From Alphaproteobacteria bacterium (GTDB taxonomy: Bacteria > Pseudomonadota > Alphaproteobacteria > Caulobacterales > Aquidulcibacteraceae), in the NCBI GenBank assembly GCA_027485915.1, contig JAIXQA010000075.1:120431-184430 (forward strand): a DNA stretch of 64,000 nt. The letters run 5' to 3'. Below, in pieces: positions 1-64,000 of the stretch. Made by a program: the position numbers and the translations under genes. Position 1 is the stretch's first letter, and every line of letters begins with the position of its first letter. The notes beneath the pieces were generated by a model. It made no database searches. It was not told the DNA's origin and saw only the letters and a program-made list of their open reading frames with translations.

Positions 1-943
1 CTGGACGGGGGTCGTGGCCAGAGACAATGACATCCAAAATGCCGGACTTCACGCCTTCAATTAACGCAAGGCGGTCTTGCTCGCCACGCAGGGGCGGAGA
101 CAGCTTGGCGAACGTGCGATAATCGCCCAGATCGTTCTCATTCAACGTCAAATGATGGACGCTGACTGATGCAGTGACATCGAGGCCCTGTGCTTTGGCG
201 GCTGCGATCCGGGGCAAGGTCGCTTCTGAAGAAATCATGTCGAGCAGAAGCTTGGCACCGGTCAATTCGGCCAATTGGATATCGCGGTTGGCCGCGATGG
301 TTTCCGCAGCACTCGCGATGCCGGCAAGTCCAAGGCGCGAGGCCAACTCGCCCATATTCATCATGCCGCCTTCGCTCAAAAAGGCATCTTGTGGTCGCGA
401 AGCCACTAAAGCGTCAAAGGCCGAGGCATATGACAGGCAGCGTTGCATCGTCCGCGTGCTTACAATTGGGTGATCGCTATTGGTGAACATAACCGCACCC
501 GCGTCAGCCATCAGGCCTAATTCTGCGATGCGCTCGCCTTTAAGACCGACCGTTAGAGCCCCAGCTGCCAAGACACGCGCCAAAGAGCGGTCGCGGCCAC
601 GACGGGTGATAAAGTCCACCAAAGCCGCATCATCAATCACGGTGCTTGTATCGGGTTGCAGCACCATCGTGGTGACCCCACCAGCAACCGCAGCCTTTCC
701 AGCCGTGCTGAGGCTTTCGCGCTGTTCTTCGCCGGGTTCTCCAGTCGATACGTGCAAATCAATCAGGCCTGGCATCAAAGCATGGCCGTCGCAATTGATG
801 GTTATGGCGCTCGGGCCGGCAGCGACCTCTGGCCCGCTAGCAAGAATTGTCTCGCCTTGAACGAGCACTTCTCCTGGTCCATCAAATTGGCTTGCGGGAT
901 CTACCAACCGGGCATTGATAAAATGATAGAGAGGCTCAGACAC
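1..943 (-). CDS. pyrC': Dihydroorotase-like protein (PyrC'), likely non-catalytic, 3' end outside window
   Basis: Absent from the ORF track because it runs off the window edge. I translated 314 codons from a GTG at 943 that overlaps the pyrB stop by 8 bp. The fold is that of long-type dihydroorotases: PGLID motif, [20 protein letters not shown], then a PPLR segment. Metal and substrate residues are lost: the HxH of DxHVHxREPG reads [10 protein letters not shown] (residues 63-70) and the late TDHAPH region reads SGHDPRP. In the family the first HxH and the late Asp bind zinc and act in catalysis. Inactive homologues (PyrC' of pseudomonads) are known to be structural partners of aspartate transcarbamoylase, which suits a gene fused so tightly to pyrB. 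About 110 C-terminal residues are expected beyond the edge. The inactive state is inferred from sequence only. Confidence 0.88.
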
Positions 944-1910
944 CGTCAGCCTCCTCATTTGCGCCATGGCTGGCGAGTGCTTCTAAAACAGCCATGCGCA
1001 CTGCAACGCCTGATTCAACTTGGTCGACAATCAGGGAGACGCGGGGATCATCGGCAATATCAGAGTCAATCTCAATCCCCCGATTCATCGGGCCTGGGTG
1101 CATGACTTTCACATGAGGGGCCGCTACGGCGAGCTTGCGGGCATCGAGGCCGTAAAAGCGGAAGTATTCGCGCGCTGATGGCACATAGGCCCCATTCATC
1201 CGCTCCAGCTGAAGGCGTAGCATCATGACAACATCCACGCCTTGAAGGCCCTCGAGCATATTGTGATAAATCTCACAGCCCCAGCGGTCGACGTCGGCCG
1301 GCATCAGCGTTGGAGGCGCAATTAGGCGCACCCGCGCCCCCAGCATGGACAGCAAGATAACGTTGGAGCGGGCCACGCGGGAATGCAGCACATCGCCGCA
1401 TATGGCCACAACCAAGCCTTCTATATGACCAAAGGAGCGCTTCAAAGTCAGAGCATCGAGTAAGGCTTGGGTTGGGTGCTCATGCGTGCCGTCGCCGGCA
1501 TTTATCACCGAGCAACTGACTTTGCGTGCCAACAATTGAGCAGCCCCAGAGGCAGCGTGGCGCAGCACAAGAATGTCGGGGCCCATCGCGTTCAGGGTCG
1601 CCGCCGTGTCTAAAAGCGTCTCACCTTTGGCAACCGAGGAGCTTTTGACCGCCATATTGACGGTATCGGCACTCATGCGCTTTCCCGCTAATTCAAACGA
1701 GGCCTGCGTGCGGGTGGAGTTCTCGAAGAAGAGATTGACGAGCGTGCGACCCTTCAAGGTCGACAGCTTCTTTTCGCGCGCTTGGGTGAAGGGCAAAAAG
1801 ACTTCGGCGCGCTCGATGAGTTCTAGGGCCTCAAGGCGATTGAGATCGCCAATTTGTAACAGGTGGCGCTTGGTAAAGGGCGCGCGGGGCGGAGGACTTT
1901 CGGGACTCAT
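936..1910 (-). CDS. pyrB: Aspartate carbamoyltransferase catalytic subunit
   Basis: Makes N-carbamoyl-aspartate from carbamoyl phosphate and aspartate, the first committed step of pyrimidine synthesis, in the cytosol. The 324-aa protein carries the carbamoyl-phosphate loop [11 protein letters not shown], the [10 protein letters not shown] motif and the late PGPMNRGIE segment, in the usual order and at the usual length. The ATG at 1910 overlaps the stop of the upstream methyltransferase gene as ATGA, and its own stop overlaps the start of the pyrC'-like gene, so the three are probably co-translated. No regulatory pyrI gene is seen here. Bacterial enzymes of this size usually work as a dodecamer with a PyrC or PyrC' partner, which matches the neighbour. 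Confidence 0.96.
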
Positions 1911-2527
1911 GTTGTGGCACGCCCCCAGACATTATAACCCGCAAAGCGCGGGGTGTTTGGCAAATACATGTCGTTGATTTCATTGCAAACAAAGCCGCTG
2001 CTTTGCAACATGGTTTGCGTATCGCGGGTGAGGTGACAGCCCCCAGCAATCGCTTTCCAAACCGGCTCAATCCGCTTTTGCAAGCGTGCCACGTCCCCAT
2101 CAGGCGCTAGTCCATGTTCGCAGAATAGGATTTGACCGCCGGGCTTCAAAAGCCGCTTCGCTTCGGCCAAGGCCCCGGCATAGTCGGGGATCGTACATAG
2201 CGCATAGGTGAACAGAATTGTATCGGCGCAAGCATCTGGAAGGCCGGTGGCCTCTGCCCCGGCAATAACTTCTTCGACCACAATGTCGGTCCGTCGCTCT
2301 GCGCGCTTCCAAGCCAGCATACTGGCGGATGGCTCTACAGCAATAACCTTTTCGACTTTGCTTGCGTCTAAAAAGGGTAGGTTGGTGCCCGAACCAAAGC
2401 CCATATCGACGACAACGCCTGTCGCGCGTGGAATCAGTTTGGCCCGCTGTTTGGCAATCGGCTTTGCCCCGCACGCGCAGCCAATAAAGCGCGGCAAGAC
2501 AAAGCGTTCATAGAGCCCAAACAGCAT
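1907..2527 (-). CDS. Class I SAM-dependent methyltransferase (UbiE/Methyltransf_11 type)
   Basis: 206 aa from an ATG at 2527 (MLFGLYERF), two bases downstream of the Nudix stop. The ORF track start at 2548 is a GTG that would overlap the Nudix gene by 20 bp and is less likely. Motif I is [14 protein letters not shown], followed by an acidic loop VIAVEPS and a [14 protein letters not shown] motif, with [13 protein letters not shown] as the post-I strand: a standard Rossmann SAM fold. The N-terminal CACG pair and the short length match small uncharacterised methyltransferases often described as phospholipid- or quinone-like enzymes, but the substrate cannot be told. It lies inside the Nudix-pyrB-pyrC' operon, overlapping pyrB by 4 bp. 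Confidence 0.8.
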
Positions 2528-2528
2528 C

Positions 2529-3002
2529 CTAGCGACGCCCCCGCGCACCCATCAAGCGTTCCCGCAGCCAAAGCAAGATCGCCCAACTATGGGCATCATG
2601 GCGGACCTTTTTCATCGCATCGTCAATCGTAACCCAAACCAGTTCATGATCAGGCTCAATCGGCGTGCCTTCGGTGGAGGTCAGTTCGACTTCAAAGAAT
2701 GAGCAAAGTGAATTGGTGGGCACCCCGTCATTGACCCAGAATTGACCAGCGCGGCATAACTGGCGGACGGGCCAAACAGTCAGACCGGTTTCCTCGTCAA
2801 ACTCGCGCACAACGGCTTCAGCATCGCTCTCGCCCGACTCAACGCCGCCACCTGGCAAATCAAAGTGGAAATTATGGGAGTCACCGACTTTGACGAGGGC
2901 AATCTTCTCATCATTGCGGGTGCAAAGGCCGTAAACGCTGGGCCGCTCTTTATAGGTTTTGCCGTGTTCGGTGCGCCCGAACTGCATCGAAAAATGCGCC
3001 AT
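2529..3002 (-). CDS. Nudix hydrolase
   Basis: 157 aa. It contains a full Nudix box, GGGVESGESDAEAVV followed by REFDEETGL, matching GX5EX7REUXEEXGU without a substitution, so the metal-binding glutamates are intact. Nudix enzymes hydrolyse nucleoside diphosphates linked to another group. The sequence around the box (FDLPGGG, VNDGVPTNSLCSFFEVEL) does not tell me the substrate. ATG start at 3002. It is the first gene of a minus-strand operon with the methyltransferase, pyrB and pyrC'. The 120 bp upstream, as far as mutL, hold a small palindrome (TCCTGCTTGCAGGA at 3066) but no clear terminator. Confidence 0.85.
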   Translation of the reverse strand: MAHFSMQFGRTEHGKTYKERPSVYGLCTRNDEKIALVKVGDSHNFHFDLPGGGVESGESDAEAVVREFDEETGLTVWPVRQLCRAGQFWVNDGVPTNSLCSFFEVELTSTEGTPIEPDHELVWVTIDDAMKKVRHDAHSWAILLWLRERLMGARGRR

Positions 3003-3122
3003 AAAGGCCTCATAAGCTAGGATTGCAAAAGCGGAAAGCGCCCTCGGCAGATGGATAGTCTCTAGTCCTGCTTGCAGGATAGGTCGAGAGGGGGTGGCTC
3101 GGAACCTGCACCGCCAATTTGC

Positions 3123-4988
3123 CTATTTCCTGCCAAACAAGCGCTCAATATCGGTTAGTGATAGTTTCACAAAAGTCGGTCTGCCATGGTTGCATTGGCC
3201 AGAGCGCGGGGTGCGTTCCATGTCGCGCAATAGGAAGTTCATTTCTTCGGCACTCAAATGTCGACCCGCACGGACGGAACCGTGGCACGCCATGGTGGCC
3301 AGCACTTCATCGATCCGCTCTTTCAGGGACAAGCCCTCATCATAGGCGGCCAAATCATCGGCCAAGTCTTGCAGCAATTTGTGCGTATTGACCTTGCCCA
3401 AAATCGCAGGCGTTTCGGTGACAGCAATGGCCCCGCGACCAAAATTCTCAATGCCCAAACCAAAGCGGGCAAACTCGTCTGCGCGCGCAAGCAAGCGCTC
3501 ACAATCAGCTTCATCCATCTCAATAATGTCAGGGATAAGGCTAGGTTGGCGCGCGATTCCTTGGCCTTCCATCGCGGCCTTCATGCGCTCCAAGGTTAGC
3601 CGTTCATGGGCGGCATGTTGGTCAACAATTACAAGACCATCGGACGTCTCGGCGATGACATAAGTCGCGTGAAGTTGGGCTTTAGCTGCCCCCAAGGGAA
3701 AAGAGGTTTCATCTTCAACCGGTGCGCCTGTATCGGATGGCACCTCAAAACTGGTGCGCGCCATGGGTTCGGAAAAGCCACTCAATAGCGAGCCTGCTTC
3801 GCGTCCTGCCTCAATTGCACCAGCATGAGGCTGATAGGGCAGATGGCTTGGCTGATAAGGGCTTAAACTGCCACCGCCACCACCGCGTGACCACGGCATG
3901 CCAAAGCCAGTTTGAGCGCCAAGTGCCCCCAAAGTGGCCTGCCCCAAAGCTTGCGGGCTTCGAATGCCGCTCGACCCCAAAGCATGGCGCAGGGCTCCAA
4001 TGACGAGGCCGCGCACCAAGGCTGGGTCGCGAAAGCGTACCTCAGTCTTGGCGGGATGGACGTTCACATCGACCAGTTTCGGGTCCATTTCGAGGAAGAG
4101 AGCCAGAACAGGATGACGATCGCGCGCCAAGACGTCCTGATAGGCCGCCCGTGCAGCCCCCTTCAGAAGCGGGTCCTTCACGGGCCTGCCATTGACGAAC
4201 AAATGCTGGTGGCGGGCATCGCCGCGCGCAGCTGTGGGCAGGCCGGCAAGGCCCGTTAAGCGCACTTCGGCCCGCTCGGTATCAATCACCAGCGCATCGG
4301 CAGCTGCATCGCGACCAAGGATGGCAGCAACGCGCGCCGACCTTTGGCTGGATGCATCAGAGCCTTCGGGACTGACTTTCAGCGCGGTCCGCCCATCGAG
4401 ATCGAGGGTGAAAGCCACGTCTGGGCGGGACAAGGCCAAGCGCTTGACCATGTCGGAAATGGCCAGGCTCTCCGATCTCGCAGACTTCATAAAATTGAGG
4501 CGGGCGGGGGTTGCAAAAAAGAGGTCACGCACTTCGACCCGCGTGCCCGATCGACTATTGGGCCACGGCGCGGGCATAGGGCCTTCCAGAACGCCACCTT
4601 CTACCCGCAAAGTCCAAGCCTGGTCGGCGTCTTTGGCGCGGGACGTGATGGTCAAGCGAGCTATGGCTCCGATGGAGGGCAAAGCTTCGCCGCGAAAGCC
4701 CATGGTGACGATATTGAGCAGGTCTAAATGCCCGTCGGCATCGGGGGCGAGTTTGGATGTGGCGTGTCGTTCTACCGCTAAGGTCAATTGATCCCGTGGG
4801 ATACCGCTACCATCATCTTCGACCAAAAGCCGATTGATCCCGCCATCTTCGGCCAGAATCCGAACGGACTTTGCCCCGGCATCGAGCGCATTTTCCACCA
4901 GCTCTTTAACGGCCGCGGCGGGGCGCTCAATTACTTCGCCAGCGGCAATCTGGTTTATGGCATCAGGGGGAAGACGGGCAATGGTCAT
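3123..4988 (-). CDS. mutL: DNA mismatch repair protein MutL
   Basis: Couples mismatch recognition by MutS to strand incision. 621 aa with an N-terminal GHKL ATPase: IAAGEVIERPAAAVKELVENALDAGA, DDGSGI and GFRGEAL motifs. A low-complexity, Gly/Pro-rich linker spans about residues 350-430. The C-terminal domain carries DQHAAHERLTLER, which fits the DQHA(X)2E(X)4E endonuclease motif of MutL from species lacking MutH, so it probably nicks DNA itself. The late MACHGSVRAG and GQCNHGRP segments are the other conserved metal-site pieces. ATG start at 4988. It stands alone on the minus strand. Confidence 0.96.
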   Translation of the reverse strand: MTIARLPPDAINQIAAGEVIERPAAAVKELVENALDAGAKSVRILAEDGGINRLLVEDDGSGIPRDQLTLAVERHATSKLAPDADGHLDLLNIVTMGFRGEALPSIGAIARLTITSRAKDADQAWTLRVEGGVLEGPMPAPWPNSRSGTRVEVRDLFFATPARLNFMKSARSESLAISDMVKRLALSRPDVAFTLDLDGRTALKVSPEGSDASSQRSARVAAILGRDAAADALVIDTERAEVRLTGLAGLPTAARGDARHQHLFVNGRPVKDPLLKGAARAAYQDVLARDRHPVLALFLEMDPKLVDVNVHPAKTEVRFRDPALVRGLVIGALRHALGSSGIRSPQALGQATLGALGAQTGFGMPWSRGGGGGSLSPYQPSHLPYQPHAGAIEAGREAGSLLSGFSEPMARTSFEVPSDTGAPVEDETSFPLGAAKAQLHATYVIAETSDGLVIVDQHAAHERLTLERMKAAMEGQGIARQPSLIPDIIEMDEADCERLLARADEFARFGLGIENFGRGAIAVTETPAILGKVNTHKLLQDLADDLAAYDEGLSLKERIDEVLATMACHGSVRAGRHLSAEEMNFLLRDMERTPRSGQCNHGRPTFVKLSLTDIERLFGRK

Positions 4989-5066
4989 GACACGACCATG
5001 CGCTTTCTAGCCTGAGTCGACCAGATGATCCTGCAATCATAAACGGTTTCTGCCAGTGGGTCTGGC

Positions 5067-5621
5067 CTACATGCCCGGCAGCTTGAAGCCGCGCGGCTTA
5101 TTCTGCTGGATGCTAACAGGTTGTCCGCCCGTTGCATTGCGGATGGCAGCCTTTTCACTCCGCAAACGCTCAGCCTCAGCTTCAGCCATGAGTGGATCGG
5201 CTGGCTGGGTAGGGGGCGGAGCCACCAATCCCATGATACGGTCAGAGAGGTTCGTGGGCTTGCGCGCTACGCCGCCAGTCTCTTCATCAATCACAGCTCG
5301 GATACGTGGGTCTGCATTGGTGCCGCCGGCTTTTTCTACCAACCAGCGTTCACCATCGGACGCAGTGGCACCCATTTGCACGCCGAAAACAGCGCTGCGC
5401 GCTTGCAAATCGGCACGCAATTCCATTGGACGGGCCTCACCTGGGCGCGGTGGGCGCAGGTTGAATTCAGGCGGCACCACCAAGGGTGCTTTCGAGACGA
5501 CGCGGAATTCGTCGGGCGCTGTTTTCTCGCTGCCCAAGGCTTGGCGTACGCTGGTGCATCCGCCCAAAGCGATGACGGCCAAACCAGTGACTGCCAACAG
5601 GCCAGAATAGGATTTTTTCAC
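5067..5621 (-). CDS. bamF: DUF3035 lipoprotein, BamF-like
   Basis: 184 aa from a GTG at 5621 with GGAG ten bases upstream. The longer track start at 5705 would put a signal peptide in the middle of the protein. The N-terminus KKSYSGLLAVTGLAVIALGGC is a lipoprotein signal with lipobox ALGGC. The mature part starts with the family hallmark APDEFRVVSKAPLVVPP and then FNLRPPRPGEARP. DUF3035 proteins with this LRPP segment were found as BamF in the Caulobacter beta-barrel assembly complex, attached to the inner leaflet of the outer membrane. The role here is by family, not shown. It lies beside lspA, whose product would cleave this signal peptide. Confidence 0.75.
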   Translation of the reverse strand: MKKSYSGLLAVTGLAVIALGGCTSVRQALGSEKTAPDEFRVVSKAPLVVPPEFNLRPPRPGEARPMELRADLQARSAVFGVQMGATASDGERWLVEKAGGTNADPRIRAVIDEETGGVARKPTNLSDRIMGLVAPPPTQPADPLMAEAEAERLRSEKAAIRNATGGQPVSIQQNKPRGFKLPGM

Positions 5622-5743
5622 AGCAGTCGCTCCATGTCTCTCAAAACCTGTCTCATTTAGGCGGCAATGTAGCGCCTTCACGGCCTCTATAGCCGTCCTT
5701 ACCACTTCTTCTTAGACGCAAGGTCGCCTGTCGGTCCAGTCGT

Positions 5744-6319
5744 TCACGCCGCTGGCGGCCCGGCCTCCCGCGTTGACTCGTTTTTTGAGCCAGAATTTTG
5801 TTGCGATTGTGGCGCGTCGTCAGGGTTCATCAGCATATCGATCGCCAATAAAATTGCGCCAATTGTAATGGCTGCGTCGGCGACATTGAAAACCCAAGGG
5901 AAAAAGAAGCCGGAAAAGTCCAAAAAGTCCGCGACGGCGCCGAATCGCACCCGGTCAATCAGATTGCCAATTGCCCCGCCGATTACCAACGCAAGCGCCC
6001 AAAAGGTTTGGCGACGTTGAGCCTTGAACAGCCAAAAGGCAAAAACGGTTGCGATCACGCCGGACATGGCAACCAGGCCCCAGCGCTGCCAATCAGCATG
6101 GGCCTTCAGCGCACCAAAGCTGACCCCATAATTCCACACCATGGTTAAATCAAAGATGGACGAGATTTCAATCTTGCCGACAGTCAAAAGGTCAAGATGG
6201 TTCAGCACCCAATATTTGCTGGCTTGATCTAATGCGATCACGACCAAGATCAGCAACACACCCCACATTGGGGCCGGTGCGGCCGCTGGCAGTTTTTGTG
6301 TAGGCGTTAATGTTGTCAT
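5744..6319 (-). CDS. lspA: Lipoprotein signal peptidase II
   Basis: Inner-membrane aspartyl protease that removes the signal peptide from lipidated prolipoproteins. 191 aa with four hydrophobic stretches. Both catalytic-Asp motifs are present: GGAIGNLIDRVRFGAVADF and FNVADAAI. The second and third helices flank the RRQTFW loop. The C-terminus is a short polar tail of about 25 residues with no role I can assign. ATG start at 6319. The neighbouring DUF3035 gene encodes a lipoprotein substrate, and lgt, the preceding enzyme of the pathway, is also in this window near 21 kb. Confidence 0.95.
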   Translation of the reverse strand: MTTLTPTQKLPAAAPAPMWGVLLILVVIALDQASKYWVLNHLDLLTVGKIEISSIFDLTMVWNYGVSFGALKAHADWQRWGLVAMSGVIATVFAFWLFKAQRRQTFWALALVIGGAIGNLIDRVRFGAVADFLDFSGFFFPWVFNVADAAITIGAILLAIDMLMNPDDAPQSQQNSGSKNESTREAGPPAA

Positions 6320-6383
6320 GGGCGCTCTTTAGTGTGTTTTCATTGGCCAAGGAAATGCAACAAACAGTGAAGTCGCCAGCCAA

Positions 6384-7370
6384 TCAGGACTTGATCATGG
6401 TGCTCGCAAGCTCCAGCGCATTGGCCATGGCCCGCTTCAGAGCTGGCGGCTCCAGAATCTCGAGTTTGCCACCCCAACGGAATAAGCTCCATGCCAGTTC
6501 ATTCAGGCCTCCACCATGCAAATGGACCAACAAAGCCCCATCGTCTTGGTGCTCAAATACCTGTTTGGGATGGAACACCCAGCGGCTGGCTTCATCCGCA
6601 AAGTCGGGAAACACGCGCAAGCATACATCGACCGTATCTTCTTGATAAACGCCAAAAGATCGCTCTGAATAGGCTTGTAATTCAAATCCATCCGGGGCCC
6701 CGCCTGGCACATCCAACATCTGGGGCTGGCCCATTCGGTCGATCCGCCACATGCGTGGGGCGGTTGCTCCATCCATATGGGCTTCACGCGCAATCAAATA
6801 GGCCTCGCCGCCAAACAGGATGCCATATGGGATGAGGTCGCGTTGACGCGGACCGCCTGACCCACCGCGATAGTGCACGCGCACTTGTTTGAGGGCCAAT
6901 AAAGCATCGCGCAGAACTTGGAGAATGTCCTTGTCCACGCTCGCCCGTGGGCCTGGCTGCACGGCGATCGCCTCTGCCTGCATCAAGGCTTCAATGTCGG
7001 TTGCCAAGCGACGTTTCACGTTGGACTTCAGCGCCGACAACATTTTGGTTTCAAGGCTTGCCAAAGCACCAGCGGCTTGAGGATTGGTGCGCTCGAGTTG
7101 CTTTTGGCCGGTGTTGAGGGCTGCCATTTCTTCGCTGGTAGGAGCCAAAGTAAAGCTGTCTAAGCCTTTCGGTAGCCGCCATCTCTTTGTTGGGGGATCG
7201 GAAATCTCCTCTAGGTCCGGATACATCATCACCAATTGATCGCGCATGCGCTCAATCGTGCGGCGCTTTACATCCAGCTTCTCGGCCATCTCATCTAGGG
7301 TCAGGCCATAAGTCGTGGCGGCCAGATGGCGCGCCAATTCAACAAGTCGGGCAGATTTTTCATGTCTCAT
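6384..7370 (-). CDS. WYL-domain transcriptional regulator (YafY-like)
   Basis: 328 aa from the ATG at 7370. The longer track ORF (432 aa) adds about 100 Arg/Cys-rich residues that run antisense through the argJ start and is rejected. The N-terminus (LVELARHLAATTYGLTLDEMAEKLDVKRRTIERMRDQL) is a winged helix-turn-helix of the HTH_11/DeoR kind. The middle carries a WYL-type fold (RQRDLIPYGILFGGEAYLIARE, MWRIDRM), and a C-terminal WCX-like part follows (FPDFADEASRW). WYL proteins bind ligands or nucleic acid and control stress or defence genes. The target is unknown. It is divergent from argJ with 84 bp between the start codons. Confidence 0.82.
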   Translation of the reverse strand: MRHEKSARLVELARHLAATTYGLTLDEMAEKLDVKRRTIERMRDQLVMMYPDLEEISDPPTKRWRLPKGLDSFTLAPTSEEMAALNTGQKQLERTNPQAAGALASLETKMLSALKSNVKRRLATDIEALMQAEAIAVQPGPRASVDKDILQVLRDALLALKQVRVHYRGGSGGPRQRDLIPYGILFGGEAYLIAREAHMDGATAPRMWRIDRMGQPQMLDVPGGAPDGFELQAYSERSFGVYQEDTVDVCLRVFPDFADEASRWVFHPKQVFEHQDDGALLVHLHGGGLNELAWSLFRWGGKLEILEPPALKRAMANALELASTMIKS

Positions 7371-7454
7371 GGGGACTTCTCGCCCTGAATCTGCGTTCAG
7401 GTCAAACGCGAAAACGTGTCGACTTGAAGCCTTGCTGCGGTTAGAGCCGTCTTC

Positions 7455-8687
7455 ATGAAAAATCTGCCTGTTTCCCCGCTTGCCCCAGCTACTTTTCCGA
7501 CTCTGCCGTCTGTTTCTGGCATGCGTGCATCGGCGAGCCGCATCGGCTTGTACGGTGGGACACGCAATGACCTCCTGACGGTGGTATTTCCCGAGGGGGC
7601 AAGCGTCGCAGGGGCATTTACGCGCAGCGCAACCCGCTCTGCGGATGTGGAATGGTGCGCGACGCAGGTCAAACAGGGTCATGCACGGGCCTTGGTGGTC
7701 AATGCTGGCAATTCAAATGCCTTCACGGGCCCTGCAGGCCTTGCAAAAAATGCAGCAACGGTCGCTGAAACCTGTCGCCTTGTCGGTTGCGCTGCCCATG
7801 AAGTCTTTTTGGCAGCGACTGGTGTGATTGGCGCGCCTTTGCCGCCACAGACCGTAGCTGACGCCCTGCCGAATGCGTTTGCAACTTTGGATGTGCCAAA
7901 TTGGGAAAGTTTGGCGCGGGCCTTTTCGACAACTGACACGTTTCCTAAAGGGTCAGGAGCCACGCTAGACCTAGATGGGACCACCGTGAATCTGGTGGGC
8001 CTAGCCAAGGGCTCCGGCATGATTGCACCCAATATGGCGACCATGTTGGTTTTTGTTTTCACCGATGCCGCCATCGCGCCCGAGGTGTTACAGGCCATGG
8101 TCTCTGCCCATGTCGAGACCACGTTTAACGCCATTACAGTCGATAGCGATACCTCCACTTCTGACACTTTGTTGGTCTTTGCAACGGGGGGAAGTGGTGC
8201 TGCCGCCATAACCAGTCACAGCGATCCGCGCGCGGCCCGAGTGTCTGAAGCGCTTCGCGGCGTCTTCCATGACCTTGCGATGCAGGTTGTGCGCGACGGT
8301 GAAGGTGCTCAAAAGCTCATCCAGGTCGAAGTGCAGGGTGGGGCCGATGATCGCTCAGCGCGGACCATCGGCTTTGCGATCGCGAATTCTCCTTTGGTGA
8401 AGACGGCGATTGCTGGTGAAGATGCAAATTGGGGCCGGGTTGTTATGGCCGTTGGCAAAGCTGGTGAGCCGATAGCCCTTGATCGTTTGGCTGTTCGCTT
8501 CGGCGGACAATGGACAGCCAAGGACGGGGGCGCAGTACCCTATGATGCTGAATTGGTTGACGCCCACATGAAGGGGCAAGCAATTAATATCTTAGTGGAT
8601 GTAGGAGTCGGGCAAGGCCAAGCAATAGTATGGACTTGCGATTTAACTCATGGCTACATTTCCATAAATGGAGATTACCGATCCTAA
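7455..8687 (+). CDS. argJ: Bifunctional ornithine acetyltransferase / N-acetylglutamate synthase
   Basis: Moves the acetyl group from N-acetylornithine to glutamate, closing the cyclic arginine pathway; many members also acetylate glutamate with acetyl-CoA. 410 aa. It carries the self-cleavage site KGSGMIAPNMATML, where the Thr becomes the N-terminal nucleophile of the beta chain. Other family marks are TRSATRSADVEWC, NAGNSNAFTG and the C-terminal INGDYRS. ATG start at 7455. Its 5' end faces the WYL regulator, so both probably use promoters in the short gap or within the neighbour. Confidence 0.96.
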   Translation: MKNLPVSPLAPATFPTLPSVSGMRASASRIGLYGGTRNDLLTVVFPEGASVAGAFTRSATRSADVEWCATQVKQGHARALVVNAGNSNAFTGPAGLAKNAATVAETCRLVGCAAHEVFLAATGVIGAPLPPQTVADALPNAFATLDVPNWESLARAFSTTDTFPKGSGATLDLDGTTVNLVGLAKGSGMIAPNMATMLVFVFTDAAIAPEVLQAMVSAHVETTFNAITVDSDTSTSDTLLVFATGGSGAAAITSHSDPRAARVSEALRGVFHDLAMQVVRDGEGAQKLIQVEVQGGADDRSARTIGFAIANSPLVKTAIAGEDANWGRVVMAVGKAGEPIALDRLAVRFGGQWTAKDGGAVPYDAELVDAHMKGQAINILVDVGVGQGQAIVWTCDLTHGYISINGDYRS

Positions 8688-8761
8688 TTGGATTGGATTT
8701 GATCGCGAAAACTTGGGATTATTTAATAATTATGGCCTATGTATGGGGCGGGTAGGGGCTT

Positions 8762-9178
8762 ATGCGACTTTTATTGGTAGCCGCAGCGGCTTTGGTGAAT
8801 AGGGATGGAGCCGTGCTGCTAGCACAACGACCACAAGGGAAAAGTCTTGCTGGGCTCTGGGAGTTCCCCGGCGGCAAGATTGAATCTGGTGAAAATCCAG
8901 AATTTGCTTTGTGCCGTGAATTGGCTGAGGAACTGGGCGTCGAAGTAGACCCCAAAGACCTAACACCACTGACTTTTGCCTCTCACGCCTATGCTGAGTT
9001 CCATCTTTTGATGCCGCTTTGGACCGCGCGCCACTGGCGCGGAGAACCATTGGGCCAAGAGGGACAGAATTTAGCATGGGTAAAGCCAGAGGCGCTTAAC
9101 GCCTATCCAATGCCTGAAGCCGATATCCCGCTTGTTCCGATTTTGCGAGAACATCTAGAACAGAGTCGCATGTCATGA
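8762..9178 (+). CDS. mutT: 8-oxo-dGTP diphosphatase / Nudix hydrolase MutT
   Basis: Sanitises the nucleotide pool by hydrolysing oxidised dGTP. 138 aa with the MutT layout: an early strand VLLAQRPQGKSLAGLWEFPGGKIESGE, then ELAEELGV completing the Nudix box (GX5EX7REUXEEXGU). The LWEFPGGK wording is the usual MutT signature. The late QNLAWVKPEAL and YPMPEAD segments match the family C-terminus. ATG start at 8762, 74 bp after argJ. Its stop overlaps the start of the Flp pilin gene as ATGA. Confidence 0.9.
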   Translation: MRLLLVAAAALVNRDGAVLLAQRPQGKSLAGLWEFPGGKIESGENPEFALCRELAEELGVEVDPKDLTPLTFASHAYAEFHLLMPLWTARHWRGEPLGQEGQNLAWVKPEALNAYPMPEADIPLVPILREHLEQSRMS

Positions 9179-9351
9179 TCATAAAAAAATTAAAGAATGA
9201 ACGCGGCGCAACCGCCATTGAATATGGGCTTATCGCAGCCCTGATGGTGCTTGTCATGATTCCGGCGCTGCAGATGGTCGGTGGCAACACCAATGGTATG
9301 TACGATCAGATCACCAATAAGATTGTTGCTGCAATGGCTTCGGCCCGCTAG
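9175..9351 (+). CDS. Flp/Fap-type pilin, orphan
   Basis: Too short for the ORF track. 58 aa: MIIKKLKNERG, then ATAIEYGLIAALMVLVMIPAL and a polar tail ending in MASAR. The G-A-T-A-I-E-Y-G-L-I block after a basic leader is the Flp prepilin signature. A TadV-type prepilin peptidase cuts between G and A, and the Glu at +5 of the mature protein is present. The start overlaps the mutT stop as ATGA, with no clear Shine-Dalgarno sequence. No tad/cpa secretion genes are nearby, so if used it must be exported by a Tad system elsewhere. The next gene is on the other strand, 5 bp away. Confidence 0.85.
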   Translation: MIIKKLKNERGATAIEYGLIAALMVLVMIPALQMVGGNTNGMYDQITNKIVAAMASAR

Positions 9352-9356
9352 GCTGC

Positions 9357-10280
9357 TTAGCCAAGAGGCTTTTCCCCGGTCGGGATCTCGCGTGTCCCCA
9401 ACGCATCTGCAAGGCGCATTTTAGCGCTGCCGCGTGGCAGTGGCTTCTGCTGGCTTTCGTGGGGTGCCCAACCCGTCAATGTAATCAGTTCGAAAGTCGC
9501 GCGTACTTTTCCGTCCGCGTCCGAATGATTGGCTTGGTAAAGATCTGCCGCTCGGGCAATGATGCGCCGTGTTAGGCGACGAGGGGGACGAGCGGCGAAG
9601 ACGGCTGTTTCACCCATGGCTTTTAGGTCGCGCAATAGCCCAAACAAATTTGCATAGCGAACCGACACCACATCACTATCCGCCACCGGCAGTGCGAAAC
9701 CTGCCCGCTGCAACAGGTGCGCGCCATCTTGCGCATCGGCAAATGGGGAGACGCGGGCATAGGCTTCACCATAGGCTTCTATCTCAGCCTCCGCCAAACA
9801 TGCCCGTAATTCTTGCAAGGTGCGTCCGCCAAAGAAAGTCAATAATAACAGACCATCAGGACGGAGGGCGAGGCGCGATTGCGCCATAAAGCCAGGTACA
9901 TCATTCACCCAATGTAGGCCGAGCGTCGAAACGATTAAGTCCAAGCTTTGGGAGCCTAAGGGCATATGGTCTTCATCGGCGAGAAAGCTTGTGCCCGGGC
10001 TCAATGCCAACATGGCCGGGCTAATGTCGCACTCGGTAAGGGTGCCAATTTTATCGTGAAGATTGCCATGCCGGGCGATCGCCGCGGCCAGAAACCCGCC
10101 GTGGGAGCCAATATCAAGGGCTTGTTCAAACCGACGATTAATGAAATCCAACCGCTCACACACATCCTCAACCGCCCGCTCTTTCAAAAACGCAACAGAG
10201 CGAAATCCAGTGGCAGCCCGGTTTCGTCGGACAGCCAAAAGCTTCCGATTAAACAACATGGTTGGGTTAGGGCTTTCCAT
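9357..10280 (-). CDS. SAM-dependent methyltransferase-fold protein, NDUFAF5-like
   Basis: 307 aa. N-terminal LFNRKLLAVRRNRAA, then FLKERAVEDVCERLDFINRRFEQALDIGSHGG (motif I), TLGLHWVNDVPGFM, a C-terminal RATFELITLTGWAPHESQQKPL and SAKMRLADAL. This wording is that of the alphaproteobacterial relatives of NDUFAF5, a mitochondrial factor that hydroxylates an Arg of the complex I NDUFS7 subunit. BioC is the other close relation, but the GWAPHESQQ and ADAL ends favour NDUFAF5. Function here is inferred. It is divergent from comF with about 48 bp between start codons. Confidence 0.78.
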   Translation of the reverse strand: MESPNPTMLFNRKLLAVRRNRAATGFRSVAFLKERAVEDVCERLDFINRRFEQALDIGSHGGFLAAAIARHGNLHDKIGTLTECDISPAMLALSPGTSFLADEDHMPLGSQSLDLIVSTLGLHWVNDVPGFMAQSRLALRPDGLLLLTFFGGRTLQELRACLAEAEIEAYGEAYARVSPFADAQDGAHLLQRAGFALPVADSDVVSVRYANLFGLLRDLKAMGETAVFAARPPRRLTRRIIARAADLYQANHSDADGKVRATFELITLTGWAPHESQQKPLPRGSAKMRLADALGTREIPTGEKPLG

Positions 10281-10328
10281 GGTGATATTTTATGCGCTAT
10301 TTCTGAGAAAAGGACCACAGGTAGAGAG

Positions 10329-11114
10329 ATGAATGCACGATCTCAGCGGCTTTACCGTATCGGAACTACACTTGCCGATCTGATTTGGCCACCTCGCTCG
10401 CTGCTATCTGACGCGCGCGTTGACCGCCTTGGTACCCTTGAACCAGACTTATGGCGCGCACTGAATTTTCTCTATGGGCCTGGTTGTGCGCGTTGTGGCT
10501 TTCCCATCCCAGAAGCGGCGGGACCAGACATTCTATGCCCAGTCTGTCTGGCACAACCGCCTCTCTACGAGCGCGCACGCGCGGCTCTGGCCTATGATGA
10601 TTTATCTAGGCCCTTGGTGCTCAATCTCAAGCATGGTGGCCGCAAGGATGGTCTAACAGCCTTTGCCGGTTGGATGTTGGAAGCCGCCCCTTTCGTCCGC
10701 GATGCCGATCAAATCCTACCAGTCCCTTTGCACTGGTCGCGCTTATGGGGGCGTGGGTATAATCAGGCTGCTTGGCTAGCCCAAGCCATCGCGCGAAGGG
10801 CGCGGCGACCCTATAATCCGATGCTTTTGCAGCGTAAACGCGCAACGCCCAGCCAGAATGGTCTCTCAGCAAGTGGCCGTAAACGCAATGTCAGCGGTGC
10901 ATTCCAAGTTACCCAATCTGTCCGTGGCCAAGCCTTTTTGCTTGTGGACGATGTGATGACTACCGGGGCGACCCTGCAGGCGTGCGCAGCAGCTTTACTG
11001 CGTGCAGGTGCCCTTCGGGTGGATTGTGTGGCCTTGGCACGGGTGGTTCGACCCACTAAGCTCGATGTCCCGACGGAGCCCATCGGTTCGGCGCAGGAGT
11101 TGTTTGATGTCTGA
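10329..11114 (+). CDS. comF: ComF family phosphoribosyltransferase-like protein
   Basis: 261 aa from the ATG at 10329 with GGTAGAGAG upstream; the longer track start lies antisense over the divergent methyltransferase and is rejected. The N-terminal half has a zinc ribbon, CARCGFPIP and CPVC. The C-terminal half is a type I phosphoribosyltransferase: LPVPLHWSRLWGRGYNQ, then the PRPP-binding VDDVMTTGATL. In naturally competent bacteria ComF helps take single-stranded DNA across the inner membrane; in others the role is unclear. The stop overlaps the start of the following CPBP gene by 8 bp. Confidence 0.93.
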   Translation: MNARSQRLYRIGTTLADLIWPPRSLLSDARVDRLGTLEPDLWRALNFLYGPGCARCGFPIPEAAGPDILCPVCLAQPPLYERARAALAYDDLSRPLVLNLKHGGRKDGLTAFAGWMLEAAPFVRDADQILPVPLHWSRLWGRGYNQAAWLAQAIARRARRPYNPMLLQRKRATPSQNGLSASGRKRNVSGAFQVTQSVRGQAFLLVDDVMTTGATLQACAAALLRAGALRVDCVALARVVRPTKLDVPTEPIGSAQELFDV

Positions 11115-12006
11115 AGAGTCTTTGGCGACTGCCAAACCGGCTGAAACTTTTTTGCAGCTGATGCGCGGCAACCGGTCCAAGACTTGGCGCACCCTTGCGG
11201 GCGGCGTTGGTATTTTTTTGGTTTGGCAGATCAGTATTGTTATCCTTGCCCTTTTTTTCGAGCCGCTGCGCAACATGCTTTTACTGCGCGGGGAAAGTTT
11301 CAGCGCACGAGAAGAAGCGATGGGCGCTTTTGCTCTTATGGTCGGTGGATTTGGTCCCGCGTTTTTGGCCTTAATGGCTTGGCGAAAATTTGTTGAGCGT
11401 GCGCCGATCAGAACCTTATTCACCGGCCTGCCGTCATTTCGGTGGCCCTTGGCCTTAAGCGCCGCCATCACGGTGGTGCTTCTAAGTTATGCGACCTCTG
11501 CAGCCTTTGATCAAGAAAGCATGGGGCCCTTCGAAGCCCGGCTCGCGCAGTTTTCAACACAGGATTGGATGCTACTAGCTGGCGTGTATCTGGCAGGCAC
11601 GCTGGTGCAATCGACTTTTGAAGAAGTCTATATTCGCGGTTGGCTTCTGCAGCATGTACAGCGCTTTATTGCCCATGGTTTGCTCGCGGTACTTGTTACG
11701 GCTGTGATCTTTTCGATCCTTCACATCGGGCATCCGGGTTGGGCAACTTATGTTGTGACCTTTGTCATGGGCATTTTATATGGCTACTCCGCTTGGCGGC
11801 TGAATGGACTGGAAGCTGCCATTGGTGGGCATATTGCGAATAATTTTATGAGTGCCTTGCTGTTGGGCACGATGGTGGGTGGCAATCCCGCCGAAATGGA
11901 CCTGATGCAAGGCCTTGCCTATGCCCTTTACCTGCTTGGCTTCCTAGGTTTTGTGGAAGCTTGGGCGCGTTTTGGACCGTCGCTTGCGCGCCAAGGCGCT
12001 GGTTGA
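11107..12006 (+). CDS. CPBP family intramembrane metalloprotease
   Basis: 299 aa from the ATG at 11107, which overlaps comF; the track start at 11002 lies inside comF. Eight or so hydrophobic stretches. The glutamic-type CPBP/Abi motifs are present: EEVYIRG (motif 1), ILHIGH (motif 2) and HIANN (motif 3). Bacterial relatives are CAAX-protease-like enzymes of the inner membrane, some tied to bacteriocin immunity; the substrate here is unknown. The last 79 bp are also read in antisense by the tail of the rluB-like gene. Confidence 0.85.
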   Translation: MSEESLATAKPAETFLQLMRGNRSKTWRTLAGGVGIFLVWQISIVILALFFEPLRNMLLLRGESFSAREEAMGAFALMVGGFGPAFLALMAWRKFVERAPIRTLFTGLPSFRWPLALSAAITVVLLSYATSAAFDQESMGPFEARLAQFSTQDWMLLAGVYLAGTLVQSTFEEVYIRGWLLQHVQRFIAHGLLAVLVTAVIFSILHIGHPGWATYVVTFVMGILYGYSAWRLNGLEAAIGGHIANNFMSALLLGTMVGGNPAEMDLMQGLAYALYLLGFLGFVEAWARFGPSLARQGAG

Positions 12007-13139
12007 GGTTTTCCCTTTGAAGCAGCTCCAGCTTCAGCAGACTTCTTGAAGCCAGCTTTGGGCTTGCCCGACCAGTCTGCTTTGCCTTTAGCCGGTGGTT
12101 CGCCCGCGCCAGCATGGGCAGCGCGGCTTTTAGCCTTACCAGCTTCCCGGCGCATGTTTTCTTCTTCCAGTAAGCTGATGCGTGTTTTGGCAGACTTTGG
12201 AGGTGGCTTTGGTCCACGCCGCCCTGTTTTGGCAGGGGCGGGGGCTTCCACAACTGGCCGTGCTGGGCGGGTAGGCCGGCTTGAAAAGCGCGGCGGCAAG
12301 TCTGGCATCAAGGCACCCAGCATCTCCTTCAAGGCTGATGGGGCCACTTCTTCCACACTGCCGGGCGGCATTTTGCCCAACTGGAATGGGCCATAAGAGA
12401 CCCGGATCAATCGGTTTACCTTGAGCCCAATGGCTTCCAGCACCCGACGGACCTCGCGGTTTTTGCCTTCCCGGATCGAAACCGTAATCCACGCATTTGC
12501 GGTCTCGGCGCGATCAAGGATCGCTTCCATTGGGCCATAACTGATCCCGTCAACCGTGATGCCATCGGCGAGTTTTGCCAGTTCTTCTTGGCTAACCCGA
12601 CCAAAGGCACGCACCCGATAACGTCTCAACCAACCTGTCGAAGGTAGTTCCAGCGACCGCGCCAGCCCGCCGTCATTGGTCAGTAACAACAGGCCTTCAG
12701 AGCTCAAATCCAAGCGGCCCACCGAGATCACTCGCGGCAAATCTTCTGGCAAATGGTCGAAGACCGTTTCCCGCCCCTGCGGGTCCTTGTGGGTGGTGAC
12801 TAAGCCGTCTGGCTTATGATAGCGCCAAAGACGTGTCGGCTCAGGACTGTCGACGGGCCGGCCATCGACGGCGATCCGATCTTGAGCTGTGACGTTAAAG
12901 GCGGGGCTTTCGAGCACCACGCCATTGACGGTGATGCGGCCTTCCTCAATCCAACGCTCCGCTTCCCGACGTGAACATAGCCCAGCGCGCGCCAAGGCTT
13001 TTGCGATCCGTTCACCTGGGCGCTCAGGCGCGGGATCTGAAACAGCAAGAGCAGCACTTACGGCTGCTTTATGCTGCCACGGATTAGCATCTTGCGCGCC
13101 TTTTTTGCGCGGAGGATCGTCGCTTGGGTCAAATGTCAT
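11928..13139 (-). CDS. rluB: 23S rRNA pseudouridine synthase, RluB family
   Basis: 403 aa. An N-terminal S4 RNA-binding domain (RIAKALARAGLCSRREAERWIEEGRITVNG) is followed by the RsuA/RluB/RluF catalytic domain with the active Asp in VGRLDLSSEGLLLLTNDG. LRRYRVRAFG and EGKNREVRRVLEAIG are further family marks. RluB isomerises U2605 of 23S rRNA in E. coli. The last 120 or so residues are a long Lys/Ala/Pro-rich tail, as often seen in alphaproteobacterial RluB. That tail runs 79 bp into the end of the convergent CPBP gene. Confidence 0.9.
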   Translation of the reverse strand: MTFDPSDDPPRKKGAQDANPWQHKAAVSAALAVSDPAPERPGERIAKALARAGLCSRREAERWIEEGRITVNGVVLESPAFNVTAQDRIAVDGRPVDSPEPTRLWRYHKPDGLVTTHKDPQGRETVFDHLPEDLPRVISVGRLDLSSEGLLLLTNDGGLARSLELPSTGWLRRYRVRAFGRVSQEELAKLADGITVDGISYGPMEAILDRAETANAWITVSIREGKNREVRRVLEAIGLKVNRLIRVSYGPFQLGKMPPGSVEEVAPSALKEMLGALMPDLPPRFSSRPTRPARPVVEAPAPAKTGRRGPKPPPKSAKTRISLLEEENMRREAGKAKSRAAHAGAGEPPAKGKADWSGKPKAGFKKSAEAGAASKGKPQPAPWRASDGPKRAQASTKPRKPSR

Positions 13140-13335
13140 CGGTCATGCGCCTCGCAGCCCTCACGGGCAGCCTTATGTTCGGCGCACTGATTGCAGGAAT
13201 TGCGTCTAAAGTCGAGTGAGACGCGCAATGCTTGCTCAAATGCGTGTGAAAGCCTGCACCTGACAGGCTTCTTATCGAAATGACAAGACTAATCAGCTAG
13301 GCTCCAAAGAACAAATTTCAAAAGCTAGGCCTCAC

Positions 13336-14427
13336 ATGCTCTATCCCGCAGATATACGCCCACTAACCGGTTTGCGCTTTGTGGCTGCATTCTGGCTACT
13401 GATTTATTTCTTCTGGGAGCGGTTTGATCTTGGGCCACGCGACTCGATCGGGATTGTCCATGCGGGCAATTATGGTGTCGACCTCTTCTTCATCCTGTCA
13501 GGATTTGTGTTGGCCCATGTCTATGGCCCTCAGGTGGAGGCCAAGACCTTTTCATGGCGCAGCTTTGTGTGGGCACGGCTGGCGCGCATTTACCCCCTGC
13601 ATCTGATTTGTTTGGCTGCGATGATCGCCATTTGGGCGGCCGGCTCTCTGATGGGGGCGACTTTCAAAGCCTCTGCCTTTGTGGTGGAGCAAATCCCCTA
13701 TCACCTGGCATTGGTGCATGCTTGGGGTCTGGTTGCGTCAGATGGCTGGAACTTCCCGTCGTGGTCGATCTCAGCAGAATGGTTCGCCTACCTGACTTTC
13801 CCGATCAGCTTTGGCATCGCAGCCGTGTTTGCCAAACGGCCTTTGATCGGTGTTGGCCTAATGGCCCTCATATTTGCAGCCTTTGTAGCCTTGATGCGTC
13901 AGTACAGTATAGAGCTGATGAATATGACTTGGCAGGGCGGCATCGTCCGCATCGTGCCGTCATTTGGTATGGGTATCGCTTTGTGGATTTTAGGCCGCCA
14001 TTTGACCTTACCCAAGGGCGTGGCTGGCTTGGGCGTGGCGATCAGCGCGATTTGGATTGTCATGGCTGCTGCTTGGGGCTGGCCTTCCTATTGGATCTGG
14101 CCGGGCCTTGCAGGGCTTGTCTTCTTTCTGGCCGAAACCTCGAAGACCAACCAAACGCCGCTTTTGGCATCGAAGACTTGGGTCTATCTGGGCGAAATTT
14201 CCTTTGCCGCCTATATGGTCCATTTGCCCGTCGATATTGCCATGTATCAGATTGTGGAGCGCGTCATAGGCGAGCCAAAGGGCACGATCGCGCTCGTCAT
14301 CGGGATAGTAGGTGTGCTTGCTAGCATCGTAGCTGCAGCAATCGCGCATGCATTGGTTGAAAAGCCAGCTCGGAATTGGTTGCGCGCAAATATCCCAAGC
14401 TTTATGTCTGGCAAGCCTAAAGCCTAA
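13336..14427 (+). CDS. Acyltransferase 3 family membrane protein (OafA/YrhL type)
   Basis: 363 aa with about ten transmembrane stretches. The N-terminus (DIRPLTGLRFVAAFWLLIYF) and GVDLFFILSGFVLAHVYG are the Acyl_transf_3 signature. The usual catalytic His-containing stretch near the N-terminus is not obvious, as the first helix lacks the common RH pair, which I note without drawing a conclusion. Such proteins O-acetylate cell-surface sugars or antibiotics. No surface-polysaccharide genes are adjacent to fix the target. ATG start at 13336; its stop overlaps that of the convergent trmJ by 4 bp. Confidence 0.85.
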   Translation: MLYPADIRPLTGLRFVAAFWLLIYFFWERFDLGPRDSIGIVHAGNYGVDLFFILSGFVLAHVYGPQVEAKTFSWRSFVWARLARIYPLHLICLAAMIAIWAAGSLMGATFKASAFVVEQIPYHLALVHAWGLVASDGWNFPSWSISAEWFAYLTFPISFGIAAVFAKRPLIGVGLMALIFAAFVALMRQYSIELMNMTWQGGIVRIVPSFGMGIALWILGRHLTLPKGVAGLGVAISAIWIVMAAAWGWPSYWIWPGLAGLVFFLAETSKTNQTPLLASKTWVYLGEISFAAYMVHLPVDIAMYQIVERVIGEPKGTIALVIGIVGVLASIVAAAIAHALVEKPARNWLRANIPSFMSGKPKA

Positions 14428-15587
14428 GGTGCATCGGGTCTCTCAATAGCGGCAAAGGGCTGATAGGTCGCAGTTCTAATGCGGCCTTGCGAAAGCTTGA
14501 CCAGCCAAGCACCCAGCTGGCCTTTCTCATCGCGCACAAAGATCACCCCATCATCAGCGTCAAAGATGCTGCGTTCATAGACCGCATTTGTGGGTCCGGG
14601 CCCAACCTTCGCGCCTTGTGTTTGCAACTCAAGCCACGCGAGCCGATCGGTGTCGTGGCGTGCCTTAACCCAAGCTTCAAGCTTGGCGCGCTGGGCGGCT
14701 GCATCAGTCTCAAGCGCCCGACGTCGTGGCCCACCAGCCAAAGAGCGCAGCGCGCCTCGGATCAGGCTGATCTCATTCATGGTGAAGCGGCCACGCACAA
14801 AGGCATTGCGCATGGTTTCTACCATCGTGCCTTTGCGGTCTTCCGGCCAGAAGAAGCGCGTCTCATCTAGGTCTGCGACCCAATGCTCAAAGAAGCTTTC
14901 AAAAGCCGCTCGCGGGGCCGGTACTTTCTCCTCAATCATCCAGCCGGGCGGGGGGCCCTTTGCCTCTGACCAACTGGCCCATTCATAACAGAAACAGGCC
15001 ACCGATTGGGCAAGGTTCAGACTGGGGAAACGGCCATCGACTGGAAACGTCACAAGGAGGTCTGCGCCAATAATCAAATCATTGTCGAGGCCAGAGCGTT
15101 CGGACCCAAATAGGATGACTGGTTTTTCGCCCGCCGCCATAGCTTCACGCATGCGGGCAACCGCTTCACGTGGGCCAATTAGCGGCTTGTCGAGCTGGCG
15201 AGGCGTGCCCGTTGTCGCAATCACAAAAGTCTTTTCCGCCAAAGCCTCTTCGGCGGTCTCAACGATCTGCGCGCTCTCCAAGGGCCACTCAGCCCCGCTG
15301 GCCAATGCCCAGGCCTTTGGATTGGGCCAGACGTCGCGTGGCTTGACGAGAATCAGCTCTGAGAAGCCAAAATTGGCCATGGCGCGCGCGGTTGCACCAA
15401 TGTTTTCGCCCATCTGCGGATGGACAAGGCAAATGGCGGGGGCTTCGCCCCAGCCGGGCAAGGCCGCTTGCTCGGCCTTTGACAGCGGCCCGTTCGGACC
15501 CACGCCTACGGGGCGAGAGCCATCAAAAGCGGGCTTTGGCGGGGCCCAAGCGGTTGGCGCGGGGGCTGGTTCTGCATCTTTACCCAT
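14424..15587 (-). CDS. trmJ: SPOUT RNA methyltransferase, TrmJ-like
   Basis: 387 aa. The SPOUT core is clear: ICLVHPQMGENIGATARAMANFGFSELILVKPRD, TTGTPRQ, LFGSERSGLDN and FPSLNLAQSVACFCYE, the trefoil-knot SAM site of TrmH family group 1. TrmJ makes 2'-O-methyl C/U at position 32 of tRNA. The N-terminal 45 residues are Pro/Ala-rich and extra to the family. After the domain come about 130 residues with EKVPAPRAAFESFFEHWVADLDETRFFWPEDRK, typical of the alphaproteobacterial TrmJ C-terminus. The last 60 residues appear to be an added segment I do not recognise. Confidence 0.88.
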   Translation of the reverse strand: MGKDAEPAPAPTAWAPPKPAFDGSRPVGVGPNGPLSKAEQAALPGWGEAPAICLVHPQMGENIGATARAMANFGFSELILVKPRDVWPNPKAWALASGAEWPLESAQIVETAEEALAEKTFVIATTGTPRQLDKPLIGPREAVARMREAMAAGEKPVILFGSERSGLDNDLIIGADLLVTFPVDGRFPSLNLAQSVACFCYEWASWSEAKGPPPGWMIEEKVPAPRAAFESFFEHWVADLDETRFFWPEDRKGTMVETMRNAFVRGRFTMNEISLIRGALRSLAGGPRRRALETDAAAQRAKLEAWVKARHDTDRLAWLELQTQGAKVGPGPTNAVYERSIFDADDGVIFVRDEKGQLGAWLVKLSQGRIRTATYQPFAAIERPDAP

Positions 15588-15712
15588 CTTGTCGCTGTCA
15601 CTCTTGTTGAAGACGTCTTTTCCGTGTCGCTGGAGGTGCTATAGCCCACCCAACCGATTTGCGGACATATCACTTACAGGCCGCGACGTTCGTGGACCAA
15701 TAGGGGAAAAAC

Positions 15713-16927
15713 ATGGCGAAGATTAAAGTTGCTAATCCAGTTGTCGATCTTGATGGCGACGAAATGACCCGCATCATCTGGCAGATGATCAAAGACTTCT
15801 TGATCACGCCATATCTGGACCTCGAGATTGAATATTATGACTTGTCGATCGAGAACCGCGATGCGACCGATGACCAAGTCACGATCGATGCCGCTAAAGC
15901 CATCCAAAAGCACGGCGTTGGCATCAAATGCGCCACCATCACCCCAGACGAAGCACGCGTGGAAGAATTCAAGCTGAAGAAGATGTGGAAGTCGCCCAAT
16001 GGCACGATCCGCAACATTTTGGGCGGCGTGGTGTTCCGCGAGCCGATCATTTGCTCCAACGTGCCACGTCTGGTTCCAGGCTGGACCAAGCCCATCATCA
16101 TTGGCCGTCACGCATTTGCCGACCAATATAAGGCGACCGACTTTAAGGTCCCAGGCCCTGGCAAGCTCTCGATCAAATTTGTTGGCGAAGATGGTCAAGT
16201 GATTGAACATGACGTGTATGACTACCCAGGTTCGGGTGTCGCTATGGCCATGTATAACCTCGATGATTCGATCCGCGACTTTGCCCACGCGAGCTTCGCC
16301 TTTGGCTTGGCCCGCAAATATCCCGTCTATCTGTCGACCAAGAACACGATCCTCAAGGCCTATGACGGCCGCTTCAAGGACATTTTCCAAGAAGTGTTTG
16401 ACGCGCATTATGCAGCTCAGTTCAAGGAATTGGGTCTGGTTTATGAGCATCGCTTGATCGACGACATGGTGGCTTCAGCCATGAAGTGGTCGGGCGGCTT
16501 TGTTTGGGCTTGTAAGAATTACGATGGTGACGTCCAGTCCGATACGGTTGCACAAGGCTTTGGTTCGCTCGGCCTCATGACGTCAGTTCTGATGACCCCA
16601 GATGGTAAAGTGCTGGAATCCGAAGCCGCCCACGGCACCGTGACCCGTCACTATCGCCAGCATCAGCGTGGCGAACAAACCTCGACCAATTCGATCGCGT
16701 CGATCTTTGCCTGGACCCGTGGCCTCGCCCACCGCGCCAAGCTCGATGACAATGCCGAACTCATGAAGTTCGCCACCAAGATGGAAGAAGTCGTCATCGC
16801 CACAGTTGAAGCAGGCCACATGACCAAGGACTTGGCCTTGTTGGTTGGCGATGAGCAATCCTGGCTCTCCACCGAAGGCTTCTTGAAGAAGGTTGCTGCA
16901 AACCTCGAAGCGGCGATGGCTGAGTAA
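15713..16927 (+). CDS. icd: NADP-dependent isocitrate dehydrogenase
   Basis: Oxidative decarboxylation of isocitrate to 2-oxoglutarate in the TCA cycle. 404 aa, close to the length of eukaryote-like homodimeric enzymes, with [20 protein letters not shown] at the start, [20 protein letters not shown] for the substrate loop, [30 protein letters not shown] holding the metal Asp residues, and [18 protein letters not shown] at 15713 preceded by GGGGAAAAAC. It stands alone, ending about 66 bp before a hairpin terminator. Confidence 0.97.
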
Positions 16928-16993
16928 GAGTCTTTTGGCTCTGCCGGCAGGCCCTTGGTCTGCCGGTGGGGGTTAGATTTTTACATCCCAATC

Positions 16994-17023
16994 AAAAAAG
17001 GCGGCTCCGTGTGGGCCGCCTTT
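16994..17023 (+). terminator. Hairpin terminator after icd
   Basis: AAAGGCGGC, an 8-nt loop, then GCCGCCTTT gives a GC-rich stem flanked by A and T runs, so it can work in both directions between icd and the convergent DUF4345 gene. A second, weaker hairpin (CCGGCAG/CTGCCGG) lies just upstream near 16943-16967. Confidence 0.8.
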
Positions 17024-17084
17024 GACTTTTGGGTAACTTTCGAATTTTTGCAACCTGAAAATGGTTTTCAACGCGCGCTTAAGA

Positions 17085-17438
17085 TTAGGGCCCGACCGAC
17101 AGCCCCACCAACAGCAATGCGGCAATAAGGCATTCAAAGCCAACGGCGATCCAGTTCTTGGCTTCATTGCCTTGATCCATGAAAATCGAAATGACTCTGC
17201 CAATGGCTGCGCCCAGCCAACATAGCCCCACGGTCAGGAATGCCATGTCGTCTTGCGTGACCAAGGGCACCAATCCCAGAAAAATGAAGGTCACGCCAAG
17301 GGTTCCCCGAAACTCTGCCCGTCCGGCTGGGGTGAGGGGAGAAAGACCTGTCAAAGCGGCGGCTTTTTTGGGAAAGAATAATCCCAGACAGCCCATCAAG
17401 ATCGTGATGATCGCACCCAAGCTCGTGAGTAAATCCAC
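17085..17438 (-). CDS. Small four-helix membrane protein, DUF4345-like
   Basis: 117 aa from a GTG at 17438 preceded by AAGGAGGCGACA, a strong ribosome site. The ORF-track start at 17597 would cross the divergent HxlR gene and is rejected. Four hydrophobic stretches: LLTSLGAIITILMGCLGLF, TLGVTFIFLGLVPLV, MAFLTVGLCWLGAAIG and WIAVGFECLIAALLLVG. The AEFRGTLG block before helix 2 and the overall length fit DUF4345. Function unknown. Its divergent partner is an HxlR-type repressor, which may control it. Confidence 0.7.
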   Translation of the reverse strand: MDLLTSLGAIITILMGCLGLFFPKKAAALTGLSPLTPAGRAEFRGTLGVTFIFLGLVPLVTQDDMAFLTVGLCWLGAAIGRVISIFMDQGNEAKNWIAVGFECLIAALLLVGLSVGP

Positions 17439-17539
17439 TGTCGCCTCCTTACTTCTCTTGGGCAGAGAGGCTAATCGTACAATAACCAAAATAACAGTAC
17501 GCACCTTTTGGTGCCTACACGAAATTTGCAGGAGACCCC

Positions 17540-17893
17540 ATGGGATTGCCGCCAAATGTGCTGTCGCAACGCTGTGCCTCGCGCCGCTATCTGGCACTGG
17601 TTGCCAGCAAATGGTCGTTGCTGGTGATTAATGCCTTGGACGATGGCCCCGCGCGCAATGGCTTTTTGATGCGCAAGGTTGAGGGCATTTCGCAAAAGAT
17701 GCTGACCCAGACCTTGCGAGACTTGGAGACAACAGGAATCGTCAAACGAGAAGATCACGGCACGGTGCCGCCGCATGTAACCTATGAATTGACGCCGCTT
17801 GGGAAGTCTCTGCGGTTAGAAGTGCACTCGCTGGTAACGTGGGTCGAAAGCCATATGCCCGCTTTGCGTGGGGCAGACCTAAACCAATCCTAG
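17540..17893 (+). CDS. HxlR family transcriptional regulator
   Basis: 117 aa with an MarR-like winged helix: ASKWSLLVINALDDGPARNGFLMRKVEGIS, then QKMLTQTLRDLETTGIVKR and VPPHVTYELTPLGKSL, which is the HxlR signature word for word. One Cys near residue 11 (SQRCASRRY) sits where redox- or aldehyde-sensing members keep theirs. RBS GCAGGAGACCCC precedes the ATG. Divergent from the DUF4345 gene with about 100 bp between start codons, so self- and neighbour control is likely. Confidence 0.9.
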   Translation: MGLPPNVLSQRCASRRYLALVASKWSLLVINALDDGPARNGFLMRKVEGISQKMLTQTLRDLETTGIVKREDHGTVPPHVTYELTPLGKSLRLEVHSLVTWVESHMPALRGADLNQS

Positions 17894-17919
17894 ACAAAGG
17901 CCTTGCGGCTAAGGCTTGC

Positions 17920-18852
17920 TCAATCAAACAGCTTCGAGACGCTTTCTTCATTCGCGATCCGGCGGATGGCTTCGCCGATCAGGGGCGCGACGGAGACGCA
18001 GCGGACTTTGCTGGATTTCGAGAATTTGTCGCCATGGTCGATGGAGTTGGACACCACCAATTCTTTCAAGGCTGACGCATCAACGCGGTCAAACGCCCCG
18101 CCAGACATGACGCCATGCGCCACATAGGCTGAAACCGAGGCAGCGCCCTTATTCATCATGGCGGCAGCTGCATTGCATAGGGTACCTGCCGAATCCACAA
18201 TATCGTCAAACAGGATGCAGGCGCGGCCAGAGACATCGCCGATGATGTTCATGACTTCGCTTTCGCCAGCGCGCTCACGCCGTTTATCAACGATGGCAAG
18301 GTCAGCGCCTAAGCGATTGGCCAAGGCACGGGCGCGAACCACGCCGCCGACGTCTGGCGACACAATCATTAGATCATCGGTCTTATAGTTGCGGCGAATA
18401 TCTTGCTCCATCGTATTGGTGATGAAGAGATTATCAGTTGGAATATCAAAGAAGCCTTGGATTTGGCCGGCGTGTAATTCCATGGTTAACACGCGGTCTG
18501 CGCCTGCTGTGGTGACGAGATTGGCGACCAACTTTGCAGAAATCGGTGTGCGGCCGCCGGTTTTCCGGTCCTGCCGGGCATAGCCGAAATAGGGCAAAAC
18601 GGCAGTGATGCGGCGCGCTGAGGCACGGCGCAAAGCGTCCATACAGATCAGCAATTCCATCAAATGGTCATTGGCTGGCGCGCTGGTGGACTGAATGATG
18701 AAGACGTCTTCGCCGCGCACATTTTCATCAATGGTCGCGAAAATCTCATTATCGGCAAAGCGGCGCACTTGGGCGCGCGTGAGTGGCACATCGAGATAAT
18801 CGGCAATGGAGGATGCCAAGGGTTGATTGGCGTTGCCAGCAAGCAATTTCAT
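17920..18852 (-). CDS. prs: Ribose-phosphate pyrophosphokinase (PRPP synthetase)
   Basis: Makes PRPP from ribose 5-phosphate and ATP, feeding nucleotide, His and Trp synthesis. 310 aa from the ATG at 18852 ([20 protein letters not shown]); the track start nine codons earlier lacks family support. Marks are [43 protein letters not shown], the metal site [19 protein letters not shown] and the PRPP loop [12 protein letters not shown], in order, at family length. It forms a minus-strand run with pgeF upstream, about 100 bp apart. Confidence 0.96.
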
Positions 18853-18954
18853 GATGATCGATCCCCGTCCAAACGCCAATCCGCCTCAAATGGTACGCGA
18901 TTGCCTGAGCGGTCGATTAAGCAGAGAGCGGCCCGCGCGCAACCCTTTATGGTG

Positions 18955-19782
18955 CTATCGAACGATACGAATGGCAGACAAATTTCGTCCGTAGTCGGCC
19001 TCACCCGCCAGATTGCGGCGGCGATTTGAAAAGAAGCGGGATTCTTCGGCACACGTGTCCTGCGGCAGCACATCAACCGCGCCCAAGCCTGCGGCCCGTA
19101 AGCGTGCTGCGCAATAACGCTTCAAGTCAAAGAGAGAGCGATCGTCTTTGCCGGGGATGAAGAATCGCTCGTTTGCGCCATCAGCCTGAACAAAGGTTGC
19201 CACAAACTCTGGGCCAACTTCATAACTGGCTTGCGCGATGCAGGGACCTACTGCAGCAACGATGCGGGAAGGGGAGCCACCAAGCTTCACCATTTTGGCA
19301 ATCGTCGCTTCTAGGATGCCGCCAATCGCGCCCTTCCAACCTGCATGGGCCGCCGCCACAATTCGCGCTGCAGGGTCTGCAAACAGAATGGGCGCACAAT
19401 CAGCTGTTAGGACCGAAGGGGCAATTGAGGGACAGCGGGTCACCAAGGCGTCCACTTGTGGGCGCTCTCCTTGGAAGGGGCCATCCACCATCAATGCGTC
19501 CGCCCCATGGACTTGGTAGGCCGACAAAAGGCGGTCGGGTGAAACCCCAATGTGGCTGGCGATGCGGCGACGGTTTTCCGCGACATTAGCCGGATCATCG
19601 TTGGAGCCAGGGCCAGAATTCAGGCTCTCATAAATTCCGGAAGAAACCCCACCCACGCGACCATAAAAGCCATGTTCGAACCCTGCCAACTGCGATAGCA
19701 TGGCGGAACGGACAGGTGCGAGCGCAAAGATCGCGTCTTCGGATGCGGATTTAGGGCTAAGTGTTGCGGCGACGTCTGACAT
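18955..19782 (-). CDS. pgeF: Laccase-domain (YfiH/PgeF) peptidoglycan editing factor
   Basis: 275 aa. DUF152 motifs are intact: YQVHGADAL, LTADCAPILF, AAAHAGWKGAIGGIL and the late VGPCI. The His, Cys and His of these motifs form the metal/active site. E. coli YfiH (PgeF) prevents mis-incorporated amino acids in muropeptides; other members are purine nucleoside hydrolases. The ATG at 19782 lies 6 bp after the stop of the upstream methyltransferase gene, and the lgt, methyltransferase, pgeF order is common in alphaproteobacteria. Confidence 0.9.
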   Translation of the reverse strand: MSDVAATLSPKSASEDAIFALAPVRSAMLSQLAGFEHGFYGRVGGVSSGIYESLNSGPGSNDDPANVAENRRRIASHIGVSPDRLLSAYQVHGADALMVDGPFQGERPQVDALVTRCPSIAPSVLTADCAPILFADPAARIVAAAHAGWKGAIGGILEATIAKMVKLGGSPSRIVAAVGPCIAQASYEVGPEFVATFVQADGANERFFIPGKDDRSLFDLKRYCAARLRAAGLGAVDVLPQDTCAEESRFFSNRRRNLAGEADYGRNLSAIRIVR

Positions 19783-19788
19783 GGTCGG

Positions 19789-20886
19789 TTAAAGTCCAAT
19801 GGGTGGACCATGGGCGGGGTTGAGGGGAGACTCAAAAGCCACCACATGGAACAGCCCGCCCATATGCGCCTCTCCGATCAGTCTTTCCACACTCTGAGTC
19901 AGGTCAGATTCGCAGTGCGGGTTTGCGCGAATGAGGGCATCGCGACGCGCCTCAATGCCCAGACTTTGCAGGAATTCGCGCTGTGACACCGGTCCAGAGG
20001 TTTTAAGGCCACAGGCTATCGCCAAGGAAATCAACGCAGCAAAGTCAACATGGGCCGTAAGGTCGGCTTCGCCAACATGGTCAAGCGGATGGGTTTTTTG
20101 GTGACGGAATAAGGCTTGGAAGCTATCGCCCGCTTGACCAGTCGGATCGCCATAATCGATGATGAGCGCTCTGCCAGAGGCGAAACGCAGGCGCTGGGCT
20201 ATGGTTTCGACCAATGCTCCCAGTCCAGGGGCCTGCTCACGGACCGCGCCTAAGCCATCTTCAGCACCGGCGCATGCCGGCGCCTCTGGCAAAACTGGCC
20301 CGAGGCCAAAGGTTAGCCGACCGGTTTGATCGACACCCACAAGCTTCTCATGCCAACCTTGTTCGCCCCGCACGAATTGGCGCACCGGTAGGCAGTCTAG
20401 AAACTCATTCGCGATGAGAAAACTATGACCCTGCGGTACGTCGTCGAGGCTCAGGTGCCAAGATGCGGCGGTGGAACCGAGGGCGGTCCGCTGGGCGTCT
20501 CGCAGCGCGGGGTTTGTTTCAACCATATGCAAGTTAAGTGCAGCTATAAATCCCGGCACCTTTTGGCACACGCGCAACATGTCGGCCATCAGGGTGCCCC
20601 GTCCGGGTCCGAGCTCGATTAAATGAAAGGGGGAGGGGCAGCCAAGATCAATCCAGCTTTGCGCGATCCATAATCCAACCAGCTCGCCAAAAATCTGACT
20701 GATTTCGGGGGCGGTAGTAAAGTCCCCGCGGGCACCCAAGGGCAGGCGTGTTGTATAATAGCCAGCTTGGGGATCATAGAGGGCATGGGCCATAAAGGCA
20801 TCGATGCTAATTGGGCCGAAGTTTTCAATCATGGCCGCCAAACGGGTTTCGAGCCCGGTCGCCGGCGCGCGCTCTGGCGGGCTCAC
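19789..20886 (-). CDS. SAM-dependent methyltransferase, NDUFAF7/MidA-like (COG1565)
   Basis: 365 aa. The family opening is there: ISIDAFMAHALYDPQAGYYTTRLPLGARGDFTTAPEISQIFGELVGLW, followed by motif I HLIELGPGRGTLMADMLRV. NDUFAF7 in mitochondria dimethylates an Arg of the complex I subunit NDUFS2. Bacterial homologues, usually placed between lgt and pgeF as here, are likely to act on the matching NuoD subunit, but that is inference. Start is a GTG at 20886, six bases past the lgt stop, with no strong ribosome site. Confidence 0.85.
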   Translation of the reverse strand: MSPPERAPATGLETRLAAMIENFGPISIDAFMAHALYDPQAGYYTTRLPLGARGDFTTAPEISQIFGELVGLWIAQSWIDLGCPSPFHLIELGPGRGTLMADMLRVCQKVPGFIAALNLHMVETNPALRDAQRTALGSTAASWHLSLDDVPQGHSFLIANEFLDCLPVRQFVRGEQGWHEKLVGVDQTGRLTFGLGPVLPEAPACAGAEDGLGAVREQAPGLGALVETIAQRLRFASGRALIIDYGDPTGQAGDSFQALFRHQKTHPLDHVGEADLTAHVDFAALISLAIACGLKTSGPVSQREFLQSLGIEARRDALIRANPHCESDLTQSVERLIGEAHMGGLFHVVAFESPLNPAHGPPIGL

Positions 20887-20891
20887 AAGCT

Positions 20892-21752
20892 TCAGCCCGC
20901 CTGCTCGGGTTTGTCTTTGCCTGCGCGCAGGCTAGCCCAAACAAAGAGGGCAAGGCCAAATGCGACCATGGGGAGAGAATAGAATTCACCATGGGTGAAG
21001 CCGAGGATCAAGGATGCATCGGGCTCGCGGAATTTCTCACCAATCAACCGCGCGACGCCATAGCCGAAAACAAACAAGCCCGCAGCTTGGCCGGGGCGCT
21101 TCAAAATGCCAAAGCGCGCTACCGCAATTTGCAACATGATAAACAGCACGATGCCTTCAAGCGCGGCTTGATAGAGCTGGCTTGGATGTCGGGGCATACT
21201 CAATATGTCCGTCCGGAATATGAAAGCCCAAGGCACATCGGTGACGCGGCCATAGAGTTCTTGATTGATGAAATTCGCCATGCGGCCAAGGAATAAGCCG
21301 ATAGGTGAAACCACGGCTACCGCGTCGCCCAAAGACAGTATGGACTTCTTTCGACCCAATGCTGTGCCAATTACGGCCAAACAGACCCCGATAAAGCCGC
21401 CATGGAAACTCATGCCGCCTTCCCAGACCCGCAAAATTGACATCGGATCCGCCAACATATCCCCTCGATACAGCAGGACATAGCCAATGCGGCCGCCAAA
21501 CAGCACGCCTAGGGTCGCGTAAAACAGGAAGTCATCGATATCTTCCTCATCCAAGGGGGCTTTGGGTCCCCACAGCGCAGGCTTTCTCACCATTTCCACC
21601 ATCAAGCGCCACCCAAGGATCAGGCCTGCTACATAGGCAAGTGCGTACCAGCGCAAGCCAAAGGGGCCAAGCGCAAACCCAAACAGGTCAAACACGGGCA
21701 GTTGAAACACAAAGGGGGAAATATCGGGAAACGGAATAGCCATGTCGATCAT
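20892..21752 (-). CDS. lgt: Prolipoprotein diacylglyceryl transferase
   Basis: Adds diacylglycerol to the lipobox Cys, the first step in lipoprotein maturation, in the inner membrane. 286 aa, seven hydrophobic stretches. The Lgt signature reads GRMANFINQELYGRVTD, with Ala where most have Gly in RxGNF, then FRTDILSMPRHPSQLYQA and the C-terminal FREPDASLILGFTHGEFYSLPM. Start could be the ATG at 21752 or the one at 21743; MAIPFPDISP matches relatives. First gene of the lgt, methyltransferase, pgeF operon. Confidence 0.94.
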   Translation of the reverse strand: MIDMAIPFPDISPFVFQLPVFDLFGFALGPFGLRWYALAYVAGLILGWRLMVEMVRKPALWGPKAPLDEEDIDDFLFYATLGVLFGGRIGYVLLYRGDMLADPMSILRVWEGGMSFHGGFIGVCLAVIGTALGRKKSILSLGDAVAVVSPIGLFLGRMANFINQELYGRVTDVPWAFIFRTDILSMPRHPSQLYQAALEGIVLFIMLQIAVARFGILKRPGQAAGLFVFGYGVARLIGEKFREPDASLILGFTHGEFYSLPMVAFGLALFVWASLRAGKDKPEQAG

Positions 21753-21973
21753 AGAAGGTCTCTAGCAAAAGAGCGGGGGCATATGCAAAGCTTCTCACAA
21801 TCGCAGGCGCGCCCAAAAACAGCAGCAACCTAAAAGGCCTTGGAAAAAGCTAAGATAAACTTCACCGTAACAGCAAAGGTGATCTTAAACACCTTCTGCT
21901 ATGAGACTGCGTCTCGCGCGGGTGATGTAACTTTGTCATAGCGCAACGGGAATAGACCCGCTAGAAGGTCCTC

Positions 21974-22276
21974 ATGCAAACACGAAATCCTTTCCTCGAC
22001 GAATTTTCTAAATTGGCAACCAGCGCCGCGGGTGTGGCGCAAGGTGTGGGTGAAGAGGCCCGCGCGTTCTGGCGCTCGCAAATGGAGCGCATGGTTGTGG
22101 ACATGGATCTGGTGCGGCGCGATGAATTCGACGCGGTGAAAGATCTAGCTGCGGCAGCCCGCGCAGAGGCTGACAGCCTGAAAGCGCGCCTAGATGCGCT
22201 CGAGGCAGCAATCGGTCAGCCTGCGAAAGCAGCAACAAAATCGGCCACGACAAAAAAATCGGCCAAAAGCAGCTAA
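21974..22276 (+). CDS. BMFP / UbiK family accessory factor
   Basis: 100 aa, of which the first 45 form an amphipathic helix (NPFLDEFSKLATSAAGVAQGVGEEARAFWRSQ) and residues 55-85 a coiled coil (EFDAVKDLAAAARAEADSLKARLDALEA). It ends in a Lys/Ser/Thr-rich tail. This is the BMFP (DUF526, YqiC) layout. In E. coli UbiK helps ubiquinone synthesis through contact with lipids and UbiJ. The exact role in this species is not known. ATG at 21974 with AGAAGG upstream. The 220 bp before it show no recognisable element beyond AT-rich sequence. Confidence 0.8.
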   Translation: MQTRNPFLDEFSKLATSAAGVAQGVGEEARAFWRSQMERMVVDMDLVRRDEFDAVKDLAAAARAEADSLKARLDALEAAIGQPAKAATKSATTKKSAKSS

Positions 22277-22284
22277 AAGCGTTG

Positions 22285-22339
22285 GCGCACCGCTTGCAGC
22301 GCGCGCCATTCCCGCCAACCATGCCCAATAGCGGTGCGC
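22285..22339. repeat. 10-bp perfect inverted repeat with long spacer
   Basis: GCGCACCGCT at 22285-22294 and AGCGGTGCGC at 22330-22339 are exact inverted copies around a 35-nt spacer that itself contains GCGCGC. There is no T run after it, so it is a poor terminator. It lies between the ubiK-like and ybjN-like genes and could be an RNA hairpin or a protein site. Confidence 0.5.
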
Positions 22340-22381
22340 GATTCGCGTGCCGTTTGTAAGCGAACCACCGTGGAGGTTACC

Positions 22382-22891
22382 ATGGACCGCCAATTTACGC
22401 TTCGTGACGAAGATCTATTCGAAGATGCGGATACGCTCGATACGGTTGAAGCCGTACTTGCCGCAGATTCTAAGGCTTATGAGCGCCTAGACGAAGAAAT
22501 CCACTTCGCCGCATCCATGACTTATTGTGATCTGCATGGGATCTTTATTGCCCGCGAAGACGCGCCTTCTTTGGCGCTCAGTCTGATTTTTGACTTGAAG
22601 GCCCCACGCATGCGGCGCGGCGATATTGCGTCGCTGCTAGCTTTGTTGAACGAAGCACTTTGGTTGGGTCATTTTGAGCTATCATCTGACGATAACGCAT
22701 TGTCGTGGCGGGCAGTGGTGCCCTTGATTGGCCGCGACACGCCTGAGCCTGCCGAAGTGGCCGCCATTCTGGCAGCGGGTGTCGAAGCCTGCGAGCGGTT
22801 TTATCCAGCTTTCAACTTCTTGCTTTGGGCCGGTAAAACCCCAGAAGAGGCCGCCCAAGCCGCTTTGTTTGAGACTGCCGGAGAGGCTTAA
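22382..22891 (+). CDS. YbjN domain-containing protein
   Basis: 169 aa from the ATG at 22382, preceded by CCGTGGAGGTTACC; the track start 16 codons earlier is in the hairpin. Acidic protein with a chaperone-like YbjN fold: CDLHGIFIAREDAPSLALSLIFDLK, LLALLNEALWLGHFEL and FYPAFNFLLWAGKTPEEA. These are the words of the alphaproteobacterial YbjN family, which always sits in front of proC. Distantly related to type III secretion chaperones; the E. coli protein affects motility and stress. Function unknown. Five bp from proC, so one operon. Confidence 0.85.
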   Translation: MDRQFTLRDEDLFEDADTLDTVEAVLAADSKAYERLDEEIHFAASMTYCDLHGIFIAREDAPSLALSLIFDLKAPRMRRGDIASLLALLNEALWLGHFELSSDDNALSWRAVVPLIGRDTPEPAEVAAILAAGVEACERFYPAFNFLLWAGKTPEEAAQAALFETAGEA

Positions 22892-22896
22892 GCTTT

Positions 22897-23703
22897 ATGA
22901 AAAAGAGAATCGCGCTTGTCGGCGGTGGCCGGATGGGCGGTGCCATGTTGCGCGGATGGGCCCCAATGGCCGATGCGTTCGATTTGGTGGTGTTTGAACC
23001 CTTCCCGTCGGCGGAAGTGATAGAAATTGTCACATACAATCAATGGGACTTGAATCCAGACCCAGCCCAAAGCGCGACCTTTGACTGTGTTGTTTTGGGC
23101 ATCAAGCCGCAACTTTTTGTGGCTGTTGGCGACCAAACCATCAAGCATTTGGTCGGTGAGGCAACCCTTGTGCTTTCTATTATGGCAGGGATCGGCACTG
23201 CCAAAATCGCCGAAGTGCTTGATGCCACGCACGTGATCCGCGCGATGCCCAATACGCCTGGCCAAATTGGCAAAGGTGTGACGGCCTATTGGAATAGCCC
23301 AACAATTCCCGCAGAAGCCGAGGCTTTGGCCGTTTCCCTGTTGCGCCCGCTTGGCACGGTTGAAAAGCTGCAAAGCGAGAAACAGATGGATGCGGTCACC
23401 GCTGTTTCGGGCTCTGGCCCCGCTTACGTGTTTCTCTTGGCCGAGGCCATGGCAGCAGCAGGCGAAGCTGAAGGGCTAGAGCGGGGCCTGGCAGAGCGCC
23501 TGGCTTGGCAGACGGTGATTGGTGCCGCAGCCCTGATGGAAGAGACCGGTCACAATCCACAAGATTTGCGTCGTGCTGTTACAAGTCCTGAGGGCACAAC
23601 TGCAGCTGCCACAGACGCTTTGACGGCAGGTGGTGGCATTATCACCTTGGTACGGCGAGCTGTTGAGGCGGCAATTCATCGGTCCCGTCAATTGGGTAAG
23701 TAG
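22897..23703 (+). CDS. proC: Pyrroline-5-carboxylate reductase
   Basis: Last step of proline synthesis. 268 aa. An N-terminal NAD(P)-binding Rossmann motif ALVGGGRMGGAML, then GIKPQ, HVIRAMPNTP, AVSGSGPAYVFLLAEAM and TSPEGTTAAATDAL (usually TSPGGTT, so one Gly-to-Glu change in the C-terminal signature). ATG at 22897 five bases after ybjN-like. Length matches the family. A TetR gene follows at 32 bp. Confidence 0.94.
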   Translation: MKKRIALVGGGRMGGAMLRGWAPMADAFDLVVFEPFPSAEVIEIVTYNQWDLNPDPAQSATFDCVVLGIKPQLFVAVGDQTIKHLVGEATLVLSIMAGIGTAKIAEVLDATHVIRAMPNTPGQIGKGVTAYWNSPTIPAEAEALAVSLLRPLGTVEKLQSEKQMDAVTAVSGSGPAYVFLLAEAMAAAGEAEGLERGLAERLAWQTVIGAAALMEETGHNPQDLRRAVTSPEGTTAAATDALTAGGGIITLVRRAVEAAIHRSRQLGK

Positions 23704-23735
23704 CCGAGTGGCCAACTCCACCCTATATTCCAGGT

Positions 23736-24404
23736 ATGACCTACGCTAACACCCATTCGAACGCGTCCATCTTGACGGCTTTAGGCGAAGCTGCATTGGC
23801 GCTATGTGCCGAAAAATCATGGGCTGACGTGAGTTTGGTAAGCCTATGCAAAGAGGCAGGACTGAAGCTCGCGGCATGTGCTGAAGCCGGGATCACGCGA
23901 TTTACCATTGCCGAATATCTCGACCAAAGGCTCGATCACGCCATGTTGACCGCTATATCTGACTTGGACGCCGATGCGCCAAGCCGGGATCAGCTGTTTG
24001 ATGTTTTGATGGCACGTTTTGATACGATGGCCGACAATCGGGCGGCATGGGTCTCGATCCTAGCAGCCGATCTCGCAGAGCCTGCCGCAGCCCTTGCCCG
24101 CGCCGCCCGCCGTCTGCGCACGGCAGGATTGGCGTTAGAAGCGGTTGGAATCTCCTCCACGAGCCTTAAATCTAGCGCCCGCGTGGTGGGGCTTGCCCGG
24201 CGCCTACGCAAAATCGAAACGCTTTGGCTGAAGGATGACGCGGACCTGTCAAAGACCATGGCAGGCCTAGATCAGACCTTGCGCGAGAGCGAGGAGTGGC
24301 TCGCACGTGGTGAAAAGCTTGCTGACATTTTAAAGTCTGCGTCGCATCGTTTTACCCGCCCTAAAGCGGCAGCCGCACACTCACCCGAAGACCCCCAAGG
24401 TTAG
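23736..24404 (+). CDS. TetR/COQ9-like regulator
   Basis: 222 aa. Residues 12-60 look like a degenerate TetR helix-turn-helix (ALGEAALALCAEKSWADVSLVSLCKEAGL) whose recognition helix is unusual. RDQLFDVLMARFDTMADNRAAWVSIL matches the COQ9-like C-terminal wording seen in the alphaproteobacterial protein that follows ybjN and proC. It might be a DNA-binding regulator or a lipid-binding COQ9-type protein; I cannot decide. The last 44 bp overlap the end of the convergent histidine kinase gene. Confidence 0.65.
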   Translation: MTYANTHSNASILTALGEAALALCAEKSWADVSLVSLCKEAGLKLAACAEAGITRFTIAEYLDQRLDHAMLTAISDLDADAPSRDQLFDVLMARFDTMADNRAAWVSILAADLAEPAAALARAARRLRTAGLALEAVGISSTSLKSSARVVGLARRLRKIETLWLKDDADLSKTMAGLDQTLRESEEWLARGEKLADILKSASHRFTRPKAAAAHSPEDPQG

Positions 24405-25674
24405 ACCTCGATAGCACGAGACTACCACCATGCGAGCGGGCAGCGTCAGAGGCCAGTGCGAGGCCTAAACCCACACCTTTGCGATTTTGATTGCGGGCAG
24501 GATCAAGCCTCGAGAAGGGCTTCAGCGCCTCTTCATAACTTTCCGGCGCAATACCTGGCCCATCGTCATCGACATAGATATAGACAGCATCCTCGCTCTG
24601 CGACGAACTAAGCACCACCGTCTTCCCAAAGGAGAGGGCATTCTCAACAAGGTTAGAGAGGCAGCGCTTCAAGGCAATTGGGCGGCCTGAGGTAGGCAGA
24701 CTGTCTGCAAGGCCAGAGCCATCAATTTCCCGACCGGCTCGGGCCGCATCTTGGATGACAGCGCGCGCAATTTCCGCAAGGTCTAGGGCTTCAGGCTCTT
24801 CTGACCATTGGCCTTGGGCAAAGGCCAAATATTCTTCCAACATGCCCTCCATCTCAACAATGTCTTTGCGGGCTTCATCGATATCGCTGGAAGGTGGCAT
24901 CATGGCCAATTGCAATTTGAGCCGGGTCAATGGGGTGCGCAAATCATGGCTGACCCCGGCAAGCAAATTTGTGCGCTGTTCAATATGGCGTTGAATGCGA
25001 CCGCGCATCTGAAGGAAGGCTAAAGTCGCGCGGCGCACTTCTGCTGAGCCTGCAGGCTTTAAGCTCACATTTTCCCCGCGTCCAAATCGGTCAGCGGCAT
25101 CAGCCAAGCGCTCCATCGGGCGGACTTGGTTGCGGATGAAGAGGACAGAGACCGTGGCCAAAAGAATGGTCGCCCCAGCCAGCCACAGGATGAAGATACC
25201 GCCGGTGGAGGCAAAAACCCGGTCGCGATAGGCCAGAAAGCGAAGCACACCACCAGGAACCTCCACCCTGATGTCGACATAGTCTGGATAGCGCGTCGTA
25301 TCGAACCAGAATTTTTGCCGCAACGACCCGGAGAGGGCCCGACGCAAGGTCCGGTCAAAAGCAGGGATAACAGCTAAGCGTTCTCGCTCAGGCAATTTGG
25401 CTTGTTTCTGGAGTGCAACCGAAAGGCGTAAGTCGGCCCGCGCATAGCGCGTAATGGCTGCCAAATTTTCCGGCGTTGGATTGTCGGCATAAAGCTGGGT
25501 GACAAGGGCAACATCGCCCGCTGCCCCTTCACTCAAGCGTCGGCTAACCTGTTCCCAATGCAAATCAAAGAATAAATAGGTCACGACCATTTGCATGATC
25601 GCCACCGGTAAGACGATGATAAGGAGCGAGCGGGCAAAGAGGCCGCGCGGGATCAGCGCCTTTAGGTCCATCAT
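24361..25674 (-). CDS. Sensor histidine kinase, EnvZ-like
   Basis: 437 aa. Membrane segment at about residues 13-32, a periplasmic sensor part, a second helix near residue 160-180 (GGIFILWLAGATILLATVSVLFI), and a HAMP (NQVRPMERLADAADRFGRGE). The H-box is AGVSHDLRTPLTRLKLQL and the ATPase has N (LSNLVENALSFGK), G1 (VDDDGPGI) and G2 (GVGLGLALA) boxes, all intact. It follows the OmpR-type response regulator gene by 24 bp and so is its likely partner. EnvZ-like kinases of this form sense envelope or osmotic stress. Signal unknown. Confidence 0.9.
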   Translation of the reverse strand: MMDLKALIPRGLFARSLLIIVLPVAIMQMVVTYLFFDLHWEQVSRRLSEGAAGDVALVTQLYADNPTPENLAAITRYARADLRLSVALQKQAKLPERERLAVIPAFDRTLRRALSGSLRQKFWFDTTRYPDYVDIRVEVPGGVLRFLAYRDRVFASTGGIFILWLAGATILLATVSVLFIRNQVRPMERLADAADRFGRGENVSLKPAGSAEVRRATLAFLQMRGRIQRHIEQRTNLLAGVSHDLRTPLTRLKLQLAMMPPSSDIDEARKDIVEMEGMLEEYLAFAQGQWSEEPEALDLAEIARAVIQDAARAGREIDGSGLADSLPTSGRPIALKRCLSNLVENALSFGKTVVLSSSQSEDAVYIYVDDDGPGIAPESYEEALKPFSRLDPARNQNRKGVGLGLALASDAARSHGGSLVLSRSNLGGLRVSVRLPL

Positions 25675-25698
25675 AAGCGACCTTCCAGCAAATGAGCA

Positions 25699-26394
25699 CT
25701 ACGCATCATGCATCAACCGATAGCCGAGACCGCGCACGGTTTGCAGATAGTGCGGCTCGGCCGGATCATCTTCGAGCTTCCGGCGTAGACGCGTGACTTG
25801 CACATCGATGGATCGCTCCACGGTGACGCCGGCTTTGCGTGCCAATTCTTCGCGGGTGATCGTAGCCCCTGGTCTTGCTGCCAAAGCGGCTAAAAGATCT
25901 TTTTCGGCATCTGTCAGGCGCACTAAAATGCCATCGCGCCGAAGCTCGCCCTTGGTGGTATTCCAAGTCGCCGCGCCCAAAAGCAGTACGTCCGCAGCTG
26001 GGGCAGGCCGGGCACGTTTGAGAATTGCAGCTACACGCAACGCCAGTTCTTCGGGTTCAAACGGTTTACCCAGATAATCATCGGCACCCGCGGTAAGGCC
26101 TTCAATTCGGTGACTGGGGTCGCCTAATGCGGTCAGAAGGATGATCGGCGTATCGCGCTCGCCTCGCACAGAACGCGTAAGCGAGACGCCATCTTCGCCG
26201 GGCATCATCACGTCCAAAATGACCAGATCAAACATCAAAGCATCCATTAATTTGCGGGCGCTCACGGCGTCGTGGGCTTCGGTCACCGAATAACCAAGGC
26301 CGCTGAGGTAACGCTTCAATAGGCTGCGAATGCGATCGTCATCATCAACGACGAGCAAATGGGCTGGATGATCGGCTTGAGCGCGGGGGGGCAT
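25699..26394 (-). CDS. OmpR-family response regulator, PetR-like
   Basis: 231 aa. Receiver with acidic pair DDDD, phospho-acceptor Asp in VILDVMMPGEDG, and K in GKPFEPEEL, then an OmpR winged helix (LTDAEKDLLAALAARPGATITREELARKA, RSIDVQVTRLRRKLEDDPAEPHYLQTVRGLGYRL). The MarR gene immediately upstream ends one base before this start, and the kinase follows. In Rhodobacter capsulatus a MarR-like PetP and an OmpR-like PetR are co-transcribed and required for the bc1 complex; this pair has the same order. The orthology is inference. Confidence 0.9.
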   Translation of the reverse strand: MPPRAQADHPAHLLVVDDDDRIRSLLKRYLSGLGYSVTEAHDAVSARKLMDALMFDLVILDVMMPGEDGVSLTRSVRGERDTPIILLTALGDPSHRIEGLTAGADDYLGKPFEPEELALRVAAILKRARPAPAADVLLLGAATWNTTKGELRRDGILVRLTDAEKDLLAALAARPGATITREELARKAGVTVERSIDVQVTRLRRKLEDDPAEPHYLQTVRGLGYRLMHDA

Positions 26395-26949
26395 TTAAGG
26401 GGCTCTATTCGGTTTGGAGGTTGGTGTTGCCCCAGCTAGAGGGGGCGGAGTAAGACCTGCCGACGACTCAGTTAGGGTTGAAAGAACTTTGTCGCATCCA
26501 GCCACAGCCTCACTCCCCGCAAGGCGGTAAGCAGCGGCCAATCGCGTGCGCATCGCCAAGGCCAATTCGGTTGCCACGGCGCCACCTTCACCTGTCAATT
26601 GAACAATCTTGCGCCGTCCATCCCGCTTGTCCTCTTTACGGCTCAACCAAGCGCGCGCCTCCAGTCCATCCAAGGTTTTCAGCATGACTTGTTTGCTTAG
26701 TCCAAGTTCGGCTGCAAGTTTGAGGACAGGCAGGGGATGGCCCAAAAGCTCGCATAAGCAACGTACTTCGGCCCAAGTAAGCGCATGCTGTCGGCGCTGT
26801 TCTTCAGTTGCGGCTTTGAGAAAATCCCCAGCCTTGAAAATTAAGGACACCCCAAGGTCGAGTTCGTCTTCACGCAAATACAGACGCGGCCCCCCTGCGG
26901 CAGGGCTGCTTGATCTAGCAAATGCATTCGGTAAGGTGTTGACAGTCAT
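26395..26949 (-). CDS. MarR family regulator, PetP-like
   Basis: 184 aa. Winged helix of MarR type: LTWAEVRCLCELLGHPLPVLKLAAELGLSKQVMLKTLDGLEARAWLSRKEDKRDGRRKIVQLT. About 25 disordered residues precede it, and a Pro/Thr-rich tail follows. It sits directly before an OmpR-type regulator, the petP-petR arrangement. Divergent from ilvE with roughly 95 bp between start codons. The role of PetP is unclear even in the model species. Confidence 0.85.
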   Translation of the reverse strand: MTVNTLPNAFARSSSPAAGGPRLYLREDELDLGVSLIFKAGDFLKAATEEQRRQHALTWAEVRCLCELLGHPLPVLKLAAELGLSKQVMLKTLDGLEARAWLSRKEDKRDGRRKIVQLTGEGGAVATELALAMRTRLAAAYRLAGSEAVAGCDKVLSTLTESSAGLTPPPLAGATPTSKPNRAP

Positions 26950-27044
26950 GGCTGGTCCAAGAGATTGCGTCTCATCGCATTTGGGTTCAAGCCCACCGAC
27001 TGTGAAGCTTTTGAAACTCTATACACCGAACTAGGCAAACACAC

Positions 27045-27920
27045 ATGACTTTCATTCCTTATGACGATCGCGACGGCTGGATCTGGATGGACGGCGAATT
27101 CAAACCTTGGCGCGAGGCGAAAGTACATGTCCTGACCCATGGTTTGCATTATGGCTCGTCGATCTTTGAAGGTGAGCGTGCTTATGATGGGCAAATTTTT
27201 GAAAGCCTGCGCCATACAGAGCGTTTGTTCCGTTCCGCTGAGATTTTGGGCATGAAGCCTGCTTTTACAGTGGCGGACATCGAAGCCGCTAAAGCCGAGG
27301 CGATGGCCCGCAATGGCTTTGAAAATTGCTATATCCGCCCTGTCATGTGGCGCGGCAGCGAGATGATGGGGGTTTCGGCCCAACAAAACACCATCCGGGC
27401 AGCCGTCGCCGTTTGGGAATGGGGCAATTATTTCGCCGATAAGATGAGTGGCATCCGCGTCACTCACGCAAAATGGCGCCGGCCCGACCCAAAGACTGCC
27501 CCCTGCGAGGCCAAGGCTGCAGGTCTTTATATGATCTGCACCGACTCAAAGCATGCCGCGGAGGCAGAGGGCTATGCAGATGCCTTGATGCTGGACTGGC
27601 GCGGCCATGTGGCTGAAGCCACAGGTGCCAATATCTTCTTCATTCAAGATGGGGCTATTCATACCCCTGTAGCGGATTGCTTCCTCAATGGCATTACCCG
27701 GCAGACGGTGATCCGTTTGGCCCGCGACAAAGGCTATGAAGTGGTTGAGCGTACGATTATGCCCGAAGAGCTCGGCAATTTCTCAGAGTGCTTCATAACG
27801 GGCACAGCCGCTGAAGTTACACCGGTGAAAGAGATTGCCGGCATTTATTATCAGCCAGGTCGTGTGTGTGAAGACATGGTCACGACCTATGACGCTTTGG
27901 TGCGCGGTAAACTCTCATAG
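27045..27920 (+). CDS. ilvE: Branched-chain-amino-acid aminotransferase
   Basis: PLP-dependent transfer of amino groups to the keto acids of Leu, Ile and Val. 291 aa class IV transaminase: GLHYGSSIFEGERAYDGQIF, RPVMWRGSEMMG, the Lys region CEAKAAGLYM, DALMLDWRGHVAEATGANIFF, and the late ECFITGTAAEVTPVKEI. ATG at 27045. The longer RP loop and the GLHYGSS opening match IlvE rather than D-amino acid transaminase. The next gene starts 8 bp after the stop. Confidence 0.93.
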   Translation: MTFIPYDDRDGWIWMDGEFKPWREAKVHVLTHGLHYGSSIFEGERAYDGQIFESLRHTERLFRSAEILGMKPAFTVADIEAAKAEAMARNGFENCYIRPVMWRGSEMMGVSAQQNTIRAAVAVWEWGNYFADKMSGIRVTHAKWRRPDPKTAPCEAKAAGLYMICTDSKHAAEAEGYADALMLDWRGHVAEATGANIFFIQDGAIHTPVADCFLNGITRQTVIRLARDKGYEVVERTIMPEELGNFSECFITGTAAEVTPVKEIAGIYYQPGRVCEDMVTTYDALVRGKLS

Positions 27921-27928
27921 GAGATGAC

Positions 27929-29155
27929 ATGAAAAAAGGTTTCTTGGCCCCGGCTCTGGGGATCGCGGCGCTCCTAATGGTTGGCGCGGGTGCGTTTGCC
28001 TATAGTGGCTTGGACAAAGAAACCAAAGGTGTCTTGGCGCAATTGCCGACCAATAAAGACGTTCTATTCTGGTCAATCCCACAACGCGATGCGGCGTTTC
28101 GTGCGATGGATCGCTTGGAATTCTTGGCGAAAAGCAACGTCGTTGACGCGGGTCCGACAGCATCGGAGCTGCTTGTTGGCGCGCCCTTAGTAATCCCCAA
28201 TATTGACTCTTATATGCAGAGCCAGCGCTCATCCGGCATTGTCATCATCCAAGATGGCAAAGTCCGGTTTGAGAAATATGGGTTAGGCTTTGATGCAGCC
28301 GGGCGTTGGACCAGCTTTTCTGTGGCAAAGTCCTTCACTTCTACCTTGGTTGGGGCAGCTATTCAGGACGGCTATATCAAGAGCCTGTCCGATAAAGTTT
28401 CAACTTATATTCCGGGCCTCAAAGGCTCAGCTTATGATGATGTGACGGTGGAGCAATTGCTCACCATGTCGTCGGGCGTGGCCTGGAATGAAGATTATGA
28501 AGATCCAAATTCCGACGTGGCAAAATTCAATAATGCTAAGCCTGATGCAGGCTTAGATGCCACCACAAGCTATATGCGCAAACTCCCGCGGGCGCATACG
28601 CCTGGTACCTATTGGAACTATAATACCGGTGAGACCAATTTGGTCGGCATTCTGGTGAGTTCGGCTACCAAGAAACCCCTTGCCACTTATCTGTCTGAAA
28701 AAATTTGGAAGCCTTTTGGCATGGAGCAAAAGGCAACTTGGATTTTAAACAACACGGGCCAAGAGATTGCAGGCTGTTGTTTGCAAATGGCCACGCGGGA
28801 CTATGCGCGAATGGGGTTGTTTGTCCTTGCTGGTGGTAAGATTGGCGATACTCAAGTTGTTCCTGCCGACTGGTTCGCTAAAGCGACCACGAAAAAAATG
28901 AGCTATGGCGAGCCGGGACGTGGTTATGGCTATCAATGGTGGACCTATGACGATGGCAGCGTCTCGGCGCAGGGTATTTTCGGGCAGGGCATCTTTATTG
29001 ATCCCAAGCGGAATCTGGTGATTGCGTCAAACGCCAATTGGACGCGGGCGACAGATGGCCCCGAAGGGGCTGCGCGCGAAGTCTTTTACAAGCAAGTCCA
29101 AAATTTGATTGATGCAGAGGCAGCTGCGCAAGCACCAACCAAGGCTACCAAGTAG
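27929..29155 (+). CDS. Serine hydrolase, class C beta-lactamase-like (copy 1)
   Basis: 408 aa with one N-terminal membrane anchor or signal (APALGIAALLMVGAGAFAYS). The SxxK pair is S131-V-A-K134 in WTSFSVAKSFTSTL; YNTGETN lies where YxN is expected. HxG-type KTG is not evident; the late FGQGIFIDPKRNLVI strand is in its place. Relatives include esterases, D-aminopeptidases and 6-aminohexanoate-type hydrolases, so beta-lactamase activity should not be assumed. RBS AGGAGATGAC. Overlaps the convergent Nudix gene by 11 bp. A paralogue lies at 62214. Confidence 0.88.
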   Translation: MKKGFLAPALGIAALLMVGAGAFAYSGLDKETKGVLAQLPTNKDVLFWSIPQRDAAFRAMDRLEFLAKSNVVDAGPTASELLVGAPLVIPNIDSYMQSQRSSGIVIIQDGKVRFEKYGLGFDAAGRWTSFSVAKSFTSTLVGAAIQDGYIKSLSDKVSTYIPGLKGSAYDDVTVEQLLTMSSGVAWNEDYEDPNSDVAKFNNAKPDAGLDATTSYMRKLPRAHTPGTYWNYNTGETNLVGILVSSATKKPLATYLSEKIWKPFGMEQKATWILNNTGQEIAGCCLQMATRDYARMGLFVLAGGKIGDTQVVPADWFAKATTKKMSYGEPGRGYGYQWWTYDDGSVSAQGIFGQGIFIDPKRNLVIASNANWTRATDGPEGAAREVFYKQVQNLIDAEAAAQAPTKATK

Positions 29156-29600
29156 GCAGCGTCGCGCCACCTTTTGCCTCCGCCAAACGCCGATGTGTGC
29201 TTGCCGTTGTGCCAAGGGGCAGATCAGCGAGTGGGAAAAAGCCATGCTCGGCGATTTCGTGAGCACGGTTCGTCGGCTCCAACGTCCAAGCACTCGCCCG
29301 ATACAGCAAAACATGATCGCCTTTAAAATGGGCGAAATTGGTATGGATGGACACAAGATGCAGGTCGTCTGGTAGGATTATCAGGCCAGCTTCTTCCTGG
29401 GCTTCTTTCATTGCCGCCTCCAAGGCATGCTCGCCCCGTTCGACCCCACCGCCGGGCAAGTGCCAGCCCGGCAAATAGGTGTGACGAACCAAGCAGACAC
29501 GGTCTTGGCCATCAATCGCAAGAATCCGCACACCAAGGGTTGCCCCGCGGGTCAAGCGGAACCAATTATGGATCACGGTTTTGCGCAAAAACTTTAGCAT
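29145..29600 (-). CDS. Nudix hydrolase
   Basis: 151 aa. The box is GGGVERGEHALEAAM then KEAQEEAGL. The first residue of the REUXEE core is Lys in place of Arg, a tolerated but less common change. Before it VRILAIDGQDRVCLVRHTYLPGWHLPGGG, and after it a HVLLYRASAWTLEPTNRAHEIAEHGFFPLADLP stretch, resemble Nudix proteins with broad or unknown substrates. ATG at 29600. Its 3' end overlaps the serine hydrolase gene by 11 bp on the other strand. Confidence 0.8.
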   Translation of the reverse strand: MLKFLRKTVIHNWFRLTRGATLGVRILAIDGQDRVCLVRHTYLPGWHLPGGGVERGEHALEAAMKEAQEEAGLIILPDDLHLVSIHTNFAHFKGDHVLLYRASAWTLEPTNRAHEIAEHGFFPLADLPLGTTASTHRRLAEAKGGATLPTW

Positions 29601-29677
29601 GAGGTCTTGTATAGGGTGACTTGGCGAGCCGTGCCAATGCCGCTAGAGAGACACGCAACGATAAAGGAGTTTCCATC

Positions 29678-29758
29678 ATGTATGCCCTTCTTGCTCTCGC
29701 ATTGGCCGTTGGTGCCATGGCATTGTTGAACCTGATTGAGTTCAAGCGTCTCGACTAG
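29678..29758 (+). CDS. 26-aa single-span membrane microprotein
   Basis: Too short for the ORF track. ATG at 29678 with the strong ribosome site AAAGGAGTTTCCATC, TAG at 29756-29758. The product is MYALLALALAVGAMALLN followed by LIEFKRLD: one hydrophobic helix of about 18 residues and a short charged C-terminus. Such a clean Shine-Dalgarno sequence at the right distance, with no overlapping gene, supports translation. Small proteins of this size often bind respiratory complexes or transporters; no function can be named. It sits alone between a divergent Nudix gene and a convergent kinase. Confidence 0.6.
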   Translation: MYALLALALAVGAMALLNLIEFKRLD

Positions 29759-29792
29759 TCACGGGCGCGCAGATTTAACCCTGCGGGCAATG

Positions 29793-31694
29793 TTAGGCAC
29801 TTGAAGCTGAAGGTACTTCGGCAATGGCAGCAGCAATTGAGGCCAAAGCCTCATTGAGTTCTGGTATTGAAATTGGCTTATTTAAAAAGGCATTCATACC
29901 TGCCGCCATGGCCGCTTCGCGTGTTTCCGGCCGCGCGTCTGCTGTCAAAGCGATGATTGGCATGGCAGGGAAATGCTCTGTTTGAATTTCCGCTTCCAGT
30001 TCCCGGATATGGCGCGTCGTCTCATAGCCATCCATGTTGGGCATATGCAGGTCCATCAAAATGGCGTCGAAGCGGGCTTTTTGGATGGTCTCTAGGCACA
30101 TGACACCATCGGCGACGATCACGCAGGAATGGCCCAATTGTTCGAGGATAACTGCGATAATCTTTTGATTGATCAGATTATCCTCAACCACCAATATGCT
30201 GAGTGAACGTGTCGGGTCGATTGCGCCAATTGGTTCGTCGAGATTGCTCGCCACCCGCTCCAGCGGCAGATAAAATTGCACTGCGCCATGCTGCGTCCCT
30301 CGCGTGGCAATTGTGACATCCCCGCCCATGGCCCGCGCCAATTTCCGCGCGAGCGGCAAATCAATACCATTGCTTTGGCTGATGGGATTGTCGGGCGTTT
30401 GAATGCTTGAAAATGGCTCAAACAGGCTGCGTGCTTCATGATTTGAATAGGGCGCGCCCATATCATGCAGAACCATCAGCGCCCCATGACCGTTTTCGCC
30501 AGCACTGAGGCGTAGCCTTATCGTGCCGGGGCCGCTTCGCTCAATGGCATGACGCAAAATAGCCTGCAAGGTTCGCAAAAATAGCTTCTCATCACCGAGA
30601 AAATTGGCTTGAGCCGCGCGGTCAATATCGACTTCTAGAGTGACCTTGCGAGAGTTGGCTCGCCCCCTTAGCGTTTCGCAGGCGGTCAGACACGTTTTTG
30701 CCAGCGGGAAAGAGGTGGTTCGCACATCGATCGTTCCGGACTCAATGCCCGATAGGTCAAGAGCTGAATCCACCAGCGACAAGAGTTGCTCACCTGCCAG
30801 TTCTGAGGCTTCAACCAGGTCGGATAATTCTGGCCTGATTGCTTGCTCTTTCAATAGGCGGGGCAGGGCCATCAGTGCATGAATGGGTGTGCGAAACTCA
30901 TGACTGAGGCCTGATACAAATCGGTTTTTCGCTTCAAGCCCGGCAAGAGCAGTCTTGCGCGCCTCGATCAATTCGCGCTCTTTGAGTTTTTGCTCGCTGA
31001 TGTCGAGGATTGTCCCAGCAAAGCGTAGGACAAGACCGTCGCTATCATGCACACTTGTGCCACTTACTGCGACCCAGCGTACGTCACCGGTTGGACGCAT
31101 GATCCGGAATTGGGCGTTATATGGCGTCCGCTCCCCAAAGGCTTTCGCGCAAGCAGCACGCACCACGGCCCGGTCTTCAGGGTAAATGAGGTCTTCAAAC
31201 ACAGAGATATAGGAGCGCGAATCGGTGTCGTGCAGACCCAGGATTTCCAGACAGGGGGGCGAAAAAAAGTGGGTGTTGGCGACACGATCATGGTCCCATA
31301 CCCCGATTCTGGCATGCCTCAGCGCGAGGGTGTACCGCTCAATCATCGTTTGCGAAGCGGACAAATCTTCGGTGGATTGAAGCGGTGTCTTGAGCATGAT
31401 TTGGACGGCTTGTTGGCCACGAAAATCAATGACGCGCTCTGTCACGTCCGCAAAAAACAGATCTCCATGGAGAGTCGAAAAATAAGCGAAGCGGCGCTCA
31501 GGATCATGTTGGGGCTGGACAAGGGCACCCAATAGAGCCGTTACATTGCGATAATCTGTGAACTCGCGGGTTGAGCCAAATCCGAATGCGGTGGCTGCGG
31601 CTTTGTTCGCATACAGAATTTCTTCACGGCAGCGCACCAAAATGCCGTTTGGTAGGTTGTATAAAATTTCATCAAGGGTACGCAAATAATCCAT
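29793..31694 (-). CDS. PAS-domain hybrid histidine kinase with degenerate ATP-binding domain
   Basis: 633 aa, no membrane helix. PAS 1 near residues 5-105, PAS 2/PAC around 120-235 (RIMRPTGDVRWVAVSGT). The dimerisation helix has SGLSHEFRTPIHALMALPRLL with H265. The C-terminal receiver (SILVVEDNLINQKI, Asp548 in FDAILMDLHMPNMDG, Lys606) is intact. The catalytic domain is not: the N-box reads ILRHAIERS where NLLxNAxK is expected, G1 is DMGAPYS for DxGxGI, and G2 is SNGIDLPLA for GxGLGLA. It may be a phosphatase, a scaffold or a pseudokinase. Upstream DNA (31700-31860) is AT-rich with no site I recognise. Confidence 0.88.
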   Translation of the reverse strand: MDYLRTLDEILYNLPNGILVRCREEILYANKAAATAFGFGSTREFTDYRNVTALLGALVQPQHDPERRFAYFSTLHGDLFFADVTERVIDFRGQQAVQIMLKTPLQSTEDLSASQTMIERYTLALRHARIGVWDHDRVANTHFFSPPCLEILGLHDTDSRSYISVFEDLIYPEDRAVVRAACAKAFGERTPYNAQFRIMRPTGDVRWVAVSGTSVHDSDGLVLRFAGTILDISEQKLKERELIEARKTALAGLEAKNRFVSGLSHEFRTPIHALMALPRLLKEQAIRPELSDLVEASELAGEQLLSLVDSALDLSGIESGTIDVRTTSFPLAKTCLTACETLRGRANSRKVTLEVDIDRAAQANFLGDEKLFLRTLQAILRHAIERSGPGTIRLRLSAGENGHGALMVLHDMGAPYSNHEARSLFEPFSSIQTPDNPISQSNGIDLPLARKLARAMGGDVTIATRGTQHGAVQFYLPLERVASNLDEPIGAIDPTRSLSILVVEDNLINQKIIAVILEQLGHSCVIVADGVMCLETIQKARFDAILMDLHMPNMDGYETTRHIRELEAEIQTEHFPAMPIIALTADARPETREAAMAAGMNAFLNKPISIPELNEALASIAAAIAEVPSASSA

Positions 31695-31865
31695 CGAGGC
31701 AGCCGGGTCAGAAACTCATATTTAAGATAATAATTTACTGTATATAACCTTTAAATCTTTGCCGAGCGATAAGAAAGTTAATCTTGCAGCGGCAAACGCC
31801 TCTGCAGATTCTGCATCAGGCCAGAGGGCTAGTCCTAAGAGCTAGGGTGCCCTAGTTTACCCCCC

Positions 31866-32633
31866 ATGACGATTTCCCCGAAAACAATTTTGGTAACCGG
31901 TGCAGGCCAGCGCCTTGGGCTCGCCATCGCTGAAAAGCTGGCAAGGGCCGGCCATACGGTGATATTCCACGCCAGCAATTCGATTGCCCAAGCCGATTCT
32001 GCTGTGACCCGACTACGTGCTGAGGGGGCGAAAGCCTTCGCGCTGCAGGCCGACCTATTGGTGGAAGCCGATGTCGCCAGCCTCATCTCTCGGGCGAGCA
32101 CCCTCGCAGGCAGCCCGATCACGGGGCTGATCAATAATGCATCTATCTTTGAAGGCGATGAAGCATCTGACTTTACGCGTGCCAGTTGGGATCGTCATTT
32201 TGATGTGCATGTGCGGGTGCCTTGTGAATTGGCACGCAATTTGGCGGCGGCCTTACCTGAGGGGCAAAGCGCGTCTATCGTCAATTTGATTGACCAACGC
32301 ATCTTCAAACTAACGCCGCAGTTTTTTACCTATACCTTATCAAAGGCCGCTTTGGCCACGGCCACCCATACATTGGCCCAAGCTTTGGCCCCACACGTGC
32401 GTGTCAATGGCGTCGCGCCTGGGCCCACCGCGCGCAATATCCGTCAGTCGGAAGAAGATTTTCAAAAACAAGTCGATGCCACGCTGTTAGGCATAGGTAG
32501 CCCGGTCCAAGCTGTGGTAGACGCAGTTTGCTTTCTCGTAAATGCTGAGGCTATTACGGGCCAAATTATGGCCGTTGATGGCGGCCAAAGTCTGATTTGG
32601 CGGACACCTGATGTCGATGGGATCAACGAATGA
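31866..32633 (+). CDS. SDR family oxidoreductase, pteridine/dihydromonapterin-reductase-like
   Basis: 255 aa classical short-chain dehydrogenase: TGAGQRLGLAIAEKLARAGH for the dinucleotide loop, NNASIFEGD for the NNAG motif, a Tyr-Thr-Leu-Ser-Lys catalytic stretch (YTLSKAALATATHTLA), and the C-terminal VDGGQSLIW. The NNASIF wording and the fusion-tight link to folB (4-bp overlap) suggest a pteridine or dihydrofolate reductase of the FolM/PTR1 type. Substrate not proven. Confidence 0.8.
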   Translation: MTISPKTILVTGAGQRLGLAIAEKLARAGHTVIFHASNSIAQADSAVTRLRAEGAKAFALQADLLVEADVASLISRASTLAGSPITGLINNASIFEGDEASDFTRASWDRHFDVHVRVPCELARNLAAALPEGQSASIVNLIDQRIFKLTPQFFTYTLSKAALATATHTLAQALAPHVRVNGVAPGPTARNIRQSEEDFQKQVDATLLGIGSPVQAVVDAVCFLVNAEAITGQIMAVDGGQSLIWRTPDVDGINE

Positions 32634-33115
32634 AATCTTCCGGCCCTTCTGAACTGGGCGTTGTGATGCGGCCCGGCGGCATGATCCGCCGTCCCGCCAA
32701 GCCACCTGCAAAGCCGTTTTCCAGCCAAGCCAAGCCGGATGTCGCGGCACCGACCCGCGCCGTCTCTACTAAGATTTTTGTCAAAGGCTTGATGGTGGAG
32801 GCTGAGTGCGGCGTCTATGCGCATGAAAAGGGGCGGCGGCGTCCCTTGGTGGTCGATTTGGAAGTACAGGTCGGGTCTTCGGTGCGGGCTGGCAGTGATG
32901 AATTGGCCGAAACCGTCGATTATGACAGCTTGGTCGCCCATGTGCGCACTGTCGCAGCTGGAGAGCATTTGCATCTGATCGAAACCTTTGCCGAGAAAGT
33001 CTGCGAAGCCGTCCTCACTGATGCGCGGATTTTAAGTGTCCGGCTGCGGGTGGAAAAGCCCGGTGCCGTGCCCGGGGCTGCGTGCTCGGGCGTTGAGCTT
33101 GAGCGGACACGCTAA
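32630..33115 (+). CDS. folB: Dihydroneopterin aldolase
   Basis: 161 aa. The aldolase core starts at about residue 47: IFVKGLMVEAECGVYAHEKGRRRPLVVDLEV, then ETVDYDSLVAHV, HLIETFAEKVCEAVL and VEKPGAV. It converts 7,8-dihydroneopterin to 6-hydroxymethyl-dihydropterin in folate synthesis. The first 45 residues are a Pro/Lys-rich leader not seen in most family members; a later start is possible but no better ribosome site stands out. Overlaps the SDR stop as ATGA. Confidence 0.9.
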   Translation: MKSSGPSELGVVMRPGGMIRRPAKPPAKPFSSQAKPDVAAPTRAVSTKIFVKGLMVEAECGVYAHEKGRRRPLVVDLEVQVGSSVRAGSDELAETVDYDSLVAHVRTVAAGEHLHLIETFAEKVCEAVLTDARILSVRLRVEKPGAVPGAACSGVELERTR

Positions 33116-33119
33116 GCCC

Positions 33120-34013
33120 ATGTCTGGCCTGCCTCCCCAGGAAGCGGCGGCGCATAGGGCAGACTTGGTTATTTCTATCGAGCAGGCCCGCGCCATTCCG
33201 TGGCCAGACGCACGTTCCCACAAGCATAGCCGCGGCAGGCTTGCCGTCATCTGTGGCGGCAGGTTGCAAACCGGGGCCGCGCGCCTTGCGGCGGCGGCCG
33301 GCCATCGTATCGGGGCAGGGTGGGTCAGTCTGATAGCTGCAGCCGACGCTGCGACCATTCTGGCCTGCCATGAGACAGAGCGTTTGATTGTTGAGCGCGC
33401 AGCCCTCCAAAGCCTGTCGGGCCTGTGTGCGCATTTTGATGCGGCGATGATGGGTCCTGCATTCGGGCTGACGACCACGCAAGCCGACGATGTTTTAGAC
33501 ATGGTGCAGGGCTTTCCAAGGCCCTTGGTGCTGGATGCCGACGCCTTGACCTTGATGGCAGAGGGAGGTCGTGATGGTCCTTTATGGCAAGCCGTGCAAG
33601 CCCGCACTGCCGCAACCATTCTGACACCCCATAGCGGCGAATTTACCCGCCTTGCCGGCCCTTTTGATCCTGAGGAGAAGGCAGGGGCGACCCTGGCACT
33701 TTCCGGTGAGCTTGGCACAATCGTGGTGCACAAAGGGGCTGAAACATGGGTCGCGTCCCCTGATGGACGCTTGGCGTCGTCAGACTTGGCCACCCCTTTT
33801 TGTGCAAGCGCTGGAACAGGCGATGTGCTTGCTGGCCTGGTCGCAGGCCTCTTGGCGCAATCCATGCCCGCCTTTGAAGCAGCCTGTGCCGCCGTCTGGA
33901 TCCACGCGACCGCCGCCAATCGCGTCGGCCCCGGCCTCATTGCCAGCGATTTGATCGCGGCTTTGCCCGCCGTGCTGAACGACCTTGTGCCAGAGGGTTT
34001 GCGGGCGCGGTGA
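33120..34013 (+). CDS. nnrD: ADP-dependent NAD(P)H-hydrate dehydratase (stand-alone NnrD)
   Basis: 297 aa from the ATG at 33120, four bases after the folB stop. Ribokinase-like fold: GRLAVICGGRLQTGAARLAAAAGHRIGAGWVSL, LDADALTLM, TPHSGEFTRL, VVHKGAETWVASPDG and the anion hole AGTGDVLAGLVAGLLAQ. It repairs hydrated NADH/NADPH using ADP. In many bacteria it is fused to the NAXE epimerase; here the epimerase half is absent and should be elsewhere. The 3' end is followed at once by the repeat stretch at 34 kb. Confidence 0.9.
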   Translation: MSGLPPQEAAAHRADLVISIEQARAIPWPDARSHKHSRGRLAVICGGRLQTGAARLAAAAGHRIGAGWVSLIAAADAATILACHETERLIVERAALQSLSGLCAHFDAAMMGPAFGLTTTQADDVLDMVQGFPRPLVLDADALTLMAEGGRDGPLWQAVQARTAATILTPHSGEFTRLAGPFDPEEKAGATLALSGELGTIVVHKGAETWVASPDGRLASSDLATPFCASAGTGDVLAGLVAGLLAQSMPAFEAACAAVWIHATAANRVGPGLIASDLIAALPAVLNDLVPEGLRAR

Positions 34014-34523
34014 AGGGGCGCTTAGCCGCATAATTTGTTATCCCGGACGGCGTAAGCGGAGTCGCGGACCTCCTGCCGGAAAGTCCCATGGGAACCCCGA
34101 TCTCTACGTCGTTCGGGCGGGGATGAAATTGTTGGGGGAAAGACCCCTTTAGTCCCTTCGGGACACATTGGCGTATACGCCGATACCCCGTGAAACGGGG
34201 ACGAGGCACGTGGCAGCAGTTTGGACACGCCGCTTCCCCACTTGTGAGGTCTCGACGCATGCGCCGATGTCCGCCGAAGGCGGTGAAGGGGTGTTGCAGA
34301 AAGCCTAGAAGCGTTCCTGCGACTTCTGGGTCGTCCGTCATGATCCATTTTTGGTGAAACAGGGCTTCCACCAAAATGGGTCTAAACAAGAAAAGCCCCT
34401 TCAATCCGCTTCGAATATCGTGAGCGGGCGATTGGTCGCGTCAAATCGCCCACGAACAATCGAGTTTGGCCTCATGCGCAGGCAGGGCTTGCACCAGAAC
34501 CTTCCAGATATAAAAAGCCACCC
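34014..34523. repeat. Gene-free stretch built of modular intergenic repeats
   Basis: About 510 bp with no credible gene. It holds: a block starting ATCCCGGACGGCGTAAGC and ending CTCCTGCCGGAAAGTCCC (34040-34087), matched near 63790; small hairpins GTCCCTTCGGGAC (34153), CCCCGTGAAACGGGG (34186) and CCGCCGAAGGCGG (34270); the hairpin CCATTTTTGGTG/CACCAAAATGG (34345-34379); and a tail CCGCTTCGAATATCGTGAGC (34406-34444). The hairpin and tail recur at 63.7 and 63.9 kb. No open frame here looks translated. Confidence 0.8.
34345..34379. repeat. Hairpin repeat, copy at 34 kb
   Basis: CCATTTTTGGTGAAACAGGGCTTCCACCAAAATGG: arms pair except for one extra T and a short mismatch. A near-identical copy with perfect arms is at 63728-63761, and both are followed by GTCTA. 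Confidence 0.8.
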
Positions 34524-35336
34524 TTACTCCGCCAATCGCCCGTCCTTGATCGCCTTGGCGCTGAACTTAAACAACAGCTCGCTGGAAGCTTCTGGGATTT
34601 GCTTCTCGAGTTTGGGGCAGGCGAGTTGGTGCAGGACGTGGCTAATGATGGCGAGGCGGGCGTGCTTTTTGGAATCGGCCCGGATGCAATACCAAGGTGT
34701 GCGGGCAGTATGGGTGGCTTTGAGCATTTCATCGCGCGCGGCGCTATATTCATCCCACTTTTCCTGTGCGACTGCATCCAGCGGGCTGATTTTGAGGCGA
34801 GCGAGGGGGTCGGTGCGGCGTTCTTCTAGCCGACGGGCTTGTTCTTCGCGGCTGATATCCAGCCACAGCTTGATGATATGGGTGCCCGATTCACTCAACA
34901 TGGTTTCAAACGGCACGACGTCGCGTAAAAAATCAGCATGTTCTTCCGGCGTACAAAAGCCCATGACAGGCTCCACGCCGCCCCGATTATACCAAGAGCG
35001 GTTAAAGATCACGACTTCGCCGGCGGCTGGTAAATGGGCGGCATAGCGTTGGAAATGCCATTGGGTTTTTTCGCGGTCGGACGGCTTGGGAAGCGCGACA
35101 ACACGGGTGGAGCGCGCACTCATATGCTCAACCATGCGCTTGATCGTGCCATCCTTGCCTGCCGCATCGCGGCCTTCAAAGATGATGAGAACTTTTGCAC
35201 CCGTCTCCATCAACCATTGCTGGGTGGTGACGAGGGCGACTTGGAGAGGCTCGAGCCGTTCAAGGAATTCGGCATCGGACATTTTCGATCTGGTCGGGTC
35301 GCTTGCAGCTTTTGAAGACTTCTTGTCGTTGGCCAT
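34524..35336 (-). CDS. ppk2: Polyphosphate kinase 2 family protein
   Basis: 270 aa from the ATG at 35336, which follows CCGGAGGAAGCAAG, a strong ribosome site; the track start 13 codons earlier has none. PPK2 motifs: Walker A FEGRDAAGKDGTIKRMVEHMSARSTRVVALPKPSD, then WHFQRYAAHLPAAGEVVIFNRSWYNRGGVEPVM (most have RAGVE), LWLDISREEQARRLEERRTDPLARLKISPLD. It moves phosphate between polyphosphate and nucleotides. A single-domain form. Its stop lies within the repeat-rich border near 34.5 kb. Confidence 0.92.
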   Translation of the reverse strand: MANDKKSSKAASDPTRSKMSDAEFLERLEPLQVALVTTQQWLMETGAKVLIIFEGRDAAGKDGTIKRMVEHMSARSTRVVALPKPSDREKTQWHFQRYAAHLPAAGEVVIFNRSWYNRGGVEPVMGFCTPEEHADFLRDVVPFETMLSESGTHIIKLWLDISREEQARRLEERRTDPLARLKISPLDAVAQEKWDEYSAARDEMLKATHTARTPWYCIRADSKKHARLAIISHVLHQLACPKLEKQIPEASSELLFKFSAKAIKDGRLAE

Positions 35337-35415
35337 CTTGCTTCCTCCGGCATAAGCTTGAAGTGTGCGCATCACCTGTCGCCCCGCGCAAGGGGTCTAG
35401 CCAAATGAGTGAAAG

Positions 35416-36141
35416 ATGAAGCCGAGCCAACGCCTCTATGTCGCCTCTGATCTGGGCCAAGATCGGGTCGTGGCGCTCGATAGCGGGCAGGCGCATTACT
35501 TGGCCCATGTGCTGCGCTTGCCTGCTGGTTCAGCGGTATTGTTATTCAATGGCCGCGATGGCGAATGGCTCGCGCACCTCAGCCAGATTGGCAAGAAGGG
35601 GGCTGAAGCAGTCTGCGCCGAACAAACCCGCACCCAAACCCCCATCTGCGACCTCGACCTTTTGTTCGCACCGGTAAAAGGCGACCGCACCGATACGATT
35701 GTTGAAAAGGCCACGGAACTCGGCGTGGCGCGCATCCGTCCAGTGCTGACCGAGCGCACCATTGTCCGCAAACTTAATTTGGAGCGCTTGCGCAGTCGGG
35801 CAGCAGAAGCGTCCGAACAATGCGGAACCCTGTTTGTGCCCGAAGTGCACGACGCAATGAGCCTGATGAGCTTACTCGACCCGAAGGCCGAAGTGCGGCG
35901 TATCTTGTTTGCCGATGAGGCGGGCGATGCCATGTCGATCGCTGAAGCCTTGGCCGATAAGCCTGCCCGCGTTGCCCTTCTGACTGGGCCAGAAGGCGGC
36001 TTTACACCTGGTGAGCGCGAAAAATTGCGGGCAAGCCCATGGGTACGCCCCGTCAATCTAGGTCCTCGGATTTTAAGGGCCGATACCGCCACTTTTGCAG
36101 GCCTAACGCTGATCCAAAATGTGTGGGGCGATTGGACTTAA
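35416..36141 (+). CDS. rsmE: 16S rRNA (uracil-1498-N3)-methyltransferase
   Basis: 241 aa SPOUT enzyme. N-terminal PUA-like part (RLYVASDLGQ, HYLAHVLRLPAGSAVLLFNGRDGEW), then LLFAPVKGDRTDTIVEKATELGVARIRPVLTERT, the SAM knot LLTGPEGGFTPGEREKL and NLGPRILRADTATFAGLTLIQ. All RsmE marks are present at family length. ATG at 35416. A weak hairpin with T run (GCGAC ATTGC GTCGC ATTTTCGTTTTT, 36159) lies after the stop and may be a terminator. Confidence 0.94.
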   Translation: MKPSQRLYVASDLGQDRVVALDSGQAHYLAHVLRLPAGSAVLLFNGRDGEWLAHLSQIGKKGAEAVCAEQTRTQTPICDLDLLFAPVKGDRTDTIVEKATELGVARIRPVLTERTIVRKLNLERLRSRAAEASEQCGTLFVPEVHDAMSLMSLLDPKAEVRRILFADEAGDAMSIAEALADKPARVALLTGPEGGFTPGEREKLRASPWVRPVNLGPRILRADTATFAGLTLIQNVWGDWT

Positions 36142-36258
36142 AGCGGCCAAAAGAGGGGCGACATTGCGTCGCATTTTCGTTTTTAACGTCCATCACCATC
36201 TCTTGTTTGGACCTTGAGGCACTTTTGCGCGAAGGGTGCCGAGAAGCAGGAGAGAATT

Positions 36259-36900
36259 ATGAGCACGGCGTCGGGTTATCCCTTTGAAACGGCTAATCCA
36301 TTGGAGTTTCATCAAGCCCCACAAGACCTCTCAGATCGGGTGGCTTTGGGCCTGACCCGCATGTTGCGCTTTTTTGCTGATCGTTTTTTCGCCAAGCGCT
36401 ATGGGCACCGTGCGGTGGTGCTAGAAACGGTGGCCGCGGTGCCCGGCATGGTCGCCGGTATGTTGGTGCATATGCGCAGTCTACGCCGGATGGAAGATGA
36501 CCATGGCTGGATCCAGACCCTGCTGGATGAATCGCAAAACGAGCGCATGCATCTGATGACTTTTGTTGCCATCGCCAAACCAAACTGGCTGGAGCGCTTG
36601 CTGATCCTGTTGGCGCAGGGCGTGTTTTTCAACGCCTTCTTTGTGCTCTATCTCTTCTTCCCCCGCACGGCGCATCGGATGGTTGGCTATTTTGAAGAAG
36701 AAGCTGTCATCAGCTACACGTCTTATCTGGCGGAGATAGATGCGGGTCGGCTTGAAAATGTGCCGGCACCAGCCATCGCCATTGATTATTGGCAATTGGC
36801 ACCCGACGCCCGCTTGCGCGATGTGGTGCTGGCGGTGCGCGAAGATGAAGCCAAGCACCGCGACGTCAACCATCAGTTTGCACACGCCTTGACAGCATAA
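36259..36900 (+). CDS. aox: Alternative oxidase (cyanide-insensitive quinol oxidase)
   Basis: 213 aa from the ATG at 36259 with AGGAGAGAATT upstream. Diiron residues in the four-helix order: [37 protein letters not shown] and [16 protein letters not shown]. The [27 protein letters not shown] stretch is the membrane-facing part. It passes electrons from ubiquinol to oxygen without pumping protons. Bacterial cases are scattered, mostly in alphaproteobacteria. Here it comes with a full bc1 operon 5 kb away. No regulator is next to it. Confidence 0.93.
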
Positions 36901-36992
36901 AGACGGCAAAATCCAACCGGCCTTCTTGCGCCTGTCATAAACGCGCCCTAACTCACAACGGCGTGACCGTCACGTCGTATGAGACTTTGTGC

Positions 36993-38357
36993 ATGGCTGA
37001 TTCAAAAGACCTTTCCCGCCCCCTCGAGACATTTGAGGATTTGCTGCCCTATTTCGATGCGGGGCCAAAGCCGAAGTCTGATTGGAAAATCGGGACCGAG
37101 CATGAAAAGTTCGGTTTTTATAAAGCGACGCACGCGCCCGTCCCTTATGCGGGTGAGGCTGGTGTGCGCGCTCTTCTGGACGGGATGAAGACGCTGTCGG
37201 GTTGGGACGGCATCTATGAGGGCGACGATATCATTGGCCTCAAACAGGGGATGGCCTCCATCACGCTGGAGCCCGGTGGTCAGTTCGAATTATCTGGCGC
37301 GCCTTTGGAGCATTTGCACCAGACCTGCACCGAAGTCGGCGCCCATTTGGCTGACGTGCGCACTGTGACAGATACATTGGGAATAGGCTTTTTGGGCCTT
37401 GGCTTTAACCCCTTGCATAGTTTGGAAGAAATTCCGCTAATGCCCAAGGGTCGCTATAAGATCATGCGGGACTATATGCCCAAAGTCGGTCGTCTGGGTC
37501 GGCAAATGATGTTCCGCTCCTGCACCGTGCAAACCAATCTGGACTTTGGTTCAGAGGCGGATATGGTCAAGAAGTTCCGCGCCTCGCTCGCTTTGCAACC
37601 CATTGCCACCGCTTTGTTTGCCAATTCGCCCTTTGCGGAAGGCCGCACCAATGGCTTCTTGAGCTATCGCGCTCATGTATGGAGCGATACGGACCCTGAC
37701 CGGACTGGCATGCTACCTTTTGTGTTCGAGCCGGGCATGAGCTTTGCCCGCTACGCTGAGTGGGCCCTCGATGTGCCCATGTATTTTGCCAAACGTCATG
37801 GCGAATATCTCAATCTGGCGGGCCGTTCTTTCCGTGACTTTATGGCTGGCCGCTTGCCAGAGCTTCCCGGTGAAAAGCCGACGATGAAGGATTGGGAAGA
37901 CCATTTAACGACCTGCTTCCCAGAAGTGCGTTTGAAAACCTTTTTGGAAATGCGCGGCGCCGATGCAGGCCCTTGGTCGCGCCTTTGTGCGCTACCTGCG
38001 CTCTTTGTCGGCCTGCTCTATGATGATGCGGCAACCGAAGCTGCGTTGGAATTGGTCAAGGATTGGACGGCCGAAGACCGTGAAAGCCTGCGCCGCACGG
38101 TGCCGTTCTTGGGCCTCAAAGCGCCTATATGCGGTCGCAGCGCCCAAGATGTTGCCAAGGACGTTTTGGCTATTGCCCGCCAAGGCTTGCGCGCCCGCGC
38201 CAAGTTGAATGCATCGGGTGATGATGAGACAGGTTTCTTAAGCGAACTCGACGAGATCGCGGCCAGCGGCATGACGCCGGCACAACGCTTGCTTGAGCGC
38301 TATCACGGCGAGTGGGGTGGCAATATCCACAAGATCTATGAGACCCACGCTTACTAG
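36993..38357 (+). CDS. gshA: Glutamate-cysteine ligase
   Basis: First step of glutathione synthesis. 454 aa from the ATG at 36993 (MADSKDLSRPLETFEDLL); an in-frame ATG at 36963 is possible. It is of the alphaproteobacterial/plant GCS2 type: WKIGTEHEKFGFYK, ITLEPGGQFELSGAPLEHLHQTC, YMPKVGRLGRQMMFRSCTVQTNLDF, LFANSPFAEGR, and LPALFVGLLYDD. Length is right for the family. The C-terminus LERYHGEWGGNIHKIYE is likewise typical. No gshB next to it in this window. Confidence 0.94.
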   Translation: MADSKDLSRPLETFEDLLPYFDAGPKPKSDWKIGTEHEKFGFYKATHAPVPYAGEAGVRALLDGMKTLSGWDGIYEGDDIIGLKQGMASITLEPGGQFELSGAPLEHLHQTCTEVGAHLADVRTVTDTLGIGFLGLGFNPLHSLEEIPLMPKGRYKIMRDYMPKVGRLGRQMMFRSCTVQTNLDFGSEADMVKKFRASLALQPIATALFANSPFAEGRTNGFLSYRAHVWSDTDPDRTGMLPFVFEPGMSFARYAEWALDVPMYFAKRHGEYLNLAGRSFRDFMAGRLPELPGEKPTMKDWEDHLTTCFPEVRLKTFLEMRGADAGPWSRLCALPALFVGLLYDDAATEAALELVKDWTAEDRESLRRTVPFLGLKAPICGRSAQDVAKDVLAIARQGLRARAKLNASGDDETGFLSELDEIAASGMTPAQRLLERYHGEWGGNIHKIYETHAY

Positions 38358-38368
38358 GGGCTCGCCAC

Positions 38369-39625
38369 CTAGAGCCGATAGCCCAGCCTTAGCGTGATTT
38401 TGTCGACATCGACCAAGGTGTTAATTGTCGTGCCGCGCGTATAGCGCGTCTCGAGCGAGATGTTGGAGCCTGCAGAAGGCCTCAGGCCCGCACCGAGCGA
38501 GAAAATCCCGCCAGAGGCCTTGCGGCTGGTAATGTCATAGCGGCCATTATAGCTGCTGGAGATGGTGATGACGCCAAAGCCGAAGGCCTGCTCAGCACTG
38601 AGGCCTAAATTCATCCCGCCGCGAAAATAAGTATCGAGTTCGGCCAGCTTCTGGCTGTCACCGGGGTCTTGGACGTCTGCATAATCGACCACGATGGACA
38701 GATTGCAACGCATAGCCCAGCCCAGCGCATCGCGCCGGGTACAGGGTCGAACGCGCGGGAAGTCAATCAGCGCATCGCCGACCCAAACGGCTGCTTTCGC
38801 CGCATCATCGGTTTGAAACGCCATGGAGCCAAAGCCAATCGCCCCGCCTGCCTGCTTGGGATTGCGAAAGATAAAGCTATTGCCCAACGTCAGATCATTG
38901 ACCTCTTCGCGGCCCGCTCGCGCTGCGCGGCGGTTATATTGCACAAAAGGTGTCCAGCGCAGTTCAGTGGCCACAGATGGCTTGGCAAATAGGATGGGCT
39001 CAATGGCCAAGGCCAAACTTGCATTTAACAGGCGCGTGTCGGCGGCCTTGTCTTCTTCAAAGCCAAGGGTCGCAAACCCGCGTTCACGCGCCGGCTTGAT
39101 GAAGTCATTCTTGCTGTCGGCCAAGATTAGGCCGCGCTGCCTGGCCGCCGGCTCTTTGGCGGGTACGATCACGGCGGGTACGGCGGGAACCGGCGTTGAG
39201 GCGGCTTTACAGGCTAAGCTAATCCCATCGGTCTCGCCATTGAGGAAGGCAATGGCGCGCGCCCGCACATCTGGGGCTGCTTGGCTCGTGAGCGTCAAGC
39301 GCGACTCGTTCGTACTAGAAGTTGCGAGCACCGAAATCGTCGACGCCAGCAGAGCGGATAAGGCAGGGTCCGTGCTTGCGGCTGCAAATTGACCCAAGCT
39401 TCGGGTTTCAATCGCGCTTAATAGCGCCCCGGTCATGGGGAGGCCCGCTTGGATAATCAGGCGCTGGCGTAAATCGGCCCCGCTAAAGCTTTGTCCAGCA
39501 CTTTCGCAGGCGACTTGCTCATACAAACGCTCCAGCGTGGCTGGCGTCGCCGCGTGGGCTAAACAGGGCGCGAAAGAAAAAAGGGTGGAGAGGCCCAAGA
39601 CAAGGGGCATAAGACGGCGGCTCAT
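38369..39625 (-). CDS. Exported protein with probable C-terminal outer-membrane barrel
   Basis: 418 aa that I do not recognise. A signal peptide (LMPLVLGLSTLFSFAPCLAHA) is followed by an alpha-helical half up to about residue 170, with CESAGQS and SLACKAAS Cys residues that could pair. From about residue 190 there are alternating strands (ELRWTPFVQYNRR, LTLGNSFIFRN, GAIGFGSMAFQ, LSIVVDYADV, GGMNLGLSAEQAFGFGVITISSSYNGRYDI) ending in ITLRLGYRL, typical of a barrel closing strand though the last residue is Leu, not Phe. Convergent with gshA. A membrane channel or adhesin is possible; nothing more can be said. Confidence 0.7.
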   Translation of the reverse strand: MSRRLMPLVLGLSTLFSFAPCLAHAATPATLERLYEQVACESAGQSFSGADLRQRLIIQAGLPMTGALLSAIETRSLGQFAAASTDPALSALLASTISVLATSSTNESRLTLTSQAAPDVRARAIAFLNGETDGISLACKAASTPVPAVPAVIVPAKEPAARQRGLILADSKNDFIKPARERGFATLGFEEDKAADTRLLNASLALAIEPILFAKPSVATELRWTPFVQYNRRAARAGREEVNDLTLGNSFIFRNPKQAGGAIGFGSMAFQTDDAAKAAVWVGDALIDFPRVRPCTRRDALGWAMRCNLSIVVDYADVQDPGDSQKLAELDTYFRGGMNLGLSAEQAFGFGVITISSSYNGRYDITSRKASGGIFSLGAGLRPSAGSNISLETRYTRGTTINTLVDVDKITLRLGYRL

Positions 39626-39707
39626 GGCGGCGCTTTAGCCTGAAACGCCAAAGCCCGCCAAGTCTTGAACCAAAAAGCCTACAGTTTCGCCTGCCTCTAT
39701 TGAAGAG

Positions 39708-40577
39708 CTAGGGCCACTTCACCACGGGCGGCATGGACGAGAGAATGCTTTCCACATTGCCACCCGTCTTGAGGCCAAAGGTGGTGCCGCGGTCATATAG
39801 CAGATTATATTCCACATAGCGGCCGCGCTGGATCAATTGGGCTTCGCGCTCATCCTCGGTCCAAGTCTCATTCATGCGACCGCGCACAATCTCGGGGTAG
39901 ACGGACAAGAAGGCGCGACCGACATCTTGGGTAAAGGCAAAGTCCTTATCCCAAGAGCCGGTATTGTGATGGTCATAGAAAATACCGCCAATCCCGCGAG
40001 GTTCGTCGCGGTGGGGTAGATAGAAATAGGTGTCGCACCAGTCTTTGAACTTCGCATAATAGGCCGGATCGTGCGCATCACAGGCCTGTTTCATCGCGGC
40101 ATGAAAGGTGATGGTATCGGGGAAGTCGTCGGTACGTTGGTAGGCCATCAAAGGCGTCAAATCTGCGCCGCCGCCAAACCAGCTTTCGGTTGTCGCCAGC
40201 ATCCGGGTATTCATATGCACAGCGGGTACGCGCGGATTGGTCATATGGGCGATCAAACTAATGCCGGAGGCCCAAAAACGGGGGTCTTCAGCGGCACCGG
40301 GAATGGTCTTGGCGTAATCTGCGGGGAAGCTGCCCATAACGGTGGAGACATGGACGCCGACTTTTTCGAACAAGCGGCCCTTCATGATACCCATCACGCC
40401 GCCGCCGCCGCCTTCTTCCTTGCGGTTCCAAGGGGTACGCACAAATCGGCCGGGGCTTCCGGGATAGAGGGTCGGGTCTGCTTCGTCTTCGAGGGTTTCA
40501 AAAGCCTGCATGATCTGGTCGCGCAAGGATTCAAACCATGCTCTTGCCTGTGCTTTCCGGTCGTCTTGCTCGCTCAT
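39708..40577 (-). CDS. hemF: Oxygen-dependent coproporphyrinogen III oxidase
   Basis: Turns coproporphyrinogen III into protoporphyrinogen IX in heme synthesis using oxygen. 289 aa with [83 protein letters not shown]: complete family pattern. ATG at 40577. It lies next to trmL and near the bc1 operon, whose cytochromes need heme. No anaerobic hemN is seen here. Confidence 0.96.
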
Positions 40578-40637
40578 GCTACCCTCGTTTAGTCGTGTTT
40601 ATGCCGGGAATGTGATCCCGGAGACCTCCCTACAACG

Positions 40638-41117
40638 CTAATTCAGCGTCGCCCATCGGCCAGTTTGTCGCATGGCTTCGGTTAAGGCGATAGCTCCAGC
40701 TGTTACCACATTGAGCGAGCGCAGTCCGGCAGCCATCGGAATGCGGACGCAGGCATGACAAGCGGCGATGACATCGGGTGGTGTCCCTTCTGTTTCACGC
40801 CCCAACATCAAAATATCGTTCGGTTCAAAGACGAATTCAGTCAAAGCGGTGCTGCCCTCGGTCTCGATCAACACAATCCTGCTATTTCTTGGCATGGCGG
40901 CGGCTGCAAATGCAGCAAAACTATCGTGGCGTCGCCAGTCGCACTTGTCGCCATAATCGAGGGATGCACGCTTTAACGTCTTGTCTGATAAAGGAAAACC
41001 GCAAGGTTCGATGACATCTAACCCAACCCCAAGGCAGGCGGTAAGACGAATGGCCGCACCGAGATTTGGCGCGATATCTGGTTGAAAGAGAGCTAGGCGC
41101 ACGTTATGCAATCTCAT
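40638..41117 (-). CDS. trmL: tRNA (cytidine(34)-2'-O)-methyltransferase
   Basis: 159 aa SPOUT enzyme, minimal length: LFQPDIAPNLGAAIRLTACLGVGLDVIEPCGFPLSDKTLKRASLDYGD, LGRETEGTPPDV and RIPMAAGLRSLNVVTAGAIALTEAMRQTG. TrmL methylates the wobble base of tRNA-Leu. Divergent from petA with 113 bp between start codons, an arrangement common in alphaproteobacteria. Confidence 0.92.
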   Translation of the reverse strand: MRLHNVRLALFQPDIAPNLGAAIRLTACLGVGLDVIEPCGFPLSDKTLKRASLDYGDKCDWRRHDSFAAFAAAAMPRNSRIVLIETEGSTALTEFVFEPNDILMLGRETEGTPPDVIAACHACVRIPMAAGLRSLNVVTAGAIALTEAMRQTGRWATLN

Positions 41118-41230
41118 CTTTGGAGGGGGTGCCGCAAGATGCGGCGTTCCGTCGCACGTTCAAAAGGCATTATCGCCCTAGTTTTAGCGGTAAACGACTT
41201 TTGGACGTGTGTGAATGCGGGAGTAGCAAG

Positions 41231-41803
41231 GTGTCAGCCACCAATCATGAAGTAGCCGGCGAGGCCGGAGAACCAACACGGCGTGACATGATTCATGTCG
41301 CGACTGGGGCCGTAGCAGCAGGCGGTGCCGCCATGCTTGCTTGGCCGCTCATCAATCAAATGAATCCAGCAGCCGATACGCGCGCTTTGGCATCGATTGA
41401 GTTTGATGTGGCCAAAGTTGCAGAAGGTTCGCAAACCAAAGTCATGTGGCGTGGTAAGCCTTTGATCATCCGGCATCGGACAGCTGAGGAAATTGCGCAA
41501 GGCAAAAAAGACGACGGTGCAGATCTGAAGGATCCCCAAACCGACGAGCAGCGCACGATGCAATCCAATGAACAGCCCGGCAAGCCCGAGTATCTGATCA
41601 TGGAAGCAAACTGCACGCACTTGGGTTGTATCCCTGTCGGCGTCGCTGAGCCCGGCTATATTGGTGAGTATGGCGGTTGGTTCTGCCCTTGCCACGGCTC
41701 GCACTACGACACCGCTGGCCGGATCCGCAAGGGACCAGCCCCGAAAAACCTCTATATTCCGCCCTATGTCTATACCGGCGGTACAGTCGTAAAGATTGGA
41801 TGA
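41231..41803 (+). CDS. petA: Ubiquinol-cytochrome c reductase Rieske iron-sulfur subunit
   Basis: 190 aa from a GTG at 41231 with GGGAGTAGCAAG before it; an upstream in-frame start has no support. N-terminal [21 protein letters not shown] has the twin arginine and helix of a Tat-anchored Rieske protein. The 2Fe-2S motifs are CTHLGC and CPCHGSHYD. It takes electrons from quinol in the bc1 complex in the inner membrane. An overlapping 38-codon frame runs through its start (see findings). Followed by petB after 7 bp. Confidence 0.96.
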
Positions 41804-41810
41804 TACGAAC

Positions 41811-43100
41811 ATGAGTGGACCTTCAAGCTATGTGCCTAAGTCCGACCTCGAAAAGTGGTTGGATACACGGCTGCCGATCGTGCGGTTTATGAATGACACG
41901 ATGGTCGATTTTCCGACCCCAAAGAACCTGAATTATTGGTACACGTTCGGTGGTATTTTGGCGGTGTGTTTGGCCAGCCAAATCATCACCGGCATCATTC
42001 TCGCGATGCATTATGTGCCCCATGTTGATATGGCGTTTAACTCGGTTGAGCGCATCATGCGGGACGTCAACTATGGTTGGCTGATCCGCTTCATGCACTC
42101 CAACGGTGCCAGCATGTTCTTCTTGGCCGTTTATATCCACATTTTTCGTGGCCTGTATTACGGCTCCTACAAAGCACCACGCGAAATCCTGTGGGGTTTG
42201 GGTGTCATCATCTTCTTGTTGATGATCATCACGGCCTTTATGGGCTATGTGTTGCCTTGGGGTCAGATGTCCTTGTGGGGCGCAACCGTGATCACCAACA
42301 TCGTGGGTGCTGTGCCATTTGTCGGTGACTCGATCAAAACATGGTTGCTCGGTGGCTTTGCTGTCGACAATGCGACTCTGAACCGCTTCTTCTCGCTGCA
42401 CTACCTTTTGCCCTTCGTCATTGCAGGCGTGGTGGTGTTGCACATCTGGGCGCTGCACGTGCCAGGCAACAACAACCCAACCGGTGTTGAAGTCCAAGAT
42501 GTGAAGAAAGAAACCTTGCCATTCCACCCGTACTACACGGTGAAGGATGCATTCGCGATTTGCGTCTTCTTGTTAATCTTTGCTGGCTTTGTCTTCTTCG
42601 GCCCCAACACTTTGGGTCACCCAGACAATTATATCCCTGCAAACAATCAGGTGACACCAGCGCATATTGTGCCTGAATGGTATCTCTTGCCCTTCTACGC
42701 CATTCTGCGTGCGATCACATTCGACGTCCTGATCATTGATGCCAAGTTTGGCGGCGTGATCGCGATGGGTGGTGCAATCCTGATCTTGTTCGCGCTGCCT
42801 TGGCTCGACTCGTCCAAGATCAAGTCCATGCGCTATCGCCCCGTAGCCCGTATGTGGTGGTTTGCCTTCGTGCTGAACTTCCTGATGCTGGCGGTCTGTG
42901 GTGCCATGCCGGCCGAACCACCCTGGACAGCTATCTCGTTGATCTGCACGATCTACTACTTCGCCTATTTCTTGGTCGTCTTGCCTGTTCTGGGCGTGAT
43001 CGAGAAACCCCAAACCCCTCCGGCGTCAATTGCAGACTCAATCCTGCAATCGCACAAAAAGTCGGCTGGTGTGTCTGCAGCAGCTGTACCGGCGGAATGA
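41811..43100 (+). CDS. petB: Cytochrome b of the bc1 complex
   Basis: 429 aa, eight helices. Heme-ligand pairs lie in [27 protein letters not shown] and [21 protein letters not shown]. The Qo motif is [38 protein letters not shown] is the cd loop. It is separate from cytochrome c1, unlike the fused fbcH of some rhizobia. ATG at 41811, seven bases after petA. The C-terminus has a short Ala/Ser-rich extension. The petC start follows within 12 bp. Confidence 0.97.
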
Positions 43101-43111
43101 GGAACTTTGTA

Positions 43112-43942
43112 ATGAAACCAACTTTCGCACGCCGCTTTATCGCCGGGGTCTTGGGACTTGTCTCCGTCGTAGCTTTCACCAGCAGCGCCCAAGCTGCTGG
43201 GGAAGCCAAGCACCCACGGGAAGTCAATGGCTCGTGGGAAGGCCCGTTTGGCCGCTTTGATCGGGCCCAGCTGCAACGCGGCTTCCAAATCTATAAGGAA
43301 GTCTGCTCGGGCTGCCATTCCATGAACTTGCTGCATTACCGTAACCTCGGTGATGAACATGGCCCGTTCTATGATCCCAAATATCCAAACCCGAACGAAA
43401 ACCCTGTCGTAAAGGCAATTGCCGCTACCTATACGGTGAAAGTCATTGATGCCGATGGCAATGAGGAGGAGCGTCCAGGTCTGCCTTCAGACAAGTTTGT
43501 TTCGCCCTTCGAAAATGCATCACAGGCAAAAGCAGCCAATGGCGGGGCGATGCCTCCCGATATGTCTGCTCTGATCAAGGCACGTCATAATGGTGGCGAC
43601 TATGTCTACTCACTCTTGACCGGCTATGATCAAGAGCCACCCAAAGGCAAGTCCATTCCGGAGGGCAAGCATTACAACCCGTATATGCCCGGCGGCGTGA
43701 TCGCGATGGGTCCGCCCATGGTTGATGAGCAAGTGACCTATGCCGAAACCGAAGGCAATAAGGGCGTGAAACCAACTGTGGACCAAATGGCCCATGACGT
43801 GGTGGCTTTCTTGAGCTGGGCGTCGGAGCCCCATCAAACCCAACGTAAAATTACCGGCTTTGGGGTAATGGGCTTCTTGTTGATCCTCACGATCCTGTTG
43901 TGGTTCTCATATCGCCAAGTGTGGCGCAACGTCGAGCACTAA
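43112..43942 (+). CDS. petC: Cytochrome c1
   Basis: 276 aa from the ATG at 43112, with GAGGAA eight bases upstream; the long track ORF reads antisense frames of petB before it. A Sec signal peptide (RFIAGVLGLVSVVAFTSSAQAAG) is followed by the heme c site VCSGCHSMNLLHYRNL, the Met ligand region PPDMSALIKARHNGGDYVYSLLTGY, and a C-terminal anchor (VMGFLLILTILLWFSYRQVW). It passes electrons from the Rieske protein to a soluble cytochrome. Ends the pet operon; a terminator follows. Confidence 0.96.
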   Translation: MKPTFARRFIAGVLGLVSVVAFTSSAQAAGEAKHPREVNGSWEGPFGRFDRAQLQRGFQIYKEVCSGCHSMNLLHYRNLGDEHGPFYDPKYPNPNENPVVKAIAATYTVKVIDADGNEEERPGLPSDKFVSPFENASQAKAANGGAMPPDMSALIKARHNGGDYVYSLLTGYDQEPPKGKSIPEGKHYNPYMPGGVIAMGPPMVDEQVTYAETEGNKGVKPTVDQMAHDVVAFLSWASEPHQTQRKITGFGVMGFLLILTILLWFSYRQVWRNVEH

Positions 43943-43965
43943 GCTGAAGCGAAGTCGCTAAAGGC

Positions 43966-43993
43966 AAAGGCCGCCCCATAGGGCGGCCTTTTT
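43966..43993 (+). terminator. Rho-independent terminator after petC
   Basis: AAAGGCCGCCC, loop CATA, GGGCGGCCTTTTT: a strong GC stem followed by five T. It closes the petABC operon 23 bp after the petC stop. The 100 bp after it carry CCCCTCGGGACA and AAGCCGGTGAAGGG, short matches to the 34-kb repeat. Confidence 0.9.
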
Positions 43994-44132
43994 GCTGTGT
44001 GGTCTGGCAGCTCTTCCGTCCCCTCGGGACAGCGTCCCCATTCATGGCAAAGCCGGTGAAGGGATATTCAGCGAGTAGCCGTCATAGATAGCTGCTTTCT
44101 CACTGTGGTTTATCGGATGATTGTGGCCTCGC

Positions 44133-44570
44133 CTAAGCCCGACGATCTAGCGCAACGGCACTGGTATCGCGGAACGCTTGTGCACCGGGGCCATAGGCCA
44201 CAGGGGTTGGGCGGGCTGCCACAGCTTCCTCTGCAATAGCGCGAACCAAGCCTTCCGCCAAAGCGCGCTGTCGGCCTAAAGCGCGTTCATGGGCTTCCAT
44301 TGCGGCCTTAAAGCGCTCGGTTTCAACGGTTAAAGTGGCCTTGAGGACTGGCGGTACGCCTTCGAGAACCGATGGGTTCTGAGCGATCCGTCGACTTTCG
44401 AGCGCATAGACATTGGCGAGGCGAGCCGATTCCTCGTTCAAGGCTTGTGCCTCCAAGAACCGGCTGCCCTCAAACAAAGCCGCTTGGCGTTCCGCCAGAT
44501 CGGCAAGCCTGCGCGTCAATAAAATCAATTGGTCCATTAAGTCGCTTGGGTCGTTGGCCAGTAGGGTCAT
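44133..44570 (-). CDS. Flagellar protein, FlgN/FlbY-like
   Basis: 145 aa, almost wholly helical: LMDQLILLTRRLADLAERQAALFEGSRF, then a long coiled coil to residue 115 and an Ala/Pro-rich tail. The heptad-like helices match FlgN-type export chaperones or the Caulobacter FlbY basal-body protein, which is found downstream of flgI and flgJ as here. I am guided more by place than by sequence. It is the last gene of the flgI-flgJ operon, 3 bp from flgJ. Confidence 0.6.
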   Translation of the reverse strand: MTLLANDPSDLMDQLILLTRRLADLAERQAALFEGSRFLEAQALNEESARLANVYALESRRIAQNPSVLEGVPPVLKATLTVETERFKAAMEAHERALGRQRALAEGLVRAIAEEAVAARPTPVAYGPGAQAFRDTSAVALDRRA

Positions 44571-44573
44571 GAT

Positions 44574-44915
44574 TTATACTCCCGCTGCTTGCGCGCGCTC
44601 TTGGATTTTCAACATTTCTCGCTTCACGGCGGTCGCAATCCCAATGCCGCCCTGTTCGCTGAAGCCCTTGGCATATTCCTCGGTCAGAAAGGGGCGAAAG
44701 GCGCGTTCGGCCGCGCCACCGCCAAACATGGAGTCAGACATGTCGGTGTCGGTTTCCATCAAGGACAACATTTGTGCCAGCGCCATGCGCTCAAACTCGC
44801 GCGCGGTCTTGTCCATCTCCGCATTGGATTTCAGCGTTTTTGCGCGCGCGCCCAAAACTTCCACCGAAGCAGATTGGGTCTGGGGGAAGGGCATAACTGG
44901 GGCAATTGAGTCCAT
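44574..44915 (-). CDS. flgJ: Flagellar rod-binding protein FlgJ (N-terminal domain only)
   Basis: 113 aa. TAREFERMALAQMLSLMETDTD, MFGGGAAERAFRPFLTEEYAKGFSEQGGIGIATAVKREML make up the rod-capping domain. The muramidase domain found in enterobacterial FlgJ is absent, as usual in alphaproteobacteria, so a separate enzyme such as SleB/FlgJ-like hydrolase should open the wall. It lies 14 bp downstream of flgI and 3 bp from the next gene. Confidence 0.88.
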   Translation of the reverse strand: MDSIAPVMPFPQTQSASVEVLGARAKTLKSNAEMDKTAREFERMALAQMLSLMETDTDMSDSMFGGGAAERAFRPFLTEEYAKGFSEQGGIGIATAVKREMLKIQERAQAAGV

Positions 44916-44929
44916 TTTCTTTCGGTCCC

Positions 44930-46069
44930 TTACATCACTTCGATGTCGGCTTGCAGCGCACCAGAGGCTTTTAGCGCCTGGAGAATTTGAATGAGGTCAC
45001 GTGGGTTCACACCCAAAGAATTGAGCCCTTCGACCAGATCGCGGAGCGGCACACCACCGCGGATAACGGTTAGGTCGCCCTTATCCTCCTCCACCGTGAC
45101 GCTCGAACGTGGTACCACAGTCGTCTCGCCTTGGCTCAATGGGTTAGGTTGGCTGACCAAGGGGGTCTCTTGTACCGAGACTGTCAGGTTGCCCTGTGCG
45201 ACAGCGACGGTGGACACGCGCACATTATCGCCCATCACAACAATGCCAGAGGCTTCATCGACAACAATCTTGGCAACCAGATCGGGGGTCACGGTCAAGC
45301 GCTCGACCCGGCTAATCAAATTGACCATATCGCCTGGATAGCCAATCGGCTTGGACAGAACGACGGTGGAAGGATTGTCGACCGAAGCTGCTGCAACACC
45401 CAGATTGGCGTTAATGGCGTTGGCGATGCGTCGTGCGGTCGTGAAATCAGGGTTGCGCAGGGCAAGACGAAGCTCTGTTTGACCGGCAAGGTCGAAATGA
45501 AGCTCACGCTCAATGAGGGCACCATTGGCGATGCGGCCATTTGTGCTGACACCGCGGCTGACACTGGTGCCGGAATTACCCGTGGCAGTAAAGCCACCTA
45601 CCGTCAGTTGGCCTTGGGCGACCGCATAGACTTGGCCGTCCGCGCCCATCAATGGGGTCACCAGCAAGGTGCCGCCTTCCAAACTCTTGGCGTCGCCAAA
45701 AGCGGAGACGGAGATATCCAGCCGGGTGCCTTGGGTAGCAAACGGTGGCAAGCTGGCGGTGACCATGACTGCGGCAACATTCTTGGTTTGCAGATTTTGC
45801 TCGCGCGTGTTGACTCCCATACGCTCCAACATGGCTTCCAAGCTTTGTTTGGTGAAGGGGGAGTTGCGCAGCCCGTCACCGGTTCCAGCGAGGCCAACAA
45901 CAATGCCATAGCCAATCAATTGGTTGTCGCGCACGCCTTCAATTTGCACCAAATCCTTGATGCGCGATTGGGCCAAAGCTTGCGATGGCAAGACAGAGCC
46001 AAGGCTGAGTAGCCCCAAAACGAGGGCAGCAAAAACAAGACGGAATACGGGCGTAAAAATTTGTGTCAT
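44930..46069 (-). CDS. flgI: Flagellar P-ring protein FlgI
   Basis: 379 aa from the ATG at 46069 (MTQIFTPVF), which gives a proper signal peptide; earlier in-frame starts add an unfit leader. SRIKDLVQIEGVRDNQLIGYGIVVGLAGTGDGLRNSPFTKQSLEAMLERMGVN and the late VPLRDLVEGLNSLGVNPRDLIQILQALKASGALQADIEVM are the family ends. It forms the periplasmic P-ring around the rod. Divergent from fliX. Upstream on its own strand lie two GG-N10-GC candidates for sigma-54, one too near the start codon and one weak, so its promoter is left open. Confidence 0.95.
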   Translation of the reverse strand: MTQIFTPVFRLVFAALVLGLLSLGSVLPSQALAQSRIKDLVQIEGVRDNQLIGYGIVVGLAGTGDGLRNSPFTKQSLEAMLERMGVNTREQNLQTKNVAAVMVTASLPPFATQGTRLDISVSAFGDAKSLEGGTLLVTPLMGADGQVYAVAQGQLTVGGFTATGNSGTSVSRGVSTNGRIANGALIERELHFDLAGQTELRLALRNPDFTTARRIANAINANLGVAAASVDNPSTVVLSKPIGYPGDMVNLISRVERLTVTPDLVAKIVVDEASGIVVMGDNVRVSTVAVAQGNLTVSVQETPLVSQPNPLSQGETTVVPRSSVTVEEDKGDLTVIRGGVPLRDLVEGLNSLGVNPRDLIQILQALKASGALQADIEVM

Positions 46070-46231
46070 TGAAATCTTGCATGCTAATTTCATGCCGTGA
46101 GGTGGCTCCGTAAAAGCCATTTAAAACAGCATATTAATATGTGGTCTCAAACCGCTTTCGAGGGCTGGATCGGCAAGCTTTGCCTAGTTCTGGTGGCATT
46201 ATGCCGCCCACCCACTCACTTTTGTCACACA

Positions 46232-46247
46232 TTAATCAGGCCTTAAC
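46232..46247 (+). promoter_or_regulatory. CtrA box upstream of fliX
   Basis: TTAATCAGGCCTTAAC is an exact TTAA-N7-TTAAC, ending 18 bp before the fliX ATG. It agrees with CtrA-dependent class II control of fliX described in Caulobacter. Confidence 0.75.
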
Positions 46248-46265
46248 CGGGTCGGCCCATGAATC

Positions 46266-46691
46266 ATGTTTATGAAAGTTAATGCGCCTGCGTCCACATC
46301 CACGGTTTCTGGAGCCCGTCGCGCCACCGGTGGTGCGGCACCCGGCTTTGTGCTGCCTGGCCAAGTGGAGGGGGGACCCGCGCAAGTCAATCGTGCGATG
46401 TCGGCCACGTCCATTGCCAATGTTGGTGCTCTCTTGGCGCTGCAGGGCGAGGATGATGTGGTTGAGCGTCGTCGCCGCGCGACGCGTCGGTCGTCAACCC
46501 TTCTTGACCAATTGGATGAGATCAGAGTGGCAATTCTCGGTGGCGGTGTCAGTCGCGAACAAGTTGCGCGCCTGTCTCAAACCTTGCGTGAACATCGCGA
46601 TGCGGTTGATGATCCATCCCTCAATGCGCTTCTCGATGATGTTGAGCTGCGGGCAGAAGTTGAACTCGCTAAGCTTGAGCGTGCGCTTTAG
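46266..46691 (+). CDS. fliX: Flagellar assembly regulator FliX
   Basis: 141 aa. In Caulobacter FliX links completion of the early basal body to the sigma-54 activator FlbD. Marks: N-terminal MKVNAPASTS, GFVLPGQ, and a helical C-half ATRRSSTLLDQLDEIRVAILGGGVSREQVARLSQTLREHR and LDDVELRAEVELAKLERAL. A CtrA box lies just upstream. Divergent to flgI as in Caulobacter. flbD itself is outside this window. Confidence 0.92.
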   Translation: MFMKVNAPASTSTVSGARRATGGAAPGFVLPGQVEGGPAQVNRAMSATSIANVGALLALQGEDDVVERRRRATRRSSTLLDQLDEIRVAILGGGVSREQVARLSQTLREHRDAVDDPSLNALLDDVELRAEVELAKLERAL

Positions 46692-46871
46692 GGACCTGAG
46701 CTTGTCAATTTGAGCGGTGGCGGTTTCCGTTAGAGCCAATTGTCAATTCTTTTAGCAGTTAAGCGACTAGCCCAATGTTTCTAGCGCCTTGCGAGCCGTC
46801 TCGGGCTTCACTATAGCGCGAAGACATCGTGCGATGCCTTTATCGTTCACATGCAGAAACAGGGGTACGTC

Positions 46872-47306
46872 ATGACGACGATAGTTATGCCAAACACCGG
46901 TGTTCCAAGTGACTATGTGCCTTCCGACGACGAAGAGTTCATGAATGAACGGCAGCGTGAATATTTCCGCAAGAAGCTGCAAGATTGGAAAGAGTCGATC
47001 CTAGCAGACTCCAAAGATACTTTGTCGCATTTGCAAAATGAGACCGCCTCTTTGCCAGATGTGGCAGACCGCGCTTCGGCTGAAACCGATAAGAGCATTG
47101 AGCTTCGCGCCCGTGATCGCCAACGCAAGTTGATTTCCAAGATTGATGCGGCTCTGCGCCGGATCGATGATGGCTCTTACGGCTATTGCGACGAAACCGG
47201 CGAGCCAATCTCTTTGGGCCGCTTGATGGCCCGCCCCGTAGCGACCTTGAGCTTGGAAGCCCAAGAACGCCACGAGCGGTCGGAGCGTATTCACCGCGAC
47301 GACTAA
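46872..47306 (+). CDS. dksA: DksA/TraR family protein lacking most zinc cysteines
   Basis: 144 aa from the ATG at 46872 (MTTIVMPNTG) after AGGGGTACGTC; an ATG seven codons earlier is possible. Coiled-coil tip region MNERQREYFRKKLQDWKESILAD, then IDDGSYGYCDETGEPISLGRLMARPVATLSLEAQERHE. Of the four zinc Cys of E. coli DksA only one remains (GYC), with T, L and A or E in the other places. Zinc-free DksA types occur in alphaproteobacteria and in Pseudomonas DksA2. It acts with ppGpp on RNA polymerase. Lies between fliX and flgH. Confidence 0.9.
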   Translation: MTTIVMPNTGVPSDYVPSDDEEFMNERQREYFRKKLQDWKESILADSKDTLSHLQNETASLPDVADRASAETDKSIELRARDRQRKLISKIDAALRRIDDGSYGYCDETGEPISLGRLMARPVATLSLEAQERHERSERIHRDD

Positions 47307-47326
47307 GTCGCGCGGATCAGAACTTG

Positions 47327-48070
47327 TTAGAAGGGGCTGATGGCTCCCATGATTTGCTGACCTTTTGGTGGCTGCTGATAGGCTGTGATTTGGCCACGTC
47401 CTCCATAAGAGATGCGGGCTTCGGCCATTTGCGTATGGCGAACCTGATTGGCAGAGGTGATATCCTGCGGCCTCACGATCCCTGACACCAAGAGTTCGCG
47501 CAATTCATTATTTATCCGCACTTCTTGGCGCCCAGCCACAACCAAGTTGCCATTGGGTAGAACTTGGGTGACGATGGCGGCAACCGTCATATCGACCTTT
47601 TCATTGCGCGCCACTTGGCCTTGGCCCGCGAACGCCCCATTGGAACTGGCTCCGACCATCGTGGATGGATCAAAACCCTCGGGCAGCACTTTGCCGGGTA
47701 ATTGCTCGAGACCAAAAAAGCTCGTGACGCCGCCATCCATCGTGGATTTACGCGTTCGGCCGGTTGAATTGTTCAATTGCGCTTGGTCATTAATCTGGAT
47801 CAACACGGTTAGAATATCGCCAATGTTAGAGGCGCGAGGATCGTTGAAGAATTGCCGTGAGCCCGCTTTCCATAGGGAATTGGACGAGGCCTGTTGAAAT
47901 TGCTGTGTCGGCATTGGCATAACAACTTGCCGACGCCCAGTTGCAGCATAGGCGGGGTTTTCAATGGGGGTCACTTCTGGCGGCTTACCAGCTGTTCGCA
48001 CTTCTTCCATGGTAGAAGCGCAACCGGTCAAGGCTAGGGCCGCGACAATCATCATGCTCAACTTTTGCAT
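47327..48070 (-). CDS. flgH: Flagellar L-ring lipoprotein FlgH
   Basis: 247 aa. ATG at 48070 overlapping the flgA stop by one base (TGATG); the track start one codon earlier is a TTG. Lipoprotein signal LSMMIVAALALTGC with lipobox. The body has SLWKAGSRQFFNDPRASNIGDILTVLIQINDQAQLNN, then NGNLVVAGRQEVRINNELRELLVSGIVRPQDI, the FlgH hallmarks. It forms the L-ring in the outer membrane. Last gene of the flgF-G-A-H run; it converges with the dksA-like gene 20 bp away. Confidence 0.95.
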   Translation of the reverse strand: MQKLSMMIVAALALTGCASTMEEVRTAGKPPEVTPIENPAYAATGRRQVVMPMPTQQFQQASSNSLWKAGSRQFFNDPRASNIGDILTVLIQINDQAQLNNSTGRTRKSTMDGGVTSFFGLEQLPGKVLPEGFDPSTMVGASSNGAFAGQGQVARNEKVDMTVAAIVTQVLPNGNLVVAGRQEVRINNELRELLVSGIVRPQDITSANQVRHTQMAEARISYGGRGQITAYQQPPKGQQIMGAISPF

Positions 48071-48933
48071 CAATTGACTCCATTCGGATTAGGCACCCGA
48101 GCCGATAGCTGGCTTAGCATCACGCGGGCCGTGCCCGGACCATCGACGATGGCTTCCAGCACTTTGTTGGATTGTGGATTTAGTACTTTCACATTGGCAC
48201 CAATGGCGGCATCGCCCAGCGCTCTGCCGCGCACCGAAAGTTTGAGGCCGTCGGCTTCATAGATCAGGGTCACCGGCTCATTGCGGCGGACCGATGGTGT
48301 CTCCATCACATCCAGTGCGCGCAAAGGCATATTAGCCAGCAGCACGCGCTTCGCGGTTTTGCCAATCAAGGCTTCCGGATCAGCCAAGGCATCACGTGGT
48401 GCATTGGCGGGCGTGTCAATCCAGACCACATCTTCGGTTTGAATAGTCTCGCCGCGTTGAATCGTCCGGCCAAGTACGGCAACAGCTTCGGGGCGGGCAG
48501 GGGTCATCGTCGTGCCTGCCCGCTGACGGATTTCAGAAACGTTGGGCGTTGCAGCTGTCGGTTGAATGGGGATCAAAGGATCTATGCGGCCTGGGCCATT
48601 GACGACAATTTGGCGTACCCCTTCGCGGTTTGGCCAGTTGAGCCCCGCCGCACGGGCACGCGCTTGTAAAGGACCTGCACCAAACACAACCATCTGGCCG
48701 GGGCCCGGCGAGCGTGCCAGTGGTTGATTGGCATATGCGCCCGCATTGTCGAATACATCGCCAAACGTAATCTGCGCTTTGTCGGATCGCGGATTGGCTT
48801 TTAGCGCCAAGACGGGGCCTGCTTGTGCTGTTTGGGCAAAGCCTGGACTGACCTGTACCACCGGGGCAGCTATCAGGCCCAAGGCAAAGCAGGATGTCCA
48901 ACTTAGGCGCAAGAGGGGGCGAAGGGCTTTCAT
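48070..48933 (-). CDS. flgA: Flagella basal-body P-ring formation protein FlgA
   Basis: 287 aa with a signal peptide (SWTSCFALGLIAAPVVQVSPGFA). The C-terminal half carries a SAF-type chaperone domain: VLGRTIQRGETIQTEDVVWIDTPANAPRDALADPEALIGKTAKRVLLANMPLRALDVMETPSVRRNEPVTLIYEADGLKLSVRGRALGDAAIGANVKVLN. It helps FlgI assemble in the periplasm. The N-terminal half is longer than in enteric FlgA. Eight bases separate it from flgG. Confidence 0.93.
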   Translation of the reverse strand: MKALRPLLRLSWTSCFALGLIAAPVVQVSPGFAQTAQAGPVLALKANPRSDKAQITFGDVFDNAGAYANQPLARSPGPGQMVVFGAGPLQARARAAGLNWPNREGVRQIVVNGPGRIDPLIPIQPTAATPNVSEIRQRAGTTMTPARPEAVAVLGRTIQRGETIQTEDVVWIDTPANAPRDALADPEALIGKTAKRVLLANMPLRALDVMETPSVRRNEPVTLIYEADGLKLSVRGRALGDAAIGANVKVLNPQSNKVLEAIVDGPGTARVMLSQLSARVPNPNGVN

Positions 48934-48940
48934 CTAAGCC

Positions 48941-49729
48941 TTACCGGAGGACTTGAGATGTGGCTTGCATCATCTCGTCGGTGGCATTGATCACTTTGGA
49001 ATTCATCTCATAAGCCCGCTGGGCGATAATGAGGGCGGAGATCTCAAATACCGGATTGACGTTGGAAGCTTCCACATAATTTTGGTTGATCGAGCCGAGG
49101 CCCGGTCCCGTTGGGTTGCCAATCGTGGCAGGGCCCGATGCGGCGGTTTCCACCAAGAGATTGTCGCCCAAGGCTTCCAAGCCCGCTGGATTCACAAAGG
49201 CCGCGAGCGTAATCTGCCCTAAATCCTGTGGTGCGGTTTGGCCTGAAATGATGGCTTGTACTTGACCAGAAGGCGAAATGGAGAAGTCGAGCGCACCGTC
49301 GGGGATTTGGATTTCAGGCTGAACGATATAGCCTTCGCCCGTCACGATTTGCCCAGTTGCGGAGGAGGAAAAATTGCCTGCCCGCGTGTATGCCGTCCGA
49401 CCATCAGGCAACAGGACTTGGAAATAGCCGCGCCCATTGATGGCCATGTCATATTTATTGTCGGTGCGGGTCAGGCTGCCTTGCTCGGCAATGCGATAGA
49501 CTGAACCTGTTTTCACCCCATAACCAACTTGAACGCCTGTTGGGTCAATTGTACCGGAATCCGACGTCGTCGCACCAGGCCGTTCGAGGTTCTGATAGAT
49601 TAGATCCTGAAACTCTGCACGTTGGCGCTTAAATCCCGTGGTATTCATATTGGCGATGTTGTTCGAAATGACTTCCACATTAAGCTGTTGGGCCAACATG
49701 CCAGTAGCTGCGATATTCATAGAGCGCAT
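48941..49729 (-). CDS. flgG: Flagellar distal rod protein FlgG
   Basis: 262 aa with the N-terminal rod signature SMNIAATGMLAQQLNVEVISNNIANMNTTGFKRQRAEFQDLIYQ and the C-terminal YVEASNVNPVFEISALIIAQRAYEMNSKVINATDEMMQATSQVLR. Central body typical of FlgG (IAEQGSLTRTDNKYDMAINGRGYFQV). The distal rod carries torque to the hook through the P- and L-rings. 21 bp after flgF. Confidence 0.96.
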   Translation of the reverse strand: MRSMNIAATGMLAQQLNVEVISNNIANMNTTGFKRQRAEFQDLIYQNLERPGATTSDSGTIDPTGVQVGYGVKTGSVYRIAEQGSLTRTDNKYDMAINGRGYFQVLLPDGRTAYTRAGNFSSSATGQIVTGEGYIVQPEIQIPDGALDFSISPSGQVQAIISGQTAPQDLGQITLAAFVNPAGLEALGDNLLVETAASGPATIGNPTGPGLGSINQNYVEASNVNPVFEISALIIAQRAYEMNSKVINATDEMMQATSQVLR

Positions 49730-49750
49730 GTGCTTGGTCCTTTAGTCAGA

Positions 49751-50488
49751 TTAGGATTGAACTCGGGCGAGACGTTCGATCGCTCGGCCACGCAAGTCTT
49801 CGGTTTGTTTCTGCAGGCGGGTTGCGCTTTCAAAGGCACGACTGATTTCCATAATGCGGGTAAGCTCTGTCACGGCAACGACGTTAGAGCCCTCAATCAT
49901 GCCTTGGACAATTTGCGGGTCGGCAGCGACTTGGGCTGCTTCGCCCGTCGGCCGCCATAAATTGTCGCCGACTTTGTCGAGTGCGCCGGGACGGTCAAAT
50001 CGCGCAATGCCAAGTTGCGCCACGGTCACACCATTTTGCGAGATGGAGCCGTTTTTGGCGACCAAGGGTTCGCCTTGGGTTAGATCCAGCGTGATTGGCT
50101 GACCGGCAGTGTCGAGCACGGGGCGACCATCGCCTGTCACAATCCGACCTTGCGTGTCCATTTGGAAACGACCGTCGCGGGTATAGGCATTGCCTTGCGG
50201 CGTCTGTACCGTGAAATAGCCTTCACCAGCTAAAGCGAAGTCAAGCGGGTTATCGGTGCGTTGCAAGGCACCAGGCCGGAAGTCGCGCGCAATTGTATAG
50301 TCGCGGACAAACTCAACGGTCTTGGGTCGTTCAGCGATGGAAGCTGGCCTGCGGATCACCGGCTCAAACAGCACCGATTCTGACTTAAAGCCCGCAGTTG
50401 ACACGTTGGCCATATTGTTTGCTGCGACATCCATTTGGCGTCGCAGGGCATTTTGAGCCGAAAGAGTAATGAGAAGTGTATTGTCCAT
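49751..50488 (-). CDS. flgF: Flagellar proximal rod protein FlgF
   Basis: 245 aa: DNTLLITLSAQNALRRQMDVAANNMANVSTAGFKSESVLFEPV at the N-terminus, QRTDNPLDFALAGEGYFTVQTPQGNAYTRDGRF in the middle, and VTELTRIMEISRAFESATRLQKQ at the end. First gene of flgF-flgG-flgA-flgH, with a sigma-54-type promoter 70-90 bp upstream. In Caulobacter the same operon is a class III transcription unit. Confidence 0.94.
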   Translation of the reverse strand: MDNTLLITLSAQNALRRQMDVAANNMANVSTAGFKSESVLFEPVIRRPASIAERPKTVEFVRDYTIARDFRPGALQRTDNPLDFALAGEGYFTVQTPQGNAYTRDGRFQMDTQGRIVTGDGRPVLDTAGQPITLDLTQGEPLVAKNGSISQNGVTVAQLGIARFDRPGALDKVGDNLWRPTGEAAQVAADPQIVQGMIEGSNVVAVTELTRIMEISRAFESATRLQKQTEDLRGRAIERLARVQS

Positions 50489-50560
50489 CTCTATGTCTAC
50501 CTTCTAGGTGAGCTCACGATGCGCTTTGGCACCAAATTCTCTGAGCCAGGCCCATCATCT

Positions 50561-50576
50561 TGCAAGAGACGGGCCA
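50561..50576 (-). promoter_or_regulatory. Sigma-54 promoter for flgF-flgG-flgA-flgH
   Basis: Read on the minus strand: TGGCCCGTCTCTTGCA, one base off the TGGCACG-N4-TTGCA consensus, with GG and GC ten bases apart. It lies about 73 bp before the flgF ATG. The activator would be FlbD by analogy. The rest of the 50489-50809 gap is AT-rich, with TTAA half-sites but no full CtrA box. Confidence 0.75.
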
Positions 50577-50809
50577 AGAATTAATCATTAAAATTCAATA
50601 TTCTAAAATAGTTGGTTGAGGGCTCCGGCAGATGATGCCGTGAAAAAAGCGCCAAACTAGGCGTTTTCGGTCCCGCTCTCGGCAGTTTTTGCCGCATGGT
50701 TAAGATTTGGTGACATTTCATTAACCACGATTGGCTTAACTCCCATGGTGCAAGAGTGCCTTTGTGCGTCCGCTGAGTCGGGGCCCGTTCAAGCCTGTGA
50801 GAGAATCTG

Positions 50810-51457
50810 ATGGCCGGAAAAAAAGAGAAAAAGGGTGAAGCTCCTCCTGAGGGTGCTGATGGCGCCGAAGGCGAAGAAGGCGCTGGCGGCAAGAAGAAGC
50901 TTGCTGGCAAGCAGCTGATTTTATTCATCGTTCTGCCCGCTATCTTGCTTTTGGGCGGCGGCGGAGCTGCAGCCTATTTCCTCGTTTTCGCGAAGAAACC
51001 CGCCGCGGTTGCCGATGCCCATGGCGAAAAGGGTAAGGAAGGCGAGAAAAAGAAGAAGGACGAAAAGAAAAAGAAGGAAGATGGCAAGCACGACAAGGGC
51101 GGCGACAAGAAAGATGCCGCGGGCGGTGTTAAGCTGGCCGAAGGTCCGAATGGCGAGGGCTTCATGACCTTACCAGATTTGATCGTCAATATTGCCACCG
51201 CGGACTCTCGGCCGGCATATTTGAAGCTGCGTCTAACGCTGCAGGCCAAGGATTTGGAAACCGCTGAGGCGATTGAGCCGCTTCTGCCCCGGATACTCGA
51301 TCAATATACTGGCTTCCTGCGCGAATTGCGGATGGAAGATATCGCAGGGTCAGCCGGCTATTCGCGGCTGCAGCTTGAGCTTCTTAAGCGCGTGAATCTG
51401 GCGGTTGCGCCCGCCCAAGTCGATGCCGTGCTCATCGAAGAAATGTTGGTCCAATAA
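50810..51457 (+). CDS. fliL: Flagellar basal-body protein FliL
   Basis: 215 aa. A short polar N-terminus, one membrane helix (LILFIVLPAILLLGGGGAAAYFLVF), a highly charged Lys/Glu linker (about residues 80-110, EKKKKDEKKKKEDGKHDKGG), then the periplasmic SPFH-like domain FMTLPDLIVNIATADSRPAYLKLRLTLQAKDLETAEAIEPLLPRILDQYTGFLREL. FliL rings the stator and helps torque. The Lys-rich linker is longer than in enteric FliL. Stop overlaps the fliM ATG (TAATG). Confidence 0.93.
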   Translation: MAGKKEKKGEAPPEGADGAEGEEGAGGKKKLAGKQLILFIVLPAILLLGGGGAAAYFLVFAKKPAAVADAHGEKGKEGEKKKKDEKKKKEDGKHDKGGDKKDAAGGVKLAEGPNGEGFMTLPDLIVNIATADSRPAYLKLRLTLQAKDLETAEAIEPLLPRILDQYTGFLRELRMEDIAGSAGYSRLQLELLKRVNLAVAPAQVDAVLIEEMLVQ

Positions 51458-52596
51458 TGGCGGATGATCTCGATCAAGATGCAATGGCGGCTGCTTGGGA
51501 AGCAGAAGCCATGGGTGAAGGTGGCGGTGGCGGCGGCGATGACGCCTTTGCTGCTGAATGGGAGGCCATGGTTGGTGGTGAGACCGGAAAGACCATCTCT
51601 GCCTCAGCCATTGGTGCCGAACGGGTTCTAAACCAAGACGAGATCGACTCGCTATTGGGCTTTGACCTTGGCGATGATGACAGCGATGAAAAGAACGGCA
51701 TCCGCGGCATCATCAATTCTGCGCTCGTTTCCTACGAGCGTCTGCCAATGTTGGAAATCGTCTTCGACCGTTTGGTGCGCTTAATGACCACCAGCTTGCG
51801 GAATTTCACCTCCGACAACGTTGAAGTCTCGCTGGACCACATTTCGTCGATCCGTTTTGGCGACTATCTCAACTCTATCCCGCTGCCCGCTATTTTAGCC
51901 GTTTTCCGCGCCGAGCAATTGGACAATTACGGTTTGATGACTGTTGATTCAAATCTGATTTACTCAATTGTGGACGTTCTCCTTGGTGGTCGCCGCGGCA
52001 CAACAGCGATGCGCATCGAAGGCCGTCCTTACACGACGATTGAGCGCATGCTGGTTACGCGGATGATCGAGGTGATTTTGCAAGACATGCAGGCTGCCTT
52101 TGAGCCGTTGAAGCAGGTGGATTTCTCGCTGGACCGGATTGAGACCAACCCGCGCTTTGCCGCCATCGCGCGGCCTGCCAACGCTGCCATCATGATCAAG
52201 ATGCGGATCGATATGGAAGACCGGGGCGGGCGGGTGGAGCTTCTTCTTCCTTACGCAACGCTTGAGCCGATCCGTAAAATGCTCATCCAACAATTCATGG
52301 GTGAGAAATTCGGGCGGGATAATATTTGGGAAGGCCACTTGGCTACCGAACTTTGGTCGACGGATATGCAGGTTGAGGCAGTCCTCGATGAGTTGCCGGT
52401 ACCATTGGGCCGCTTGTTGAACTTGAAGGTCGGTGAAACCGTGTTCTTGAACCAGCCCCCAGATGGCAGCGTGGAATTACGCTGTGGCCAAATCGCCTTA
52501 ACCAAAGGGCGCATGGGCAAAATGGGCCGTGCGATTGCCTTGTCTTTGGATGGGCCGCTCTCAAACTCGGCAAGACGGGAACTGATGAACCAATGA
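51457..52596 (+). CDS. fliM: Flagellar motor switch protein FliM
   Basis: 379 aa. Acidic, Gly-rich N-terminal 50 residues, then LNQDEIDSLLGFDLGDDD, the middle CheC-like domain (LEIVFDRLVRLMTTSLRNFTSDNVEVSLDHISSIRFGDYLNSIPLPAILAVFRAEQLDN) and the C-terminal SpoA domain (VEAVLDELPVPLGRLLNLKVGETVFL). C-ring subunit that binds CheY. The N-terminal peptide of classic FliM (LSQxEID) is moved inward by the extra leader. Overlaps both neighbours by 1-4 bp. Confidence 0.95.
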   Translation: MADDLDQDAMAAAWEAEAMGEGGGGGGDDAFAAEWEAMVGGETGKTISASAIGAERVLNQDEIDSLLGFDLGDDDSDEKNGIRGIINSALVSYERLPMLEIVFDRLVRLMTTSLRNFTSDNVEVSLDHISSIRFGDYLNSIPLPAILAVFRAEQLDNYGLMTVDSNLIYSIVDVLLGGRRGTTAMRIEGRPYTTIERMLVTRMIEVILQDMQAAFEPLKQVDFSLDRIETNPRFAAIARPANAAIMIKMRIDMEDRGGRVELLLPYATLEPIRKMLIQQFMGEKFGRDNIWEGHLATELWSTDMQVEAVLDELPVPLGRLLNLKVGETVFLNQPPDGSVELRCGQIALTKGRMGKMGRAIALSLDGPLSNSARRELMNQ

Positions 52597-53027
52597 CCGA
52601 CCTCTACATCCCGATTGCGCAGATCATTTTGGCTGTGGCTATGTTGGCGGTTGCCATTTTGTGCATCCGTCTCGACCGCAAGATTACCGCCCTTCGCGAA
52701 GGCAAAGACGGCGTGGCGGCGGCTGCTGCGGAACTTGCTTTGGCTGTTGGCCGGGCAGAAGCGTCGGTTTCAGCTTTGAAGTCGGTATCAGAGGCAGCTG
52801 GCGAAGACCTCCAACGCAGTATCGAAGAGGCACGTGCTGCGGCAGAGGCTTTGAAATTCCTAGTGACCACCGCCCGCGCGGTAGAGGTAAAGCCAGCCCC
52901 GGCACCAGAACCAGCGCCCGTCCGTCAAAAGCGCGACCTGCGTTGGGATGAAGAAGAAGTAGAAGAAGATTTCCGGTTGGCGCGGCGCGGCCGTCCGCTG
53001 ACCGAGACATGGGGTGGTTTGAGATGA
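52593..53027 (+). CDS. DUF6468-type flagellar-operon membrane protein
   Basis: 144 aa. One N-terminal helix (IPIAQIILAVAMLAVAILCIRLDRKI), then an Ala/Glu coiled coil from about residue 35 to 95 (ALAVGRAEASVSALKSVSEAAGEDLQRSIEEARAAAEAL), a Pro-rich linker, and a charged tail (RWDEEEVEEDFRLARRGRPLTE). It is always found after fliM in Caulobacter-like genomes, but its function is not known to me. It overlaps fliM as ATGA and the next gene by 4 bp, so it belongs to the fliLM unit. Confidence 0.75.
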   Translation: MTDLYIPIAQIILAVAMLAVAILCIRLDRKITALREGKDGVAAAAAELALAVGRAEASVSALKSVSEAAGEDLQRSIEEARAAAEALKFLVTTARAVEVKPAPAPEPAPVRQKRDLRWDEEEVEEDFRLARRGRPLTETWGGLR

Positions 53028-54010
53028 AGTTTAAGCTTCGGCCTTTGACGGCTTTGGCTTTAGGTTTGGGTGTGGTCGGCTTGGCGCAAGTCGGCCGCGT
53101 TGCGTTTGACGCTACCAACGCCATGGCTGCAGGCGAGCCTGCAAAGAAGGAGGCTGCAGCGCCAGCTGCGCCTGCCGAAGGTACGGCCGCCGCTGGTGCG
53201 CCTAAGGCTGGCCCGCCTATGTGTCTGCCTGTCGATTTGGCTAAGGAAGCCGGCATTAGTGCGGCTGAATTCCGCTTGCTGCAAACCTTGCAAGAGCGTC
53301 GCCAGACGCTGGACACGCGCGAGCGCGATATCGTGACTCGTGAAAATCTGCTGGCAACAACTGACGCGAAAATCCAAGAGCGAATGAATGCGTTGAAGGC
53401 CGTTGAAGGCAATCTTCAAAAACTATTGGGCCAAGTCGATGATTTGGAATCTCAGCGCATCACGTCGCTTGTCCGCGTCTACGAGAAGATGAAACCCAAA
53501 GATGCTGCGGCTGTTTGGGAAGGTTTAGACACCGAAGTCTTGTTGAAAATCGCTCAGAAAATGAAAGAGCAGCCACTCTCGCTCATTCTGGCAAAAATGT
53601 CGCCAGAGCGCGCCCGAGAGGTCACGCGGCGTTTGGCAGAAATTGATGCACCAGCTCTGCCTGTGATGGCCGGCAATCCACCAGCCGCGCCCCTTAATGC
53701 AGCTACCCCCGCCGCCCCTGCCGCTACGCCCCCTGCGGCGAAGGCACCCGCGGCCAAGGCCCCCCCTGCGAAGGCACCTGGCCAGCAAGCGGCCTTGAAT
53801 AATCAAGCTAAAGGTGGTCCTACCCCTAAGGGTTCCGCGGCAGCAAATGCAGCCTTGGACGCAAAAGGAGCTGGCCCAGCTGGTGCTGGTCCAACCACAC
53901 CGCGCGCGCCAACCCCTAAAGCCCCCAATAATCCATCAACCCCACAGCCTGCTGCAAAGGCAGCAAGTGGACAGGCCCCAGCAGATCCAGCACAACGACC
54001 AAAGGCCTAA
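53024..54010 (+). CDS. MotE/PflI-like bitopic protein with MgtE_N-type fold and Pro/Ala tail
   Basis: 328 aa from the ATG at 53024 that overlaps the previous stop (ATGA). Membrane helix or signal (LTALALGLGVVGLAQVG), Ala-rich spacer, a coiled coil (LLQTLQERRQTLDTRERDIVTRENLLATTDAKIQERMNALK), then MKPKDAAAVWEGLDTEVLLKIAQKMKEQPLSLILAKMSPERAREVTRRLA, as in MotE and MgtE_N proteins. The last 110 residues are Pro/Ala/Lys repeats (AAKAPAAKAPPAKAPG). In Caulobacter a single-pass Pro-rich protein, PflI, places the flagellum, and a similar layout is seen here; homology could not be tested. A terminator overlaps the stop. Confidence 0.75.
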   Translation: MKFKLRPLTALALGLGVVGLAQVGRVAFDATNAMAAGEPAKKEAAAPAAPAEGTAAAGAPKAGPPMCLPVDLAKEAGISAAEFRLLQTLQERRQTLDTRERDIVTRENLLATTDAKIQERMNALKAVEGNLQKLLGQVDDLESQRITSLVRVYEKMKPKDAAAVWEGLDTEVLLKIAQKMKEQPLSLILAKMSPERAREVTRRLAEIDAPALPVMAGNPPAAPLNAATPAAPAATPPAAKAPAAKAPPAKAPGQQAALNNQAKGGPTPKGSAAANAALDAKGAGPAGAGPTTPRAPTPKAPNNPSTPQPAAKAASGQAPADPAQRPKA

Positions 54011-54025
54011 TTTAGGGCCTTTTTG
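54001..54025 (+). terminator. Rho-independent terminator after the fliL-fliM unit
   Basis: AAAGGCC, loop TAATTTAG, GGCCTTTTT: seven-pair stem and T run, with the TAA stop of the MotE-like gene in the loop. It separates fliL-fliM-DUF6468-motE from the next gene. Confidence 0.8.
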
Positions 54026-54048
54026 CCTCTGCCACGCACCACAGGCTG

Positions 54049-54064
54049 GTAAGGGGAACTTAAC
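54049..54064 (+). promoter_or_regulatory. CtrA-like box (one mismatch)
   Basis: GTAAGGGGAACTTAAC has one change from TTAA-N7-TTAAC. It is 86 bp before the giant exported protein. Weak, as only one half-site is perfect. Confidence 0.35.
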
Positions 54065-54149
54065 CGGATTCAGGCATAAGCGGATTTCTCCAAAAACTGG
54101 GCCAGACGTGGCTTAGCGGTGGGAATAAGAGATCTGACTTAGAGACCAG

Positions 54150-57100
54150 ATGGCCAAATTGCGTCGGTTACTTGCTTATGTTGTCTGCGTGGCGCTCGCG
54201 TCACCGCCGATAGCCTATGGCCAAAATGCCGCGCCTGCTGGTGGAAATGCCCCGGTAGCCCTGCAAGGCCTCAAAGGGGTAAAGCTCTCTGCGAGCCAAG
54301 ATGCCACCTATGCACGTCTGTTAATCGCTTGGCCCGCGGGCACTAATCTTTCTGCCACAGTCGTGGCTACGCCCAACAATGGCCTAGCCATGATCCGTTT
54401 GCCACGGGCGATTGAAGCAGATCCAACCGCCTATGCCTCCGGGGCTCCAGAGTTTGTAGCCTCTGCCGCTTTGAGCAATGACAAGCGTACCATACGCGTG
54501 GCGCTTCTTCAGCCCACACGTGTCGTCACCAGCCGCGTTGGCAATGTGCAGGCCTTTGACTTTGTTTTGGCCAACGCCGAAGCGCCGCCGCCCTATGATG
54601 GGGAGCCCAAGGCACTAGCCTCTGCCGACTCGCAAGCTAAGGCAGGCGAGGGTGGGGCGAGCGACGGGTCTGGTCCGCCGAAGAAGATGATCAATGGTGC
54701 CGCGCCAATTGGTGCACCAAAGATACAAGTAGATGTATTTGAAGCGAAAGAATTCACCCGCCTGCGCCTGTCGCGGATCGGGAACCAGTTTCCTTTGCCC
54801 GCTCATGGCTATGCCCGCCGGGGAGATCGACTTGCGATTGCACTGCCTGGCAAGTTTGCTTTTGACACAGCCGCCATTCGCAACCGCCCCCCTGCACGGA
54901 TTGAAGATGCCGCGCGCTATAATTCCGATACAGATTCGTCATTCTTGCTTGACGTGGCGCCGGGCAGTGTCGTGCGACATAGCCGCGATGGTAATGCAAT
55001 TCTGATCGATATTCTGCCGGAGGGGGCAAACCCAGACACGATCGAGGCCTTGCAGCAAGAGGCTGGTGACAAGATCGGTTCACCGGAGCCAAAATCTGTG
55101 GCGGGGAAGGCGGCTTCGAAACAAGCACCCAAGGCAGGTGCGCCAGATGCAGGCGCGCCCTTAGATGATGGCGCGCAAGCTGAAGCCAGTGAAATGGATG
55201 CGGAAGCACTGTTAACGCAGCGACCAGATCCTGCTCCAACGGGCCGCGTCCGTATGAGCAGCGGCATGGTCGGGAAAGAATTGCAGCTCGAATTTGCCTT
55301 TGAAGCGCCAGCGCCCGCAGTCATTTATCGCCGAGGCGATTCCATTTACGCGCTGTTTGCGACTTCCGCTGAAATGGATATTGGCCGGGTCCCAAGCGGC
55401 AAATATGTGACCCGGATGGAGCGAGTCCGTGGCGAGGGCGTATCCGGCGTGCGCATTGTTGCGCCGCCAGAAGTGCAGGTTATCCCGACATCAATTGGGC
55501 CTAAATGGAAACTCGTCTTGTCGCCGCAAAGGCAAACGGCCTCGCGTTCCATCGGCCTCGTTCGCGAGCAGGCCTTGGATGGAACCTCGCGGGTGAAGGC
55601 GTTGGTGCCAGATGGTGCAGCCACTGGCGTGCTGACTGACCCCGAAGTGGGCGACACCATATTGGTGGGGCTCGCTCTTGGACCCGTCAGCAACTTGGCG
55701 GCACAGCGGTCGTACTTGGAAGCTGTCTTACCTGAAACTTATCATGGTCTTGTGGTTGCACCTCGGACCGATGACTTTGAATTACGCCGCGATGTTGATG
55801 GCTTTGTATTGGTTCGGCCCGAAGGTATGGCGTTGTCGGGCCTTACGGGATCGGACGAAATGGAAGCTGGCGCGGCAGTTGCCCCTGGCTTTATTGACTT
55901 CAAGTCATGGCAGTTGGGGCCAAAGGCCGATTTTACCAATAACCTCAATAAATTACGGCGCAAAGCTGCGATTGAACTGGGCGATACCAATAATAAGATT
56001 ACCGCTCGTGTTGATTTGGCGCGCTTCCTTGTGGCTTGGGACTTGGGTGCTGAAGCGTCGGGTGTCATCCGTCAATTGCGGTCAGACGTGCCCGCCCTGG
56101 AGCGCTCGCCAGAGCTTTTGGCCCTTGAGGGCATTGCAACTCTTATGGGTGGACATGGCAAAGCGGCTTTAGATTTGTTGAGCGAGCCCGAAATCGCAGA
56201 AGATCCAGCCGCACAATTATGGGCGGGGCTGGCTGCCCAAATGAGTGGTAATCCCAGTGAAGCCCGTGTCCGCTTTGAGCGCGGCAAAACCGCGTTGCAG
56301 AATTTTGAGCCTGAGTATCGCGCGCGCTTCAATATTGCGAATGGCAATGCGGCTTTGGAGATGGGCGATGGTGCCTTGGCATCAATGGCGGCCACCAGCG
56401 CACAACGTGAAGCCCAGAACAGCCTAACCCAATTGCAGGCCGCCCTTTTGGCAGCTCGGGCCATGGGGGCAACTGGGCGCGTCAATGAAGCGCTGGTCGC
56501 CCTGACAAAATTGGCGAGTGCGCCAGACCGTGAAATTGCTGCGCGTGCTGCTTATGAAAAGGCCAATCTTGGTGAGTCGAGCGGCAAGATCCCCCCGATA
56601 GAATCGATCAAGGCTCTTGATGCGCTGCGTTATAGTTGGCGCGGGGATGATTTAGAGCTCGATATTCTGCGCCGCTTGGGTGGCCTCTATATTCAAGCAG
56701 GCGATATTCGCTCAGGCTTGACCACAATGGCGAGTGCATCGACCTTGCGGCCTGACTTGCCCGCAGCACGGCGTTTGCGTGATGATCTGTTCCAGCAATT
56801 CAAGTTCTTATTCTTGGAAGGTGGTGCGGATGGCATGGACCCAATCCAAGCCTTGGCACTCTTTTATGACTTCCGCAATTTGGCCCCGATTGGCCCGGAT
56901 GGAGACCGGATGGTGCGAGGCTTGGCTGAGCGGCTCGTTGCGCTCGACCTATTGCCCCAGGCAACCCAATTGCTGCAGCACCAAGTCGATAAGCGGTTAG
57001 AAGGCTTCTCGAAGTCTCAGGTCGCAACCGATCTGGCCGCCCTCTATCTGATGGACCGTCGTCCCGAAGATGCCTTACGCGCGATTTGGAACAGCCGCGT

Positions 57101-57926
57101 ATCTCTTTTGCCAGAACCGCTGAACGAGCAACGCCGCTTGATCGAAGCAGCAAGCCTAGCCGAACTCGGTCGCAAAGATCATGCGCTTGAGACGATTGAG
57201 TTTGACGATTCTCCCGATGCCGCCCGGGTGCGGACCGAAATCTATATGCGTGCGGGCGATTGGCCAAATGCGGCGGCGAATGCGCGGGCTTCGCTGCCTC
57301 CAGCCCGGGCTAATTTGACTCCGGAAGATGCCGGTGAAGTTTTGCGGGTAGCCGTGGCCCAAGCCATGGCACGCGAAGATGGCTTTAATCGTGGATTGGT
57401 TCGCACCCACGGCCCTGCCATGAGCAAAAGTGCTTATGCTGAAGCCTTTAAGGTCGTAACCGATACGGCCATTCCCTCAAGCGCTGCCTTGCAATCGGCT
57501 GTAAAAATCGCCACCGGTGGCTCGCCCTATGATGGGCTGATGCGTCGTTTGCGCGACCGATTGAACCAGATCGAAGCGCCGACCGATGCCCAAACTGCCC
57601 AAGCCGCCAACGCCAATGGCCCCACCGATGGCAACCCGAATGGCCGTTTAAGCGCGGCCCTGCTTTCAGTTCTTCCAAAAGCCCTGCAGCCTGACGCAGC
57701 ACCCAAGCAAGAAGCACCACTCTTGCCAGACGTTCGCCCAAGCTTGCCGCCACAACGATCGCCAGCCGTGGCCTCCGCACCACAGCGTGCCCCGGTGCGT
57801 CCGGCCAATGCGGCACCAAAGACGGCGCAAAATCAAACTAAAGCGAAAGCACCGGCCCGACCAGCTGCTCGCGCTGGAGTCGATGCGCCCCGCGATCCCC
57901 CGCCTGCACCTGTTGTCGGTCGCTAG
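54150..57926 (+). CDS. Large exported tetratricopeptide-type protein in the flagellar region
   Basis: 1258 aa with a signal peptide (LLAYVVCVALASPPIAYG). The first 350 residues are strand-rich, with ARLLIAWPAGTNLSATVVATPNNGLAMIRLPRAIEAD and TRLRLSRIGNQFPLPAHGYARRGDRLAIALPG, which look like repeated AMIN-like modules. From about residue 600 it is helical with tetratricopeptide-like repeats (ELGDTNNKITARVDLARFLVAWDLGAEASGVIRQL; ALQNFEPEYRARFNIANGNAALEMGDGALA). The end is Pro/Ala-rich. It may bind peptidoglycan or flagellar parts in the periplasm; no named function. Converges with fliP by 4 bp. Confidence 0.75.
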   Translation: MAKLRRLLAYVVCVALASPPIAYGQNAAPAGGNAPVALQGLKGVKLSASQDATYARLLIAWPAGTNLSATVVATPNNGLAMIRLPRAIEADPTAYASGAPEFVASAALSNDKRTIRVALLQPTRVVTSRVGNVQAFDFVLANAEAPPPYDGEPKALASADSQAKAGEGGASDGSGPPKKMINGAAPIGAPKIQVDVFEAKEFTRLRLSRIGNQFPLPAHGYARRGDRLAIALPGKFAFDTAAIRNRPPARIEDAARYNSDTDSSFLLDVAPGSVVRHSRDGNAILIDILPEGANPDTIEALQQEAGDKIGSPEPKSVAGKAASKQAPKAGAPDAGAPLDDGAQAEASEMDAEALLTQRPDPAPTGRVRMSSGMVGKELQLEFAFEAPAPAVIYRRGDSIYALFATSAEMDIGRVPSGKYVTRMERVRGEGVSGVRIVAPPEVQVIPTSIGPKWKLVLSPQRQTASRSIGLVREQALDGTSRVKALVPDGAATGVLTDPEVGDTILVGLALGPVSNLAAQRSYLEAVLPETYHGLVVAPRTDDFELRRDVDGFVLVRPEGMALSGLTGSDEMEAGAAVAPGFIDFKSWQLGPKADFTNNLNKLRRKAAIELGDTNNKITARVDLARFLVAWDLGAEASGVIRQLRSDVPALERSPELLALEGIATLMGGHGKAALDLLSEPEIAEDPAAQLWAGLAAQMSGNPSEARVRFERGKTALQNFEPEYRARFNIANGNAALEMGDGALASMAATSAQREAQNSLTQLQAALLAARAMGATGRVNEALVALTKLASAPDREIAARAAYEKANLGESSGKIPPIESIKALDALRYSWRGDDLELDILRRLGGLYIQAGDIRSGLTTMASASTLRPDLPAARRLRDDLFQQFKFLFLEGGADGMDPIQALALFYDFRNLAPIGPDGDRMVRGLAERLVALDLLPQATQLLQHQVDKRLEGFSKSQVATDLAALYLMDRRPEDALRAIWNSRVSLLPEPLNEQRRLIEAASLAELGRKDHALETIEFDDSPDAARVRTEIYMRAGDWPNAAANARASLPPARANLTPEDAGEVLRVAVAQAMAREDGFNRGLVRTHGPAMSKSAYAEAFKVVTDTAIPSSAALQSAVKIATGGSPYDGLMRRLRDRLNQIEAPTDAQTAQAANANGPTDGNPNGRLSAALLSVLPKALQPDAAPKQEAPLLPDVRPSLPPQRSPAVASAPQRAPVRPANAAPKTAQNQTKAKAPARPAARAGVDAPRDPPPAPVVGR

Positions 57927-58741
57927 CCCGGCGGCACGGCCCTAAAACTTTGCACAAGGCTTTCAGCAACCAAGCGCCAGCCATCCACCAGTACGAAGAA
58001 GATTAGCTTAAACGGCAGCGATACAACGACCGGTGGCAACATCATCATGCCCATCGCCATCAAAAGCGATGCCACAACCAGATCAATTACCAAAAACGGC
58101 ACGAACAAGAGAAACCCGATCTCAAAGGCACGCCGCAATTCGGAAATCATAAAGGCCGGCGTGACCACGCGCATCGGTAACGCTTGCGCATTTTGTGGGG
58201 TCGGGATGCGAGCTAGACGGATAAAAAGCTCAAGGTCTTTTTCGCGTGTCTGTGCCAACATGAATTGTTTCAAGGGCTCGGTTGCGCGCGGCCAGGCTTG
58301 CTCCATCGTCACCTCTTGCTTGGTCAGAGGGGCAATGCCCTCATTCCAACTCCGCTCAAACGTCGGCTGCATGATGAAGGCAGTCAGAAACAGCGCGAGC
58401 GAGACCATCACCGCATTGGGAGGCGCTTGTTGTAGGCCGATGGCCGTCCGTAACAAGGACAATACCACGACGATCCTTACGAAGCTCGTCGTCATAATCA
58501 CGACGGAAGGGGCGAGTGAAAGAACAGTGATCAGCGCAACCGTCTGAACAACACGCTCGGTCAACCCAGTCCCAGTTCCTAAGTCCAGATTGATGCTCTG
58601 CGCCATAGCGGTGGCAACCCCCAGCATAGAGGCACCCATCGCGCACACAAAAATAATCAGCCAACGCTGAAGAAGGCGCTTTAGCTCTGCCTTAGATTGG
58701 CCGTGAGCGGGCGAGGCTTTCTGCGGGGCTTTGGGCTTCAT
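57923..58741 (-). CDS. fliP: Flagellar export apparatus protein FliP
   Basis: 272 aa. N-terminal signal-like helix (WLIIFVCAMGASMLGVATAMA), then GTGTGLTERVVQTVALITVLSLAPSVVIMTTSFVRIVVVLSLLRTAIGLQQAPPNAVMVSLALFLTAFIM and the late VVTPAFMISELRRAFEIGFLLFVPFLVIDLVVASLLMAMGMMMLPPVVVSLPFKLIFFVLVDGW. Core of the export gate. The first 25 residues are a basic leader. 4-bp overlap with fliO upstream. Confidence 0.96.
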   Translation of the reverse strand: MKPKAPQKASPAHGQSKAELKRLLQRWLIIFVCAMGASMLGVATAMAQSINLDLGTGTGLTERVVQTVALITVLSLAPSVVIMTTSFVRIVVVLSLLRTAIGLQQAPPNAVMVSLALFLTAFIMQPTFERSWNEGIAPLTKQEVTMEQAWPRATEPLKQFMLAQTREKDLELFIRLARIPTPQNAQALPMRVVTPAFMISELRRAFEIGFLLFVPFLVIDLVVASLLMAMGMMMLPPVVVSLPFKLIFFVLVDGWRLVAESLVQSFRAVPPG

Positions 58742-59064
58742 TGGGGATTGCCTGTGACTGAAGGAACAGCGAGCTGATCGGGAATGGCAATGTCTGGGTC
58801 GACGGGCTTGGAACTAAGTGTGCTCGCCCCGGTGGGGGAGACCAAAACCAGATGCTCTTGGTCATCGCACTGGATGAGGATGGCACGAGTCCGCCCGGCA
58901 TCCAGCCACAATTGTTCAACCAGCTTCAGTCGCCCCTTGGTCAGGCGGGGCATTTGGCCTTGCATCAACCCATAACGTCGGGCCAACCAGGCTGCTCCAA
59001 GCAATAGGCCCAGCGTAAACGCGAGGGCAGCCGCTGCCCGAACAAGGTCCAAGAAAAATTCCAT
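58738..59064 (-). CDS. fliO: Flagellar biosynthesis protein FliO
   Basis: 108 aa with one helix near the N-terminus (AAAALAFTLGLLLGAAWLARRY), then RLTKGRLKLVEQLWLDAGRTRAILIQCDDQEHLVLVSPTGASTLS, a FliO-type cytoplasmic domain. It stabilises FliP during gate assembly. Its start lies on the minus strand of the CtrA-controlled gap with flgB. Overlaps fliP by 4 bp. Confidence 0.85.
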   Translation of the reverse strand: MEFFLDLVRAAAALAFTLGLLLGAAWLARRYGLMQGQMPRLTKGRLKLVEQLWLDAGRTRAILIQCDDQEHLVLVSPTGASTLSSKPVDPDIAIPDQLAVPSVTGNPQ

Positions 59065-59145
59065 TGGTCAGCCCTCTATCCTAGATGCCATACCACCCAG
59101 TTTGCGCGCGCTTGTGCTCGTGTAATCCCGCGTCACCCGCTCCGG

Positions 59146-59161
59146 TTAATCAAAAGTTAAC
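59146..59161. promoter_or_regulatory. CtrA box 1 between fliO and flgB
   Basis: TTAATCAAAAGTTAAC is an exact TTAA-N7-TTAAC. In Caulobacter the divergent fliOP and flgBC-fliE units are CtrA class II genes. Confidence 0.8.
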
Positions 59162-59179
59162 AAAAGGCCTTCATAGTTC

Positions 59180-59195
59180 TTAATCAGTGCTTAAC
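59180..59195. promoter_or_regulatory. CtrA box 2 between fliO and flgB
   Basis: TTAATCAGTGCTTAAC is a second exact TTAA-N7-TTAAC, 34 bp after box 1. All three perfect boxes in the window share TTAATCA at the 5' half. Confidence 0.8.
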
Positions 59196-59243
59196 CATGA
59201 TCACTTCATCATTACAGATGCGAAGAATCGCAAGGATCAGGTC

Positions 59244-59687
59244 ATGGGCATCACCGACACGCCATTTTTTAACGTTTTGCGCGAACGTATGGGCTTTCTG
59301 AATGAACGTCAGAAGCTTTTGGCTGAAAATGTCGCCAACGCGTCCACACCTAAATATGTGCCGCGTGATTTGGATGGTCGCGCGTTCGCCGATGCAATTG
59401 CGCGTCAAATGCCACAAGCGCGTAGCGGACTAGCAGGGGCGGCACCTTTGGCCCCGGTCAAAATGGCGGCAACGCGGGCAGGCCATCTTGATGGGGGGGC
59501 ACCCGCGGCAGGGTCTGGCCGTGCGATCAAGGCACCTGACAGCGAGGTTACCCTCGATGGCAATGCGGTGGTCTTGGAAGAACAAATGATCAAAGTGGCC
59601 GATACGCGCATGAATTATGACGCGGCTCTAGGTCTCTATCAAAAAGGTCTGCAATTGATGCGCTTGGCATCGCGTAAGCCGCAATAG
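59244..59687 (+). CDS. flgB: Flagellar proximal rod protein FlgB
   Basis: 147 aa from the ATG at 59244 with AAGGATCAGGTC before it. The track start at 59187 lies inside CtrA box 2 and is rejected. MGITDTPFFNVLRERMGFLNERQKLLAENVANASTPKYVPRDLD is the rod signature, and the C-terminus LEEQMIKVADTRMNYDAALGLYQKGLQLMRLA is typical. First gene of flgB-flgC-fliE. Confidence 0.93.
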   Translation: MGITDTPFFNVLRERMGFLNERQKLLAENVANASTPKYVPRDLDGRAFADAIARQMPQARSGLAGAAPLAPVKMAATRAGHLDGGAPAAGSGRAIKAPDSEVTLDGNAVVLEEQMIKVADTRMNYDAALGLYQKGLQLMRLASRKPQ

Positions 59688-59698
59688 GAAGATAAGCC

Positions 59699-60112
59699 AT
59701 GTCAGATATGAATGCTGCGCTCAATGTTGCTGCTTCCGGCCTTCGCGCTCAAACCGCGCGAATGAAGGTGATTGCGGAAAACATCGCCAATGCGAATTCA
59801 ACCGCGCCCAATCCAGGGGCCGATCCCTATCAGCGCAAAGTCAGCGTATTTGGCCAAGTTCTCAATCGCGAGAATGGTACCACGGAAGTCAAAATGACGA
59901 AGGTCCAGCGGGATACTTCTGATTTCCGTTTGCGCTATGACCCAACCCATCCCGGTGCCAATGCCGAGGGCTATGTGAAATTGCCGAACGTCAACACGTT
60001 GATTGAAAGCCTCGACATGCGTGAGGCTCAGCGTGCCTATGAAGCCAACCTCAATGTCGTTGAAAGCGCGCGGGCGATGATGTCGCGCACGCTGGATCTC
60101 TTGCGCCGCTAA
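59699..60112 (+). CDS. flgC: Flagellar proximal rod protein FlgC
   Basis: 137 aa: MNAALNVAASGLRAQTARMKVIAENIANANST at the start, YDPTHPGANAEGYVKLPNVNTLIESLDMREAQRAYEANLNVVESARAMMSRTLDLLRR at the end. Both match FlgC closely. It lies 11 bp after flgB, 28 bp before fliE. Confidence 0.96.
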   Translation: MSDMNAALNVAASGLRAQTARMKVIAENIANANSTAPNPGADPYQRKVSVFGQVLNRENGTTEVKMTKVQRDTSDFRLRYDPTHPGANAEGYVKLPNVNTLIESLDMREAQRAYEANLNVVESARAMMSRTLDLLRR

Positions 60113-60140
60113 GCGCGTTTTTTCAGGAGAAACCTGAGCC

Positions 60141-60449
60141 ATGAATTCTGCTGCTCTTCTGGCTGCCAAAGCCTATGGTGCTGCCGCTGGTGGTGCCGCC
60201 CCCAGCACGGGACCTGCCATCGCAGATACCAATTTCAATTTTTCAGCCATGTTGGCCCAACAAGTCTCCTCCACCGTAGAGGCAACCAAGGCGGCAGAAA
60301 CCCAAGCCGCGCAAGCGGTGACAGGCAAGGCTGAAATGGTCGATGTCGTGACAGCTGTTGCCGCTGCCGAAGTGCAGATGGAAACCATGCTGGCTTTCCG
60401 CGATCAGGCGATCCAAGCCTATCAGGAAATCATGCGGATGCCGATCTAG
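60141..60449 (+). CDS. fliE: Flagellar hook-basal body complex protein FliE
   Basis: 102 aa. Ala-rich N-terminus, then FSAMLAQQVSSTVEATKAAETQAAQAVTGKAEMVDVVTAVAAAEVQMETMLAFRDQAIQAYQEIMRMPI, which is the FliE signature end. It links the MS-ring to the rod. RBS AGGAGAAACCTGAGCC. Last gene of the flgBC-fliE operon. Confidence 0.95.
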   Translation: MNSAALLAAKAYGAAAGGAAPSTGPAIADTNFNFSAMLAQQVSSTVEATKAAETQAAQAVTGKAEMVDVVTAVAAAEVQMETMLAFRDQAIQAYQEIMRMPI

Positions 60450-60516
60450 CTCTAAGTGCCCGCCAAACCTGTGTGGCAAACTTGTATCTCCAGCCAATCT
60501 AGCCCAGATCAGGCGC

Positions 60517-61425
60517 ATGAGCAGAAGTTTGATCTATGGTGATATTCCCACCGGGCTGGTTGATATGCCGCACGATGGCGTGCAGGTTTCGCCGCTGCAT
60601 CCGGGCGCTGTCACCTTGGACGCCCTGAAAGAAGGCTCTTATTCCGGCCTCGTGATGCGGGCACCTTCCAATACGATTGAGCGCCGACATGAAATCGCTT
60701 TGGCACTGCGCGCACTGGCACCGGGTTCCCCCCTCACGATTTTGGCCCCAAAAGATAAGGGCGGCACCCGCCTCGCGAAAGACTTGCAGGGCTTTGGCGT
60801 AAGGGTGTCAGACCAGCCGAAACGTCATCACCGCATCTGCCAAGGCACGCGTCCAGAGGCCATCCGACACATCGAAGAGGCCTTGGCGGAAGGCGGGTTG
60901 CGCCCCTTACCTGACCTCGGCATTTGGGGGCAGCCGGGCCTCTTTAGCTGGGATCGTATCGATGCAGGCACCCAAGCTTTGATGGACGCCTTACCGGCTT
61001 TGTCCGGGAGGATCGCCGATTTTGGGTGTGGGGCGGGGGTGTTATCTCGCTTTGTTTTACAAAGCCCCAAGGTCACCGCGGTAACCGGCTTTGACCTTGA
61101 TCGACGCGCGATTGCAGCAGCCCATAAGACCATAGCCGATCCGCGCTTTTCCAGCGTCTGGGTCGATCTTGTTGCCGAAGGAACAGGCGAGCAAACGTTC
61201 GATGCCATCGTGATGAATCCACCATTTCACCGCGCCGGGATCGAAGATCAGACCCTGGGGATGGCGATGATTGGCCGCGCCGCTGAGGCTTTGCGCCCCG
61301 GGGGCACCCTCTGGCTAACTGCCAACCGTCACCTGCCTTATGAAGCTGTTTTGAAAGCGCGCTTTGCCAGCTTCACCCTGAAATCTGAAGTGCAGGGCTT
61401 CAAAGTTTATCAGGCGATCCGATGA
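60517..61425 (+). CDS. rsmC: Class I methyltransferase, RsmC-like
   Basis: 302 aa from the ATG at 60517 (MSRSLIYGDI); the track ORF start lies inside fliE. A degenerate N-terminal methyltransferase-like half precedes the active C-terminal half: IADFGCGAGVLSRFVL (motif I), TGFDLDRRAI, and the catalytic MNPPFH, then LRPGGTLWLTANRHLPYE. RsmC makes m2G1207 of 16S rRNA. RBS is weak. Its stop overlaps the next pseudouridine synthase start by 4 bp, making an rRNA-modification pair. Confidence 0.88.
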   Translation: MSRSLIYGDIPTGLVDMPHDGVQVSPLHPGAVTLDALKEGSYSGLVMRAPSNTIERRHEIALALRALAPGSPLTILAPKDKGGTRLAKDLQGFGVRVSDQPKRHHRICQGTRPEAIRHIEEALAEGGLRPLPDLGIWGQPGLFSWDRIDAGTQALMDALPALSGRIADFGCGAGVLSRFVLQSPKVTAVTGFDLDRRAIAAAHKTIADPRFSSVWVDLVAEGTGEQTFDAIVMNPPFHRAGIEDQTLGMAMIGRAAEALRPGGTLWLTANRHLPYEAVLKARFASFTLKSEVQGFKVYQAIR

Positions 61426-62171
61426 GCCGACCGGTGCAGACCGCCCGGCTCGACCGCCTATTAGCCAATATGGGCTATGGCTCACGGCGCGATATTGGCT
61501 TGATGACGAAAGCGGGTTGGATTTCATTGGATGGCGAGATCGTGCGCGATGAGGCCGCCCGTGTGCGGCTGGAAGCCGATTTATCAGCTCGTCTCTTGAT
61601 CCGTGGCAAAAGGCTCGATCCCTTACCCGGCATGGTCATCATGGTGCACAAGCCCTTGGGCGTGACTTGTTCGCGCAAAGAGGCGGGCACACTTATCTAT
61701 GACCTCCTGCCCGACCGTTGGCGGGCGCGCGACCCCGCTTTATCTACAGTCGGGCGGCTCGATAAAGAGACCTCCGGCCTCATTCTCATGACCGATGATG
61801 GCGACCTGTTGCACAAAATCATCTCGCCCAAGCACCATGTGCCCAAGCGCTATGTCGTTACGCTGGATCGGCCGCTGAACGGCCTTGAGGCAGCCACTTT
61901 TGCTGCAGGTGGTCTTATGCTTGACGGAGAGACCAAGCCACTTTTGCCGGCAGAGCTCGAGGTGACGGGGGAGCGCTCAGCCACTTTGACCTTGCATGAG
62001 GGACGCTATCATCAGGTACGGCGGATGTTTGCCGCCATTGGCAATCACGTCACTGGCCTTCACCGCGACCAGATTGGCGCGTTGAGCCTGCCAGAAGACC
62101 TAAAGGCCGGCAGTCTGCGCCTGATGACCGAGGCCGATGTCGCAAAACTATTTGCGGTTCCGGCCAAGTAA
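61422..62171 (+). CDS. rsuA: 16S rRNA pseudouridine synthase, RsuA-like
   Basis: 249 aa. S4 domain RLDRLLANMGYGSRRDIGLMTKAGWISLDG, then MVHKPLGVTCSRKEAGTLIYDLLP, the catalytic VGRLDKETSGLILMTDDGDLLHKIISPKHHVPKRYVVTL, and LTLHEGRYHQVRRMFAAIGNHV. The words HEGRYHQVRRMFAAIG are typical of RsuA (U516 of 16S rRNA). Overlaps the rsmC-like gene as ATGA. Confidence 0.92.
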   Translation: MSRPVQTARLDRLLANMGYGSRRDIGLMTKAGWISLDGEIVRDEAARVRLEADLSARLLIRGKRLDPLPGMVIMVHKPLGVTCSRKEAGTLIYDLLPDRWRARDPALSTVGRLDKETSGLILMTDDGDLLHKIISPKHHVPKRYVVTLDRPLNGLEAATFAAGGLMLDGETKPLLPAELEVTGERSATLTLHEGRYHQVRRMFAAIGNHVTGLHRDQIGALSLPEDLKAGSLRLMTEADVAKLFAVPAK

Positions 62172-62213
62172 GGTCACGATCGAGAGACAATAAACAAAAA
62201 CGGGAGGTCCGCC

Positions 62214-63539
62214 ATGACCAAGAAATTTATAAAAGCGCGCTGCATATTACTCGCTTTTGCTGGCACATTGACTGCCGGGGCAGCCTTGGCCCAAGCACCG
62301 GCAACGCCACCAGCGCCTCAACCACGCTTAGATTGGCAAAAGTCTGGCTATAATGTTGGCTTCCCAGCGCCAGCCGATAAGCGCGTCACCCGCGACAATG
62401 CCCTTGTTTATCCCTATACAGGCTGGAGCTATCAGCATGTGCGCGAGTTGTTTCCAACCCGCAGCGTGGCGCGCGGTGGCCCGGTAAGCCCATTACCCAG
62501 CCAGCCTATCTCCCTCGATGATCTGACGTTTACTGTGATGGATCTCGGCGGTAATCGCCGTCCGATCAGCTGGGCTGAGTTTGAAGCCGAAACCCATACG
62601 GATGCCATGCTCGTCTTGCATCAGGGCAAGATCGTTTATGAGCGCTATGCCAATGGCATGGCACCAGAAAGTCAACATTTGCTGTTTTCAGTCACAAAGT
62701 CGTTTGTTGGCCTGTTGGCAGAACTTTTGATCTATGATGGCAAATTGGACGAGACCGCAAAGGTCACGACCTATGTGCCAGAGCTTGCAGGCTCAGCTTG
62801 GGAAGCAGCAACGGTGCGCGATCTGATGGATATGCGCGACGGGGTTAGCTTTGATGAAAACTATGCCAATCCCAATGCTGAAATTCACCGCTATGCTTTG
62901 GCTTGGGGCTGGGGGCCGGCCAATATCCCCGCACCCAAGGGCGTTTATGAAGCTCTCCCGACGCTCAAAACTCGCTTTGCAGAGTCTGGTGGGCCATTCC
63001 GCTACCGGTCTGCGGCAACAGATGCATTAGGTTGGGTGATTGTGCGAGCAAGTGGGCAGAGCCTTGCTAGCCTCGTCTCAGAACGGGTTTGGAAGCGTTT
63101 GGGCGTTGACCATGACGCAACCTGGGCAATTGACCCAGCTGGTCAGGAAATCGCGGCAGCTGGCCTGAATGTTACAGCCCGTGACCTTGCACGTTTGGGC
63201 GAGATGCTGCGCCAAGACGGCCGCTTCAATGGTGCGCAAATCATTCCGGCAGCGGTCGTACAAAAGATCAAGGCAGGCGGCGATAATGCTGCGTTTCGGG
63301 CTTCAAACCCCATTCCGGCGCGTCTCAATTGGTCTTATCGCAGCCAATTCTGGATCAGTCATGATACCAACCAAAGCTTCAATCTGTTCGGAGTGGCGGG
63401 ACAGCGCGTCTATATCGACCCCAAGAACCAAATCGTGATCGTCCGCTTCGGCAGCCACCCCGTTCTGTCTAACCTCTACACCGCCGCCATTCATGATGCC
63501 GCCTTTGGGGCCTTGACGACAAAACTAACGGGACGGTGA
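62214..63539 (+). CDS. Serine hydrolase, class C beta-lactamase-like (copy 2)
   Basis: 441 aa with a Sec signal peptide (CILLAFAGTLTAGAALAQ). SxxK is S159-V-T-K162 in LLFSVTKSFVGLL; Tyr motif YRSAATDALGW. AGQRVYIDPKNQIVIVRFGSHPV takes the place of the KTG strand. Same plan as the gene at 27929 (GSAWEAATVRDLMDMRDGVSFDENYANPNAE compared with its GSAYDDVTVEQLL and WNEDYEDPNSD), so the two are paralogues. RBS GGGAGGTCCGCC. It may be an esterase or peptidase of the periplasm. Stop is followed by the 63.5-kb repeats. Confidence 0.88.
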   Translation: MTKKFIKARCILLAFAGTLTAGAALAQAPATPPAPQPRLDWQKSGYNVGFPAPADKRVTRDNALVYPYTGWSYQHVRELFPTRSVARGGPVSPLPSQPISLDDLTFTVMDLGGNRRPISWAEFEAETHTDAMLVLHQGKIVYERYANGMAPESQHLLFSVTKSFVGLLAELLIYDGKLDETAKVTTYVPELAGSAWEAATVRDLMDMRDGVSFDENYANPNAEIHRYALAWGWGPANIPAPKGVYEALPTLKTRFAESGGPFRYRSAATDALGWVIVRASGQSLASLVSERVWKRLGVDHDATWAIDPAGQEIAAAGLNVTARDLARLGEMLRQDGRFNGAQIIPAAVVQKIKAGGDNAAFRASNPIPARLNWSYRSQFWISHDTNQSFNLFGVAGQRVYIDPKNQIVIVRFGSHPVLSNLYTAAIHDAAFGALTTKLTGR

Positions 63540-63582
63540 GGGGACTTTGTACCAGATCTTGTGCCGCAGACCGGCGGAGGTC

Positions 63583-63679
63583 CCCGCTCTCCACCGCGTT
63601 CCGGCGGGGATGGCGGCGGTTTTGAAGGGCTATCTAGTCTCGAAGCGGTTTTGGTGATCCCTTTGGTCCACCAAACCGC
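63583..63679. repeat. 90-bp repeat unit, copy 1
   Basis: CCCGCTCTCCACCGCGTT through to CCACCAAACCGC. It ends in a hairpin GCGGTTTTGGTG...CCACCAAACCGC (63645-63679) with arms almost fully paired. Copy 2 is at 63846. Confidence 0.75.
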
Positions 63680-63727
63680 AAATGAAATTGTTTTGACGAC
63701 CCAGATGTCGCGCTCATCCTCGATCAT

Positions 63728-63761
63728 CCATTTTGGTGAAACAGGGTTTTCACCAAAATGG
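63728..63761. repeat. Perfect 14-bp hairpin repeat
   Basis: CCATTTTGGTGAAA, loop CAGGGT, TTTCACCAAAATGG: all 14 pairs match. Same element as 34345-34379, also followed by GTCTA. Confidence 0.85.
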
Positions 63762-63845
63762 GTCTAGATGGAAAAATCCTCAAGCAATGTCATCCCCGAT
63801 GGCGTCAGCCAATCGGGGATCTCCTGCCGCAAAGTCCCCTGAGGC

Positions 63846-63933
63846 CCCCGCTTTCCAGCGGGGATAGCGGTGGTTTTGAAGAGCTAATTTGTCTAGAAGC
63901 GGTTTTGGAGATCCCTTTGGTCCACCAAACCGC
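63846..63933. repeat. 90-bp repeat unit, copy 2
   Basis: CCCCGCTTTCCAGCGGGG through to TCCACCAAACCGC. Same order as copy 1: GCGGGGAT, GGTTTTGAAG, then the hairpin GCGGTTTTGGAG...CCACCAAACCGC at 63899-63933. Confidence 0.75.
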
Positions 63934-64000
63934 TTTGAATAGCGTGATCGGGCGATCTGACGAGTCAAGTCCGCTTCGCGCCGCTGCGCGGCAGATTTCC

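What the first reader, a model, noticed from the sequence alone, without database searches (positions are those of the whole stretch)
30345..30557. Hybrid kinase with a broken ATP-binding domain
H265 and the receiver Asp548 are kept, but the N-box Asn is His, G1 is DMGAPYS, and G2 is SNGIDLPLA. The protein has two PAS domains. It may act as a phosphatase or as a decoy in a phosphorelay rather than a kinase.
Basis: partly seen in the sequence, partly recalled or inferred. Interest (0 to 1): 0.55.

Follow-up and report, generated by a model that had tools for sequence, protein, structure and literature searches.

The report
Conserved kinase-dead hybrid histidine kinase
A freshwater bacterium carries a bacterial "sensor kinase" whose ATP pocket has been lost but whose phosphate-handling parts are intact; eight related species keep exactly the same loss, so it is a selected pseudokinase, probably used to drain or remove phosphate from another signalling protein, much as RetS does in Pseudomonas.

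Summary
The gene (29793-31694, minus, 633 aa) is PAS-PAS_3-HisKA-HATPase_c-REC. H265 and the HExxT phosphatase motif are kept, and so is the whole REC active site, with D548. The N-box (Asn to Ala378 and His382), G1 (second Gly to Pro415) and G2 (Gly to Ser441 and Asp445) are broken.

It is not a local mutation or decay. Eight of nine genomes of the genus (Aquidulcibacter) carry it in synteny, and all eight share every loss. The altered lid/G2 segment is among the most conserved stretches of the protein (pN/pS 0.041, versus 0.050 in an intact paralogue). All 122 non-orthologous hits aligned keep N-box Asn and G1; 120 keep all boxes.

Syntenic kinases next to folM show graded loss: intact in two other genera (G010, G027), partly eroded in genus g13, fully lost in Aquidulcibacter. 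Two relatives have a kinase-free site.

Best explanation: a kinase-dead hybrid sensor working like RetS, as a PAS-controlled phosphatase and/or phosphate sink for a partner kinase or phosphorelay. It is a new, independently evolved variant of a known kind (RetS, PhyT, ChpT, DivL).

The parts
29793..31694 (-). whole gene: PAS-PAS-HisKA-(degenerate)HATPase_c-REC hybrid histidine pseudokinase, 633 aa
   Evidence: orthologues in 8 of 9 genus genomes
31365..31694 (-). N-terminal PAS domain (aa 1-110)
   Evidence: PF00989/PF13188 above cut-off; counterpart PAS in g13 and G010 relatives
31008..31268 (-). second PAS domain, PAS_3 (aa 143-229); not detected in the g13, G010 or G027 relatives
30735..30932 (-). 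HisKA/DHp domain (aa 255-320), intact
   Evidence: pN/pS 0.10
30888..30902 (-). H265-E266-F-R-T269: phospho-acceptor His, H+1 acid and H+4 Thr (HExxT phosphatase motif), invariant in 8 orthologues
   Evidence: role of H+1 and H+4 from PMC8292422 and PMC5992135
30258..30596 (-). HATPase_c/CA domain (aa 367-479), fold kept, ATP boxes lost
   Evidence: 38 bits; AlphaFold model mostly pLDDT 77-95, low in the lid; PDB fold matches ShkA, GacS, RetS, HK853, DivL
30534..30563 (-). broken N-box (aa 378-387, AILRHAIERS; A378 and H382 in place of the two Asn, E385 in place of Lys)
30447..30464 (-). broken G1 box (aa 411-416, DMGAPY; second Gly is Pro415)
   Evidence: same Gly-to-Pro change in RetS DSGHPF
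30348..30425 (-). intact F-box, altered ATP lid and broken G2 (aa 424-449); among the most conserved segments of the protein
29844..30197 (-). receiver domain (aa 500-617), active site intact (E504, D505, D548, T584, K606)
30051..30053 (-). D548 phospho-acceptor codon

Best explanation
A selected, kinase-dead hybrid sensor (histidine pseudokinase). Inferred mechanism: the PAS domains sense a cytoplasmic signal and set the DHp conformation. Because the CA domain cannot hold Mg-ATP, the protein does not autophosphorylate. Instead it lowers phosphorylation of a partner system in trans. Its HExxT motif would act as a transmitter phosphatase on a partner's receiver, and its REC D548 would act as a phosphate sink taking phosphoryl groups from a partner kinase's His or an Hpt protein, as RetS does to GacS. 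Shown here: box loss, its fixation in the genus, retained HExxT and REC chemistry, and graded loss in syntenic relatives. Inferred: absence of ATP binding, direction of phosphate flow, existence and identity of the partner.
For: All three ATP boxes are lost while H265/E266/T269 and E504/D505/D548/T584/K606 are kept in all orthologues where that stretch is complete (L011 ends before K606). DHp pN/pS is 0.10, REC 0.11 and altered lid/G2 0.04, comparable to an intact paralogue's lid at 0.05, so phospho-chemistry and the altered domain are both under selection. The locus is syntenic in the genus, with intact kinases at the folM site in G010 and G027 and partly eroded ones in g13; HATPase_c scores fall from 95 and 81 through 67-80 to 38 bits. 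The Aquidulcibacter stem branch is very long (2.65 changes per column) and followed by short branches. RetS has the same combination (degenerate HATPase lacking G-boxes, HExxT kept, REC sink needed) and acts as phosphatase, sink and inhibitor of autophosphorylation (PMC5992135). RetS is among the top sequence and fold matches and shares the G1 Gly-to-Pro change. Possible partners exist: at least 11 other hybrid kinases, seven Hpt domains, four of them in frames of 126-169 aa, and a ChpT.
Against: No adjacent partner regulator or Hpt gene; the nearest two-component pair (24361-26394) is 3.4 kb away. H+1 Glu is invariant although PMC8292422 states it is not needed for phosphatase action, which hints that H265 may still accept phosphate. 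One of eight orthologues (G001, a MAG) has a stop in REC before K606, so REC may be dispensable there or the base is an error. G006 lacks the gene altogether.
Confidence: 0.52

Rival explanations
1. A phosphotransferase or trans-phosphorylated relay element: H265 is phosphorylated by a partner kinase's CA domain in a heterodimer, or by back-transfer from a receiver, and passes the phosphate on (PhyT/ChpT/Spo0B-like, or ChrS-HrrS-like).
For: H265 and the H+1 Glu are invariant although Glu is reported unnecessary for phosphatase action. PhyT in an alphaproteobacterium has a degenerate ATPase domain and relays phosphate through its His (PMC5898713). A ChrS pseudokinase forms heterodimers with HrrS and promotes cross-phosphorylation (PMC9491836).
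Against: It keeps its own REC next to the His, which makes it more like a sink than ChpT, Spo0B or PhyT; no neighbouring single-domain regulator; no co-varying partner was found (one search gives only a weak lead).
Confidence: 0.25
2. A DivL-like scaffold or phospho-sensor: the transmitter core only binds a partner regulator or kinase and changes its activity allosterically, without phospho-chemistry.
For: The altered lid/G2 surface is among the most constrained parts, as expected for a binding surface; DivL also lacks kinase and phosphatase activity and uses PAS domains (PMC4211667) and is a fold match.
Against: DivL lost its His (Tyr550), whereas here His, HExxT and the full REC active site are invariant. 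The genome already has a DivL-like protein, L247_1 with SYQLRT.
Confidence: 0.13
3. Still an active kinase with a non-canonical ATP site.
For: G1 Asp411 (adenine contact), G413, G443 and the F-box are kept and the Bergerat fold is predicted; relatives in g13 keep N2 and G1.
Against: Both N-box Asn, the N-box Lys, the second G1 Gly and two G2 Gly are gone, and Asp445/Glu385 add negative charge by the phosphates; RetS, which still has N2, is inactive (PMC5992135); DivL binds TNP-ATP at least 19-fold weaker than typical kinases (PMC4211667).
Confidence: 0.08
4. A decaying kinase gene on its way out.
For: G006 lacks the gene; the G001 copy has a premature TAG.
Against: Purifying selection throughout, strongest on the altered lid; eight species with identical losses and intact frames in seven.
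Confidence: 0.02

Closest known systems
RetS (Pseudomonas aeruginosa hybrid sensor)
   Same: Hybrid HK with degenerate HATPase_c lacking G-boxes, kept HExxT motif and phosphorylatable REC; same second Gly to Pro in G1 (DSGHPF vs DMGAPY); among the top sequence and fold matches
   Different: RetS is membrane-bound with a periplasmic sensor and two RECs and keeps N-box N2 (LLDNA); the window protein has two PAS, no membrane domain in its Pfam architecture, one REC, also lost N2, and kept the F-box. Not syntenic or orthologous; independent loss.
PhyT/PhyP (Sphingomonas melonis Fr1)
   Same: Alphaproteobacterial degenerate-ATPase histidine kinase whose His is kept and used for phosphotransfer (PMC5898713)
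   Different: HRxxN-type DHp at the phyR locus, membrane-anchored, no REC described; here a classical HisKA, an orphan locus and a fused REC
ChpT / Spo0B
   Same: Dimeric DHp with ATPase domain no longer used for ATP (cited as precedents in PMC5898713)
   Different: Small phosphotransferases without sensor or receiver; the genome has its own ChpT at C46
DivL (Caulobacter)
   Same: PAS-bearing histidine pseudokinase, poor ATP binding; fold match 4q20
   Different: DivL replaced the His by Tyr and has no REC; here His and REC are intact
Syntenic hybrid kinases next to folM in G010, G027 and genus g13
   Same: Position beside folM(/folB), HisKA-CA-REC order; g13 groups with the window clade (97 bootstrap, 98% of trees) and G010 joins them (97/91)
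   Different: Boxes intact (G010, G027) or only N1 and central G2 Gly lost (g13); one PAS or none detected

Membership tests
HisKA hybrid histidine kinase (architecture) | HisKA with phospho-acceptor His, HATPase_c, fused REC with phospho-acceptor Asp | tested here: met
   Pfam above cut-off for all three; H265, D548
Active histidine kinase | N-box Asn, G1 DxGxG, G2 GxGLG | tested here: not met
Active histidine kinase | ATP binding and autophosphorylation | not testable with these tools
   needs bench assay
RetS-like degenerate-HATPase hybrid (functional analogue) | HATPase_c lacking G-boxes | tested here: met
RetS-like degenerate-HATPase hybrid (functional analogue) | HExxT transmitter-phosphatase motif kept | tested here: met
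   H265-E-F-R-T269 invariant in 8 orthologues
RetS-like degenerate-HATPase hybrid (functional analogue) | REC with intact phosphorylation site | tested here: met
   E504, D505, D548, T584 in all 8; K606 in 7 of 8, the eighth ending before it
RetS (orthologue) | RetS architecture (membrane sensor, two REC) and orthology | tested here: not met
   two PAS, one REC; other syntenic descent
PhyT/PhyP | HRxxN DHp motif, phyR locus | tested here: not met
   HExxT HisKA; neighbours are nudix, folM, folB
DivL | Tyr in place of His, no REC | tested here: not met
   His265 and REC present
Orthology to syntenic folM-side kinases | one clade of window, g13, G010, G027 | tested here: inconclusive
   window+g13 in 98% of bootstrap trees, with G010 97/91; all 13 as one group in 88% of bootstrap trees and not rejected, p-AU 0.43; G027 placement uncertain, long branches

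The most novel reading that the evidence does not exclude
The CA domain was not merely switched off but rebuilt: the invariant replacement of lid and G2 (LFEPFSSIQTPDNPIxQSNG[IV]DLPLARKLARAMGG) forms a new binding site, for another small ligand or for a partner's receiver, so that the former ATP domain is now an input sensor that gates the phosphatase or sink activity of the intact DHp and REC.
Probability: 0.15. Interest if true: 0.65.

Novelty: new variant of a known kind. Interest (0 to 1): 0.43.

Why it matters
Histidine pseudokinases are known from a few cases only (RetS, DivL, PhyT, ChpT/Spo0B, a laboratory-evolved ChrS). Here comparative genomics gives a graded natural series at one locus, intact, half-eroded and lost, ending in a form that then became strongly conserved. 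That makes "what is a dead sensor kinase for?" testable with natural intermediates in the order of Caulobacter, where signalling is well mapped. It also warns that automatic annotation as "hybrid sensor histidine kinase" hides proteins that probably do the reverse.

Tried and rejected
Local mutation, sequencing error or decay: rejected. RetS orthologue: rejected on architecture and synteny. NCBIfam: no equivalog reached its cut-off, so no named system. PADLOC: only weak REC matches to defence models, not meaningful. Association with the neighbouring 26-aa ORF or nudix gene: rejected, since both stay where the kinase is absent in G006 and the small ORF stays in G013. Partner guess from DHp/REC similarity: L004 (C79, 635 aa) is most similar, but seems missing from two genomes that have the pseudokinase, so only a weak lead. 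A first position table mislabelled the N-box residues; corrected.

Full report
OBSERVATION. The gene at 29793-31694 (minus) encodes 633 aa with two PAS domains, HisKA, HATPase_c and a receiver. In detail, the N-box has Ala378 and His382 in place of the two Asn and Glu385 in place of the Lys. G1 is DMGAPY with the second Gly replaced by Pro415. G2 is SNGIDLPLA with only Gly443 of GxGLG left. The F-box is intact.

NOT CHANCE. In a local alignment of 122 non-orthologous histidine kinases recovered by similarity from many phyla, all 122 keep His, N2 and DxGxG, and 120 keep every box; one of the two exceptions, L032, turned out to be a syntenic relative from G020. In the window's own genome, among the kinases whose CA domain could be aligned (about 26), this is the only one with all boxes broken. 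The same census picks out another protein with Tyr for His (SYQLRT), which looks like DivL, a known pseudokinase; that is a useful positive control.

THE GENUS. Eight of nine genomes of the genus have the gene, the other seven at 67-85% identity to the window's. All share A378, H382, P415, S441 and D445. The segment from the F-box through G2 is nearly invariant. Pairwise pN/pS is 0.041 for lid/G2, 0.10 DHp, 0.11 REC, 0.15 the whole CA, 0.20-0.31 PAS. In an intact paralogue from the same eight species lid/G2 is 0.050 and CA 0.12. pS is near saturation (0.56-0.69), so the ratios are only comparative. The altered pocket is thus conserved as strictly as a working one.

THE LOCUS. Gene order from tetR-like to gshA is the same in the genomes compared, as far as each stretch reaches. 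In G006 and in another genus (G013) the 26-aa ORF sits directly beside folM with no kinase. In G010 and G027 a hybrid kinase with intact boxes lies beside folM on the divergent side; in G027 one gene lies between. In genus g13, a PAS-HisKA-CA-REC protein of about 500 aa lies between nudix and folM-folB, or next to folB in the two species where no folM was found there. It has N1 changed to His, N2 and G1 kept and the central G2 Gly lost. HATPase_c scores fall from 95 and 81 (intact) through 67-80 (g13) to 38 bits (window). A search of 398 genomes of the order finds no other close members.

TREE. IQ-TREE on 66 kinases: window plus g13 form one group in 98% of bootstrap trees (97 support, SH-aLRT only 57), G010 joins at 97/91, G027 is unsure. 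All thirteen syntenic kinases as one group is not rejected (p-AU 0.43) and occurs in 88% of bootstrap trees. The stem of the Aquidulcibacter clade is 2.65 changes per column long. Long branches are in play, so orthology rests on synteny plus tree together. The pattern fits a single lineage that lost the ATP boxes stepwise, changed fast on the Aquidulcibacter stem and then became constrained.

STRUCTURE. AlphaFold2 (50-row alignment, mean pLDDT 82) keeps the Bergerat fold, with low confidence in the lid. Foldseek's best PDB matches include ShkA, GacS, RetS, HK853 and DivL; sequence search of the core gives GacS first and RetS next. RetS has DSGHPF in G1, the same Gly-to-Pro loss.

MECHANISM. 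Shown: the ATP boxes are gone; HExxT and the REC active site are kept (in the truncated G001 copy the sequence ends before K606). From the literature: RetS, with a degenerate HATPase domain lacking G-boxes, cannot autophosphorylate; its HExxT Thr gives phosphatase activity on GacS REC and its REC2 Asp takes phosphate from GacS (PMC5992135). H+4 governs phosphatase action and H+1 kinase action (PMC8292422). Inferred: the window protein is a PAS-controlled phosphatase and/or sink for a partner. The invariant H+1 Glu leaves room for trans-phosphorylation of H265 (PhyT-like or ChrS-HrrS-like; PMC5898713, PMC9491836). The genome offers other hybrid kinases, seven Hpt domains and ChpT as possible partners; none is linked by position.

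VERDICT. It is a conserved, independently evolved histidine pseudokinase, a new variant of a known kind, with partner and biochemistry open.

Noticed in passing
window 29678-29758 (+): 26-aa ORF (MYALLALALAVGAMALLNLIEFKRLD) conserved 88-100% in the genus, 85% in G013 and 58% in G055, also where the kinase is absent; likely a small membrane protein that annotation would miss.
   Followed up: partly
L011 (G001), orthologue around aa 593: In-frame TAG in the receiver before K606, in a MAG; either a sequencing error or lineage-specific loss of REC function.
   Followed up: no
L247 (G000:C65, about 40.3-40.9 kb): Histidine kinase-like protein with Tyr in place of the phospho-acceptor His (SYQLRT) and an eroded G2: looks like DivL.
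   Followed up: no
L195 and L197 (genus g13): In G107 and G020 no close folM is found at the syntenic site although folB stays; an apparent local gene loss.
   Followed up: no
window 31008-31268 (-): A second PAS domain (PAS_3) is present in the Aquidulcibacter protein and not detected in any other syntenic relative, so sensor gain may have accompanied the loss of ATP boxes.
   Followed up: partly
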